Source: a virus
Strand: one strand, 5' to 3'
Virus record (IMG/VR): IMGVR_UViG_3300042344_000157
Span: 1 to 35,111 of that record
Length of the DNA: 35,111 nucleotides
In this document: in pieces, positions 1-35,111 of the stretch
Numbering within the stretch: position 1 is the stretch's first letter
How the letters are laid out: every line of letters begins with the position of its first letter
Position numbers and translations under genes: made by a program
The notes under the pieces: model-generated
Seen by the model: the letters and a program-made list of their open reading frames with translations, nothing else
What the model was told of the DNA's origin: nothing
Database searches by the model: none

Positions 1-1255
1 GTCCCAGATATTCGCGGGCCTCATTCTGCGTAAGAATCCCATTCTTGACTCCTGCAACGACATAGTTCATTTGATCCAGCGGAGCGCCCTTCAGGAAGTC
101 TTGTGTCTGAAACTGAACGTGTAAATTCGGATAGCCTTTTAGCAGCGACAATTTTAACCGCTGCTCGACGTTCGTAATAAACGGCATCATCGTCGATTTG
201 TAGAACTCGTCCAGCATTGTCTGGGTGTTGTTGTACTTCGACTCGCCTACTCCGATCATCGCGGGAGGTACACCAAACAATCCGCAGATCCGCGTCATTG
301 TTTGCTTCTTAAGCTCTCTAGCATCCACATCCTGCAGCGTGAGAGGCTTGATCGCTTCGTAGGTCATGCCCTGATCCAACAACATAGACTGCCCCGGCTT
401 GCTCTGATCCGAGGGCTGGCTGTTAAGCATGTTGGTCCACGCTTCTTTTAACCTGCTGGCAATCTCTTTGAACTTTGAATCGGGAATGACTTGCTCGGTG
501 CGGAACAAACCGGAGGGTTTAGCACCGTTCAACATAATGAAGTTGGAGTAAAGGTCGATGTCCTGATCTAAGGAAACCAACTCGACAGCTTGCAAGCGGT
601 TAAACGAACTGGAGCCTTGCCACGGCTCAGACTTCGTGTGCATCACCTGAAAATACTTGAGCGGCTCATCTTTATTGAAGCCGTAACTTGAACTTGTAAG
701 CGTGTAGAAGGGATAACGCGTCTCTGAGATCCTCGGCACGATTAGCGTCGAGTCTAAGACGTACATCTCAAGCGGAATCTGCGTCGGTTCCTGTGCGTCT
801 TTCCTCCAGAGTAATACGAAAGTCTCACCGGCCAGCTCATGCCACATCGTGAACTGATACCAAAACTCGTATTGACTCTGGAAGTTATTAGGATTCGCAA
901 GAAGGTTAAGAACGCTTGCAGCTCGGCTCTTTTCGCGCTCAGGAACGCTAGGGTCTGTCTGTGTGTCTACAAACGTGCCGTCAGCCTGCTTAGACATGAT
1001 TTTGACGGGCAGTTGAGCAAGAGAACGTGCTTTTGCCCCTACGCAAGCCATCACAGTCGAATTTCTAGCAAGCGTCGTTATATCGACAGTTCGCCCTGCT
1101 TCGTTAACCGCAGAGGTCGTAACGTAGAGTAATTGGTTAGAACCGTAGCCCTGCCCCTTGCCACGGAGCATGACGTTGTTTCCGAGGACAGTATTTCCAA
1201 ATAAGGAGTTACTTTCGGCCTTTGTTTTACGCTTGAATACGTCGAATAAGCCCAT
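1..1255 (-). CDS. HK97-type portal protein (C-terminus beyond left edge)
   Basis: Portal protein, the dodecameric ring at the capsid vertex through which DNA enters and to which the terminase docks. The frame opens at ATG 1255 (MGLFDVFKRKTKAES) and stays open for 418 codons to the window edge without a stop. The visible protein has the order expected of HK97-family portals: a short basic N-terminus, an STVMACV segment near residue 70, a GVPPAMIGV motif about three quarters in, and a final GILTQNEAREYLG segment typical of the region before the variable C-terminal tail. Only the tail should be missing. It starts 8 bases after the large terminase stop, with a GAGGA-like ribosome site inside the end of that gene. 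Function is from family knowledge; the motifs are seen directly. Confidence 0.95.
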   Translation of the reverse strand, partial: MGLFDVFKRKTKAESNSLFGNTVLGNNVMLRGKGQGYGSNQLLYVTTSAVNEAGRTVDITTLARNSTVMACVGAKARSLAQLPVKIMSKQADGTFVDTQTDPSVPEREKSRAASVLNLLANPNNFQSQYEFWYQFTMWHELAGETFVLLWRKDAQEPTQIPLEMYVLDSTLIVPRISETRYPFYTLTSSSYGFNKDEPLKYFQVMHTKSEPWQGSSSFNRLQAVELVSLDQDIDLYSNFIMLNGAKPSGLFRTEQVIPDSKFKEIASRLKEAWTNMLNSQPSDQSKPGQSMLLDQGMTYEAIKPLTLQDVDARELKKQTMTRICGLFGVPPAMIGVGESKYNNTQTMLDEFYKSTMMPFITNVEQRLKLSLLKGYPNLHVQFQTQDFLKGAPLDQMNYVVAGVKNGILTQNEAREYLG

Positions 1256-1263
1256 TTTTATCC

Positions 1264-2922
1264 TCAAAAGACTCTGAATCCGTACGATTCAGACGGCATC
1301 GGATTGTCTAGACTACAGTGCATCGCAATGATTAAGGCAATAATCCCGTCAACCTTAGCGTGACGATCCACACCGGCTTTCTTGACTTTGATATTGCCTT
1401 GAACGTCTGTAAACACTTCGCAATTGCCCAGTTGATGTCCTAAGAATGGGTTTCCGTCGTGTCTGATCTTGTGGCCTAAGATAAGTCGCTCGACATGCTT
1501 AGACGGGTTAGAAAGCACCGCCATTCCTTGACCGACTTTCTTTACCGGCATTCCGACTTCGTACAGCCTTGCTACCAAAGCCGCAGCATTATATGCGTCG
1601 TAGCCTACTTCTTTTATGTCGTATTTCTGGCTTTGCGCGATAATATACGCCGAAATCTCTCTATCGTCCATCACGTTACCTTCGGTGATGTGCAAGATCC
1701 CCGAATTGATCGCCTGCCTGAAGATGTCTTGATAATGAGTGGGTAGTAATTCAAAGCCATCTTCGGGAAGAAAAAACTTCCACTCGGCTTCGTAATCGTC
1801 CTCGGCAAATCGTTTTAATGTGCAGACAGCGTTTAGATCTCGTGTCGCTGCTAGATCAAAACCGATAAATACTGCTTCGGGTTCTCTCTCTGTCAGCCCT
1901 ACGGATTCATCCCAATGTGTGCGGTCAACCCACGCGGTTTCGGCTGACACATAAACATTAAGTGTCTTACAGAGAAACTCGTTGAGCGCAGCGGGCTTAA
2001 TCTTTGCCTCTTCGCACCTCGCAACAATCGCATCGTGTGATACCGAGATATTGTGCATCGGGTTAGCTTTAGCCCATACCTTTTCGTCTCTCCAGTCATC
2101 ACCTGCATCCAGAGAGTAAAGAAGGCCAAACCACCGTGGGTTATCTGGAACGTCCTGATGGAGGATGTGCTCCATCACCTGAAAGTCCTCAAAGAACTTT
2201 GTGTCTCTTGTGAAGCTCGCAGTGGTTATGTAAAGACGGAGAGGATTAAGCCGAGATACCATCCCCGAATGCAAGACCTCAATCGCATTCCTGTCGACAA
2301 TTTGGCTCGCCTCGTCAATGATCGCGCAAGAAGGGTTGAGCCCGTCTCCAGTCTTTTTAGTGTCTCTGGAGAGAGCTTTCATCATGCTCTGGCTGTCGCC
2401 GTTCTTCACAATCGTGAACTTGCCGGGAATAAAGAGCCTCGAGATCTCCTGCGGCAACGTTTCGACGAAGCCCTTAGCCGTAGTAAACACGATTGAGGCT
2501 TGATCGCGGTTCGTAGCGAGCGTGTAGACCTCTGCGCCAGCTTCCCCGAAGGCTAGCTCGTAAAGGGCGATAAGAGCCGTCAGCGTCGATTTACCAGCCT
2601 TTCTGGGGATGTAGACAATGACATCCTGCACCATCCGTTTACGGCGGTCTTTCTTGTGTCTAAAGCCGTAGATCGCGCAGGCAATAAGGATCTGGAAAGG
2701 CTCAAGGCTTACAGGATAGCCAGCCCACTGTCCCTTTACATGCCTACATAGACCCGCAAACTGTAGAAAGTGATTGACAGGACTCGGATCAAAAACCCAT
2801 TCCCACTCTTTGTTTTCTATGTGATTTAAGAACCGCTGGCAGGCTAGGCGAACATTCCTACAAGCGTCGATCTCGCCTTTTACGATGCCGACAGCGTAAG
2901 CAATACCATCTTCTATTCTCAT
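1264..2922 (-). CDS. terL: Terminase large subunit (ATPase and nuclease)
   Basis: Packaging motor and headful/cos nuclease of the HK97-like Terminase_1 type, 552 residues, a normal length. The N-terminal ATPase shows a Walker A variant IPRKAGKS at about residues 105-112, a Walker B CAIIDE at about 199-204 and a coupling motif YITTAS at about 231-236. The C-terminal RNase H-like nuclease begins with FIGFDLAATRDL near residue 352, whose Asp is the first metal ligand, and a late acidic residue lies in the RHAKVDG segment near residue 529. The start codon overlaps the small-terminase stop as ATGA (2919-2922), so the two subunits are translationally coupled. Portal follows immediately, the standard TerS-TerL-portal order. 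Confidence 0.97.
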   Translation of the reverse strand: MRIEDGIAYAVGIVKGEIDACRNVRLACQRFLNHIENKEWEWVFDPSPVNHFLQFAGLCRHVKGQWAGYPVSLEPFQILIACAIYGFRHKKDRRKRMVQDVIVYIPRKAGKSTLTALIALYELAFGEAGAEVYTLATNRDQASIVFTTAKGFVETLPQEISRLFIPGKFTIVKNGDSQSMMKALSRDTKKTGDGLNPSCAIIDEASQIVDRNAIEVLHSGMVSRLNPLRLYITTASFTRDTKFFEDFQVMEHILHQDVPDNPRWFGLLYSLDAGDDWRDEKVWAKANPMHNISVSHDAIVARCEEAKIKPAALNEFLCKTLNVYVSAETAWVDRTHWDESVGLTEREPEAVFIGFDLAATRDLNAVCTLKRFAEDDYEAEWKFFLPEDGFELLPTHYQDIFRQAINSGILHITEGNVMDDREISAYIIAQSQKYDIKEVGYDAYNAAALVARLYEVGMPVKKVGQGMAVLSNPSKHVERLILGHKIRHDGNPFLGHQLGNCEVFTDVQGNIKVKKAGVDRHAKVDGIIALIIAMHCSLDNPMPSESYGFRVF

Positions 2923-3392
2923 GTGCCGAACTTAGGCCCTGCTAGGAATTCGCCCATCTTAGAGCCATCCTCAAGTTTGTTTGCCGCCAATCGAGACCGC
3001 GGAGTCAGTCCCATTTCGTTCATTAGCTTGATGGAGTTCTCCATCGCCTTGTTTGCAAGGCTGATGTAAGGATTCGGAGCGTGAGTTTTTCCACCGTTAG
3101 TCTTAACCACTAAAGGATGCTTTGCCTGCTCTTTCCTTGCGTCAATGTAGAGCTGGAGCTGGTCGGCAAGCATCATCAGCGTGTGCCTGTCCTGATCCGA
3201 GCCAATGCCGTAGACATCGAACAGATAGTCGGCGGTCTCTTTTACAAATCTCTCGCGGTTAAATAAAGACGGGTTGTCTGCCCACTCGGCAAACGGAACT
3301 CTGATCTTTACCTTCTCCGGCAGTGGGATGCCCGTGTTTTCTCCCTTTGTGCCGTGTACTAAGTGAACTTCAGGTGGATACTTTCTTTGCAT
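2919..3392 (-). CDS. terS: Terminase small subunit, P27-like
   Basis: Likely small terminase, which recognises phage DNA and loads the large subunit. The call rests on position (directly before TerL with an ATGA overlap), length (157 residues) and a P27-family-like C-terminal half: a helical ADYLFDVYGIG region, a long helix ending DARKEQ, then ANKAMENSIKLMNEMGLTPRSR, where P27 proteins usually carry a GLTPSSR-like motif. The N-terminal 40 residues (EKVKIRVPFAEW) are not diagnostic. The ATG at 3392 has an AGGAAG ribosome site inside the end of the upstream ABC-GNAT gene, and the two reading frames overlap by 23 bases. Confidence 0.85.
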   Translation of the reverse strand: MQRKYPPEVHLVHGTKGENTGIPLPEKVKIRVPFAEWADNPSLFNRERFVKETADYLFDVYGIGSDQDRHTLMMLADQLQLYIDARKEQAKHPLVVKTNGGKTHAPNPYISLANKAMENSIKLMNEMGLTPRSRLAANKLEDGSKMGEFLAGPKFGT

Positions 3393-4473
3393 TTTGACTT
3401 CCTATGTATTCAAAAGATGCGGTAAGTCTAGACGCGCTAACATTTGATGAAGAATGAACTTTCGCATTTGCGCCCGGAGCCGGAGCTCTGGAAGGCTGCC
3501 GAGTCATTCTCCATTTTGCGGACTTTGCTCGATAATGCACCATTGATGGGTGACTTGTCACGCTAGTAAAACGCTTTCCTTGCGACAATAAGAAATCACC
3601 TACAAGTTCACTTATTCTATTGCCTAGGCCTATCCCTTGAAAATCAGGCAATACAACGGTTCTGTGCTCCTTCCATATATTTTTAACTTTTGGATGCGGG
3701 AAAGGCAAGATTGAACACATGCCTGCGGGTTCGCCATCTATTGTGGCGACATAAACTTTTGCCGCTTTGTTTAGTTCAGCACTTAAATAGTGATGACCCT
3801 TAAATATTCTCCATACGGAATGATGGACTTGTTGTATCTTGATTTCAATGGAGGGTCGCCGAAGTAACCTCCGGTCAAAACACATTGTCGATACATCGTA
3901 AACCCAATCCGGCTCTAACCATTCCGCAACATCATAATGGCAAGTCACCGCGACAAATTGTCTTTTTTGCTTGCGGATAAACTTTTGAACTGCATAACTG
4001 CCAATCTTTGCGACAGTTCTATCTACCAAAGAAGTAAATTCATCAAACACTAAAATATTTTTAGTTTCCAATACTGCCCTTGCAAGATCGGCTCTAAATT
4101 TCTGACCATTGCTTAAACAGTGATATGGCAAAAGCCAGCTAGGTGGGCTTGCAAACCCAACATGAGACAAAGCATCAGTGATTGTTTTTATGTCTAATGA
4201 TTGATCAAAATCATCAAGCAAACTATTTTCTTTCCACTCATTATTGACAAAGTACGTTGCATCCTTAAATACTTGCTTTGCAATAGTGGTTTTGCCGGAG
4301 CCGGACGCTCCAACGATAAGACCAACTGACCAATTGAGATCTTCAATCGGCAAATCAATATGCCATTGCTTGCTAATATTTTCTTCTATAGGAACATCAA
4401 ACATTCCAACAACTTTGGCGGTCCGAAATGTTTGCTTATATTTTGTTGATACTACATAGTCAAAACTCGGCAT
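3370..4473 (-). CDS. ABC-type ATPase fused to Mom-like GNAT acyltransferase domain
   Basis: A soluble 367-residue fusion matching the domain description of COG2401 (ABC ATPase fused to a predicted acetyltransferase). The ATPase half has Walker A GASGSGKT at residues 55-62, an ABC signature variant LSNGQ at 120-124, Walker B ILVFDEF at 140-146 and a switch His in TCHYD at 177-181. No membrane segments are visible, so it is not a transporter. The GNAT half begins near residue 215, has an HHYLS motif at 227-231 and an acyl-CoA loop in LPDFQGIGLGN at 275-285, and ends in SFEYIG near 353-358, so it looks complete. As I recall, phage Mu Mom, a GNAT-fold DNA adenine modifier, also has a key His-Tyr pair at its N-terminus; equivalence here is inference. 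The gene is visibly richer in A+T than the terminase genes and overlaps both neighbours by about 22 bases. Alternatives: an RNA or protein acyltransferase, or a genome-maintenance ATPase. Confidence 0.85.
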   Translation of the reverse strand: MPSFDYVVSTKYKQTFRTAKVVGMFDVPIEENISKQWHIDLPIEDLNWSVGLIVGASGSGKTTIAKQVFKDATYFVNNEWKENSLLDDFDQSLDIKTITDALSHVGFASPPSWLLPYHCLSNGQKFRADLARAVLETKNILVFDEFTSLVDRTVAKIGSYAVQKFIRKQKRQFVAVTCHYDVAEWLEPDWVYDVSTMCFDRRLLRRPSIEIKIQQVHHSVWRIFKGHHYLSAELNKAAKVYVATIDGEPAGMCSILPFPHPKVKNIWKEHRTVVLPDFQGIGLGNRISELVGDFLLSQGKRFTSVTSHPSMVHYRAKSAKWRMTRQPSRAPAPGANAKVHSSSNVSASRLTASFEYIGSQNAKKVST

Positions 4474-4997
4474 TTGTATCCTTTTTCTGTAAGCATATAA
4501 AATAATTCTTCTTGCTGTAATTCGCTTTCACAGCTTACGGCTATTTCGTAAACTGAATCAACTTCTTGACTTGAGGCGTTTTCTTCTTTTGTCTCAGGCT
4601 TTTCGTCTCCAAAGCCAATTAGTTGCAAATCAAATCCCTCAAGCTCCAACTCCTCAAGCTCCAGACTGAGAAGCTCCGTATCCCATCCGGCATTCAAGGC
4701 TAGCTTGTTGTCAGCAATGATGAGAGCCTTCTTCTGAATCTCGGTTAGGTGCGACAGTTCTATGGTTGGCACTTCCTCAAGACCTAACCGCATCGCAGCC
4801 TTCAGCCTGCCGTGGCCAGCAATGATTCCTTTCTCGCCGTCGATCAGGATCGGGTTAGTCCAACCAAACTCTTTTATCGACGCAGCGATCTGCGCAACTT
4901 GCTCGTCTGAGTGCGTTCGGGAATTCCTTGCGTAAGGGGTGAGATCCCCTACGCGAGTCATGACGATGCGGAAAAGGTCCGGTTTTAAGCTACCCAT
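4452..4997 (-). CDS. ParB/Srx-fold domain protein with short alpha-beta tail
   Basis: 181 residues. Residues 10-100 form a ParB N-terminal-like domain: PYARNSRTHSDEQVAQIAASI, then ILIDGEKGIIAGHGRLKAA at about 50-68. The GHGR box corresponds to the ParB nucleotide-binding GxxR motif, followed by LIIADNKLA. An acidic Leu/Glu-rich linker follows, then a final segment EIAVSCESELQQEEL...KGYKCRVLTM at 150-181. In many phages such a domain is joined to, or precedes, a DNA methyltransferase. Here there is no methyltransferase, and the next gene, overlapping by 22 bases, is the ABC-GNAT fusion. The tight overlap suggests the two work together, perhaps with the ParB domain giving DNA contact. That role is inference; the domain call is firm. 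Confidence 0.87.
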   Translation of the reverse strand: MGSLKPDLFRIVMTRVGDLTPYARNSRTHSDEQVAQIAASIKEFGWTNPILIDGEKGIIAGHGRLKAAMRLGLEEVPTIELSHLTEIQKKALIIADNKLALNAGWDTELLSLELEELELEGFDLQLIGFGDEKPETKEENASSQEVDSVYEIAVSCESELQQEELFYMLTEKGYKCRVLTM

Positions 4998-5030
4998 CTT
5001 GTTTAATCCCTTTGCAGAAAGTTGGGGCCG

Positions 5031-5059
5031 CGCTTGCTGAGGAGCAGTGCGACTTTTTT
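5031..5059 (+). terminator. Terminator-like hairpin with T-run on the plus strand
   Basis: The plus strand has an imperfect stem CGCTTGCT / AGCAGTGCG around a GAGG loop (5031-5051, one bulged T), then AC and seven T. This is the form of an intrinsic terminator reading rightward, yet there is no plus-strand gene upstream. It lies in the 66-base gap upstream of the ParB-domain gene. It may stop antisense transcription into that gene's leader, or be chance. Confidence 0.3.
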
Positions 5060-5063
5060 TAAG

Positions 5064-5471
5064 TTATTCCTCAATCAAAATCTCCGCAACCTTGCCCGTC
5101 GTGAAATCATAAGCCATACCGCGCTTTTCGAGACCTGTTTTGATAGAGTGACATGGCCGACATAGGCTTTGGAAGCGGTTGCCCATCCATTTATCAATGT
5201 TCATCTTATGCGGGATGATGTGATCTACATCGCTGGCCGGGGTTATTTTCCCCAATGATTGGCATCTAGCGCACAGCGGATATTTCGACAGGTGTATCTG
5301 TCTAAATTGTTTCCATTGCTTGCTTCCGTATTTAGCGGCTAATGCCTTGCGTTTTTCACCAAGTTGAATTGCTCTTGCTCCGCCGTGATTCACGCAGAAG
5401 TAAGAGTGGTTTACTTTTGCATTGTCGCAGCCTAACTCTCGGCAGGTTGTCTGCTTGGGCGTTCGAGGCAT
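5064..5471 (-). CDS. HNH endonuclease
   Basis: 135-residue HNH nuclease. The zinc and catalytic framework is clear: CARC near residues 72-75, DVDHIIPH near 87-94 carrying the DHI/H of the fold, then NRFQSLCRPCHSIKT, giving the second CxxC, the Asn and the final His. An N-terminal cysteine cluster (CRELGCDN...YFCVNHGG) may bind a second zinc. In HK97-like phages a stand-alone HNH protein encoded near the terminase often helps the terminase cut DNA; this gene lies two genes upstream of TerS in the same operon, so that role is plausible. The ribosome site is weak and the start overlaps the upstream 78-residue ORF by 40 bases, suggesting coupled translation. Confidence 0.9.
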   Translation of the reverse strand: MPRTPKQTTCRELGCDNAKVNHSYFCVNHGGARAIQLGEKRKALAAKYGSKQWKQFRQIHLSKYPLCARCQSLGKITPASDVDHIIPHKMNIDKWMGNRFQSLCRPCHSIKTGLEKRGMAYDFTTGKVAEILIEE

Positions 5472-5668
5472 GAGTATGTGGCTAGGTCTAAGAATAGGTC
5501 CGACTCTTTGCGAGTCATCTGCCTTGTGATTGACTCCAGTTCTTCACGCTCCATGAGTGCGTTGAATAAACAATAGAGCGAGTAGGGCAGATCATCTTGG
5601 TTGAACACAGCCTGGAAGATGAAGTCCTTTTCGTTTACTAGATGTTCTAAAGCCTTTTCAATTCTCAT
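5432..5668 (-). CDS. Hypothetical small protein
   Basis: 78 residues, not recognised. It is mostly helical by composition, with an acidic middle (NALMEREELESITRQM) and no signal peptide or membrane segment. The start overlaps the previous stop as ATGA (5665-5668), the usual junction in this operon, which supports a real gene. The end overlaps the HNH gene by 40 bases. Confidence 0.68.
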   Translation of the reverse strand: MRIEKALEHLVNEKDFIFQAVFNQDDLPYSLYCLFNALMEREELESITRQMTRKESDLFLDLATYSCLERPSRQPAES

Positions 5669-6054
5669 TTCAGGAATGTAAGTTTGTATAGTGTTGACTG
5701 CATTAACGCTTCAATCTCGTCGATGCTGTTTTGTATGGCTGAGTCTGAACCCATAACTGCCCGATAGTCCTTGACGTAGCCAAGCATGTATTCCAGCTCT
5801 GCTTTAGGTGTTTGTTGTGGTGGCCTGTACTCGACGGGATAACTAATCAGCTTCCCGTTTAGCCCTTGCCATTGCTCAACCACGGTATCCACCAAGTCGC
5901 CAAGATCCTCATAGAAACTGCCGAGGGCTTTGTGCTGAGCGTAGCTTTGGCTTTGCAAATGGAGGATGTGCGCGTTGGTGACTCCATGCAGCAGGCACAT
6001 GATGAAAGCGCCAGTGGTTACCGGCTCTTCTTTGAATTTAAGCCTTATGGACAT
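5665..6054 (-). CDS. DUF5856-like helical-bundle protein (ferritin/Dps-like fold)
   Basis: 129 residues resembling, from memory, the phage DUF5856 family, which is predicted to have a Dps- or ferritin-like four-helix fold. The recognisable core is HLQSQSYAQHKALGSFYEDLGDLVDTVVEQWQG in helices one and two (residues about 32-64), followed by a conserved-looking PVEYRPPQ turn and two further helices. The His/Asp/Glu pattern on helix one could bind metal, but I cannot confirm a ferroxidase site. Start ATG 6054 has GGAGC five bases upstream, placed directly after the T-run of the terminator at 6064-6087. Its role in infection is unknown; DNA protection or metal handling are possibilities. Confidence 0.78.
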   Translation of the reverse strand: MSIRLKFKEEPVTTGAFIMCLLHGVTNAHILHLQSQSYAQHKALGSFYEDLGDLVDTVVEQWQGLNGKLISYPVEYRPPQQTPKAELEYMLGYVKDYRAVMGSDSAIQNSIDEIEALMQSTLYKLTFLK

Positions 6055-6063
6055 AAGCGCTCC

Positions 6064-6087
6064 AAAAAAAGCCCTCGCGGAGAGGGC
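6064..6087 (-). terminator. Intrinsic terminator between two operon genes
   Basis: Read on the minus strand, a six-base GC-rich stem GCCCTC / GAGGGC around a five-base loop is followed at once by seven T. It lies 16 bases beyond the stop of the gene at 6103-6294. The ribosome site of the next gene (GGAG) begins right after the T-run. With no obvious promoter in between, leftward transcription into the HNH, ParB, terminase and portal genes probably needs read-through or antitermination. Confidence 0.78.
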
Positions 6088-6102
6088 AACCAGGGGAAGG
6101 AG

Positions 6103-6294
6103 TCACTTTTTGAGTTTACTCCCACTTCTTGACGAATTCAATGCCATGATGTACGCCTCGATTCGAGTCGCGTAGATCAGCATCTCAGCCTCGTTTTGCT
6201 TGGTAAGTAGATTTCTACCGACAGCCTTCATTTCTTCGACTGTAAGCCTTCTCCAGGGCTCCACGATGCCTTTCACAGAGTCCCACTCACTCAC
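6103..6294 (-). CDS. Hypothetical small protein, GTG start
   Basis: 63 residues, not recognised. It starts at GTG 6294, supported by a consensus AGGAGG at 6303-6308 with an eight-base spacer, one of the best ribosome sites in the window. The N-terminus (SEWDSVKGIVEPWRRLTVEEMKAVG) is amphipathic and the C-terminus is basic (SRSGSKLKK). It overlaps the upstream 58-residue gene by 8 bases and is followed by the terminator at 6064-6087. Confidence 0.68.
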   Translation of the reverse strand: MSEWDSVKGIVEPWRRLTVEEMKAVGRNLLTKQNEAEMLIYATRIEAYIMALNSSRSGSKLKK

Positions 6295-6463
6295 CTTTCA
6301 ACCTCCTAAGATGTTCTTCTGCTTCGTCGGCTAGTTGCCTAGCTCTCAGGGACAGATCCTCAGCCATCTCACAGATCTCGTCGATTTGGAGCATGAGTTT
6401 GTCGAAGTCGCTGAGATCTTCCGTCAGTGAATTTAGAAATGCTTGCCTTGCTTGCTCTTTCAT
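6287..6463 (-). CDS. Hypothetical 58-residue coiled-coil protein
   Basis: A short ORF filling the gap between two accepted genes: MKEQARQAFLNSLTEDLSDF at the start, HLRRLKGE at the end. It is strongly charged with regular Leu/Met/Ile spacing, consistent with one long helix or coiled coil. The start overlaps the wHTH gene stop as ATGA (6460-6463), and the end overlaps the next GTG start and contains its AGGAGG ribosome site. Junction structure makes this a confident gene of unknown function. Confidence 0.72.
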   Translation of the reverse strand: MKEQARQAFLNSLTEDLSDFDKLMLQIDEICEMAEDLSLRARQLADEAEEHLRRLKGE

Positions 6464-6807
6464 AGTTCCCTCTTGATTTGATTAGCCAGTTCTTCGCCGC
6501 GATCAGTAAGCATCCACACATAAGCCTTGCTTCCAGATGGAGCGGGTCGCTTTACCTTGTTTCCGTCGTCGTCTCGGTAATGTGTTACTAATCCCGCATC
6601 CTGGCAGTCTTTCCTGCGTTTACCGATACTGTTTTGTTGTAGGCCAGTCTTGTCTGCCAGTTCGTAGTCGGTTAGGTTGCCGTGTTCAAGTAGGGCAAGC
6701 AAGGCAGTGCGCCTGTGGTTGCTAGCCTTAAACCTTGCGTCGATTGCCGCCATGTGTGAGGTCAGCGGGTCTGTGCGTCTTGCCGTTGGAAAAGTAAATG
6801 GAATCAT
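6460..6807 (-). CDS. Winged helix-turn-helix protein
   Basis: 115 residues. After FPTARRTDPLTSHMAA there is a compact winged-helix pattern at about 30-110: ALLALLEHGNLTDYELADKTGLQQNSIGKRRKDCQDAGLV as helices one to three, then a wing VTHYRDDDGNK...AYVWMLTDRGEE. This is the architecture of small phage or MarR-like DNA-binding proteins. Target and role are unknown; it may regulate early or late transcription or act with replication proteins. Start ATG 6807 overlaps the previous stop as ATGA. Confidence 0.77.
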   Translation of the reverse strand: MIPFTFPTARRTDPLTSHMAAIDARFKASNHRRTALLALLEHGNLTDYELADKTGLQQNSIGKRRKDCQDAGLVTHYRDDDGNKVKRPAPSGSKAYVWMLTDRGEELANQIKREL

Positions 6808-7025
6808 CCCTCGCCCCTTAGTAAGTCTGCTGCATCTTTGTGACCACGTTTCTCTAAAAGCTCAATACAGTGATTGAGCCTCGCTTCTCCTACGTTGAAC
6901 CTTACAAGCTCAGCGAAATCCTCCAGCTCTTTTAGATTTACTGGCTCACCTGTCTTGAAATAGGTTGGTAGTTTGGCAATCTTTGCCATCCTAATTATCT
7001 CGTCTCGTTTTATCTCTGAAATCAT
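6804..7025 (-). CDS. Hypothetical small helical protein
   Basis: 73 residues, not assigned to a family. It opens MISEIKRDEIIRMAKIAKLP, a pattern met in many small phage early proteins, followed by an LKELEDFAELVRFNVGEARLNHC helical stretch. No motif indicates an activity. Both ends overlap neighbours by four bases (ATGA), so it belongs to the same coupled operon. Confidence 0.66.
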   Translation of the reverse strand: MISEIKRDEIIRMAKIAKLPTYFKTGEPVNLKELEDFAELVRFNVGEARLNHCIELLEKRGHKDAADLLRGEG

Positions 7026-7246
7026 GGCATTCCTTTCAAATGCTTTGACATAAGAATCGTTTTTATGTGCTCAGGAACTTTGGGCAGCGGAGCCCATGCC
7101 ACAGCCCAGTCAGTCCACGTTCCGATCACGCAAACACCACCAGCGTTAAGCAAAAGCATCTTTACTCCGCGCGGCGGTATTTCATCGTCCGGCGTTCGCC
7201 AATTGGATTCGCCAGCTATGTAAGTTTTCACGCCGGCCTCGGCCAC
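7022..7246 (-). CDS. Hypothetical small protein, DUF551-like pattern
   Basis: 74 residues from a GTG start at 7246; a second GTG five codons in (before KTYIAGES) is an alternative start. The pattern W-x-x-P...PPRGVKMLLLNAGGVCVIGTWTDW...WAPLPKVPE resembles the short Trp/Pro-rich DUF551-type phage proteins that end in W-x-PLP. No catalytic residues are apparent. The first start overlaps the upstream gene by 19 bases; the stop overlaps the next start as ATGA. Confidence 0.6.
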   Translation of the reverse strand: MAEAGVKTYIAGESNWRTPDDEIPPRGVKMLLLNAGGVCVIGTWTDWAVAWAPLPKVPEHIKTILMSKHLKGMP

Positions 7247-7419
7247 AAATAAGAAGTCGCTTGTTTGTAACCCTTGTCGATAAGCGTCTGTTCTTTTATC
7301 TCACGACCGCCAGGAAGAACGAACGTTTTTTTCTTGTTGTAGTGCGGCACGATCATGATGTCATGCGCGTAGTAGACGTTTACCCAGTCGTGATCCTGCA
7401 TTTTTGCTTCTATTTTCAT
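7228..7419 (-). CDS. Hypothetical small protein
   Basis: 63 residues, unrecognised. Start ATG 7419 has AGGA eleven bases upstream. The sequence is rich in Tyr, His and Lys (NVYYAHDIMIVPHYNKKKTF) with no HTH or membrane segment. It follows the upstream wHTH gene by one base and overlaps the next ORF by up to 19 bases. Confidence 0.6.
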   Translation of the reverse strand: MKIEAKMQDHDWVNVYYAHDIMIVPHYNKKKTFVLPGGREIKEQTLIDKGYKQATSYLWPRPA

Positions 7420-7420
7420 G

Positions 7421-7777
7421 TCATTGTCCTATGTTAAACGGGTTGTTATAAAACTTTGCTTCTACGGTGACTCTGCTTTTGTGAAACTTGGGCTTTTCTT
7501 TGACCACGGGTTTTTCTTCAACCTTGTCGGTTACAAACTCGTAAACACGTTCTTTCCCTAACACATTTACGATTACCTTTGTTTTTAGGTAGCCTTTTCT
7601 GGTCAAGTTCCTAAGATTTCTGTCGCAAGATCTTTTGTCCGTTTTCACCTGCAACTGAACCTGTTTCAGAGTCGCCGGTGTCTTACGTTTCTTCAGGTAA
7701 GCAAGAACCTTTGACTGACCATCGGTCATCGTTGATTTCCATTTGATGGAATCACTCATGTTGTGATCGCCGCTCAT
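7421..7777 (-). CDS. Winged helix-turn-helix-like protein
   Basis: 118 residues from ATG 7777, chosen because it makes an ATGA overlap with the upstream stop; the frame stays open further upstream and ATG 7759 is an alternative. The core reads MTDGQSKVLAYLKKRKTPATLKQVQLQV, KTDKRSCDRNLRNLTRKGYL, then a KTKVIVNVLGKERVYEF wing, typical of winged-helix DNA-binding folds. The C-terminal third is a Lys/Glu/Pro-rich linker plus a short tail. Probably a DNA-binding regulator; target unknown. Confidence 0.68.
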   Translation of the reverse strand: MSGDHNMSDSIKWKSTMTDGQSKVLAYLKKRKTPATLKQVQLQVKTDKRSCDRNLRNLTRKGYLKTKVIVNVLGKERVYEFVTDKVEEKPVVKEKPKFHKSRVTVEAKFYNNPFNIGQ

Positions 7778-8094
7778 GATTTTCTTTGGTAGTAGTAAGA
7801 CCATGCTCCAACGTGCTGCTTGAATAGTTTCTCTTTCGAGATCAGCTTGCGGGCTTCTAATGCCCTAATCATCTTGAGCGCGTTCTGTGGTGTGCAGCCA
7901 AATTGATCGGCTAAGTTTTGCAGTGACTTAGGCTCGGCCAGCGCGTCCAAGTAAATATTCTGGGTTTTAGTTAGCGGTCTAAAGCGCTTGATGATTCGCT
8001 TGCCAAACCTCGCAACCGATTGCTCAAACTCAGGCCGACCAGAGATCATCACACCCATTGTCTTTGCAAGCATTAACACTTCTTGCTGGTTCAT
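7774..8094 (-). CDS. Winged helix (MarR-like) DNA-binding protein
   Basis: 106 residues. The N-terminal helix (residues 1-35) is followed by RPLTKTQNIYLDALAEPKSLQNLADQFGCTPQNALKMIRALEARKLI, a clear helix-turn-helix with the second helix at LQNLADQFG and the recognition helix at TPQNALKMIRALE, then a short wing. Role unknown. It lies between two other small HTH genes with four-base overlaps on both sides, so the three are made together. Confidence 0.74.
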   Translation of the reverse strand: MNQQEVLMLAKTMGVMISGRPEFEQSVARFGKRIIKRFRPLTKTQNIYLDALAEPKSLQNLADQFGCTPQNALKMIRALEARKLISKEKLFKQHVGAWSYYYQRKS

Positions 8095-8360
8095 GCGTTT
8101 TTTTCCTTTAGCTTGGCTTCAATGATTCGGGCAAAACCACAGCGGTCAAACCAGGGTGCATTACTTTCGTCGATTTTCTGGGACAGATAACTTAGATCTT
8201 CAATCTCCTGATCCGTCAGTGAAATCCATTCTTTCTTAGTTGCTTGCTTGCGTAATCTTGAGACGTGACCCTTGTTGTAACCAGTCTGCTTTGCAATATC
8301 TGTAACCCTGAGTGACGGGTCTTTGACCAGCTCTCTTACGATTTCACCTCGGCTTTTCAT
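8091..8360 (-). CDS. Helix-turn-helix protein
   Basis: 89 residues with an N-terminal HTH: EIVRELVKDPSLRVTDIAKQTGYNKGHVSRLRKQA, in which VTDIAKQTGYNKGHVSRLRKQ is a textbook helix-turn-helix with recognition helix NKGHVSRLRK. The C-terminal half (ISLTDQEIEDLSYLSQ...FARIIEAKLKEKNA) is helical and acidic, possibly for dimerisation. Starts with an ATGA overlap to the MazG-like gene. Candidate transcription regulator; operator unknown. Confidence 0.75.
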   Translation of the reverse strand: MKSRGEIVRELVKDPSLRVTDIAKQTGYNKGHVSRLRKQATKKEWISLTDQEIEDLSYLSQKIDESNAPWFDRCGFARIIEAKLKEKNA

Positions 8361-8701
8361 TTGTCAGCCCTCGCAATTGCCGCTGCATTTGTGTACGTCT
8401 GGCCGTAACGCTTTCTGAGTTTCTCTATGTTCGCTTGCAGAACGTCTTCGCGGTCTATGCAGAATGCTTGCCGAATCCCTTGTAGATAAAACTCAATGTC
8501 GCCTAGCTCTTCTACGAGGTTCGTGAAGTCCAACGGTTTCTGGTAGATCGCAAACTTCTTGATCGTGTCTAAAAGCTCGCCAGCCTCACCAGATACGCCT
8601 ATCGCCATGTGTAATGCGTAAGCCTGCATAGGTGTTAGCTCGTCTATGATTTCTTGCCCTGGCTTTGCTAACTGACTTACTAATTCGTGATGTTCTTTCA
8701 T
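8357..8701 (-). CDS. MazG-like nucleotide pyrophosphohydrolase
   Basis: 114 residues of the all-alpha NTP pyrophosphohydrolase (MazG/HisE) superfamily, which hydrolyses (d)NTPs to monophosphates. The metal-binding acids are visible as GEAGELLDTIKK (E-x-x-E type) near residue 40 and LVEELGDIEFYLQG near residue 72, matching the family's paired ExxE/ExxD arrangement. I take ATG 8701 as start because GAGGTA lies just upstream, although the frame is open to a TTG at 8728. Phage MazG proteins are thought to adjust host nucleotide or alarmone pools; here it sits beside replication genes, suiting a precursor-pool role. Confidence 0.88.
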   Translation of the reverse strand: MKEHHELVSQLAKPGQEIIDELTPMQAYALHMAIGVSGEAGELLDTIKKFAIYQKPLDFTNLVEELGDIEFYLQGIRQAFCIDREDVLQANIEKLRKRYGQTYTNAAAIARADK

Positions 8702-8708
8702 AGTTACC

Positions 8709-8852
8709 TCAAAACGGAGCTGGTTCAAAAGGAATAGGCTCAGGCTTAATCTTTTTAGGCTTAACCCATTTGTTACCTACAAACGCAGGAAACGGCCATT
8801 TGCCAGCCTTAACCGCTTTCTTGATGGTTTGGTCTACTTTCTCGTCTTTCAT
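8709..8852 (-). CDS. Hypothetical 47-residue basic protein
   Basis: A short ORF that fills an otherwise empty gap. It begins MKDEKVDQTIKKAVKAGKWP and ends in a Lys/Pro-rich tail (WVKPKKIKPEPIPFEPAPF). The start makes an ATGA overlap with the upstream P-like gene (8849-8852), and the stop is 7 bases before the MazG start. Unrecognised. The basic, proline-rich end could be an interaction segment for a neighbouring replication protein; this is a guess. Confidence 0.62.
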   Translation of the reverse strand: MKDEKVDQTIKKAVKAGKWPFPAFVGNKWVKPKKIKPEPIPFEPAPF

Positions 8853-9163
8853 GCTCGCCTCATCAGTGATTTAAGTTTGCTGATCTCTTGCAATCCTCGC
8901 TCTTTATCAATCGGAGCGGCAAGCATTTTCACGATAGGCGGCGGTGCCATCCGACAAACGGCGCGAAACTGTATGACGTTCGGCGGCCTATCCGGCAGGC
9001 ATTCAAGACCGTAAGCAATCTCATGTGGTCTAAAACCAGATAATTCTTTAGCCCAGTTTTGCATGACTTCTTGGATCTGAACGTCTCTGTACTGATCTAC
9101 AAAAGCCTTGCCATAGGTAAGCGCCATCTTCTTAAAGATGATCTCAATCACTTGAATGTCCAT
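8849..9163 (-). CDS. Lambda P-like replication protein (candidate helicase loader)
   Basis: 104 residues. The segment QNWAKELSGFRPHEIAYGLECLPDRPPNVIQFRAVCRMAPPP resembles the part of phage replication protein P-like families where W, the GL-x-x-LP and the PP-x-x-x-FR-x-x-C positions recur. It lies directly downstream of the candidate initiator with a one-base stop/start overlap (TAATG), the lambda O-then-P order. The expected role would be delivery of host DnaB helicase to the origin. It is shorter than lambda P, so it may be only the loader core. Confidence 0.62.
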   Translation of the reverse strand: MDIQVIEIIFKKMALTYGKAFVDQYRDVQIQEVMQNWAKELSGFRPHEIAYGLECLPDRPPNVIQFRAVCRMAPPPIVKMLAAPIDKERGLQEISKLKSLMRRA

Positions 9164-9936
9164 TAGCCCTCCAGCAGATCTTGGTGGGGTGTAATGTCGA
9201 TCTCTCGCTTATTGCCAAAGATGACATCAATAGCATTCTTGTAGTGATTGTCTTTTCTTATGTCGTCAGTTATCCACTCAGCCTTAAATCCAGCCCATCC
9301 TCTTTCGCATGAAATCTGAAAGACTTCTGCGATAGTCATGCCGGCTGACTTAGCCTCTCTTTTTAGGCCTTCAAATGCTGCGGTTGTAAGCGGAGCCCTT
9401 TTCTGTTTTCGCAGCTCTTTGTAAGACCTCCAGAGAACATCGGAAACACCTTCTGGCTTCTCGACAATAATGTTTTTAATCTTATTAGAAGAAGAAGATG
9501 AAGAAGAAGATGAAGGGGTTGGTTTTTGTTTAACCTCTTTTATAACCTCATGGTTATCCTCAAGGTTAACCTTGCCCTTAGAAACAAGAGCTGGATTACC
9601 ACCCTTCTTTCCGCCTAAAGCCCTGATTTCTCTAAGATTTTCATCACGAATCATGCGCCGTGAGCATATAGAACCATCTTCGGCAACGTCATAAACGCCA
9701 GCAACCTTTAATTCGTTAAGCCAAGCGTTAACAACCTCAATGGTCTCACCAACCATACGGGCAAGGTTATCGGGAAGGATAACCTTATCGCCAACCTTAA
9801 GGTGACCATAAGGTTTACCTTCGTGCATGAAGCAAATCATGTCAATCCAAAGCCCTCGGGCTCCGGTAGAACAAGATCTAAGGCCTGTATCTCTTAGCCA
9901 ATCTGCCGGATAAAACTGAAAGGAAGGCCTTTTCAT
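9163..9936 (-). CDS. Replication initiation protein (lambda O-like organisation)
   Basis: 257 residues. The N-terminus FYPADWLRDTGLRSCSTGARGLWIDMICFMHEG matches a common family of phage replication/replisome-organiser proteins with an N-terminal winged helix; LARMVGETIEVVNAWLNELKVAGVY continues the DNA-binding fold. A low-complexity linker at about residues 142-150 is nine Ser in a row, followed by a C-terminal helical domain (VLWRSYKELRKQKRAPLTT to WAGFKAEWITDD). Like lambda O, it probably binds origin repeats with the N-terminal domain and the loader with the C-terminal domain. Iteron-like repeats lie inside this gene (9531-9573 and 9763-9821). The upstream junction is an ATGA overlap. Confidence 0.78.
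   Translation of the reverse strand: MKRPSFQFYPADWLRDTGLRSCSTGARGLWIDMICFMHEGKPYGHLKVGDKVILPDNLARMVGETIEVVNAWLNELKVAGVYDVAEDGSICSRRMIRDENLREIRALGGKKGGNPALVSKGKVNLEDNHEVIKEVKQKPTPSSSSSSSSSNKIKNIIVEKPEGVSDVLWRSYKELRKQKRAPLTTAAFEGLKREAKSAGMTIAEVFQISCERGWAGFKAEWITDDIRKDNHYKNAIDVIFGNKREIDITPHQDLLEG
9463..9821 (-). other. Candidate replication origin: iteron-like repeats beside an A+T-rich tract
   Basis: Copies of AAGGTTA or its reverse TAACCTT/TAACCTC cluster inside the initiator gene. One group is at 9531, 9543, 9552 (inverted, partial), and a perfect palindrome AAGGTTAACCTT at 9562-9573, about 9-12 bases apart, near one helical turn. A second group is at 9763, 9780, 9793-9803 (AACCTTAAGGT) and 9810-9821. 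Directly beside the first group, 9463-9530 is A+T-rich and strongly purine/pyrimidine asymmetric. This matches lambda, whose origin iterons lie within gene O beside an A+T-rich unwinding region. Some repetition may come from codon choice (Lys-Val, Asn-Leu), so this is a candidate only. Confidence 0.4.
9487..9515 (-). repeat. Trinucleotide microsatellite encoding polyserine
   Basis: On the minus strand, codons TCA, three TCT, TCA, four TCT encode nine consecutive Ser in the linker of the replication initiator. Such a near-perfect triplet run can change length by slippage without breaking the frame, altering linker length. Confidence 0.85.
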
Positions 9937-10373
9937 TTAGCTTTCCCTTCTTCTTTATTCAGATAAAAATTCCAAGCCGCATAAAAGAATTGTCTTGCGC
10001 TTTTACCTAGCTCGTATACAAGTTTTGCGTTTGGATTGTCTTCGGGTAAACAAACGCTTACGGCCTGGAAGCCAGCAATCAAAAAAGCCGTTTCATTTCT
10101 AAATGCTGGCTCGTCAGGAAGCCTTGAGATAATTTCGTTTAATAAGTCACTGCTGTCGTGGAAAACTTTATGGCAGGTCTCGCACAGGCAAGCTAGCTGC
10201 TCATTTTCGTAATCCCATACATCGCGGTTAGATATGTATTGCTTGTGATGAACGTGCAATGTTTTCTCACCGCTCTTACAGACGCTGCATAAAAAATCAT
10301 TAGCCTGGAAAACTTCAAGACGTTTTTTTTGCCATCTCGGATCGAGATATTGGCTGCGATAAGACTTCGCCAT
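9933..10373 (-). CDS. HNH nuclease-like protein
   Basis: 146 residues from ATG 10373, chosen because GAGAGG lies just upstream; a GTG two codons earlier is open but poorly placed. The first half has an HNH-type zinc/metal site: YLDPRWQKKRLEVFQANDFLCSVC, then LHVHHKQY as the catalytic His region, and LACLCETCHKVFH as second CxxC and final His. The C-terminal half (helical, ending NFYLNKEEGKAK) is not recognised. It precedes the replication initiator with an ATGA overlap. Possible roles are a recombination nuclease or a self-spreading element. Confidence 0.82.
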   Translation of the reverse strand: MAKSYRSQYLDPRWQKKRLEVFQANDFLCSVCKSGEKTLHVHHKQYISNRDVWDYENEQLACLCETCHKVFHDSSDLLNEIISRLPDEPAFRNETAFLIAGFQAVSVCLPEDNPNAKLVYELGKSARQFFYAAWNFYLNKEEGKAK

Positions 10374-10380
10374 AATCACC

Positions 10381-10433
10381 TCTCATCAAAGGTTGTCATC
10401 ACTGATGGTGCAAAGGGCAGGCGGGTGATGAGA
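10381..10433 (-). promoter_or_regulatory. Nested inverted repeats upstream of the replication operon
   Basis: The 114-base gap before the HNH gene holds TCTCATCA at 10381-10388 and its exact complement TGATGAGA at 10426-10433, and between them the palindrome CATCACTGATG at 10397-10407. Four CATCA/TGATG units therefore fall within 53 bases. On RNA the outer repeat would pair with sequence overlapping the GAGAGG ribosome site of the next gene; as DNA it could be an operator. No convincing -10/-35 pair was found. Confidence 0.4.
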
Positions 10434-10487
10434 CCGCTTTTCCCCCCGTCGGGGTATCCCTTGCCGTTACTACTCTAGCATCTTAGA

Positions 10488-10802
10488 TTAGAAATCCACA
10501 ATCTTGCAAGTCCAACCTGCCTTTAGCTTTCCCCATCCGTGAACAGTAATCTTCCACCCTGCGGCCAAGATCGCAGACAGATGCTCTGACTCTTGTATCT
10601 TGGTTACCCTGGCAGCAACATTACCTCGGCTTGTGGTCTGTACTAAGAGCGTCTCACCTTCCCTGATCGCCAGTATGTCGCCTATGCCAAACAAGTCCTG
10701 GCGTATGCGAGCGTGTGGGTTCCAGCGCTCTACGATCTGACAAAGATAGCCTTCAGACCGTAGCTTTTCCAGTGATCGTTGGGTTGGTGATTTACCGCTC
10801 AT
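10488..10802 (-). CDS. Putative PD-(D/E)xK nuclease-like protein
   Basis: 104 residues with the flow of a small resolvase-type nuclease: SPTQRSLEKLRSEGY, then VERWNPHARIRQDLFGIGDILAI, then GETLLVQTTSRGNVAARVTKI. The first acidic residue in a beta-hairpin (DLFGIGD) followed by a strand with Q/T in place of E-x-K is seen in many phage VRR/Holliday-type proteins. A catalytic Lys is not obvious, so activity is uncertain. It ends with a Trp-rich strand (VHGWGKLKAGWTCKIV). It is the first gene leftward from the divergent control gap. Confidence 0.55.
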   Translation of the reverse strand: MSGKSPTQRSLEKLRSEGYLCQIVERWNPHARIRQDLFGIGDILAIREGETLLVQTTSRGNVAARVTKIQESEHLSAILAAGWKITVHGWGKLKAGWTCKIVDF

Positions 10803-10892
10803 CTGCTTGTCTCTGCCTTTCGTCTGCTGGCTAATGACTTATTTAGGGACATGTATAACATCACTTTCACGCAATAAATAACGGAGAAACAC
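10803..10892. promoter_or_regulatory. Divergent intergenic control region
   Basis: The 90 bases between outward-facing genes are the only divergent gap in the window, so promoters for both directions should lie here. Rightward, a TATAAC at 10854-10859 is a candidate -10 with no good -35; the first rightward gene has GGAG six bases before ATG 10893. Leftward, I see no clear promoter hexamers. The assignment rests on gene orientation rather than motif strength. Confidence 0.5.
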
Positions 10893-11168
10893 ATGACAAC
10901 AGCACACGAAGAACTTGAAGTACGTCGCCAAGTGGCAATGGATGTAATGGTTATTACAAAGTGCAAACTTCAGCGCAACGTCAGATATGTTCGCAGCCAG
11001 AGCAACTGGATGAAAATCACTAGGGATAAAAATTCGTTTTGTTTTGCGAGAGGGTATGCAGGACAGCCTAAAGCCAAGGACATTGATACTTTTTCTTTTA
11101 CTTGGGTAGCCAACTGGAATGAAGCAATAGAAAAAGCAAAAAGCACACTAGCTTGGATTGAAATTTAA
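10893..11168 (+). CDS. Hypothetical protein, first gene of the rightward operon
   Basis: 91 residues, unrecognised. It has a good GGAG ribosome site. Charged N-terminal helix (HEELEVRRQVAMDVM), then strands with aromatic residues (NFYVR-like NVRYVRSQSNWMKI, FSFTWVANWNEAIEKAKST). The WNEAIEKA helix following strands suggests a small alpha-beta fold. No catalytic or DNA-binding motif. A hairpin with UUCG loop follows its stop. As first gene from the divergent region it may be a host-takeover or anti-defence protein, but nothing in the sequence shows this. Confidence 0.72.
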   Translation: MTTAHEELEVRRQVAMDVMVITKCKLQRNVRYVRSQSNWMKITRDKNSFCFARGYAGQPKAKDIDTFSFTWVANWNEAIEKAKSTLAWIEI

Positions 11169-11173
11169 TCACC

Positions 11174-11190
11174 GGGGCTTCGGCCCCTTT
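11174..11190 (+). terminator. UUCG-loop hairpin, weak terminator
   Basis: GGGGC-TTCG-GCCCC followed by only three T, located six bases after the stop at 11168 and before the recombination genes. A very stable tetraloop stem with a short U-tract suggests partial termination or mRNA 3' end stabilisation, reducing downstream expression relative to the first gene. Confidence 0.6.
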
Positions 11191-11203
11191 ACAGGAAATA
11201 ATC

Positions 11204-11281
11204 ATGAGGAAAATAGAATGGCTGGCCTACATAGCATTGGGGATGTTTTACGGAGTTCTAATGTTTCTGTTCGTGAGGTGA
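11204..11281 (+). CDS. Candidate 25-residue single-pass membrane peptide
   Basis: ATG 11204 opens MRKIEWLAYIALGMFYGVLMFLFVR and stops at 11281, two bases before the ERF start. AGGAAA precedes the start at suitable spacing. A basic tip followed by about 17 hydrophobic residues and a terminal Arg is a clear transmembrane helix pattern. Its stop region carries the GAGGTG ribosome site of the ERF gene, so it could be a coupled leader or a membrane micropeptide. Too short for statistical support. Confidence 0.42.
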   Translation: MRKIEWLAYIALGMFYGVLMFLFVR

Positions 11282-11283
11282 AA

Positions 11284-11880
11284 ATGAACGTCTACAACTT
11301 AATCGCAAAAGTATCGGCCGATCTTTGCCAGCATGGAATCTCTAAAGACCGCAAGAATGCTCAGCAGTCTTACAACTTTCGTGGCATTGATGACGTTTAC
11401 AACGCACTAGCTCCGATCATCAGCAAACACGGTCTGGTGATCCTGCCTCGGGTTATGCGCCGAGAAGTGTCTGAGCGCATGGGCAAAACCGGATCGTCAC
11501 TCTTTTATGTCGTGGTTGAGGCTGAGTTTGATTTTGTCTCTTCGCATGACGGAACCAAGCACACGGTTAAGACGTTTGGTGAAGCCATGGATTCAGGCGA
11601 TAAGGCTACTAACAAGGCTATGTCCGCTGCTTATAAATACGCAGCCTTCCAGACGTTCTGTATACCAACTGAAGGCGATAACGATGCCGACGCAACCACA
11701 CATGAAGCAGAAACTCCAGAGTTCACAGAAAAACTAATGCTAATCGCGGCAGCTAGCAAAGAGACCTTAAAAGATGTGTATGAGAAGTATTACAACGAAT
11801 ACAAGGATTATCCTAACCTTCAGAAACAGATCATCAAGGTTAAAGATCAACGTAAAAAAGATTTAGGGATCGGGCAATGA
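11284..11880 (+). CDS. erf: ERF-family single-strand annealing protein
   Basis: 198 residues. ERF-superfamily recombinases anneal complementary ssDNA after exonuclease resection. The diagnostic core is visible: NVYNLIAKVSADLCQHGISKDRKN, QQSYNFRGIDDVYNALAPIISKHGL, and GEAMDSGDKATNKAMSAAYKYA, where G-E-A-x-D-x-x-DKA-x-x-KA-x-x-AYK is the family signature, followed by F-x-IPTEGDND. Start ATG 11284 was chosen over the longer open frame because GAGGTG lies five bases upstream and the ERF core begins just after it. It is encoded with SSB and a YqaJ exonuclease, forming a complete exonuclease-annealase pair. Confidence 0.93.
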   Translation: MNVYNLIAKVSADLCQHGISKDRKNAQQSYNFRGIDDVYNALAPIISKHGLVILPRVMRREVSERMGKTGSSLFYVVVEAEFDFVSSHDGTKHTVKTFGEAMDSGDKATNKAMSAAYKYAAFQTFCIPTEGDNDADATTHEAETPEFTEKLMLIAAASKETLKDVYEKYYNEYKDYPNLQKQIIKVKDQRKKDLGIGQ

Positions 11881-12221
11881 ACACAGTAAAAGCGTTAGCT
11901 ATAGATAAAGCGTTAAGACTGCTTAACGCGTCTGGATGCAAATATTTTGTAATTGACGAATTAGGAAAAACATACGGAGAGCTTCCTGTTGAAAAAAAAT
12001 CAAAAAAACAATCAAGGTACAAACCGGGAGTTATGTCTAATTACTTCAAGCCTTTTTTGGTTAACGCAAAAATTGGTGACGTTGTTGTTATCCCTTTTAA
12101 CGATTTTGATCCAAGAGCGTTATCTGGTGCAATTACTGCTTATTTGTCAGGCACCTGGGGAAAACAATCTTATAAATCCTGCACCACAAATTCTTCTGTT
12201 GAAATATTGAGGTGCTCATGA
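11877..12221 (+). CDS. Hypothetical phage protein
   Basis: 114 residues, start ATG 11877 overlapping the ERF stop as ATGA. The first half is KALRLLNASGCKYFVIDELGKTYGEL followed by a Lys-rich turn and KPGVMSNYFKPFL; the second half is IGDVVVIPFNDFDPRALSGAITAYLSGTWGKQSYKS. The latter looks like a small fold found in several phage regulators or accessory proteins, but I cannot name it. The gene is more A+T-rich than its neighbours, with A-runs around 11990-12010. Confidence 0.7.
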   Translation: MNTVKALAIDKALRLLNASGCKYFVIDELGKTYGELPVEKKSKKQSRYKPGVMSNYFKPFLVNAKIGDVVVIPFNDFDPRALSGAITAYLSGTWGKQSYKSCTTNSSVEILRCS

Positions 12222-12541
12222 GAGACCCACATGCTGCGGTTGATTACATCCTAAAACACGCTGAAAAGTTTGCAGACGCTAGGGCTCAACGTGTGTATCT
12301 AGAAGAGTTCAGAAAGAGCAAGAAAGCCCTGCTAATGCAGCTAAACACCGCTCAGCCGATCTCTGCCCAAGAGCGTGATGCGTACGCTCACCCTGAGTAT
12401 TTGGAGCTTTTAGAGGGCTTAAAAATAGCCGTGGCGATTGAAGAAAAGTTACGATGGGATCTTGTTGCTGCCCAAGCTCGCGTAGAAATTTGGCGCTCAG
12501 AGCAAGCAAACGCTAGAGCAGAGATTAGGAACACCCAATGA
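12218..12541 (+). CDS. Hypothetical helical protein of the recombination operon
   Basis: 107 residues. ATG 12218 was chosen over an upstream in-frame GTG because GAGG lies five bases before it and it forms an ATGA overlap with the previous stop. Nearly all helix by composition: an N-terminal HAAVDYILKHAEKFADARAQRVYLEEFRKSKKALL and a C-terminal LRWDLVAAQARVEIWRSEQAN suggest a coiled coil. Similar short helical proteins often sit beside annealase or SSB genes in phages. Function unknown. Confidence 0.75.
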   Translation: MRDPHAAVDYILKHAEKFADARAQRVYLEEFRKSKKALLMQLNTAQPISAQERDAYAHPEYLELLEGLKIAVAIEEKLRWDLVAAQARVEIWRSEQANARAEIRNTQ

Positions 12542-12828
12542 CGTATAGAAACCAAAAACTGTTGGAAGCCGTACGCGAGTTTGAGTGTGCTTTATGCGGT
12601 GCTGAAGATGGGACGGTGGTAGCCGCGCACAGCAATCAACTTAGAGACGGGAAAGGGAAAGGGATAAAAGCAAGTGATGCAGCTATAGCAGCGCTTTGTT
12701 ATCGGTGTCACATGGCTATAGACCAAGGGCATCGCATGAACAAGCAAGAGAAAGAAGCTATGTGGGAGCAAGCCCACCGTAAAACAATGTTGTGGTTATT
12801 TGAAAGAGGAAAAGTATGGGTTCGGTAA
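12538..12828 (+). CDS. YbcO-like (DUF1364) nuclease
   Basis: 96 residues with the pattern of phage/prophage YbcO-type recombination nucleases: FECALCGAEDGTVVAAHSNQ, then GKGIKASDAAIAALCYRCHMAIDQG, with paired CxxC units, AH and the CH-x-x-ID ending. The Cys/His set suggests an HNH-related metal site. Related prophage proteins lie beside recombination genes, as here. Starts with an ATGA overlap and its end overlaps the SSB gene by 13 bases. Confidence 0.8.
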   Translation: MTYRNQKLLEAVREFECALCGAEDGTVVAAHSNQLRDGKGKGIKASDAAIAALCYRCHMAIDQGHRMNKQEKEAMWEQAHRKTMLWLFERGKVWVR

Positions 12829-13187
12829 ACAAAGCGATCATCATCGGTAACGCAGGAAAAGATCCAGAGATCAAATACACGGATGCAGGGGTTGCTGTTT
12901 GTACCTTGACGCTAGCAACCAAACATTCTTGGAAGCAGCAAGACGGTAGCCGCCAGGAAAAAACAGAATGGCATCGCATCGTTTTCTGGGGAAAGCTAGG
13001 AGAGATTGTCGACAAGTACGTTAAGAAGGGCTCCCAGGTTTACGTCGAAGGTCGTATCGAAACACGAAAGTGGACAGACAAAAACGGTAACGATAAGTAC
13101 ACCACCGAGATCGTTGCTGACCAGATGCAAATGCTAAGCGGCAGACCTAAAGCAGAAATAGATAACGATGAAGAGGTACCGTTCTGA
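12816..13187 (+). CDS. ssb: Single-stranded DNA-binding protein
   Basis: 123-residue OB-fold SSB. The start MGSVNKAIIIGNAGKDPEIKY, the core TLATKHSWK and TEWHRIVFWGKLGEIVDKYVKKGSQVYVEGRIETRKW are unmistakable. The C-terminus ends DNDEEVPF, the acidic tip with terminal Pro-Phe that binds partner proteins in bacterial SSBs; the linker is very short (about 15 residues). ATG 12816 has AGAGGA upstream. It protects replication and recombination intermediates and probably interacts with the neighbouring annealase and exonuclease. Confidence 0.97.
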   Translation: MGSVNKAIIIGNAGKDPEIKYTDAGVAVCTLTLATKHSWKQQDGSRQEKTEWHRIVFWGKLGEIVDKYVKKGSQVYVEGRIETRKWTDKNGNDKYTTEIVADQMQMLSGRPKAEIDNDEEVPF

Positions 13188-13777
13188 TGGAGCAGGGAAC
13201 TGAGGAATGGAAACTCGCCCGTCTCGGTAAGGTCACGGCATCCAGGGTATCGGATGCTCGTGCCAAGACCGGAACCGCAGCGCGAGCTAATTACATAGCC
13301 GACATCATTACAGAGCGCCTTACAGGCTCACCAATTGAATCTTATACAAATGCTTACATGGAATGGGGGACTGCAAATGAACCGCTTGCAAGAGCCGCAT
13401 ACGAGATTAAAACGGGTATATGGGTGGAGCAGGTCGCCATCGTCAATCATCCGCACATTAAGTCGTTTGCAGCGTCTCCTGATGGTCTGGTCTGGACGGA
13501 TGGTTTACTCGAAATCAAATGTCCGAAAACCTCCACGCATTTAGGCTGGATGATGAAGGGCGAACCGCCTTCCGAGCACAAACACCAGATGCTTGCTCAG
13601 CTTGCCTGTACCGGTAGAGAGTGGGTTGATTTTGTATCGTTTGACCCACGGTTGCCCGAGCATCTTCAATTATTTGTGGTTAGGTTTCAACCGGAGCCTA
13701 AAGACATTGAAGACCTAGAGAAAGACGTAATGACTTTTTTACAGGAAGTTGACACAATGCAAAGGAAATTAGGATGA
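13187..13777 (+). CDS. YqaJ/lambda-exo family exonuclease
   Basis: 196 residues of the PD-(D/E)xK YqaJ viral recombinase family. Recognisable parts are the N-terminal QGTEEWKLARLGKVTASR, MEWGTANEPLARAAYE carrying the GxxxE motif, AASPDGLV with the catalytic Asp at about residue 103, and LLEIKCPKT with the E-x-K pair at about 110-112, then HKHQMLAQLACTGREW. It resects double-strand ends 5' to 3' to make substrate for the ERF protein. Stop and start with SSB share one base; it overlaps the next gene as ATGA. Confidence 0.95.
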   Translation: MEQGTEEWKLARLGKVTASRVSDARAKTGTAARANYIADIITERLTGSPIESYTNAYMEWGTANEPLARAAYEIKTGIWVEQVAIVNHPHIKSFAASPDGLVWTDGLLEIKCPKTSTHLGWMMKGEPPSEHKHQMLAQLACTGREWVDFVSFDPRLPEHLQLFVVRFQPEPKDIEDLEKDVMTFLQEVDTMQRKLG

Positions 13778-13965
13778 GCTGGAGAGAGTTAATTGCAGAG
13801 CAAAGAACCCCGCGCACATTCAAGCCCGTCGAGGAAATCTGGCGACAGTACGGCTGGAAGCCGCCCTCAACAGAGTGCGAAGACACCATCGAAAAACATA
13901 AAGCATTTCGAGCCTGGAGCCTCGGAGAACTGGCTTTCGATCATCAAGGAAGTCAAGAGCAGTGA
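13774..13965 (+). CDS. Hypothetical protein, possibly the N-terminal part of a frameshifted gene
   Basis: 63 residues beginning MSWRELIAEQRTPRTFKPVE and EIWRQYGWKPPSTECED, which read like genuine protein. After about residue 45 the frame continues RAWSLGELAFDHQGSQEQ and stops. The ATGA overlap with the exonuclease gene supports the start. The overlapping +1 frame becomes protein-like just where this one may become non-native, so the two could be one gene joined near 13905, either by programmed +1 shifting or after a sequence error. Alternatively these are two overlapping small genes. Confidence 0.6.
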   Translation: MSWRELIAEQRTPRTFKPVEEIWRQYGWKPPSTECEDTIEKHKAFRAWSLGELAFDHQGSQEQ

Positions 13966-14149
13966 TCGACAGGAAATTTCGGCAGCTTATGAAAAAGTTA
14001 TGCCGCTGGTCGTTGAGGATTGGGCTCACTGGCTTTTATCGAAGCCTAAGACTCGGCGGCTACCGCTCATCGAGCAGATAGCAAAACATCACGGTGAGAG
14101 CGTTGGAGACATGGTTAAAAACGCTCTCATCCGCTTGCATAAAGTCTAG
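13793..14149 (+). CDS. Hypothetical protein in the overlapping frame (C-terminal part convincing)
   Basis: The frame is open from ATG 13793, but residues 1-36 are Ser/Lys/Pro-rich and look like an out-of-frame translation. From about 13895 the product is convincing: HFEPGASENWLSIIKEVKS, AAYEKVMPLVVEDWAHWL, LPLIEQIAKHHGESVGDMV. There is no good start codon or ribosome site near that point, which favours frameshift fusion with the frame at 13774-13965; internal ATG 13997 would give only a fragment. The 3' end overlaps the convergent lysozyme gene by 23 bases. Function unknown. Confidence 0.6.
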   Translation: MQSKEPRAHSSPSRKSGDSTAGSRPQQSAKTPSKNIKHFEPGASENWLSIIKEVKSSDRQEISAAYEKVMPLVVEDWAHWLLSKPKTRRLPLIEQIAKHHGESVGDMVKNALIRLHKV

Positions 14150-14579
14150 CTTCGTCGCGCCTTCTTTTCACTAACCCAGGCATTTCTTTACCTGCGGCTT
14201 TTGTCCACATCATAAAAGCCTCGGCCGCGCCCTCGTAATCGCCTCGATTGTGTCGCATCCTGATAGTCGAGCGCTGTAAGTTTCCTAATCCAACATTAAA
14301 CCCAAAGCTGGTGAGTGCATCAGCGCGATTAGGAGTAAGACCAGCAGGACATAGTCGGCGTACGCCAGCCTCAAACGCCAGCAGATCCTTGTAAAGAATC
14401 TCATCGACTTCTGCCATCGTGAGCGTACGATCCCATCCGCTCGGGATCGGTAAAGAGAGTCTCTCTTCAAACTTCACCCTTATGTGTGATGGGTCGATAA
14501 CATGCCCTACGCCTATCGTCCAAAGTCTTGCAGGGCATCGGTAGGGTCTAAGCCTTACGCCCTCGTGATGCTTGAGCAT
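14127..14579 (-). CDS. Endolysin, GH24 (T4-type) lysozyme
   Basis: Muramidase that cleaves peptidoglycan at lysis. The catalytic triad is visible in LKHHEGVRLRPYRC and PARLWTIGVGH: Glu, then Cys after 8 residues, then Thr after 5, the RrrD/P21-type E-8-(D/C)-5-T arrangement. Later signature segments are LTPNRADALTSFGFNVGLG and GLVKRRRDEARLY. ATG 14579 (150 residues) is a conservative start; the frame is open to 14660 and a TTG eight codons upstream, preceded by GGGAG, could add the usual N-terminal residues. There is no signal or SAR segment, so release should depend on the holin just upstream. The 3' end overlaps a plus-strand gene. Confidence 0.93.
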   Translation of the reverse strand: MLKHHEGVRLRPYRCPARLWTIGVGHVIDPSHIRVKFEERLSLPIPSGWDRTLTMAEVDEILYKDLLAFEAGVRRLCPAGLTPNRADALTSFGFNVGLGNLQRSTIRMRHNRGDYEGAAEAFMMWTKAAGKEMPGLVKRRRDEARLYASG

Positions 14580-14589
14580 ACTGAGGGTA

Positions 14590-15072
14590 CTACTTTGCAA
14601 ATGCGCGGCTCCCAAAGTGGAATGCAATGATTGCAGCCCAGATCTGCTGCGTCTCGTCATCCCAGAGTTGATTCAACATCTGATCGAAAGGGACGTTCAT
14701 GCTCCAGGCATACCAGAACCCTGCAACATCGACAAAGACCAGTAGCGCAAACATCCCATAAGTAATCACTGGTCTAACAAGAGCGCGAAGGTTTTTAACC
14801 CACTGCGAAACACCCTCGCCAAGAGCTATATCGTGGGCGTAGAGCGCTTTCATTTCCTCGGCTTGCGCTTGTATCTGAACCTGCTCCGTTCGTATTTCCT
14901 CGACCCTTTGTTGAGCCGCGAAGCCCTCTTTCGCCATCTCTAATTCGCGCTGCATTTGAAGCTGTGCAAGCTGTAGTTCGTGAGCCTTATCTTTCGAGTC
15001 CTGCCAAATGTCAAGAAGCCTGGGGACGCCTCCGGCTAGGAAAGAAAGAAGCGACGAAAGCAAAGTCATCAT
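14590..15072 (-). CDS. Holin, 3TM GTA-type
   Basis: 160 residues resembling the holin of 3TMs family first named from gene transfer agents. Hydrophobic segments are at residues 1-16 (TLLSSLLSFLAGGV), about 98-122 (RPVITYGMFALLVFVDVAG) and about 142-158 (IWAAIIAFHFGSRAF). Between the first two is a long charged coiled coil (ELQLAQLQMQRELEMAKEG onward). It would permeabilise the inner membrane and let the lysozyme out. Starts with an ATGA overlap to the upstream membrane protein and ends 10 bases before the lysozyme ATG. Confidence 0.88.
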   Translation of the reverse strand: MMTLLSSLLSFLAGGVPRLLDIWQDSKDKAHELQLAQLQMQRELEMAKEGFAAQQRVEEIRTEQVQIQAQAEEMKALYAHDIALGEGVSQWVKNLRALVRPVITYGMFALLVFVDVAGFWYAWSMNVPFDQMLNQLWDDETQQIWAAIIAFHFGSRAFAK

Positions 15073-15338
15073 TTCTTGGTTAACCTCTCGCGCTCTTCTA
15101 ATAGCCTGACTTTTACTTGCAGCTCGTTGATATGCTGCATCAGCTGTTCTTTTTGCATCGCTCGTTTCTCTGCGCTGATCGGGCTATCAGTTGGAACGCC
15201 TTCCTTCGTAATAAGCGCTGGCATGGAACCCTCGATCTTTGTTAACCGTGTCGAGAAATCTGCGACTTGACCTAGTAACCAAGCTAGCGAAGCAACGATT
15301 ACAGGAATGACAGCCTTTAGAACGTCCGACCAATTCAT
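15069..15338 (-). CDS. Small membrane-anchored coiled-coil protein of the lysis cassette
   Basis: 89 residues: an N-terminal membrane helix (LKAVIPVIVASLAWLLGQV) followed by a coiled coil (EKRAMQKEQLMQHINELQ, VRLLEERERLTKK). Not named to a family. The position before holin suggests a holin accessory, anti-holin or spanin-like inner component; no lipobox is present. Four-base overlaps on both sides. Confidence 0.68.
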   Translation of the reverse strand: MNWSDVLKAVIPVIVASLAWLLGQVADFSTRLTKIEGSMPALITKEGVPTDSPISAEKRAMQKEQLMQHINELQVKVRLLEERERLTKK

Positions 15339-15568
15339 TTATCTTGCTTATGGTCTAGCTTGTCAAAGATCTTAGACAACATGACTTTGATGTCGGCGAT
15401 GTCTTTTTCATAGTCTGGCTTTAGAACGTAGGCGTGAGGCAAACCTTTTTCTAAGTCTCTAAGGTCGCGCTGCAATTCTTTCTGAGCTTCCCAAACCACA
15501 CGGAAGAACCAGCCGAATGCGGCAGATAGAACGCCAAAAGCGATGTTAAGCAGCGTCTGAGAGTCCAT
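15335..15568 (-). CDS. Small membrane-anchored protein of the lysis cassette
   Basis: 77 residues from ATG 15568; an in-frame ATG at 15601 is an alternative with no ribosome site. N-terminal hydrophobic helix (SQTLLNIAFGVLSAAFGWFF), then a charged helix (RDLRDLEKGLPHAYVLKPDY) ending KIFDKLDHKQDK. The pattern of one membrane pass plus cytoplasmic or periplasmic coiled coil matches many phage lysis-accessory proteins. Its start lies within the end of the glycosyltransferase gene. Confidence 0.64.
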   Translation of the reverse strand: MDSQTLLNIAFGVLSAAFGWFFRVVWEAQKELQRDLRDLEKGLPHAYVLKPDYEKDIADIKVMLSKIFDKLDHKQDK

Positions 15569-16610
15569 AGTAGTGAAGGTTCCTAACGAGTCGTTCGTCA
15601 TCTGGCGATAGATCTACCGCCGCCGCACCGTGTTTTATCGCTTCGTCTTTTAAGCCCAGATGATGAGCTGCAACTGCCGCAAGATCGTGAGGCTTAGAAC
15701 CCCAGACTTCAGGGTCGCATGTATAAACAAGCTGCCGATCCTTGATCTCTAGAGCCATTGTAGCCGCGTGGAAGCATTCTTTCCACATAGACTTCATGTA
15801 AAAGGACATCGCCGCGTCTACCCACGGCTCACGCGTTCCAGGAGCCTCGGCTATCGCCATCCTGTACCACTTTAAAGCCTCCCAAGGGTTCTGTTTATGG
15901 TCATAGGCTTTACCTAACAACCGCATGGCATAGCACCGCTCATTCGGCCATGTCGCCTCTGGCATGTCAAGATAGGTGTTGAGTGCGGTTATAGCCTCAT
16001 CCCAGAGGTGATAGAACGTAAGTTCACGGGCAAAGTAAAAAGCATTGCGCGGTTCGCGTGGATTTTCCTTAACAGACATGCGTAATAAATCAAGATACTG
16101 GCCTCGGCTTTTAGTTGGGTCCGGGTAGTGACTTACTAATAGCTTGTCAGTTTCAGCGTATACCTCTGTAATGCGAAGATCAGGGATTGGGTATTCATGG
16201 ACAGGGCAAAAAAATGAATAACCGTGACGAGCAAAGATTTTTTCGTATCTAAAACGAATGCCTTGCCCCCAGTCAAACAAGTAACGCAGACGTGTTGTCT
16301 TGCCTAATTCCCATACCCTTTCAATTTCTTCGCGCCATCCCTCTTCTAACACTTCATCCAGGTCTAAGCTGACAATAATGTCAAAGTCTTTGGGCGTGAG
16401 AGCAATGGCAACATTTCTCGCCGCGTCAAAACGCCAGGGAGATATGCAAATATCGTAAACCGTAGCCCCACATTCTTTGGCTAACTCAACCGTTTTATCA
16501 GTGCTTCCCGTATCGGCAATTAAGATTAGATCAGCATCTTTAGCCGAATTACAGAACCTCTTAACAAACTGCTCTTCGTTCTTTGATATTGCGTTAACGC
16601 AGATTTTCAT
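15546..16610 (-). CDS. GT2-family glycosyltransferase with TPR-like repeats
   Basis: 354 residues from ATG 16610, chosen over a TTG at 16631 because GGAG lies eight bases upstream. The N-terminal GT-A domain starts CVNAISKNEEQFVKRF, has LILIADTGSTDKTVELAKE and a metal-binding DLDEVLEEGW (D-x-D at about residue 95). The C-terminal half has TPR-like helical repeats (EALKWYRMAIAEAPGTREPW, DEAIKHGAAAVDLSPDD). It should transfer sugar from a nucleotide donor to a phage protein, host envelope or nucleic acid; the acceptor is unknown. Its place between fibre and lysis genes suggests virion decoration or surface alteration of the host. Confidence 0.9.
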   Translation of the reverse strand: MKICVNAISKNEEQFVKRFCNSAKDADLILIADTGSTDKTVELAKECGATVYDICISPWRFDAARNVAIALTPKDFDIIVSLDLDEVLEEGWREEIERVWELGKTTRLRYLFDWGQGIRFRYEKIFARHGYSFFCPVHEYPIPDLRITEVYAETDKLLVSHYPDPTKSRGQYLDLLRMSVKENPREPRNAFYFARELTFYHLWDEAITALNTYLDMPEATWPNERCYAMRLLGKAYDHKQNPWEALKWYRMAIAEAPGTREPWVDAAMSFYMKSMWKECFHAATMALEIKDRQLVYTCDPEVWGSKPHDLAAVAAHHLGLKDEAIKHGAAAVDLSPDDERLVRNLHYYGLSDAA

Positions 16611-17106
16611 CCTGTCTTCTCCAGTCTCCAAAATATTTTATTTCCGCATTAATTCTAACTAATCGAGCATCTGCTAAATCAACATATCTACCCAAACATA
16701 TTTTTTTATTATCAACTTTTATATAAGCTCTCCATTTGAGCGTGTCTTTGCAAAAACAAACACCTTTGACCCCTGTCGTGTTTCTTACATTTGCTTTTAA
16801 ATTTTTACCATTTTGCAAGTTAGTTGCTTCTCTTAAATTGACTATACGATTGTCAGTCTTGATGCCGTTTATGTGATCTAACTGATCCGTTGGATGTTTG
16901 CCGTGATGCAAAGCCCAGGCAATTCTATGTGCGTAATGACGTTTGCCATCAATCATGATGCCTATGTAACCAGCCTTAACAACTGTGCCGGCGGCTTTTT
17001 TCTTAATACGACCTTTGCCTTCAGCGATCCAGTAAACATTTCCAGTTTCCGGTTCGTAGCGAAACAAGCGCTGAAGTGTTTCTATTGGTAGAATCTTTGC
17101 AGCCAT
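16594..17106 (-). CDS. HNH homing endonuclease with AP2-type DNA-binding domain
   Basis: 170 residues. The HNH part runs through YAHRIAWALHHGKHPTDQLDHINGIKTDNRIVNLREAT, with the catalytic DHING and downstream N residues. The C-terminal part, TTGVKGVCFCKDTLKWRAYI followed by a KICLGRY strand, is an AP2 domain, the usual partner that gives target specificity. The gene is clearly A+T-rich relative to its neighbours and has its own leader with a hairpin, so it looks like a mobile insertion between tail and glycosyltransferase genes. GAGGG eight bases upstream supports ATG 17106. It overlaps the next gene by 17 bases. Confidence 0.93.
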   Translation of the reverse strand: MAAKILPIETLQRLFRYEPETGNVYWIAEGKGRIKKKAAGTVVKAGYIGIMIDGKRHYAHRIAWALHHGKHPTDQLDHINGIKTDNRIVNLREATNLQNGKNLKANVRNTTGVKGVCFCKDTLKWRAYIKVDNKKICLGRYVDLADARLVRINAEIKYFGDWRRQDENLR

Positions 17107-17137
17107 CTCGAAATCCCTCTTCGTTGGTGGTTAGAAG

Positions 17138-17165
17138 GCTCGTGCATGTTGGTAGCATCACGAGC
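17138..17165 (-). promoter_or_regulatory. Hairpin in the leader of the homing endonuclease gene
   Basis: In the 68-base gap before the HNH-AP2 gene, the minus strand has GCTCGTG and CACGAGC arms (7 bp perfect) with an inner ATG/CAT extension across a bulged G and a seven-base loop. There is no T-run, so it is not a standard terminator. It may control translation, stabilise a processed transcript or be the joint left by insertion. A TATAAAAT at 17171-17178 just upstream could be a -10 but overlaps the previous stop codon. Confidence 0.5.
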
Positions 17166-17174
17166 TTTCGCATT

Positions 17175-17459
17175 TTATACAGAATCGGCACCGATGGAGT
17201 CGGCGGCAATGATTTCAACAGTTACAACCTCATCCACCGTTGTTGCATACTTACCCTCAACCCATGTTTTGTCAGAGTGGTTCCAGTTCCACTGATAACC
17301 TGCCCTGTCTGCTGGCTTTGGTGGACGTACAACCCATTCATGAGACCACCAGATAACTTCCATACCTTCAGGGCAATCCGGTGCATCAGGCGCTTGTACC
17401 CAGCCCTCTGTGCCGTCAGTCTCAGGCTTGGGAATACTTCCGTTTTTACTGTAGAGCAT
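17175..17459 (-). CDS. Hypothetical protein at the end of the fibre cassette
   Basis: 94 residues, acidic and Trp/Pro-rich: EGWVQAPDAPDCPEGMEVIW, then WSHEWVVRPPKPADRAGYQW. Similar short Trp-rich proteins follow fibre genes in other phages, where some act in fibre assembly, but I cannot confirm a family. No membrane segment. The start is 8 bases after the LamG gene stop, and the C-terminus ends shortly before the homing endonuclease leader. Confidence 0.72.
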   Translation of the reverse strand: MLYSKNGSIPKPETDGTEGWVQAPDAPDCPEGMEVIWWSHEWVVRPPKPADRAGYQWNWNHSDKTWVEGKYATTVDEVVTVEIIAADSIGADSV

Positions 17460-17467
17460 GTGTTACC

Positions 17468-19528
17468 TCACTGGACTGGGAAGGGTGCTGTGGGAACGGT
17501 TGTCACGGTTCTTGCGTAGCCTTTAGTAATACGAAAATCATCAACATAACCATTCCAATCACGACCTGCGTCTAATGCTGGTGTGTGGCCAACAAATAAC
17601 GGCCTAGCAGTATTGTTGAAATCGGTTGTCATAGTGGCTTGTGAGTCAAGCGATCCATTTATGTATAGCTTGAAATTATTTGTAGCTGAACCGCTTCTGA
17701 CAAAAGCTATGTAGTACCAAGTACCTGTGTTTAATGTTGCACTTGACGTTAAAACAAAACCACTTACAGCGAACCAACAAATTTTATTCCCAGTTGCATC
17801 CGCAAGTATTTGCCATGTGTTCTCACCGGCAGAAGCCCAATTACCACCAAGCGTCATATAAGCAGTGTTGGCAGATTTATAAACCCATGCTTCAACGGTA
17901 AAATCACCGCTTCCTAATGCCAGTAAAGCACTTCCAGGCATAGTTGCACGATCCCCATTCCCATCAAAGTAAATACTCCCACCACCCCACTTGCTCTGTG
18001 TTGTGCTGATCTGAGCATTCCCAACAGTCTCCAAGACATTCTTGGCAGTGGCATCGACAACGCCAGCATTGGTGAAGTTGAGGAGGAGGGATGTGTTGGG
18101 TACTGCCGTTAGTGGTGCTGTGGGACCGCCAGCGGGAGGAACAATGGCAGTGCCTTTGACTACACGAACATTTGAAATGTATCCGGCAGGGAATAGGTAC
18201 GTCGCATTCCCATCTGAGCTATATGCTCCAACCACAAAAGCGCTTGTGTTATTAGGAACTGTGCCAGATGAATTGCCTGTTCCGCCAGAAACGCCGTTTA
18301 CATAAATAGTCCATGTACTCCCGCTTCTCGTAAACGCCAAGTGAGTCCATGCGTTTAGTGTGGCTGCGATAGAACTTGAAAAGGCAATTCCCCAGCTTGA
18401 ACCGCTCAATGTTGCATAGAAATTAGGCGTAAGCCCACTAAAATATATTAAAACTCCACCGAACGTACCTACGTCAGTTCGTTTGGCAAAAATTCCGTCG
18501 GATGAGCTTGGTGTTTCGTTAAGATAAACCCAGCACTCCATTGTAAAGTCAGACGCTTCCATGTCTAACGCTGTGTTATCAGCCACACTCAAATAATCCC
18601 CCGTCCCATCAAAGTACCCGCTACCACCCACTGCGGCAGCACTGTAGGAGGACGTTGGTGCGAAGGGGGAGAAGGGTGTGACTGAGGTGTTTCCTGATGG
18701 CGTGACGGTTAGCGGTGTTGAACTACTGTCTTTGAAACGATTGGATTGGCAGGTAAGTAATGATGTATTAGAAATTGCGGTTAAGGGTAATGTTGGAACA
18801 TTAATTGTTGATTGAGTTGCATCGTAAGCTGATGATCCGTTAACAATTCGTGCATTTGATATATAACCCTGCAAATTCCGTGTAGCCTCGTTTGCATACC
18901 ACTGGCTACCAACAAATAAAACATTACCAGTAGACCCAACGGTTGCTGATGTTGACGTTGTAGCAACTCTACTTCCATTTAGAAATATTGATAAAGTTGA
19001 GCCGCTTCTACAAAGAGCAATATGCGCCCATTGATTAATTGGTGTAATTGTTGACGAAGTTATTGCTAAAGCAGTTGCGCTAGCAAAAGCCACTGCTGCA
19101 TACCCAGAAGGCGTTAATTCAAAACTAATATAAGACGTCCCTGCAGTGCTTCCAGACACACCATAACTAATAAGACCTTGACTTAAAGTATTAGTTTGTC
19201 TTAATAAGTATACCCAACACTCCATTGAAAAATCGTTAGATCCAACCGATGATATGGCTGATGTTGGTATTGATAAACAATCCCCCGTCCCATCAAAATA
19301 ATTTCCCCACCCCGTCTGTGAGAACGGGCTAAAGGTTCCCTGCGTTGTGTTGCCGTTGCGGGTGATGGTGAATCCTGAACCACTGTTAGCGGTTCCAGAG
19401 TCTAAGAACGTATTGTTCTGTGCGCCGTTAGTGCCGTTGCCTGGGAGGAGCAAGGACACAAGGTTGAAGTAAGCGTCTTTGACTGCGCCAGATACACCCG
19501 CAATAAGGGCGTTAAGAATGCCTGTCAT
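17468..19528 (-). CDS. Tail fibre/adhesin with three LamG-like lectin domains
   Basis: 686 residues. After an N-terminal anchor (GILNALIAGVSGAVKDAYFN, LVSLLLPGNGTNGAQNNTF) there are three tandem concanavalin A-like LamG_3 units, each starting with a YFDG(T/N)GD motif (about residues 77, 310 and 518) and followed by (F/V)(S/T)MECWVYL or VEAWVYK. These beta-sandwiches typically bind glycans, so the protein is probably a receptor-binding fibre or decoration adhesin on the tail. The repeats differ in sequence, consistent with old duplications. Conserved LLLPGNGTNGAQNNTF-type starts are common in environmental phage fibres. Confidence 0.87.
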   Translation of the reverse strand: MTGILNALIAGVSGAVKDAYFNLVSLLLPGNGTNGAQNNTFLDSGTANSGSGFTITRNGNTTQGTFSPFSQTGWGNYFDGTGDCLSIPTSAISSVGSNDFSMECWVYLLRQTNTLSQGLISYGVSGSTAGTSYISFELTPSGYAAVAFASATALAITSSTITPINQWAHIALCRSGSTLSIFLNGSRVATTSTSATVGSTGNVLFVGSQWYANEATRNLQGYISNARIVNGSSAYDATQSTINVPTLPLTAISNTSLLTCQSNRFKDSSSTPLTVTPSGNTSVTPFSPFAPTSSYSAAAVGGSGYFDGTGDYLSVADNTALDMEASDFTMECWVYLNETPSSSDGIFAKRTDVGTFGGVLIYFSGLTPNFYATLSGSSWGIAFSSSIAATLNAWTHLAFTRSGSTWTIYVNGVSGGTGNSSGTVPNNTSAFVVGAYSSDGNATYLFPAGYISNVRVVKGTAIVPPAGGPTAPLTAVPNTSLLLNFTNAGVVDATAKNVLETVGNAQISTTQSKWGGGSIYFDGNGDRATMPGSALLALGSGDFTVEAWVYKSANTAYMTLGGNWASAGENTWQILADATGNKICWFAVSGFVLTSSATLNTGTWYYIAFVRSGSATNNFKLYINGSLDSQATMTTDFNNTARPLFVGHTPALDAGRDWNGYVDDFRITKGYARTVTTVPTAPFPVQ

Positions 19529-19537
19529 GACAGCCCC

Positions 19538-19978
19538 TTAAGTCAAACCGTTGCCAGAGATCAACCAAGTCGTGGAAGTCATCTTGATAGCCGTGGCGAT
19601 ACCGTACTGAGCAAGCGTACGAGTGCCTGTTGAGCCCGTTCCCGCCAGATACATCGTGTCGGATGTGATCGCAATCGAAAGGCTGCTAGAACTCATGTTG
19701 ATGAACGTCAGCACAGTTCCGTTTTCAAACGCTATAGAAGCATTGGCAGGGATCGTGAACGTCACACCAGAGCCGGATGACAGCAGAATTGTCTTGCCCT
19801 GATCGCCATCAACAATCGGGTAATTGGCCGTTTTTGCATCCAGCGGCGTGTTTAGATAACCAATCGTCGTGCTTGCAACGGTCGGCAGCGTTTGCGTAAT
19901 GGAGCTATTGGTCGCAGATGACTGAAGTGTATGAGCGCCAGATCCACTAGCGTTACCCTGAGCAACAAATGAGGACAT
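19538..19978 (-). CDS. Tail fibre accessory/structural protein
   Basis: 146 residues, Ser/Thr-rich and beta-strand-like. The second half (GKTILLSSGSGVTFTIPANA, GTVLTFINMSSSSLSIAI, TGTRTLAQYGIATAIKM, TWLISGNGLT) matches the C-terminal beta-prism-like segment found at the end of many environmental phage fibres, here as a separate gene. RBS AGGAAG precedes ATG 19978. Probably a small fibre tip or capping protein of the cassette. Confidence 0.77.
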   Translation of the reverse strand: MSSFVAQGNASGSGAHTLQSSATNSSITQTLPTVASTTIGYLNTPLDAKTANYPIVDGDQGKTILLSSGSGVTFTIPANASIAFENGTVLTFINMSSSSLSIAITSDTMYLAGTGSTGTRTLAQYGIATAIKMTSTTWLISGNGLT

Positions 19979-19988
19979 GATTCTTCCT

Positions 19989-21671
19989 TTAGAAATTCAT
20001 TACAACCCAGCGTTCGCCGGTTCCAACCGTAACGCCAACGCTCGTGTTTATAGTTACAGGCCCAACACTTAAACCGTTATATCCGTCTGTAATGGTGTAA
20101 TTGCTTGAGATCGTTCTTAAACTCTCAAGAATCGTAGCTGCCCCCGCACCACCGCCAGGAATTGTCACGGTTACCGCATTCGTCGCAGCCGTGGCGGTAA
20201 CGCCAGAACCTACGAAGTTGAAAGAAGTAACGCCAGACGTTAGTAGCGTCCCTTCATCCGATACCGAGATGTTAGTGCCAGTTCCTGCCGGCCCTGTTGG
20301 GCCAGTTGGACCAGCTACTGTTGAAGCACTGCCCGTAGGTCCTGTGGGACCGCTTGTTCCCGTAGTCCCAGTCGGTCCGGTAGGTCCAGAAGATCCTGTG
20401 GGTCCAATATCTCCCTGAGCTCCCGTGGGACCCGTAGGGCCAGCGGTTCCAGAAGCCCCAGTTGGTCCAGTCGGACCTGCCGCGCCGTTAGCTCCAGTGG
20501 GCCCTGTCGGGCCAGCAATACCCTGCGACCCAGTGGGACCTGTAGGTCCGGCAATCCCCTCGGCGCCAGTCGGCCCAGTAGGACCAGCAGCACCAGAGGC
20601 CCCGGTTGGCCCGGTAGGACCGTCTATACCATTTGCCCCAGTAGGACCTGTAGGCCCAGCGATTCCTTGAGCACCAGTCGGGCCGGTAGGACCATCAGCT
20701 CCGTTTGCACCCGTGGGACCAGTTGGTCCGGCTACGCCTTGAGCGCCAGTAGGACCGACATCCCCTTGGGTACCTGTCGGGCCGGTGGGCCCTGCTATAC
20801 CTTGAGCACCCGTGGGGCCTGTAGGTCCAGCCGCCCCTGCACTTCCGGTAGGGCCTGTAGGCCCGTCTAAACCATTAGCGCCGGTAGGTCCGGTCGGCCC
20901 TGCCGCACCCGTAGGTCCTGTGGGTCCAAAACTTCCGCCAGGGATGTTTACCGTGACCGCGTTACCAACGGCGGTCGCAGCAACACCAAGACCAACAAAG
21001 TCAAAGCTGACAACGCCGGTCGTAATGATTGCGCCTTCATCGGCTACAGAAATATTAGTGCCCGTTCCCGCTGGACCCGTAGGCCCTGTAGGACCAGATG
21101 CTCCGGTGGGTCCTGAGCTGCCGGTCGGCCCTGGGACTGTGGAATCCGCTCCGGTAGGTCCCGTCGGACCGCTAGATCCTGATGCTCCTGTCGGTCCCGT
21201 AGGTCCAGCAACAGTAGATGCCGCTCCAGTCGGGCCAGTGGGTCCGCTAGCTCCCGCGTCTCCGGTCGGGCCAGTTGGCCCGGCTACAGTAGACGCTGCG
21301 CCTGTAGGTCCTGTAGGCCCACTAGAACCAGCCGCACCTGTTGGTCCTGTTGGTCCCGGTATTGTGGAAGCATCCCCGGTCGGACCTTGCTGCCCTGTTG
21401 GCCCAGTGGGACCGGCGCTCCCAGTCGGACCTGTAGGGCCCGTAGCTCCGCCACCAATAATGGTGACCGTAACATCACCACCGACCGCAGTCGCTGTAGC
21501 TCCAGGTCCTGTAATGTTGAGCGAGGAAAGGCCAGACGTAATCTGTGTGCCTGCATTTGATACAGGGATGTCTGTGCCTGCACCCGCAGGACCCGTCGGA
21601 CCGATAACGCCCTGATCGACAACGAGCGTGATCTGGCTTGCGCCACCAACTACAAGATCAATATCGCTCAA
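19989..21671 (-). CDS. Collagen-like tail fibre protein
   Basis: 560 residues dominated by Gly-X-Y triplets of GPTGPTG type in two blocks (about residues 77-200 and 249-461), predicted to form a collagen-like trimeric rod. A non-collagen beta module occurs three times, at about 31-75, 201-247 and 462-508: AGTGTNISV, then (L/I)TSGV-x-SF-x-FVG-x-GV and ATA...VT(V/I)-x-(I)PGG. The C-terminus (about 511-560) has [20 protein letters not shown] ending ERWVVMNF, probably the trimer-forming end. A flexible fibre shaft is the likely role; sites in such rods can also be recombination points. Start overlaps the upstream stop by four bases. Confidence 0.9.
20289..21443 (-). repeat. Tandem Gly-Pro-Thr coding repeats
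   Basis: Long runs of imperfect 9-, 27- and 45-base units encode Gly-X-Y triplets, interrupted near 20930-21070 by a beta module. Third-codon positions vary widely, so the array is old at the DNA level. Similar shorter blocks occur in the tail tip gene at about 22735-22930 and 23800-23910, giving scope for recombination between the two genes. Confidence 0.9.
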
Positions 21672-22150
21672 TTTGTCACCCCGTTAGACCTGATGAGGAA
21701 CAATAAAAACACAATTAAGTCTTGTGCCGGCGTTGATCCGCTTGCAGGGATGGCAATCGTGATGTTTCCTGAAAACCCAACTGGGTTAGCTGCGTTGATG
21801 TCTAGCTGAACGTCGGTAGAAAGCACTGACCATGCAGACTCGTCAATCACCAAAGTAAACGATCCGCCAGCAAGATTCTGATTTGTAATCGTGAGGCTTA
21901 CAGGCGTTGGAGGCGGCGTGTAGTCAGCGATGTCAAACGTGAGCCCATATCGCGAGTCACGGACATTTGAGAGCTGACGACGAATGATTTGGCTGGTGAT
22001 GGTAGCGCCCGTGAGATTGCGCGGCGTACCGTCGGAATTGTTGAGTGTCAGATTCCAGTAAGTTTTCTGGTTGTATACCAGCTCACCGGCAATGATCTGA
22101 TTGTCGAATCCGCTAACTTGTGTCAGCGTATTCTTGTTGAAAATAGCCAT
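21668..22150 (-). CDS. Tail-associated beta-rich structural protein
   Basis: 160 residues, not named. Strand-rich: [20 protein letters not shown], then ITSQIIRRQ, a Pro-rich hinge, and [20 protein letters not shown]. The general form resembles N-terminal Ig-like or BppU-like domains that attach fibres to the tail tip. GAGGG lies near ATG 22150. It sits between tip protein and collagen-like fibre, so an adaptor role is plausible, by inference from position. Confidence 0.7.
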
Positions 22151-22225
22151 ATTCCCTCGCTCGGTAAACTAACGTTCGCTAAGCACTCTCAGCAGAACGG
22201 GCGGCTATCGTGTCTTTTCTAGATT

Positions 22226-25200
22226 CTAAGGCTTTTGTTCTAAAGCCGCAATCCTTTGCTCTAGCTCTTTGATTGCATTTGTCAATACCGCAATCATCTC
22301 GGGCATCGCTAAACCAAGTCTTGTTCCTTTCGGGGTTTCAATCTGGGAAACGACTTCAGGAATAACTGACTGCACATCTTGAGCAATAAATCCCAAGTGC
22401 GGATCGGTTTGCCCAATGTAGTTGAATCTTACAGCCTGTAGCTGCAAAACCTTTTGCAAGCCGCCTGTGTAGTCCTGAATGTTTTCCTTCAAGTTTCTGT
22501 CTGAAGAATTGACCCATGAACCAGCATCGGCGTAGGCATTCCCGTTTGAATTGAACGTCCAGGTCTGTGAAGCGCCGCTCGTATAGAGAACAAGGTTGGA
22601 ACCTGTGGCATAACTTCCCGAGCTATTTGTGAACACCCACGAATTGTCTGCAAACGATGTGCCGCGCAGGCTTGCAGTCTTGCCAGAAGCAAGAGCAATT
22701 CCGTTCGTCCACGGATCAGGTAGCGACGGTGTGGCACCCGTTGGGCCTGTGGCTCCCTGCGGACCTGTAGGGCCAGGAACGGTAGAAGCGGCTCCCGTAG
22801 GACCGGTAACTCCCTGCGGACCCGTAGGCCCCGGCACAGTAGAAGCAGGGCCTGTAGGCCCGGTATTTCCTTGCGACCCAGGGTCGCCTTGTATCCCCTG
22901 AATGCCCTGTGGACCCGTAGGTCCGGCCACACCAGCAGCCCAACTACCGTCGCCTCTTAAAAAGGTTGTGGTGTTGTTTGGGATGTTTTGAATCTGTGTA
23001 AAACCGGCAGATGTGTTCGGGAAGTAATAAGTGTTAGCAGCAATACCGCCAGAGGTAATCCTGATCGCATACCCGTTAGCGTTCGCAAAAGTTGAGGCAT
23101 TACCACTGGTCAGCGATGAGGTTCTTGATACAACCAAAGCTTCAGCAGCAAAACTTGTGACCCCAAGACTTTTAACAAGAGGAGAGCCCGCACCATTAAT
23201 TACCTGCGCCGTAAACTGACCACTGGCGCCACCGTTGAAATAAACCGGAGAGTCTGAGTAAGGATAGTTGACCGCATCAATCTTAAAGATGTGATTGTCG
23301 TATCCAGAAACACCAAGAGAAAACCAGGGAAACGCTCCGCCGTAAGTGGTGTACCCCTGGATCTCAAGATTGTTTGACCCGTTGATTGTGATGCGATTTG
23401 CACCAGTGCCGGAAGCAATCTCTCCGCGCAGGTAAGCTGCTGACGCATAAAGACCGCCCGATGTTTTATCAAGATACCAGCCAGCCGTTCCATAGCTAGA
23501 TGATGTCGGTGGAATTGGCCCGTTATAGTTATCGGACAGAATGCTTTGGAATACCGACGCGGCTATTGGCCCTGTCCATGCTGTTGAGTTAGCCGGGACT
23601 CCGTCGACTGTCACGCCGTTGGCGTTATATCGACCTTGGAGATACCAAAGCACCTGACCGATAGAAATCCCCGGAACCGTTGATGACCAGCCAGCAGGAA
23701 CCGCAGAACCCGACGTTGGTGTTGTAAATGTTGGTGTTGATGCTGTTTGAGACTGCACGAGATAAGCATTGATAAATGCAATCCCAATTAACCCAGATCC
23801 GCCTGTAGGCCCTGCGCTGCCCGTCGGTCCGGTATCGCCCTGTGGCCCTGTAGCTCCTGCGGGTCCGGTTGCTCCGCTAGGCCCCGTGGGTCCGGCCATG
23901 CCGGTGGGAGACCACACGAATGCAGAGCTTGTAGCCGACAACGCGCTTTTCGCGGATTCATTCGCTACAGAAAATGCAAAGTACCAAGTACCGCCTGCAA
24001 TCTGTAGATTTTCAAACTTAACCGTCGAGCCATTAGCAAAGATAGATCCGTTACTAAGAATCTGAGTGCCAATTACTTTCCAATCAGTAGCCGAAGGCGT
24101 TGCGCTAGACGTATAGAAAAGCGTAACGGTTGTCACGCGCCCCGTAGTGGGCATTGTGCAGGTAGCCGAGAAAGTCGGAGGCGCAGCAGAAGGCGCAAGG
24201 TCTCCAAGTACAGGAGCATTTAGCGAAGAAAAGAATGTCGGAGATGGAAGGCTAGAGTTTGGCGCGGGAGCAAATGCAGTGATACTTGCATCGTTATAAA
24301 CATCAGCGTTGTATTCCGAAAGCTCTAATGTCGCACCCAGGTTGCCGTCGTCGACAGTCGCCTCCGACACCTTCATGACTCGGAAGAGTTTATTTGTCCA
24401 GCCGTAATCAGCGTTAGTGATGTCAACAACATCGCCAGCGTCTACCTGAATGCCTGGGTAAGAAGATGTGATCGTGACAATTAAATCTTCTCTTGCCTGC
24501 TCTAAGCGTCGGTTGCCAAGATACTGCGCCTGCACCGAGTTATTGCAAAACTCTAGGCTTGTCGTTTGTCTGTTGTCGGGCTCGTTGGGATACCGCAGAA
24601 TGGCCGGGGTTTCCATGAAGACCATGTCCGGCTGATCTCGGTTGTCTTTTGACGGAAACTCAATTTGGATCTGATTAATCTGTTGATTAATGTCGATTGC
24701 AGAGACCCTGATCTCACCGATAAGGTTTGAGTCGTTAAACGAGAACGTTGAGCTTTCTGCCTTGTTAATGATGATCGACCAAAGCCCAGAAGCCGCGTTG
24801 TACGCCATCCAAGAGTCCGAGCACTCCAACATCTTCTCGACGTTGTCTAACACTGGTTTACCTGTGTCTACAACACCGTTGATACGGTATCGAGCTTGAG
24901 TCGCTAATCCGCCGCCAGAAGGCGTATAAGTAATGGTCTGATCGGAGTAAGTATTGAGAGCTGTAGCACTTGCAGAATCCACAAGACCCGTCATGCCTGC
25001 GCCATAACGATCATCGGTCATGTAGTCGTACCAACAATCTCCAGGCTTACATTCTGACCCGCCTTTTGGCAAGTGTGTGCAATAGAACGTGATTGGCTGT
25101 AAACCGGTCGTCCCTGCATCCGCGTTGTAGTTGAGTTTGACAATGGCAAACGCCAAGCCATTCATCTGCCTACCAGACGAAGGCCAACGTAAGGCGACAG

Positions 25201-25735
25201 GAATATCTGCGCCGCCCATAAATACATTCGGGGCTGTACCGTTTACAGCGGTGATAACACCAGCTTGAGTCGAGGTGTAAAGACTGATGTAAAGGTTGCC
25301 GCTAATTTTGGTGTCTTGATTATTATCGCCATCTGTCAACGAAGTAACTTTGGTCTGATCTATGTTGTCAAATGTTATAAGACGGTCTCCGTAGTAAAAC
25401 TTAGCGCGATCATAAGTAAAGGTTGCAGACGCGTCTGAAGAGATGGAAGAGATAGCAAGAACGTAATACATCGTCTTTTGATCTGTGGAAAGAACAGCAT
25501 CCACGAACGTCCCGCCTAACCATGCGCTGCCATAAACGACAGGGATTGAATTGTTATTGGCCGGAGGCATTTGCTGCCGAGCGCCCATGTCCTGAGCCTG
25601 GGACGGCTTACTACCAAAAGCCCTCGTGACGACATAAGACACTGCAAAGTTAATTGCAAATGTCGCAGCCGCTAGAGCTATAGATCCAGCTTGTAACGTA
25701 ACGCCCAGGGCTGATAAAACGATGGATGCTGGCAT
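22226..25735 (-). CDS. Tail tip (J-like) protein with collagen segments and S74 chaperone domain
   Basis: 1169 residues. Residues 1-45 are hydrophobic; then an N-terminal tip segment ([31 protein letters not shown]...[23 protein letters not shown]) like lambda J and related host-specificity proteins. A fibronectin-like stretch follows. Two collagen-like blocks lie at about residues 610-645 and 935-1000. The C-terminus from about 1077 is a Peptidase_S74 intramolecular chaperone: [10 protein letters not shown] gives the catalytic Ser1078 and Lys1083 five residues later, then [17 protein letters not shown] and a final coiled coil. S74 domains trimerise the fibre and cleave themselves off just before the Ser. 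Expected to sit at the tail tip and contact the host. Confidence 0.9.
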
Positions 25736-25738
25736 GAT

Positions 25739-26176
25739 CTACTCTCGAAAGAAGGTCGCTTGTAATGGCGCAAATTTATATCGTGTGTAGTCAATCTCTG
25801 GAGAACTTGGCATAAGACTCGTGCAGACAATCTGAACTCTCTTTTGGTCAAGCATGTCCTGGGCTAATTTGTTAAACCGTAGCCAAAGCCTGCCTCCAAT
25901 AGATGTATCTCGATATTCCGGCATGACCCACCACGCCACTTCGTGTAATTCCTTGACGGCACTATTCCAAAAGTTACAGGTCACATAAGCTGCCAAAAAA
26001 CCTCTGAGCTGATCGTCTACCAAAATAAAGCCGCGGCCTTTTAGCATCTGATAAAACAACGAACGGACATGGCCTTCGTTCTGGTTGTGCTTTAGTGCTT
26101 TTATTCCTGCTTCTTCTGCGTAGGCTTTCATCATGTCGATTAGGTGAGGCATGTCGTATTTTGTTGCGTATCTCAT
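25739..26176 (-). CDS. GNAT-family acetyltransferase in the tail module
   Basis: 145 residues. The GNAT fold is visible: MRYATKYDMPHLIDMMKAYA as strand one and helix one, RGFILVDDQLRGFLAAYV as strands two and three, ELHEVAWWVMPEYRDTSIGGRLW where strand four leads into an acyl-CoA loop (R-D-T-S-I-G-G-R, a variant of RxxGxG), and a C-terminal helix. Substrate unknown. It lies between distal tail proteins and the J-like gene, where lambda has K and I assembly genes, with ATGA overlap upstream, so it may modify a virion protein or have a structural assembly role. Confidence 0.82.
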   Translation of the reverse strand: MRYATKYDMPHLIDMMKAYAEEAGIKALKHNQNEGHVRSLFYQMLKGRGFILVDDQLRGFLAAYVTCNFWNSAVKELHEVAWWVMPEYRDTSIGGRLWLRFNKLAQDMLDQKRVQIVCTSLMPSSPEIDYTRYKFAPLQATFFRE

Positions 26177-26820
26177 CCAGCATCCCTAATGTCGTTTGGA
26201 TCGTTTTGTATAGGTGTTGATTCGGCTTGTGATCCGGTTTTGGGCGGTGATCCAAAGTCAAAGTATTGACCAGAGATTGCAGCCACACGGCTCATACTTG
26301 CGTCAGATGCGTATTGCTGTTGCCAGCTATTTAAGTTAGTCCTTATGCCGTTGATTTTATTTTCTAGGATTGCTCTAAATGACGTACAGGAAATAGAAGC
26401 TGTTACGGTTCTACTTCTAACGTCATCGTTCCAATCTTCAGTAAGGCTAATGTTAGAAACGATGCCTTGATAGCGCTTGAAAAACTGTGTAGATGGGCTT
26501 GTGATGATTTGATAGTTAGAGTCAAAGAATCCGCGCCAGATTTCTATAGTCGAGCCTTTTATGTTTGAACTTAAAACAAGATTAACGTTGGTCGGGTCTA
26601 TGCCTATCAGACCAATCACCATGTCAATAGATGTGGCCTTAATTTCTCGGTTTACCGCGCCGACAGAAAGAAGGCTCCCGAGACCCGAGAATGTATTTCC
26701 GCCAACCGTAATCGCAGCGGCAGCATTACAGAATGTGTAAGTCGTTGTCGACGTTGTAAGTTTTACGAATTCACCGTGAGTAATGCTTGCGCTGTTAAGC
26801 GCTGTCATAGGGGTACTCAT
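26173..26820 (-). CDS. Minor tail protein, DUF2163-like (lambda L-like position)
   Basis: 215 residues. Strands in the first 160 residues (FVKLTTSTTTYTFCNAAAAI, GAVNREIKATSIDMVIGLIG, EIWRGFFDS, RYQGIVSNISLTEDW) resemble tail hub proteins of the DUF2163 or baseplate-hub class. The last part reads SDASMSRVAAISGQYFDFGSP and ends in a polar tail. Located between the distal tail protein and GNAT, with ATGA overlaps on both sides. Assignment by pattern and position; no single motif is decisive. Confidence 0.74.
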   Translation of the reverse strand: MSTPMTALNSASITHGEFVKLTTSTTTYTFCNAAAAITVGGNTFSGLGSLLSVGAVNREIKATSIDMVIGLIGIDPTNVNLVLSSNIKGSTIEIWRGFFDSNYQIITSPSTQFFKRYQGIVSNISLTEDWNDDVRSRTVTASISCTSFRAILENKINGIRTNLNSWQQQYASDASMSRVAAISGQYFDFGSPPKTGSQAESTPIQNDPNDIRDAG

Positions 26821-27464
26821 TGCACATTCTCCCTAAAGACAAAATCAGAATCCCAGTCAACGAACGCTCCGTTGGTCATGGGTCGCAACGTGTAAGTTGG
26901 ACAAACCTCAGCAACCACAGAAAACGTGCAGGCAGACCCTACAGCCGTCAGAGTTCCGGTTGATGGCGTTCCTATCACCGGCCTGTGCAAGGTCACGTTA
27001 ACAGTCGATCCTGAGCCCCTCAGCACCTCTGCCGTGACCTTATAAGGGTAATTGCCAAGCTGTAAAAAATCACCAGCCTTAAACACAATGGTTGAACTAG
27101 CCACAGAAGGCAGGTTGCCTACAGATATAGTCGTTGCGTTAGCAGCAGGCACACTAGCAAGCGTTAAAGCCGCAGCCTGTCCGCTAGTCAATTGGCCTTG
27201 ATAACCGGTAAACCAAGAAAGGGTTGTCGAGCTAAACGTAATAGTTGCCGCCGTTTGCCTGTCTAGGTTATCAATCGTTTGTATGACATCGCGCACTTGC
27301 GGGTAGTACAAGAACGAGTGAGGCTTGACTGTAAACACCCAAGGAACAGCGGTTACATACTGCGCCGTCCTGACTTGCCCTGACCGAGAATATTGCTGGC
27401 CGACCATCCTGCGGTTATTGACCGTAATGGTTTGGCTAATGTCCAATATGGTTTGGAAGCTCAT
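26817..27464 (-). CDS. Distal/minor tail protein
   Basis: 215 residues, beta-rich, immediately downstream of the tape measure gene where lambda has its M-type minor tail protein. The order of visible elements is TAVPWVFTVKPHSFLYYPQV, then ATITFSSTTLSWFTGYQGQL and DFLQLGNYPYKVTAEVLRGS, where the last resembles a domain for ring-forming tail tip proteins, and a C-terminal strand TLRPMTNGAFVDWDSDFVF. Likely part of the ring linking tube to tip. Both junctions are ATGA overlaps. Confidence 0.74.
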   Translation of the reverse strand: MSFQTILDISQTITVNNRRMVGQQYSRSGQVRTAQYVTAVPWVFTVKPHSFLYYPQVRDVIQTIDNLDRQTAATITFSSTTLSWFTGYQGQLTSGQAAALTLASVPAANATTISVGNLPSVASSTIVFKAGDFLQLGNYPYKVTAEVLRGSGSTVNVTLHRPVIGTPSTGTLTAVGSACTFSVVAEVCPTYTLRPMTNGAFVDWDSDFVFRENVQ

Positions 27465-29197
27465 GTCCTACCTCTCGGTGAGAGTGATTTTTGAGCGTAG
27501 GCATTCGCAGCCCATACCGCTCGATTGCTACCCATGATTCGCTCTTCAAAAGACTTAACGTCAATCGCTTGTATGTTGTAGTTGTTGATCGTAGATGTCC
27601 CACTTGTCGCGTAAGACGGGACAACTTGCCCTGCCATGCTTGGAACAAATAGCTCTGGCCCTCTTTCACCAACAAGATAAGGAGCGCCCGAGTTAACCGG
27701 ACCACCGCCAGCTCGTTTGCCAAAAATGCTTCCAAGAACGGGAACGTTAGACATGAAGTTCTCAAACAATGACGGAGCGCCGGTAATGTTTGATTTAAAA
27801 ATTGTGTCTAAAAACTTGTCTAGCGAGCGGGAAGCTAGCTTTTGCAGTAAAGAGGAAAGGGCTGACTTAAACGCTTGCGCGGCAGACTTGCCCGACATGA
27901 ATGCCTCGACAATTGTCGTGCCTATTGACTTAAACCCATCCCGAATGTCTTCTAGCATTTCTAATTGCTCTTGACCGTCTTTTTTCTTTTCCTGCATATC
28001 TTCCCATTGCTTGTTTGCCATGATTTGAGCCTGCTGATCTAGGTCTAACATGACCTGCATACGTTCTTTTTCGATCTCGACTTCGCGCTCATAATCTTTA
28101 ACGATCTGATCTTGTCGCATCTTGCGAAGATCATCCATTGCTGACAGCTCTTGATTGGCTTCTTTTGTAAGCCTCATCATCTCTTCTTGCTGCTCAGCTT
28201 CCTCGCGGCGCAGACGGATGATTTCTTCCATCTTTGCAAGACCGGCGGGTCCGCCTTGCTTTGCAGCCTCAAACCTTAACGCGGCCTCTTCGCCTTCTCT
28301 TAATTTCAGGATTTGAGCGTCTAATCCTTCAAGATAAGTCTTGAGCGCTTTTGCAGCAGACTCCGCGCCCGAGTCTTTTACAGCCTTTACCCTTGTTCCT
28401 GACTGCCTGCCTCCCTGCGTTACACCAACCACCGGAGCAGGAACCGCAGGTTCCTCTTCGCCAAATCCAAGGAACTTTTTAATTCCCGTGTACGCGTCAC
28501 GCGCTTTGCCCATCAACGTTAGAAAGCCGATCTTTGCTTTCTCGGTCATCTGGTCTATCGCGTCGCCTATCTCACCAATAGCCAAAACACCCTTCTTGGC
28601 TTCGCCTGAAAACTTATCGGTGTTTCGAGATAGCTGGTCAATCTTAGAAATATCAAGATTGCCAAACTGCTTTCCAAAAAGCTGAACCTGCAACCGAGCC
28701 CTTTCCGCGCCTGCGCTCATACCGGAAAGAACTGCTGTTAGGTCTCGGAAGATGTCAATCTCGGGCCTTAACAAACCACCAGCGTCGGCAATACTTACGC
28801 CCAACTCTCTAAACAAATCGGCCTGTTCTTTTTGACCGTCAGCAGCAGCGCCAAGCGTTACCGAAAAGCGATCCCACATCTGTGCGGCGTTATCGGCTTC
28901 TTTCCCCGATTGAACCATTGCGCTTTGCAGGGCTAAGACTTCTTCAATCGCTAACCCTGAGCCTTCAGCGAAATCGTTAACCGCATCCGCAGCCTTAAAA
29001 AAGGAAGTAGCAAATGCTCCAGCAGCGGCGGCGGCTAGTAACATGGGCTGTCGTAATGCGCCCATCGCAGTGCCAAGCAAATTGACACTGACCTGCATCT
29101 CGCGGGTTTTGGCTTTAGCCCTGTCGATCTCTTGAACGAACTTTGCGCTCTCTAAACCAAGAGCAACTTGCAGGGCTGCGATTAGCTTACCGGCCAT
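27461..29197 (-). CDS. Tape measure protein
   Basis: 578 residues. The early part has coiled coil and a hydrophobic stretch (QPMLLAAAAAGAFATSFFKA); the middle is a long charged helix region (GLAKMEEIIRLRREEAEQQE, EREVEIEKERMQVMLDLD). The end has AGGGPVNSGAPYLVGERGPE, a motif very common at tape measure C-termini. It sets tail length; using about 0.15 nm per residue the tail would be near 85-90 nm, an estimate. It follows the frameshifted chaperone genes, the expected order, with an 11-base overlap upstream. Confidence 0.93.
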   Translation of the reverse strand: MAGKLIAALQVALGLESAKFVQEIDRAKAKTREMQVSVNLLGTAMGALRQPMLLAAAAAGAFATSFFKAADAVNDFAEGSGLAIEEVLALQSAMVQSGKEADNAAQMWDRFSVTLGAAADGQKEQADLFRELGVSIADAGGLLRPEIDIFRDLTAVLSGMSAGAERARLQVQLFGKQFGNLDISKIDQLSRNTDKFSGEAKKGVLAIGEIGDAIDQMTEKAKIGFLTLMGKARDAYTGIKKFLGFGEEEPAVPAPVVGVTQGGRQSGTRVKAVKDSGAESAAKALKTYLEGLDAQILKLREGEEAALRFEAAKQGGPAGLAKMEEIIRLRREEAEQQEEMMRLTKEANQELSAMDDLRKMRQDQIVKDYEREVEIEKERMQVMLDLDQQAQIMANKQWEDMQEKKKDGQEQLEMLEDIRDGFKSIGTTIVEAFMSGKSAAQAFKSALSSLLQKLASRSLDKFLDTIFKSNITGAPSLFENFMSNVPVLGSIFGKRAGGGPVNSGAPYLVGERGPELFVPSMAGQVVPSYATSGTSTINNYNIQAIDVKSFEERIMGSNRAVWAANAYAQKSLSPRGRT

Positions 29198-29504
29198 TGT
29201 TTCCCCCTAAGATGTCTAAAAACTCTGACTTAAATCCTGGCAGACTTGTAAACGCCAGGAAGTCTCGCTCTTGTTTTGTCATGTAGTTTGGAGGGATGAA
29301 ATATTCCTCCAGATGCGGGAAAAACTCACGGCTCTTAATTGGGGTTTTAGATAGCGCGTTATAAACAATCGCCATCAGATGCGAGATCAACATTAAGTTT
29401 TGTCTCGCGCCAATCATGCCGTCGCGGTACATCAATTCTAACTCTCGCGTGGTCACTACATCAAGACTTTCTATAACTTCGGGTGACTGACCGTTAAAGA
29501 TCAT
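29187..29504 (-). CDS. Tail assembly chaperone, downstream (T) part made by -1 frameshift
   Basis: The 105-residue ORF (MIFNGQSPEVIESLDVVTTR) is the second half of a G/GT-type chaperone pair. The frame is open back to the slippery heptamer at 29540-29546, giving LKRSLYRQIRAA before the internal Met, so the main product should be a fusion of about 272 residues with the protein encoded at 29537-30004. G/GT proteins bind the tape measure and recruit tail tube subunits, and do not enter the virion. Independent translation from ATG 29504 is possible but lacks a good ribosome site. Confidence 0.88.
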   Translation of the reverse strand: MIFNGQSPEVIESLDVVTTRELELMYRDGMIGARQNLMLISHLMAIVYNALSKTPIKSREFFPHLEEYFIPPNYMTKQERDFLAFTSLPGFKSEFLDILGGNNGR

Positions 29505-29536
29505 CGCCGCCCGAATCTGCCGATATAGTGACCGCT

Positions 29537-30004
29537 TTAGTTTTTTTCGACTTCCTTGTAATCTGGGTTTACTGCCTTTTCGATCAACTCCGTCAGATGC
29601 TTAATCTGCGCTGGAGAAAAGGCTTCGGAAATATCCTCGTAGGACAGCGCGAAGAGCTCTTGCCCTTCCTCAAACCCGACTAAGTTAATCAGCGCAATCT
29701 CGCGCATGATCTCTTGGGCTTTGTAGCGTGATGCTTCTTTTAGACTACGCCCATCAACGACAATGTCATTGTCTTTACGATCAACGGCGATGTTCTGATT
29801 GATTTTGTAGAGCTTTTCAAACGTATCGACTAGCTTTGAGTATTCCTGCTCTATCAAAGCGTCGGGAGGGTTTTTAATCTTGCCCTCAAGCTCAATCATT
29901 TCCTTCCTGGTAGGAAGATAGACCTTAAGCGCATGACCAGCAAAATCAATGTCTGCGTATTTCTGTCTTTGAAAAGAAGAACCAAACTTGTCTTGTAATC
30001 TCAT
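29537..30004 (-). CDS. Tail assembly chaperone (G part)
   Basis: 155 residues: acidic and helical, FGSSFQRQKYADIDFAGHAL, EMIELEGKIKNPPDALIEQE, and a C-terminal AFSPAQIKHLTELIEKAV, ending YKEVEKN. It occupies the lambda G position between tail tube/gp10 genes and tape measure. Its last codons (GAA AAA AAC TAA) hold the slippery sequence, so a fraction of ribosomes make the longer GT form. ATGA overlap with the upstream gene. Confidence 0.87.
   Translation of the reverse strand: MRLQDKFGSSFQRQKYADIDFAGHALKVYLPTRKEMIELEGKIKNPPDALIEQEYSKLVDTFEKLYKINQNIAVDRKDNDIVVDGRSLKEASRYKAQEIMREIALINLVGFEEGQELFALSYEDISEAFSPAQIKHLTELIEKAVNPDYKEVEKN
29540..29546 (-). promoter_or_regulatory. Programmed -1 ribosomal frameshift site (A AAA AAC)
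   Basis: In the zero frame the chaperone gene ends GAA AAA AAC TAA, so A-AAA-AAC is a canonical X-XXY-YYZ heptamer in the right register. A -1 slip re-reads the C and continues CTA AAG CGG TCA into the downstream ORF with no stop. Conserved tail-chaperone frameshifts of this kind are well established in phages. Confidence 0.9.
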
Positions 30005-30477
30005 TTTCTAACCTTTGCTCGTTGCTTCGCCGCCCAGAGATCCATGTGAGCGCTCATAAGAGACGCTAACCGATCAAGAGCAGACGTTGCCATTGATTGA
30101 AAAGTGTTTCGTATAAATGGTTTAGCAGGCATTTCCGCCGTACCGAATTCTATAGCCTCTGCTGCTGGCCTGTACTCACCCTTAGCATCCCTATAGCCAA
30201 CGCCAACATCGACAAACCCGAAAGCAACTGTATCGCGGCTAAGATACTTTTTAGATTTGTCTTTGCGCGTCGCAACCTTTGCGCCGTTGCGAACTTTGAG
30301 TTGTAGCTTTCCGGTATCGACGGGAGCTCTTGCGCGGACCGCCGCTTTAACGGGCTCCATTGCAGACTTTAAGCCGGGAAGTAAAGATCGCCTTGCTTTG
30401 GTCGTGCCGAATTCTTGAGCTAATTCTAAAAGCGAATCCTCAAACTGCCGAAAGCCCTTAACTTCAATCTTTCCCAT
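30001..30477 (-). CDS. HK97 gp10-like tail completion protein
   Basis: 158 residues with the typical HK97-gp10 layout: KIEVKGFRQFEDSLLELAQEF at the start, MEPVKAAVRARAPVDTGKLQ carrying the diagnostic APVDTG-x-L motif at about residues 50-58, and EFGTAEMPAKPFIRNTFQS, matching the E-x-GT...PA-x-PFLRPA region. Such proteins help complete the head-proximal tail end. It is unusual in lying after the tail tube gene; in many phages it precedes it. ATGA overlap with the chaperone gene. Confidence 0.9.
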   Translation of the reverse strand: MGKIEVKGFRQFEDSLLELAQEFGTTKARRSLLPGLKSAMEPVKAAVRARAPVDTGKLQLKVRNGAKVATRKDKSKKYLSRDTVAFGFVDVGVGYRDAKGEYRPAAEAIEFGTAEMPAKPFIRNTFQSMATSALDRLASLMSAHMDLWAAKQRAKVRK

Positions 30478-30688
30478 TGGTCACGATCTTTTTGAAGATT
30501 AGATCGTTAAGACGAATCACATAATTTACTACTTCGTCTGGTGTCATATCCGGCGCATGATTCTCTGCAATCTTATGGCAAAGCGTGATGTTAATGAGCC
30601 TTTGTTGAGGATACCCAAACCAGTTTTTAGAACCGGTCTGGGCTTGCGTGACTAAGTAAGCCAGCAAATCATCACTCGCTCTTTGCAT
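30464..30688 (-). CDS. Hypothetical protein in the tail operon
   Basis: 74 residues, unrecognised: SDDLLAYLVTQAQTGSKNWF, then RLINITLCHKIAENHAPDMT. Mixed helix, no motif for activity or membrane segment. It overlaps both neighbours by about 15 bases in the tail operon, so probably a small assembly or structural component. Confidence 0.66.
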   Translation of the reverse strand: MQRASDDLLAYLVTQAQTGSKNWFGYPQQRLINITLCHKIAENHAPDMTPDEVVNYVIRLNDLIFKKIVTNGKD

Positions 30689-30860
30689 GAGCCCTCAGCA
30701 CAGACAAGCAGACTGCTTCGGCACCGCCGGGACTGGCTTCCTGTAGGGCGGCATCCACCTCTTGTAAGGTAAAGGGATGCCCTTTTGCCATTGCATGAAG
30801 GTCGCCCCTGAATTCCGCCATCAGCGCTACTAATTCATCAAGTGTTGTTTGACCAGCCAT
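30672..30860 (-). CDS. Hypothetical small tail-operon protein
   Basis: 62 residues from ATG 30860, which has GAGG eight bases upstream; the frame is open further upstream but those residues read like shadow of the tail tube gene. MAGQTTLDELVALMAEFRGD, then PFTLQEVDAALQEASPGGAE. Helical, alanine-rich. It could be a tail assembly chaperone-like element, but the G/GT pair is elsewhere. The start lies inside the tail tube gene end (23-base overlap). Confidence 0.62.
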   Translation of the reverse strand: MAGQTTLDELVALMAEFRGDLHAMAKGHPFTLQEVDAALQEASPGGAEAVCLSVLRAHAKSE

Positions 30861-31332
30861 ATTGATTGCCTCGCGGATGAATCGTGAAAGTAACCTGAGC
30901 TTCTGCGCCAGGAGCTGGATCAATCGTCCACTGACTAACGCGGCCATTGAAGGCGTAGTTAACGATGTTCGTGCCATCTGTCGCTGAGATTACAAACGTA
31001 CGGTCAATCGTACCGTTGTAAGCATCTGCGCGGAGCAAAAGAAGGTTTGTGTCTGCCGGATTCCATGCTGCCACAACAGTCATGGAAGTTGGCGCAGACT
31101 GAACCGGGATCTTGTCAGACTGACGCGAGCCAGCAACCGCAAAGTTAGCAACCGCATCGTCTTGACCAAAAGCAGGGATTGCTTCTACTGGAACCAAGTT
31201 ACCAGAGACAGCAATCGCTGAAGTCGAAGCGTAGACGCTAAGGTTAGCGGTAGTCAAAGGAGTGGGCGTAGCCCCCGGCTGGCAATATAGCGAGGCGCTG
31301 AAGCCGGGTAAAACTTTGTTGGGAAGAGCCAT
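30838..31332 (-). CDS. Major tail tube protein
   Basis: 164 residues with the beta-sandwich pattern of siphovirus tube subunits: PNKVLPGFSASLYCQPGATP, then VSGNLVPVEAIPAFGQDD, RQSDKIPVQSAPTSMTVVAA and a final AEAQVTFTIHPRG. The sequence of strands with an early ring-forming loop and its position between tail completion proteins and chaperones fit a hexameric tube subunit packed by the tape measure. It is a short version of the family; identification is from context and fold pattern. Confidence 0.78.
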   Translation of the reverse strand: MALPNKVLPGFSASLYCQPGATPTPLTTANLSVYASTSAIAVSGNLVPVEAIPAFGQDDAVANFAVAGSRQSDKIPVQSAPTSMTVVAAWNPADTNLLLLRADAYNGTIDRTFVISATDGTNIVNYAFNGRVSQWTIDPAPGAEAQVTFTIHPRGNQYGWSNNT

Positions 31333-31340
31333 TTTTCACC

Positions 31341-31745
31341 TCACGAAGGAATGTCTAAAGTTGAATCTAAAACAATCTGGTGTAGCTTGCTGTCATTATC
31401 GTATGTGTGGAAAAGCCAATCAACGTCTACTTTTGCCACAAAAAATAAGCCGCCAAATGTTCCTTGATAGCCGTGGAGCGCGTCGACAATCTGCTGAGCC
31501 TTTGAGTAACAGTTCGCCATCTGCTGAGCAAAGACTGTCGCCTGAAAGACAGGTCGGTCTATACCCTTAACCGATTGCGGCCCTGTATAAACCGGCTGAT
31601 GTACATCTCTAAGTTGCCAAGTAACAAACGTCGGCTCGGTTGCAAAGTTGCGGTTGAACACAGCATAAACCGGCGTGGGCGTACAAACCGAGGTTAACTG
31701 CGCCTGTATCGCTTGAGCGTAAACAACGGCTGAATTCTGACCCAT
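31341..31745 (-). CDS. Tail completion/terminator protein (DUF3168-like)
   Basis: 134 residues: VYAQAIQAQLTSVCTPTPVY at the start, ATEPTFVTWQLRDVHQP, VFQATVFAQQMANCYSKAQQ, IVDALHGYQG and a final strand HQIVLDSTLDIPS. This follows the DUF3168/tail terminator form (a helix, strands, a helix with x-x-V-x-x-AL, then beta strands) and the position directly before the tube gene. Such proteins form the ring that stops tube growth and joins head. ATG shares a base with the upstream stop. Confidence 0.78.
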   Translation of the reverse strand: MGQNSAVVYAQAIQAQLTSVCTPTPVYAVFNRNFATEPTFVTWQLRDVHQPVYTGPQSVKGIDRPVFQATVFAQQMANCYSKAQQIVDALHGYQGTFGGLFFVAKVDVDWLFHTYDNDSKLHQIVLDSTLDIPS

Positions 31746-32086
31746 CAGACTGCAACCGTTGGTTCGTTACGGTAACAAGTGAACGTTACCCACTGCCTAT
31801 CGTCATGCTCGTAAACCTCAGCGATCCGCCATGATTTATCGCGGAAGGAAATGCTGTAAGCCTCTTGAGCATCGGAAATCGTACGCATGTTGGGCGTGTA
31901 GTTCACCGTGAACTCAATCATGTTGTCGTATTGCCGAAACTTTTCAAGCGTCCGAATGCGGTTATGCACAGACTTGGTTTTTGCTCGCGTCTGAAACCAT
32001 GCAGTCTCTGTCGTTGTTTGCTCGCCAAGATTGGTAAGCCCAAACGTCAGATTGTTGATGGTGATTTGATCGACGCGTAAAACCAT
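31745..32086 (-). CDS. Head closure/head-tail adaptor protein
   Basis: 113 residues, beta-rich: ITINNLTFGLTNLGEQTTTE, FQTRAKTKSVHNRIRTLEKF, NMIEFTVNYTPNMRTISDAQ, ISFRDKSWRIAEVYEHD. It resembles the Phage_H_T_join class (small barrel plugging the connector after packaging) and lies exactly where it is expected, after the connector gene with a one-base TAATG overlap. Confidence 0.8.
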   Translation of the reverse strand: MVLRVDQITINNLTFGLTNLGEQTTTETAWFQTRAKTKSVHNRIRTLEKFRQYDNMIEFTVNYTPNMRTISDAQEAYSISFRDKSWRIAEVYEHDDRQWVTFTCYRNEPTVAV

Positions 32087-32730
32087 TACATCACCAAAGT
32101 CTTATAGGGTCGCAATAGCTGGTCAATCGCCCAGGGAAGCTGATACTGCTTAGCCTCAGAGATTGCAGACCGGTTATTGTAGAAATGCGTGAGCAACATC
32201 AGCCCCGCTTGCTTAACCACGGGATACTGACCGATAACACTGCCTTGTAGCGTGTACTGACAAAGCATCGGAGCGGTCATGTAAGTGTTAACGTTATTTG
32301 GAACCTCGAAAAGAACTAACTTGTTCCCCGTCGGGTCGTAGTAATACTGACTGTTTGCAATCGTCGTAAGAACTGGAGGGTTCAGGTCGTTGTAATACTT
32401 GACCCAATTGATCGTTACGCCGTTCTGCGAGACCTCGGGAAGATCCAGGGAAACCGGAGCTGCCATCAAACCCGAGATTAGATACGAAGCCTGATACGTT
32501 ACATTGAAGATTGGAACGCCCAAATAATCCTCAATTGCCATCCGCGCCGCTAGCTCAAGTTGCGTCAGATATTCGTCTTGCGACTCATCCTGAAACAAGT
32601 TGAGCTGGTTGGTGATTTCGTCGTAAGTAAGCCATTGCGTAACCGGGTCGCGGGTACTTTGAATGACCTTCGAGTAGTTGAACGGGTTTCTAGAACCCGC
32701 TCCGAAATTACCTTGAAGCTGACTTGGCAT
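32086..32730 (-). CDS. Head-tail connector (gp6-like adaptor)
   Basis: 214 residues. Helical core with LTQLELAARMAIEDYLGVPI, the (A/L)R-x-x-IE-x-(Y/L)-x-(G/N)-x-(P/I) pattern characteristic of gp6-like connectors, then beta strands (LPEVSQNGVTINWVKYY, NSQYYYDPTGNKLVLFE) and a C-terminal helix with LMLLTHFYNNRSAISEA. It forms the ring below the portal. First gene after the capsid paralogue, separated by one base from its stop. Confidence 0.87.
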   Translation of the reverse strand: MPSQLQGNFGAGSRNPFNYSKVIQSTRDPVTQWLTYDEITNQLNLFQDESQDEYLTQLELAARMAIEDYLGVPIFNVTYQASYLISGLMAAPVSLDLPEVSQNGVTINWVKYYNDLNPPVLTTIANSQYYYDPTGNKLVLFEVPNNVNTYMTAPMLCQYTLQGSVIGQYPVVKQAGLMLLTHFYNNRSAISEAKQYQLPWAIDQLLRPYKTLVM

Positions 32731-32731
32731 G

Positions 32732-33760
32732 TTAGGTTCCGATCAAACGAACACCAGCGGTTACATCGCGCACAGTCGATACCAAACGCTTTTCAGCGTA
32801 GATCGTGATTGTTCCAGGCTGCGTTTGTTCCATGCGTTGCAGCGTCATTTCTGAATGGTCAACGATCCACATAAACCGAGGCCAGTTGGCTAGGTAAATG
32901 GGAGAAGCGCCAGTTGCGGGAGCGTCTAAGTAGGGATTGACGATAACCGGCCAGCCCATAATGTTTACACCTGGGCCTTCGTCTTTTTCGCCAGTTTCAA
33001 CTAATGCGTAAGAGTTGCCGGCATGAGCGTATTCACGCAGCGTCTGTAATGCGGTTGGGTGCATCATCCATGCGGTCCCAGGCATTCTCCAAAACTGACC
33101 TGGAAGAGCGTTAGCAACATCAACAAGGCTTTCCCACTCAATACCGCCGCTATGCGTATAGCCGACAGTGTTAAGCGTGTGAATGCCGTTAGTTATGGCC
33201 GTTCCTGAGCTGCCATAAGCAGCCGTAGAACCAGCTGTCCCTGCGTACATCTTAAGGCCGCGCAGACCATTGGTCGCGCCTGTGCTTGTCGTGGTTGATC
33301 CTGCTTGGTCGTTATTGACAGCCATCGACGCGGCTTCGATCTGGCTGAATTCCATCGCAAGATCTTCGGCTAAAGCAGCATCTAATCCGTTGATGTCACT
33401 CATCGCCGCTGCACGAATCGGCATCTGAGCCGAAATGACGCGCATCGGAAGCTGCCAAATGCTCGTAGCGATATTGGGCGATCCGCTGTTAGCGTTGACC
33501 GTGTAGCCCCAGGGGTTCGTACTGTTGGCAGCGTTACCAGTCTTAACCACAAACTGAATATCCGAGTCTGCCGTCATTGTCTGATTTGCATAAACCCGAA
33601 AAGGGTTCCAGTAACGAAGGGATGCAAACACATCCTCGTTATAAACGCGACCACCAACCCCGCTGCCTGAGCCGGTTAGGGCCGAGGCTTCCGCGAGGTT
33701 GACAGTGCTGTTGCCCTCGTGGAGAGCCTTTTTCAAGCCTTCCAAAATAACCTGTTTCAT
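32732..33760 (-). CDS. Second HK97-fold major capsid protein paralogue
   Basis: 342 residues from ATG 33760, chosen because GGAGAG lies just upstream; the frame is open to 33802. The protein clearly aligns with the next capsid gene: EASALTGSG, FVVKTGNA, NPWGYTV, ATSIWQLP, AQMPIR, NNDQAG, NGLRGL, and a C-terminal PGTITIYAEKRLVSTVRDV. Compared with it, the N-terminal coiled-coil (delta/scaffold) segment is nearly absent; only about 30 residues precede EASALTGSG. Possible roles: vertex (penton) protein, a minor form mixed into the shell, or decoy. Both copies look intact, so both are probably used. Confidence 0.92.
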   Translation of the reverse strand: MKQVILEGLKKALHEGNSTVNLAEASALTGSGSGVGGRVYNEDVFASLRYWNPFRVYANQTMTADSDIQFVVKTGNAANSTNPWGYTVNANSGSPNIATSIWQLPMRVISAQMPIRAAAMSDINGLDAALAEDLAMEFSQIEAASMAVNNDQAGSTTTSTGATNGLRGLKMYAGTAGSTAAYGSSGTAITNGIHTLNTVGYTHSGGIEWESLVDVANALPGQFWRMPGTAWMMHPTALQTLREYAHAGNSYALVETGEKDEGPGVNIMGWPVIVNPYLDAPATGASPIYLANWPRFMWIVDHSEMTLQRMEQTQPGTITIYAEKRLVSTVRDVTAGVRLIGT

Positions 33761-33763
33761 AGT

Positions 33764-33794
33764 CTCTCCAAAAGGGAGAGGGCTTTCGCCCTCT
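33764..33794 (-). promoter_or_regulatory. Two mutually exclusive hairpins at the ribosome site of the second capsid gene
   Basis: On the minus strand AGAGGGC-GAAA-GCCCTCT (33777-33794) forms a seven-bp stem with a GAAA tetraloop. Its 3' arm overlaps CTCTCC, which can instead pair with the ribosome site GGAGAG (33764-33769) around a CTTTT loop. The two structures share bases 33777-33780, so only one can form at a time. This could tune the ratio of the two capsid proteins. It is also a weak terminator candidate (only four T). Confidence 0.6.
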
Positions 33795-33798
33795 TTTA

Positions 33799-35111
33799 TC
33801 AAGCAGCCGTACCAGTCGAACGATAACGAACGCCAGCGTTAGGATCGCGCACCGAAGTGGCTGCACGAGTCTCGCCATAGAATGTTATAGATCCCGGAAC
33901 TGTCTGGTCGTATCTCCTGAGAACCATTGAGAGACGCATGACGATGGTGTGGAACTGCTGCCAATCCGCAAAGTACATCGGATAGTAGGACGTAGTCCCT
34001 GCTGCGCCGGTGGTGGGCTGGCTAGGATTGTCGACATACTTGTTAACTGCAACCTTGAAGCCGAGCAATTCACCAACAATGCCATCGGTGCGTGACAGAC
34101 CGTCAACATAGATCGGACGGCCTTGCAGATCGACTAACCCGCGAATGCCTTGAAGCAGAATCGGGTTGATCATGAACGCTGCACTGGGAGTCCAATATTG
34201 CTGGGGCAGGCTATAAATAAAGTTCACTACATCTTTGTAGTTCACATTATTTGCCGCAACCGTGTTGGCGTTTGTCGTCAACTGGTCATAGGTAGCAAGC
34301 GAGTGCAGACCGTTGGTGGTTGCAGTTCCCGAAGTACCGAAAGCAGCTGTCGAGCAAGAGCCACCCGTGTAAGTTGCATTAGCGCCAGCGTACTGATCCA
34401 AACCGCGCAGACCATCAGCGCCACCCGTCGTTACCGAGGTTCCGGTTCCCGACTGATCGTTGTTCTGGATCATCGAGGTTGCCATAGCCTGCTGGAACTC
34501 CATCAACATATCGTCAACAACGTTAGCCTCTAAGCCGTCGATGTCATCAAGTGCTGCGGTACGGATGGGGAACTGAGCGTTCAAGTCTTTAAGGATCACC
34601 TGCCAAATGCTCGTGGCTTCAGTTGTGGGTGCGCCGTTGTTCTGAACGGTGTAGCCCCACTGAGCACCTGCATTGCCGGTCTTGACGCGGAACTGATAAG
34701 CCGAGCCGTCAGTTGCAACAATGCGCGACAGATCCATCAAGGGATTTCCGAGACGCTTTGCAGCGAACACGGGATCGTAAGCTGTACGGCCACCAACGTC
34801 GTAGCCTGAACCCGTAAGAGCCGAGGCTTCCTTGATGTACGCTTCGCACTGATCCACAGATTCAAAGATCTTGACTTCGCGCTCGATGTTGTTACCGGCC
34901 TTCATGTACTCCTTAAGAACGTCCTTGAAGCGACGATTTGCTTCGCCACGGACGGTCTTGTGAATAGGACGGATGATTGAAGGGGCGGCAACTTTTGCCT
35001 CTAATGCGGCAATCTTTGCTTCGGTTTCGGTTTTGAGCGCCTCGACAGCCTCAGCAACTTTTACTTCGACGGCCTGAGCGGTTTCTGCCAATTTGGCAGC
35101 GCTAGATGCTT
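33799..35111 (-). CDS. HK97-fold major capsid protein (N-terminus beyond right edge)
   Basis: The frame is open from its stop at 33799 to the window edge; an in-frame TTG at 35091 is not the start, because coding continues upstream (ASSAAKLAETAQ). The N-terminal visible part is a coiled coil (EAVEALKTETEAKIAALEAK), the delta/scaffold domain that is cleaved by the head protease in HK97. The shell domain runs from EASALTGSGYDVGGRTA through YQFRVKTGNAG, QWGYTVQNNG, FPIRTAALDDIDGLEANVVD to PGSITFYGETRAATSVRDPN. The protease gene expected just upstream is not in the window. Confidence 0.95.
   Translation of the reverse strand, partial: ASSAAKLAETAQAVEVKVAEAVEALKTETEAKIAALEAKVAAPSIIRPIHKTVRGEANRRFKDVLKEYMKAGNNIEREVKIFESVDQCEAYIKEASALTGSGYDVGGRTAYDPVFAAKRLGNPLMDLSRIVATDGSAYQFRVKTGNAGAQWGYTVQNNGAPTTEATSIWQVILKDLNAQFPIRTAALDDIDGLEANVVDDMLMEFQQAMATSMIQNNDQSGTGTSVTTGGADGLRGLDQYAGANATYTGGSCSTAAFGTSGTATTNGLHSLATYDQLTTNANTVAANNVNYKDVVNFIYSLPQQYWTPSAAFMINPILLQGIRGLVDLQGRPIYVDGLSRTDGIVGELLGFKVAVNKYVDNPSQPTTGAAGTTSYYPMYFADWQQFHTIVMRLSMVLRRYDQTVPGSITFYGETRAATSVRDPNAGVRYRSTGTAA

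Follow-up and report, generated by a model that had tools for sequence, protein, structure and literature searches.

Mom of phage Mu is a GNAT-type phage enzyme, and the TmcA/NAT10 proteins consist of an ATPase of the RecD-like class joined to a GNAT domain, acting on a nucleic-acid base. Proteins in which the GNAT domain is instead joined to an ABC ATPase were predicted by Iyer et al. (2013, NAR) to acylate a DNA base, as cited in a 2021 jumbo-phage paper (PMC7824862, ref. 136) that names Tenacibaculum phage pT24 as an example. The ABC-GNAT kind is therefore already predicted and not new. The pT24 record holds one homologue locus, 37% identical over 93% of the query, which is not matched to the protein accession given in that paper. 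Binding of CTP or ATP is described for some phage ParB folds, and binding of GTP for a bacterial ParB-acetyltransferase fusion (PMC12704722). In the GeneTack survey, three tested frameshift cassettes gave 63, 40 and 10% in E. coli; its text puts ABC transporters down to translational coupling and lists one ABC transporter cluster where coupling and frameshifting may both occur (PMC3711429).

In this study, we examine a gene pair in the window, that is, the whole analysed stretch of 35,111 nucleotides of IMG/VR record IMGVR_UViG_3300042344_000157. Its features are the following.

4452 to 4997, minus strand: ParB_N-domain protein, 181 aa (PF02195, 1.5e-6; phrog_620, 3.4e-55)
3370 to 4473, minus strand: ABC ATPase-GNAT fusion, 367 aa, in a single frame (phrog_11143, 1.7e-105; PF00005 and PF00583)
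3865 to 4473, minus strand: ABC ATPase half, residues 1 to about 203 (conserved residues; PDB ABC chains, Z about 15)
3370 to 3864, minus strand: GNAT half, residues about 204 to 367 (structure model; PDB GNAT matches)
4288 to 4311, minus strand: Walker A motif GASGSGKT, residues 55 to 62 (translation and conservation)
3781 to 3795, minus strand: HHYLS, residues 227 to 231, candidate acceptor/catalytic site (conservation of Tyr229 and His228)
3622 to 3639, minus strand: QGIGLG, residues 279 to 284, acyl-CoA pyrophosphate loop (conservation of Gln279 and Gly282)
4452 to 4473, minus strand: overlap of 22 nt coding for both the ParB C-terminus and the ABC-GNAT N-terminus
2919 to 3392, minus strand: terminase small subunit gene, context (PF05119, 1.6e-13)
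1264 to 2922, minus strand: terminase large subunit gene, context (PF20441, 8.1e-37; PF03354, 1.2e-24)

A sequence-only reading had described two overlapping genes inside the packaging operon, and this description holds. Both reading frames lie where it placed them, the end of the fusion gene overlaps the terminase small-subunit gene by 23 nt, and the large-subunit gene comes next. The motifs it named are all present in the translations: the GHGR box of ParB; GASGSGKT, LSNGQ, ILVFDEF and TCHYD of the ABC ATPase; and HHYLS and QGIGLG of the GNAT domain. The fusion itself matches phrog_11143 over its full length (protein residues 9-362 against profile positions 6-354 of 357), and Pfam recognizes each part of the pair (ABC_tran 1.4e-8, Acetyltransf_1 1.7e-6, ParB_N 1.5e-6). 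The ABC half carries a P-loop, the LSNGQ signature, a Walker B motif with Glu145, a D-loop and a His179 switch. In an alignment of 256 relatives, from which 10 of 266 unique loci were omitted as too short, residues 57, 58, 60, 61, 121, 144 and 145 are conserved in at least 255 sequences, and His179 in 255 of 255. The model of the fusion has pLDDT 85.3 and pTM 0.77, and PDB ABC chains match the ABC half at Z about 15. Assignment as a transporter ATPase was rejected: GenBank labels such as 'iron siderophore transporter' attach to the ABC reading frame only, the membrane-spanning partner expected of a transporter is absent from the adjacent window genes scanned (ParB, HNH, TerS and TerL), and scans of ten neighbour-cluster representatives from relatives turned up no permease.

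The finding is not due to chance: 196 of the 197 viral-contig stretches that matched by pattern encode relatives, and 79 of 50,697 phage records match the ABC-GNAT protein, the match in 48 records spanning at least 80% of its length. Relatives occur in phages of lactic acid bacteria, Actinobacteria, Proteobacteria and Bacteroidetes, and also in genome contigs of Bathyarchaeota and Planctomycetes, many of which loci are probably proviruses. The A+T-richness reported earlier for the fusion gene was borne out in the window, with a GC3 of 0.34 (ABC half 0.33, GNAT half 0.49) against 0.51 for ParB and 0.59 for TerS. The recent acquisition drawn from it is weak, since relatives as a group are not A+T-rich: across 86 in-frame relatives at loci of at least 8 kb, the median GC difference is -0.001.

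The ParB pairing recurs outside the window: of 266 unique ABC-GNAT loci, 246 have a ParB profile match no more than 600 nt upstream. At 11 loci with at least 700 nt of upstream sequence ParB was not detected, and it is therefore either dispensable in some or diverged beyond detection. The 22-nt overlap is exact in 74 of 82 full-length ParB-bearing loci among the closer relatives; over a wider set of 202 measured loci it is found in 94, while 21 have 19 nt and the remainder are spaced otherwise. The window ParB has an N-terminal domain (residues 10-100, approximately) that passes the PF02195 gathering score (28.6 bits vs 26.3) and a C-terminal tail ending in KCRVLTM; CRVL was discarded as a general C-terminal motif, being present at 38 of the 202 loci and absent from 164. 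This ParB matches the ParB part of the phrog_498 DNA methyltransferase (1.2e-50), and its residues 15-131 match the PADLOC MTase_II profile (2.5e-39). Psychrobacter phage pOW20-A encodes a ParB-DNA methyltransferase fusion whose ParB part shares 70% identity with residues 19-129 of the window ParB; the fusion immediately precedes a small gene and then TerL. Streptococcus phage Javan108 has a methyltransferase-fused ParB of 59% identity, and in Microbacterium phage Antuna a distant ParB (24% identity, E 9e-5) is encoded by a gene overlapping that of a Mom-like acetyltransferase. A terminase-cluster-type neighbour is present at 121 of 221 loci by BLAST clusters, which alone overcount terminases, as at least 5 of the 121 members are portal proteins; a terminase Pfam domain was confirmed for at least 81.

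DNA acylation is the best reading of these data: a ParB match precedes ABC-GNAT at 246 of 266 loci, and pOW20-A joins its 70%-identical ParB domain to a DNA methyltransferase. On balance, the pair probably forms a two-gene phage DNA-modification cassette with predicted acyl transfer to a base. The modification role proposed in the sequence-only reading is thus probable, in keeping with the published prediction, the ParB pairing and the terminase slot; the 'Mom-like' enzyme that it invoked found no support by sequence. The exchange of partners by ParB, as seen in sequence comparison, is to be read as association and not as proof of DNA modification. In such a cassette, ParB and ABC-GNAT would be produced together from their overlapping genes by translational coupling, with ParB as a nucleotide-binding, DNA-associating partner. 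On binding ATP, the ABC halves would form the head-to-tail pairs usual for ABC ATPases and may grip or distort DNA so as to give the GNAT half access. The latter would transfer an acyl group from acyl-CoA to the exocyclic amine of a base, with Tyr229 and His228 placed near the acceptor. The purpose may be to conceal phage DNA from host nucleases ahead of packaging.

The GNAT half is a member of the superfamily by PF00583, by fold and by its Q/RxxGxG/A loop (QGIGLG). Tyr229 is invariant in the 256 aligned sequences and His228 is found in 245, while in the CoA loop Gln279 is retained in 252 and Gly282 in 253. An HY motif is noted in ABC-GNAT, Mom and TmcA proteins. Kinship with Mom was not borne out by sequence: profiles PF25680 and phrog_1384, both of which recognize Mu Mom, gave no match to the window protein up to E 1, blastp against Mom returned nothing, hhalign profile-profile comparison gave 0.1% probability, and the usual CoA loop is retained. 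On sequence grounds, the GNAT half falls outside the Mom family. Its model (pLDDT 88.1, pTM 0.79) has GNATs as its best 50 PDB matches listed, with Z about 12-14 and up to 14.1; the Mom structure 8bv8 is not among these 50, which excludes nothing, and LP65 Orf128, possibly Mom-like, ranks 15 in a BFVD structure search. The listed 50 comprise general and protein N-acetyltransferases, and the best superpositions are on enzymes with protein or small-molecule substrates, RimI among them (Z 13.8). Some phages are known to modify RNA polymerase with a GNAT (Rac; PMC7824862). Both points are consistent with acylation of a protein, such as the RNA polymerase of the host or a packaging protein of the phage, the ABC half then serving as a loading or chaperone module. 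The superposition leaves the substrate undecided, because the fold is common to GNATs. Protein acylation is unlikely given the frequent ParB partner, the fusion of a related ParB to a DNA methyltransferase, and the occurrence of the same cassette in different phyla, where no single conserved host target is obvious.

The window fusion is in frame, with neither a frameshift junction nor a formyltransferase gene, and relatives vary in both respects. At 61 of 266 loci (Firmicutes-type phages, Bathyarchaeota and others) the GNAT frame is -1 relative to that of ABC, and at 2 of 266 it is +1. Most of the -1 junctions lie over a slippery A/T run, with a slippery site present in 54 of the 61 loci, and a slippery heptamer occurs in the linker of only 1 of 172 in-frame entries. 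Relatives were assessed for the marks of a programmed -1 cassette, namely an in-phase slippery run, a spacer, a hairpin and a downstream ORF without its own start, and as a set they fit; the hairpin covaries in 12 Firmicutes-type loci. No hairpin is claimed for Bathyarchaeota: RNAalifold draws one, but it shows no covariation and no stability beyond that of shuffles. Phase variation was rejected: in-frame copies would be expected among A-run loci, and the Bathyarchaeota loci are 22 of 23 in -1 and one in +1, the latter (L200) having A8 where its siblings L194 and L203 have A9. Separate GNAT initiation fails as a general account, as 40 of the 61 -1 loci have no start codon for the GNAT ORF; it could operate in the 21 that do, and is plausible in Enterococcus 9184 (L088) and Thomasclavelia TR-TP2 (L089). 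Programmed -1 frameshifting, read from these sequence signals, is likely in the -1 relatives and probably sets the ABC:ABC-GNAT ratio in many of them, suggesting that the ABC protein works as a subunit by itself as well. At 49 of 266 loci a PurN-like formyltransferase gene directly follows the GNAT end, within 200 nt, and the alignment of 256 relatives reveals GNAT residues peculiar to this subtype. We found no published description of ABC/GNAT frameshifting or of the formyltransferase neighbour, the 2013 prediction being known to us through the citing paper (PMC7824862).

ABC-only products, expected from the frameshift loci, and the adjoining terminase genes would also suit a DNA-handling machine of ParB and ABC for segregation or packaging, with GNAT as a regulatory accessory. 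This has a slim chance of being correct: the window ParB falls below the canonical partition cut-off (TIGR00180, 30.9 bits vs 58.45), and GNAT is seldom missing, the five ABC entries without one being L096, two entries cut by contig ends (L179 and L208), and two weak matches. The SSU5-like L096 has a separate GNAT-like gene nearby.

An RNA-modifying enzyme resembling TmcA/NAT10, likewise ATPase plus GNAT, would acetylate cytidine in tRNA or other RNA. NAT10 provides the best PDB sequence matches of the GNAT profile (E 0.002), and AHY[RQ]T occurs in 6 of 6 TmcA sequences. The NAT10 match spans the CoA loop alone, 31 positions common to GNATs, and TmcA/NAT10 was set aside as a close relative. 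With an ABC rather than a RecD-like ATPase, and a context of ParB and terminase rather than tRNA, RNA modification is very improbable. Equally remote is a carried defence or superinfection-exclusion system in place of self-modification. Provirus-like settings in genomes point to it, as does PADLOC, where the ABC half weakly matches mad3 of MADS (E 4.3e-11), but the window pair sits among virion-assembly genes and, besides terminases, the ten neighbour-cluster representatives scanned include no nuclease or toxin.

For the preferred reading, DNA acylation, a wider formulation is offered tentatively, as less probable than the cassette itself. Tailed viruses of bacteria and archaea may possess a ParB-guided, ATP-driven DNA acylation machine, its ABC to ABC-GNAT ratio set by -1 frameshifting in many lineages, and in one subtype the PurN-like formyltransferase may act on the same substrate to give a doubly built, so far unseen hypermodified base. 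If DNA acylation is right, these pairs would be an unexplored branch of phage DNA hypermodification. With relatives in Pseudoalteromonas SL25, Lactococcus P335 and Gordonia Ligma, the 2013 prediction can be tested directly, and the frameshift site is a clean genetic handle: no slip should mean no acyltransferase, with the ABC protein retained.

Compared with known systems, the window protein shares with TmcA/NAT10 the CoA loop and the AHY motif, and differs from them in that their substrate is RNA, their ATPase is of a class other than ABC, and the sequence likeness is limited to that loop. With Mom of Mu (PF25680; PDB 8bv8) it has in common the HY pair, which lies near the start of the domain in aligned Mom proteins, and one Mom-like enzyme, that of Antuna, is found beside a ParB gene. 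However, Mom has no sequence or profile relationship to the window GNAT, aligned Mom proteins are without the usual QxxGxG loop, and a search of Mu Mom revealed no ABC domain. The frameshifted relatives resemble -1 frameshift genes such as magnesium chelatase in their A-run slippery sites and in their occurrence in bacteria and archaea, whereas the clusters that the survey's text names (PMC3711429) do not include ABC/acetyltransferase. The system predicted by Iyer et al. has the domain pair of the window fusion, and the passages that describe it (PMC7824862) do not mention ParB, frameshifting or a formyltransferase alongside. Phage ParB-DNA methyltransferase fusions (phrog_498; PMC12704722) have the same ParB N-domain and, in pOW20-A, the same terminase-proximal position as the window pair; in contrast, their enzyme is a methyltransferase fused to ParB, whereas that of the window is a separate protein.

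The cassette of the window, a ParB-domain gene followed by a gene for an ABC ATPase-GNAT fusion (ABC-GNAT, 367 aa, phrog_11143), is a plain, fused member of a previously predicted kind. In excerpt, PMC7824862 cites Iyer et al. (2013) for the prediction that a GNAT paired with an ABC ATPase adds an uncharacterised acyl group to a base of DNA; the example that it gives of such an ABC ATPase-GNAT is from the Tenacibaculum phage pT24. The excerpts of PMC12839542, PMC10853773 and PMC12373910 discuss GNAT or ParB in defence systems and contain no ParB plus ABC-GNAT pair. The new material lies in the relatives, in the form of programmed frameshifting, for which the evidence is strong, and of a formyltransferase-linked subtype.

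The two open reading frames claimed by the sequence-only reading have exactly the coordinates that it assigned to them. Together with the genes for the small (TerS) and large (TerL) terminase subunits they form a single minus-strand chain, since successive genes overlap:

4452-4997, minus strand, ParB; overlaps ABC-GNAT by 22 nt
3370-4473, minus strand, ABC-GNAT; overlaps TerS by 23 nt
2919-3392, minus strand, TerS; overlaps TerL by 4 nt
1264-2922, minus strand, TerL; last of the four-gene chain

Pfam, PHROGs and two AlphaFold2 models (pLDDT 85.3 for full-length ABC-GNAT and 88.1 for the GNAT half) place an ABC nucleotide-binding domain ahead of a GNAT domain. In structural comparisons of the models, the ABC half matches PDB ABC chains at Z ~15 and the GNAT half matches PDB GNATs at Z 12-14 among the matches listed. 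The ABC motifs recognised earlier are intact in the protein, as is the GNAT CoA loop. Within the fusion gene, the ABC half (3865-4473, minus strand) is much more A+T-rich, with a GC3 of 0.33 versus 0.49 for the GNAT half. A DUF5856 protein of unknown function (5665-6054, minus strand; 4.1e-22) is encoded a few genes upstream of the pair, and a relative of it also lies upstream of the pair in the locus L028. Elsewhere in the window, adjacent minus-strand genes at 32732-33802 and 33799-35109, the second extending past the window end, both hit phrog_10, a family of major head proteins (1.7e-14 and 1.5e-24), and judged from these matches the phage may have two head-protein copies. A tail-fibre gene (19989-21671, minus strand) has collagen-like matches and a local GC of 60-62%, versus ~48% for the whole window.

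The window ABC-GNAT matched 79 of 50,697 phage records, and 48 of these matches span 80% or more of the protein. It also matched 196 viral-contig stretches; analysis continued with the 80 best. A GTDB genome scan with the ABC half as query gave 334 relatives; the best 80, which were analysed, include many from Bathyarchaeota and Planctomycetes and others from Endozoicomonas, Gilliamella, Alistipes, Treponema and further taxa. A tblastn search of plasmids gave matches in 873 records, just 2 of which cover 80% or more of the query. Loci with both domains numbered 309 over all scans; 43 of them duplicated the ABC-GNAT stretch of another locus exactly and were removed, which left 266 unique loci, a set that still contains near-copies.

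Of the 266 loci, 246 have a ParB profile match no more than 600 nt upstream. The profile derives from proteins resembling the window ParB and may therefore overlook divergent ParBs; it matched nothing in 11 loci with at least 700 nt of upstream sequence, including pT24, Aeromonas PX29, Enterococcus 9184 and a Porphyromonas phage. Among closer relatives, 74 of 82 full-length ParB-bearing loci have a ParB/ABC-GNAT overlap of precisely 22 nt. Over a wider set of 202 measured loci, 94 show the 22-nt overlap, 21 show one of 19 nt and the remainder are spaced differently; the exact overlap is therefore a trait of the window's branch more than of the whole family. A terminase-cluster-type neighbour was found at 121 of 221 loci. 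By Pfam, 81 or more of these 121 carry a terminase domain (Terminase_6N in 66 of 92; among the other 29, GpA in 12 and the TerL nuclease domain in 3) and at least 5 are portal proteins. Truncation of contigs makes these counts, and the Bathyarchaeota one below, underestimates.

Bathyarchaeota contigs (L187-L194, L197-L206, L210, L212, L213, L216, L223) hold several copies per assembly of ParB and ABC followed by GNAT in the -1 frame, some 90-93% alike in DNA. These multiple copies, together with a terminase-cluster member near 9 of 23 loci, suggest several proviruses per genome. Three such neighbours (at L194, L198 and L206) were individually confirmed as terminases, and the one at L213 had no Pfam match. 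About 2.7 kb from one Bathyarchaeota locus, L205 carries a gene for BrxL, a protein of BREX defence systems (9755-11653, minus strand).

In 202 of the 266 loci, that of the window among them, the ABC and GNAT halves are read in one frame; GNAT is shifted to -1 in 61 and to +1 in 2, and in 1 it follows a stop without a change of frame. One +1 locus (L134) has a second frame break within its ABC half, and the other (L200) has an A8 run versus A9 in two siblings. The pT24 homologue (L082, 5001-6047) is interrupted by an in-frame stop within its GNAT half, and its annotation shows two genes. Where GNAT is in the -1 frame, its reading frame usually opens shortly upstream of an A or T run, with A6R, T7 or T6C in the right phase in 46 of 61, GTTTTTC in 8 more and neither in 7. 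The GNAT frame has no ATG, GTG or TTG ahead of the domain in 40 of the 61, and a start codon is present in 21. Among the first 45 entries, minus two whose -1 frame is open far upstream, such a heptamer stands at the junction in 35 of 43; the background is 10 of 9,521 in-phase positions in the remainder of the ABC ORF, and among entries with both halves in frame 1 of 172 has one.

Firmicutes-type phages, such as those of Streptococcus and Lactococcus, have a hairpin that begins 6-7 nt downstream of the run. Across 12 sequences, 90.7% of its cells pair and it scores 0.283 for covariation; none of 500 shuffles attains either value, and slid versions score at most 0.082 for covariation. Cells changed on both sides number 9 (1 of 500 shuffles), pairs changed on both sides 5 (25 of 500) and further pair types, a weak measure, 7 (49 of 500). 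Four inner pairs of the main stem are invariant, and the coding frame constrains them. Omitted from this test were L280 and L176 (different 3' arm), L362 and L363 (near-copies of L359), and L086, L135, L175, L186 and L281 (no T-run or no such stem). Folding z-scores ran from -0.8 to -5.3 over 15 Firmicutes-type loci. The Bathyarchaeota hairpin showed no covariation, and its stability was not unusual.

Mapped onto a 261-tip ABC tree, the two states (fused and -1) interchange 10 times, versus a mean of 55 with shuffled labels; the -1 state is therefore inherited and not sporadic error. These sequence comparisons provide strong evidence for programmed frameshifting in the relatives. Frameshifting is not described for the ABC-GNAT family in the literature among the matches listed, and the excerpted main text of a prokaryotic frameshift survey (PMC3711429) names no ABC/acetyltransferase cluster. 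A separate GNAT start may be used in Enterococcus 9184 and Thomasclavelia TR-TP2, and SSU5-type phage-plasmids (L095, L096) represent a split relative, in which the GNAT-like gene (phrog_886) is separate and lies far from the ABC gene, and two ParB genes are present. Given these separate GNATs, fusion is not essential, and the ABC alone is probably a working subunit.

Among the 266 loci, 237 of which reach at least 600 nt downstream, 49 have a Formyl_trans_N-related (PurN-like) gene starting within 200 nt of the GNAT end, a link not described for the family in the literature among the matches listed. The 48 alignable GNATs of this subtype have a residue set of their own, including His252 (47 of 48), Glu277-Trp278 (48 of 48) and His305 (48 of 48), at positions that in 208 other GNATs are mostly Phe/Trp, Asp-Tyr/Phe and Val/Thr; such residues may reflect shared chemistry or simply common descent. 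In the Gordonia/Rhodococcus phage Jace (L084, 6101-7212), the pair is directly followed by aspartate decarboxylase and CoA-transferase family III genes, which could, as a guess from one genome, make beta-alanyl-CoA. No other locus of the set has the decarboxylase, and one further locus (L242) has a CoA-transferase, ~2 kb downstream. The window pair adjoins no formyltransferase, aspartate decarboxylase or CoA-transferase gene.

The most likely function of the cassette is acylation of a DNA base, and the main argument for DNA as substrate is that ParB domains keep company with several kinds of DNA-modifying or acyl-transferring enzymes. The window ParB hits the ParB portion of phrog_498, a DNA methyltransferase family (1.2e-50), and a PADLOC type II methyltransferase profile (2.5e-39). 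In Psychrobacter phage pOW20-A, a ParB domain with 70% identity forms one protein with a DNA methyltransferase, encoded directly upstream of a small gene and then TerL, the slot that ABC-GNAT occupies in the window. A 59%-identical domain lies within an annotated adenine methyltransferase of Streptococcus phage Javan108. In Microbacterium phage Antuna, a Mom-like acetyltransferase gene is overlapped by 8 nt by a ParB gene whose product is only distantly related to the window ParB (24% identity, E 9e-5). A 2025 survey, as excerpted, describes phage proteins in which a ParB fold is joined to a methyltransferase, and a GTP-binding fusion of ParB and acetyltransferase from a bacterium (PMC12704722).

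The proposal that the GNAT is itself "Mom-like", after the DNA-modifying acyltransferase of phage Mu, did not hold by sequence: up to an E of 1 it matched neither PF25680 nor phrog_1384, while Mu Mom matches both, and a profile comparison by hhalign (34 GNAT halves, 8 Mom proteins) gave a probability of 0.1%. The aligned Mom proteins are without the usual CoA loop, whereas the window family keeps it. An HY pair lies close to the domain start in Mom as in the window GNAT (His228-Tyr229), and is present in 6 of 6 sequences of the RNA cytidine acetyltransferase TmcA; as a sign of relationship, this common pair is suggestive only. The best PDB sequence match of the GNAT profile is NAT10, likewise an RNA cytidine acetyltransferase, at E 0.002 over the CoA loop alone.

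Follow-up and report, generated by a model that had tools for sequence, protein, structure and literature searches.

An ancient pair of adjacent HK97-fold capsid genes in a family of small freshwater phages, with a probable division between hexamers and vertices

A widespread family of small freshwater phages carries two adjacent and strongly diverged HK97-fold capsid genes, here called MCP-A (A) and MCP-B (B). It is well supported that the pair goes back to a single ancient duplication and has always been kept. The best explanation of the pair, to which we assign a probability of about 0.6, is that A forms the hexamers and B the vertices of the shell, and that this arrangement evolved independently of T4 within the PF05065 family.

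The stretch of DNA analysed (the window), a linear virus record from IMG/VR, is 35,111 bases long and carries its structural genes on the minus strand (Table 1). The record appears to have been opened between the portal gene and MCP-A, since the former leaves the left edge and the latter is cut at the right edge. In relatives with intact neighbourhoods (locus L099 and phage P19250A), the order portal-protease-MCP-A-MCP-B spans the 1/35111 junction and an S78 prohead protease sits between portal and MCP-A; judged from these relatives, the end of the portal gene, the S78 protease and the start of MCP-A are absent from the window. The gene order is portal, S78 protease, A, hairpin, B and connectors, and the tail genes of pair-bearing genomes (about 36-39 kb) are siphophage-like. 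Several other genes of the window were also recorded. A protein of 367 aa (3370-4473, minus strand; PHROG_11143, E=1.7e-105) combines an ABC-type ATPase part with a GNAT acetyltransferase part, and its gene neighbours those of the terminase small subunit and of a ParB-like protein (4452-4997). In the tail-fibre/lysis region, one gene (15546-16631, minus strand) encodes a family 2 glycosyltransferase with TPR repeats and another (17468-19528, minus strand) a protein of 686 aa containing three Laminin-G/ConA-like lectin domains. An ERF single-strand annealing protein and a YqaJ nuclease form a recombination pair on the strand opposite the structural genes (11158-13774, plus strand).

Table 1. 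Head genes of the window and the region between the two capsid genes
Feature	Position	Strand	Description
MCP-A	33799..35111	-	HK97-fold major capsid protein; coiled-coil (delta/scaffold-like) propeptide at N-terminus; 5' end truncated by window edge
A/B intergenic region	33761..33798	-	GC-rich hairpin AGAGGGC-GAAA-GCCCTCT, then CCCTTTTGG, then MCP-B RBS GGAGAG
MCP-B	32732..33760	-	Second HK97-fold capsid protein; short N-terminal helix, no coiled coil; ATG at 33760
Head-tail adaptor Ad1	32086..32730	-	PHROG_40/442; first gene 3' of MCP-B
Portal protein	2..1267	-	PF04860, E=1.9e-56; gene runs past left window edge
Terminase large subunit	1264..2922	-	PF20441/PF03354

The two adjacent HK97-fold capsid genes named in the preliminary description were borne out as neighbouring reverse-strand open reading frames without internal stops, and all the motifs quoted there as shared are present in the alignment of A with B. 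The two proteins are 41% identical over 348 residues (BLASTP E=4e-74) and each independently matches PF05065 Phage_capsid (A, E=2.7e-23, 83.2 bits; B, E=2.1e-20, 73.7 bits; curated cut-off, 24.2 bits), so their resemblance reflects homology and not chance. PHROG_10 (major head protein) was also matched by both. The start of B is most likely the ATG given in Table 1, which yields 342 aa and has its GGAGAG ribosome-binding site ending 3 nt upstream; TTG at 33802 was considered and set aside. As encoded in the window, A has 436 aa and is short of ~13 N-terminal residues compared with relatives (449 aa at full length in L088). A profile search of solved sequences led to the capsid protein of the Rhodobacter capsulatus gene transfer agent (RcGTA) for both A and B, and a single-sequence search of solved structures gave no meaningful match for the capsid proteins. 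AlphaFold2 models built from 37-row alignments were of mediocre to moderate quality (pTM 0.64 for B and 0.62 for A) and, being single-chain, cannot separate pentamer from hexamer; compared by Foldseek, they matched the RcGTA, HK97 and D3 capsids with probability 1.00 (best E, 9e-12 for B and 5e-17 for A). By profile and fold, the RcGTA capsid (PDB 6tb9/6tba) is the nearest solved structure to both proteins and, unlike the split proposed for A and B, it is made of one protein that supplies pentamers and hexamers alike.

An N-terminal coiled coil had been described for the first copy only, and this holds for the window and for all lineages compared. B is devoid of this domain of roughly 75-80 residues and has a short ILxGIKxAL helix there in all lineages aligned. 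Ahead of the shared EASALTGSG segment, A has ~105 residues and B 20-45. On sequence grounds this segment is the likely mature N-terminus of both proteins; cleavage of the propeptide is putative, and the S78 protease is encoded upstream in L099 and P19250A. In one lineage (L254:2806-4138, plus strand), B bears an extra N-terminal domain of ~100 residues that matches PHROG_2859 (function unknown, E=2.6e-30), fused in frame and preceding the usual ILxGIKxAL helix. The N-arm, E-loop and C-terminal motifs are kept in both A and B, with a few additional residues in B at the E-loop tip (ATNPWGY-type). Three loops of A are absent from B (around A residues 255-263, 290-300 and 378-388). Identity between A and B is mostly ~0.4-0.6 over the rest of the core (~0.45-0.6 in most of the N-arm, the E-loop base and the C-terminal strands) and falls to a minimum of 0.21-0.25 at A residues 281-300, 321-360 and 381-400, where B is also without loops. 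We read this low-identity stretch as the putative A domain, an assignment that we take from the order of elements and a NPxxLxxIRxLxDxxGRPI-type motif as usual in the family.

A survey of copy number among relatives, as proposed in the preliminary description, found two copies in every complete neighbourhood. Viral contigs were searched from A and from B as independent seeds, and a joint A+B profile was run against viral contigs and genomes. At 276 loci besides the copy in the window, B comes directly after A and is similarly oriented; some of these loci are overlapping pieces of one contig, and the 203 distinct protein pairs are the better count. All one-copy loci (24/24) stop at a contig end within or beside the missing neighbour, and no true single-copy relative was found among the loci retrieved from viral contigs and genomes. 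A one-copy outgroup was sought in genome contigs and with the mixed A+B profile on viral contigs; since these scans gave only pairs or contig-end fragments, the duplication is not rootable with a one-copy relative. Among 50,697 phage records, the pair is present only in the Methylophilaceae (LD28) phage P19250A (KX815270), an isolate in which genes 0005 (A) and 0006 (B) are deposited as GTA capsid protein and hypothetical protein, respectively. Gene 0006 (L145:6066-7124) is actually a second HK97-fold capsid protein and its annotation can be corrected. P19250A shares with the window the gene pair, its order, its neighbours and an inter-gene hairpin (protein identity 61% for A and 54% for B), but belongs to another lineage of the same family and has the duplication unannotated. 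Marine phage Venkman has been reported as the closest isolate to P19250A (PMC8163748), and was not retrieved from the phage collection at the sensitivity used.

Between A and B, a GC-rich stem-loop followed by a T-run was found by a strict fixed rule in 54 of the 58 lineages, compared with 1.6 expected from shuffles; the same rule was satisfied in 1/57 cases after B, 0/54 before A and 0-1/58 inside genes. This conservation of the inter-gene hairpin is new here. The stems differ between lineages yet stay complementary, as in the clade of the window (AGAGGGC-GAAA-GCCCTCT-CCCTTTT, its stem also supported by fold computation), P19250A (GGGGAAG-GAAA-CTTCCCC-TCTCTTT) and L216 (AGGGATGGTGGC-AAAA-GTTGCCATCCCT-TTTTTTT). 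Four lineages that failed a similar rule still show a hairpin: L185 and L231 have fewer T, L285 has a 10-base loop, and L286 failed as the start of B was misassigned. In P19250A the hairpin ranks highest of the terminator-like sites within the first 18 kb, and that of the window's clade, with a short and weak U-tract, is not called by a standard terminator scan. The gap between A and B (~40-90 nt) is mostly hairpin and leaves scant space for B to have a separate promoter. With the hairpin in this position, A belongs to the high-output portion of the operon and B is grouped with the low-copy connectors. On the simplest reading, some transcripts end, or are cut back, downstream of A, giving more of A than of B and the connectors beyond it, and we infer that the hairpin lowers B relative to A; it could instead stabilise or process the mRNA. 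Terminators after the major capsid gene are also found in phages with a single MCP (T7), and the hairpin therefore fits a low level of B without proving a vertex role. In the window's clade, a second possible stem (CTCTCC/GGAGAG, 33761-33798, minus strand) over the MCP-B ribosome-binding site could hinder translation; it was dropped as a general mechanism as it is not kept in other clades.

In the division of labour that we favour, duplication of an HK97-fold capsid gene would have given two shell proteins that assemble together in different posts. MCP-A, bearing the long coiled-coil propeptide, would be produced in excess and form hexamers, and MCP-B, less abundant and translated from transcripts that read through (or survive) the hairpin downstream of MCP-A, would form the pentameric vertices. 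Given the order portal, protease, MCP-A, hairpin, MCP-B, connectors, A is the predicted bulk shell protein and B a minor one; both would be present in the virion, with B at the vertices. A T=7 shell, the number assumed here from genome size, comprises 360 hexamer and 55 penton subunits. Phages with ~36-39 kb genomes usually use one MCP, which counts against a dedicated penton. The precedent is T4, where gp24 fills 11 vertices and gp23 the hexamers, and where gp24-bypass mutations map to the A domain and let gp23 form pentons (PMC9958956). T4 gp23 and gp24, like A and B, are encoded by neighbouring intact HK97-fold paralogues downstream of the portal and prohead protease. The propeptides are also unequal in T4, with 65 N-terminal residues lost from gp23 and only 10 from the vertex protein gp24 (PMC9958956), and the putative propeptide of B is likewise shorter than that of A. 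The two systems differ in that the T4 proteins are ~17-20% identical to each other and have their own families, whereas A and B are 41% identical and both PF05065; that T4 has a separate scaffold core, whereas here a coiled coil is fused to A; and that T4 has a 170 kb genome and the pair-bearing phages small ones with siphophage-like tail genes. A and B match only PF05065 and PHROG_10/15928 and no T4 capsid family, and no T4 chain was among the solved sequences retrieved by either profile.

The preliminary description had offered hexamer versus pentamer subunits and a mixed shell as alternatives. The former is favoured over an equal mixed shell because the hairpin is conserved, because indels and the greatest divergence between A and B fall in the putative A domain, and because the propeptides are unequal in the manner of T4; it is from these features that we infer the assignment. 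A mixed shell, with A and B in the same capsomers in variable proportion and B relying on the scaffold domain of A, is nevertheless the next candidate, though an unlikely one. The two-component Family 2B encapsulin of Streptomyces lydicus, in which two adjacent HK97-fold shell genes give products that co-assemble, establishes that two different HK97-fold proteins can build irregularly tiled shells (PMC12407261), and a shared lattice would accord with the N-arm, E-loop and C-terminal motifs retained in both proteins and with the lack of a scaffold domain in B itself. That encapsulin is, unlike A and B, non-viral, its mixed shell bears cNMP-binding domains, and its components are ~70% identical to each other as against ~41% for A and B (PMC12407261); moreover, divergence and indels here cluster in the putative A domain, the site of intracapsomer contacts, and the hairpin speaks for B having a minor role. 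A and B as an actual encapsulin (a cellular shell for cargo, with Enc1/Enc2 beside cargo genes) were rejected, as both are part of a phage head operon that also encodes portal, terminase, protease and connectors.

It is less probable still that B occupies a special post other than the ordinary vertices, such as a portal-proximal ring, a size determinant or an initiation component. The position of its gene directly before the head-tail adaptor and its predicted low copy number would suit such a post, but B retains a complete HK97 fold including the E-loop and N-arm motifs needed for lattice contacts, and no phage precedent was found. That A and B, both complete capsid proteins, make separate capsids or sizes under differing conditions or hosts is very improbable, for they lie in one operon in the same order everywhere with little promoter space for B, and B has no scaffold domain and no scaffold gene lies between the two.

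The age and maintenance of the pair bear on whether the paralogues have different roles. In a tree of 76 proteins, A and B were reciprocally monophyletic (SH-aLRT 100, one label change); because they form separate clades, the duplication is older than the split of all sampled lineages. B diverges faster than A: between lineages, core identity has a median of 74% in A as against 59% in B, and A is the better conserved of the two in 98% of pairs. The median dN/dS among close pairs was 0.062 for both, indicating strong purifying selection, and the 137 loci examined for internal stops had none. The retention of intact, diverged paralogues for different roles, as suggested at the outset, is thus well supported by monophyly, retention and a dN/dS of ~0.06, and decay of the second gene in relatives, named beforehand as evidence to the contrary, was looked for and did not appear. 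That B is a recent or neutral duplicate heading for decay, as its faster evolution might hint, can hardly be maintained against an old duplication, no loss in the 276 loci, the lack of stops and the low dN/dS, and the survey already contradicts it.

No other duplicated HK97 capsid genes in phages were found in the open-access literature. JBD30, considered as a possible two-MCP phage, was excluded, as its second protein is a Soc-like decoration trimer and not an HK97 paralogue. As late as 2025, T4 was described as the only virus known in which two HK97-fold proteins have different roles (PMC12407261). For the fuller proposition, that a protein dedicated to pentons arose independently a second time among HK97-fold tailed phages, in a widespread lineage of small (~36-39 kb) freshwater phages where the conserved hairpin sets the hexamer:penton ratio, we consider the chances about even. 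The annotation of P19250A can be amended to include a second capsid protein that is currently listed as hypothetical. If the division of labour is true, the same solution as in T4 was reached independently in a small, widespread phage family with an isolate. Pairs that are still 41% identical, together with ~200 natural variants, would allow tests of penton versus hexamer determinants, and the A/B family would also let the control of subunit ratio by phages be tested.
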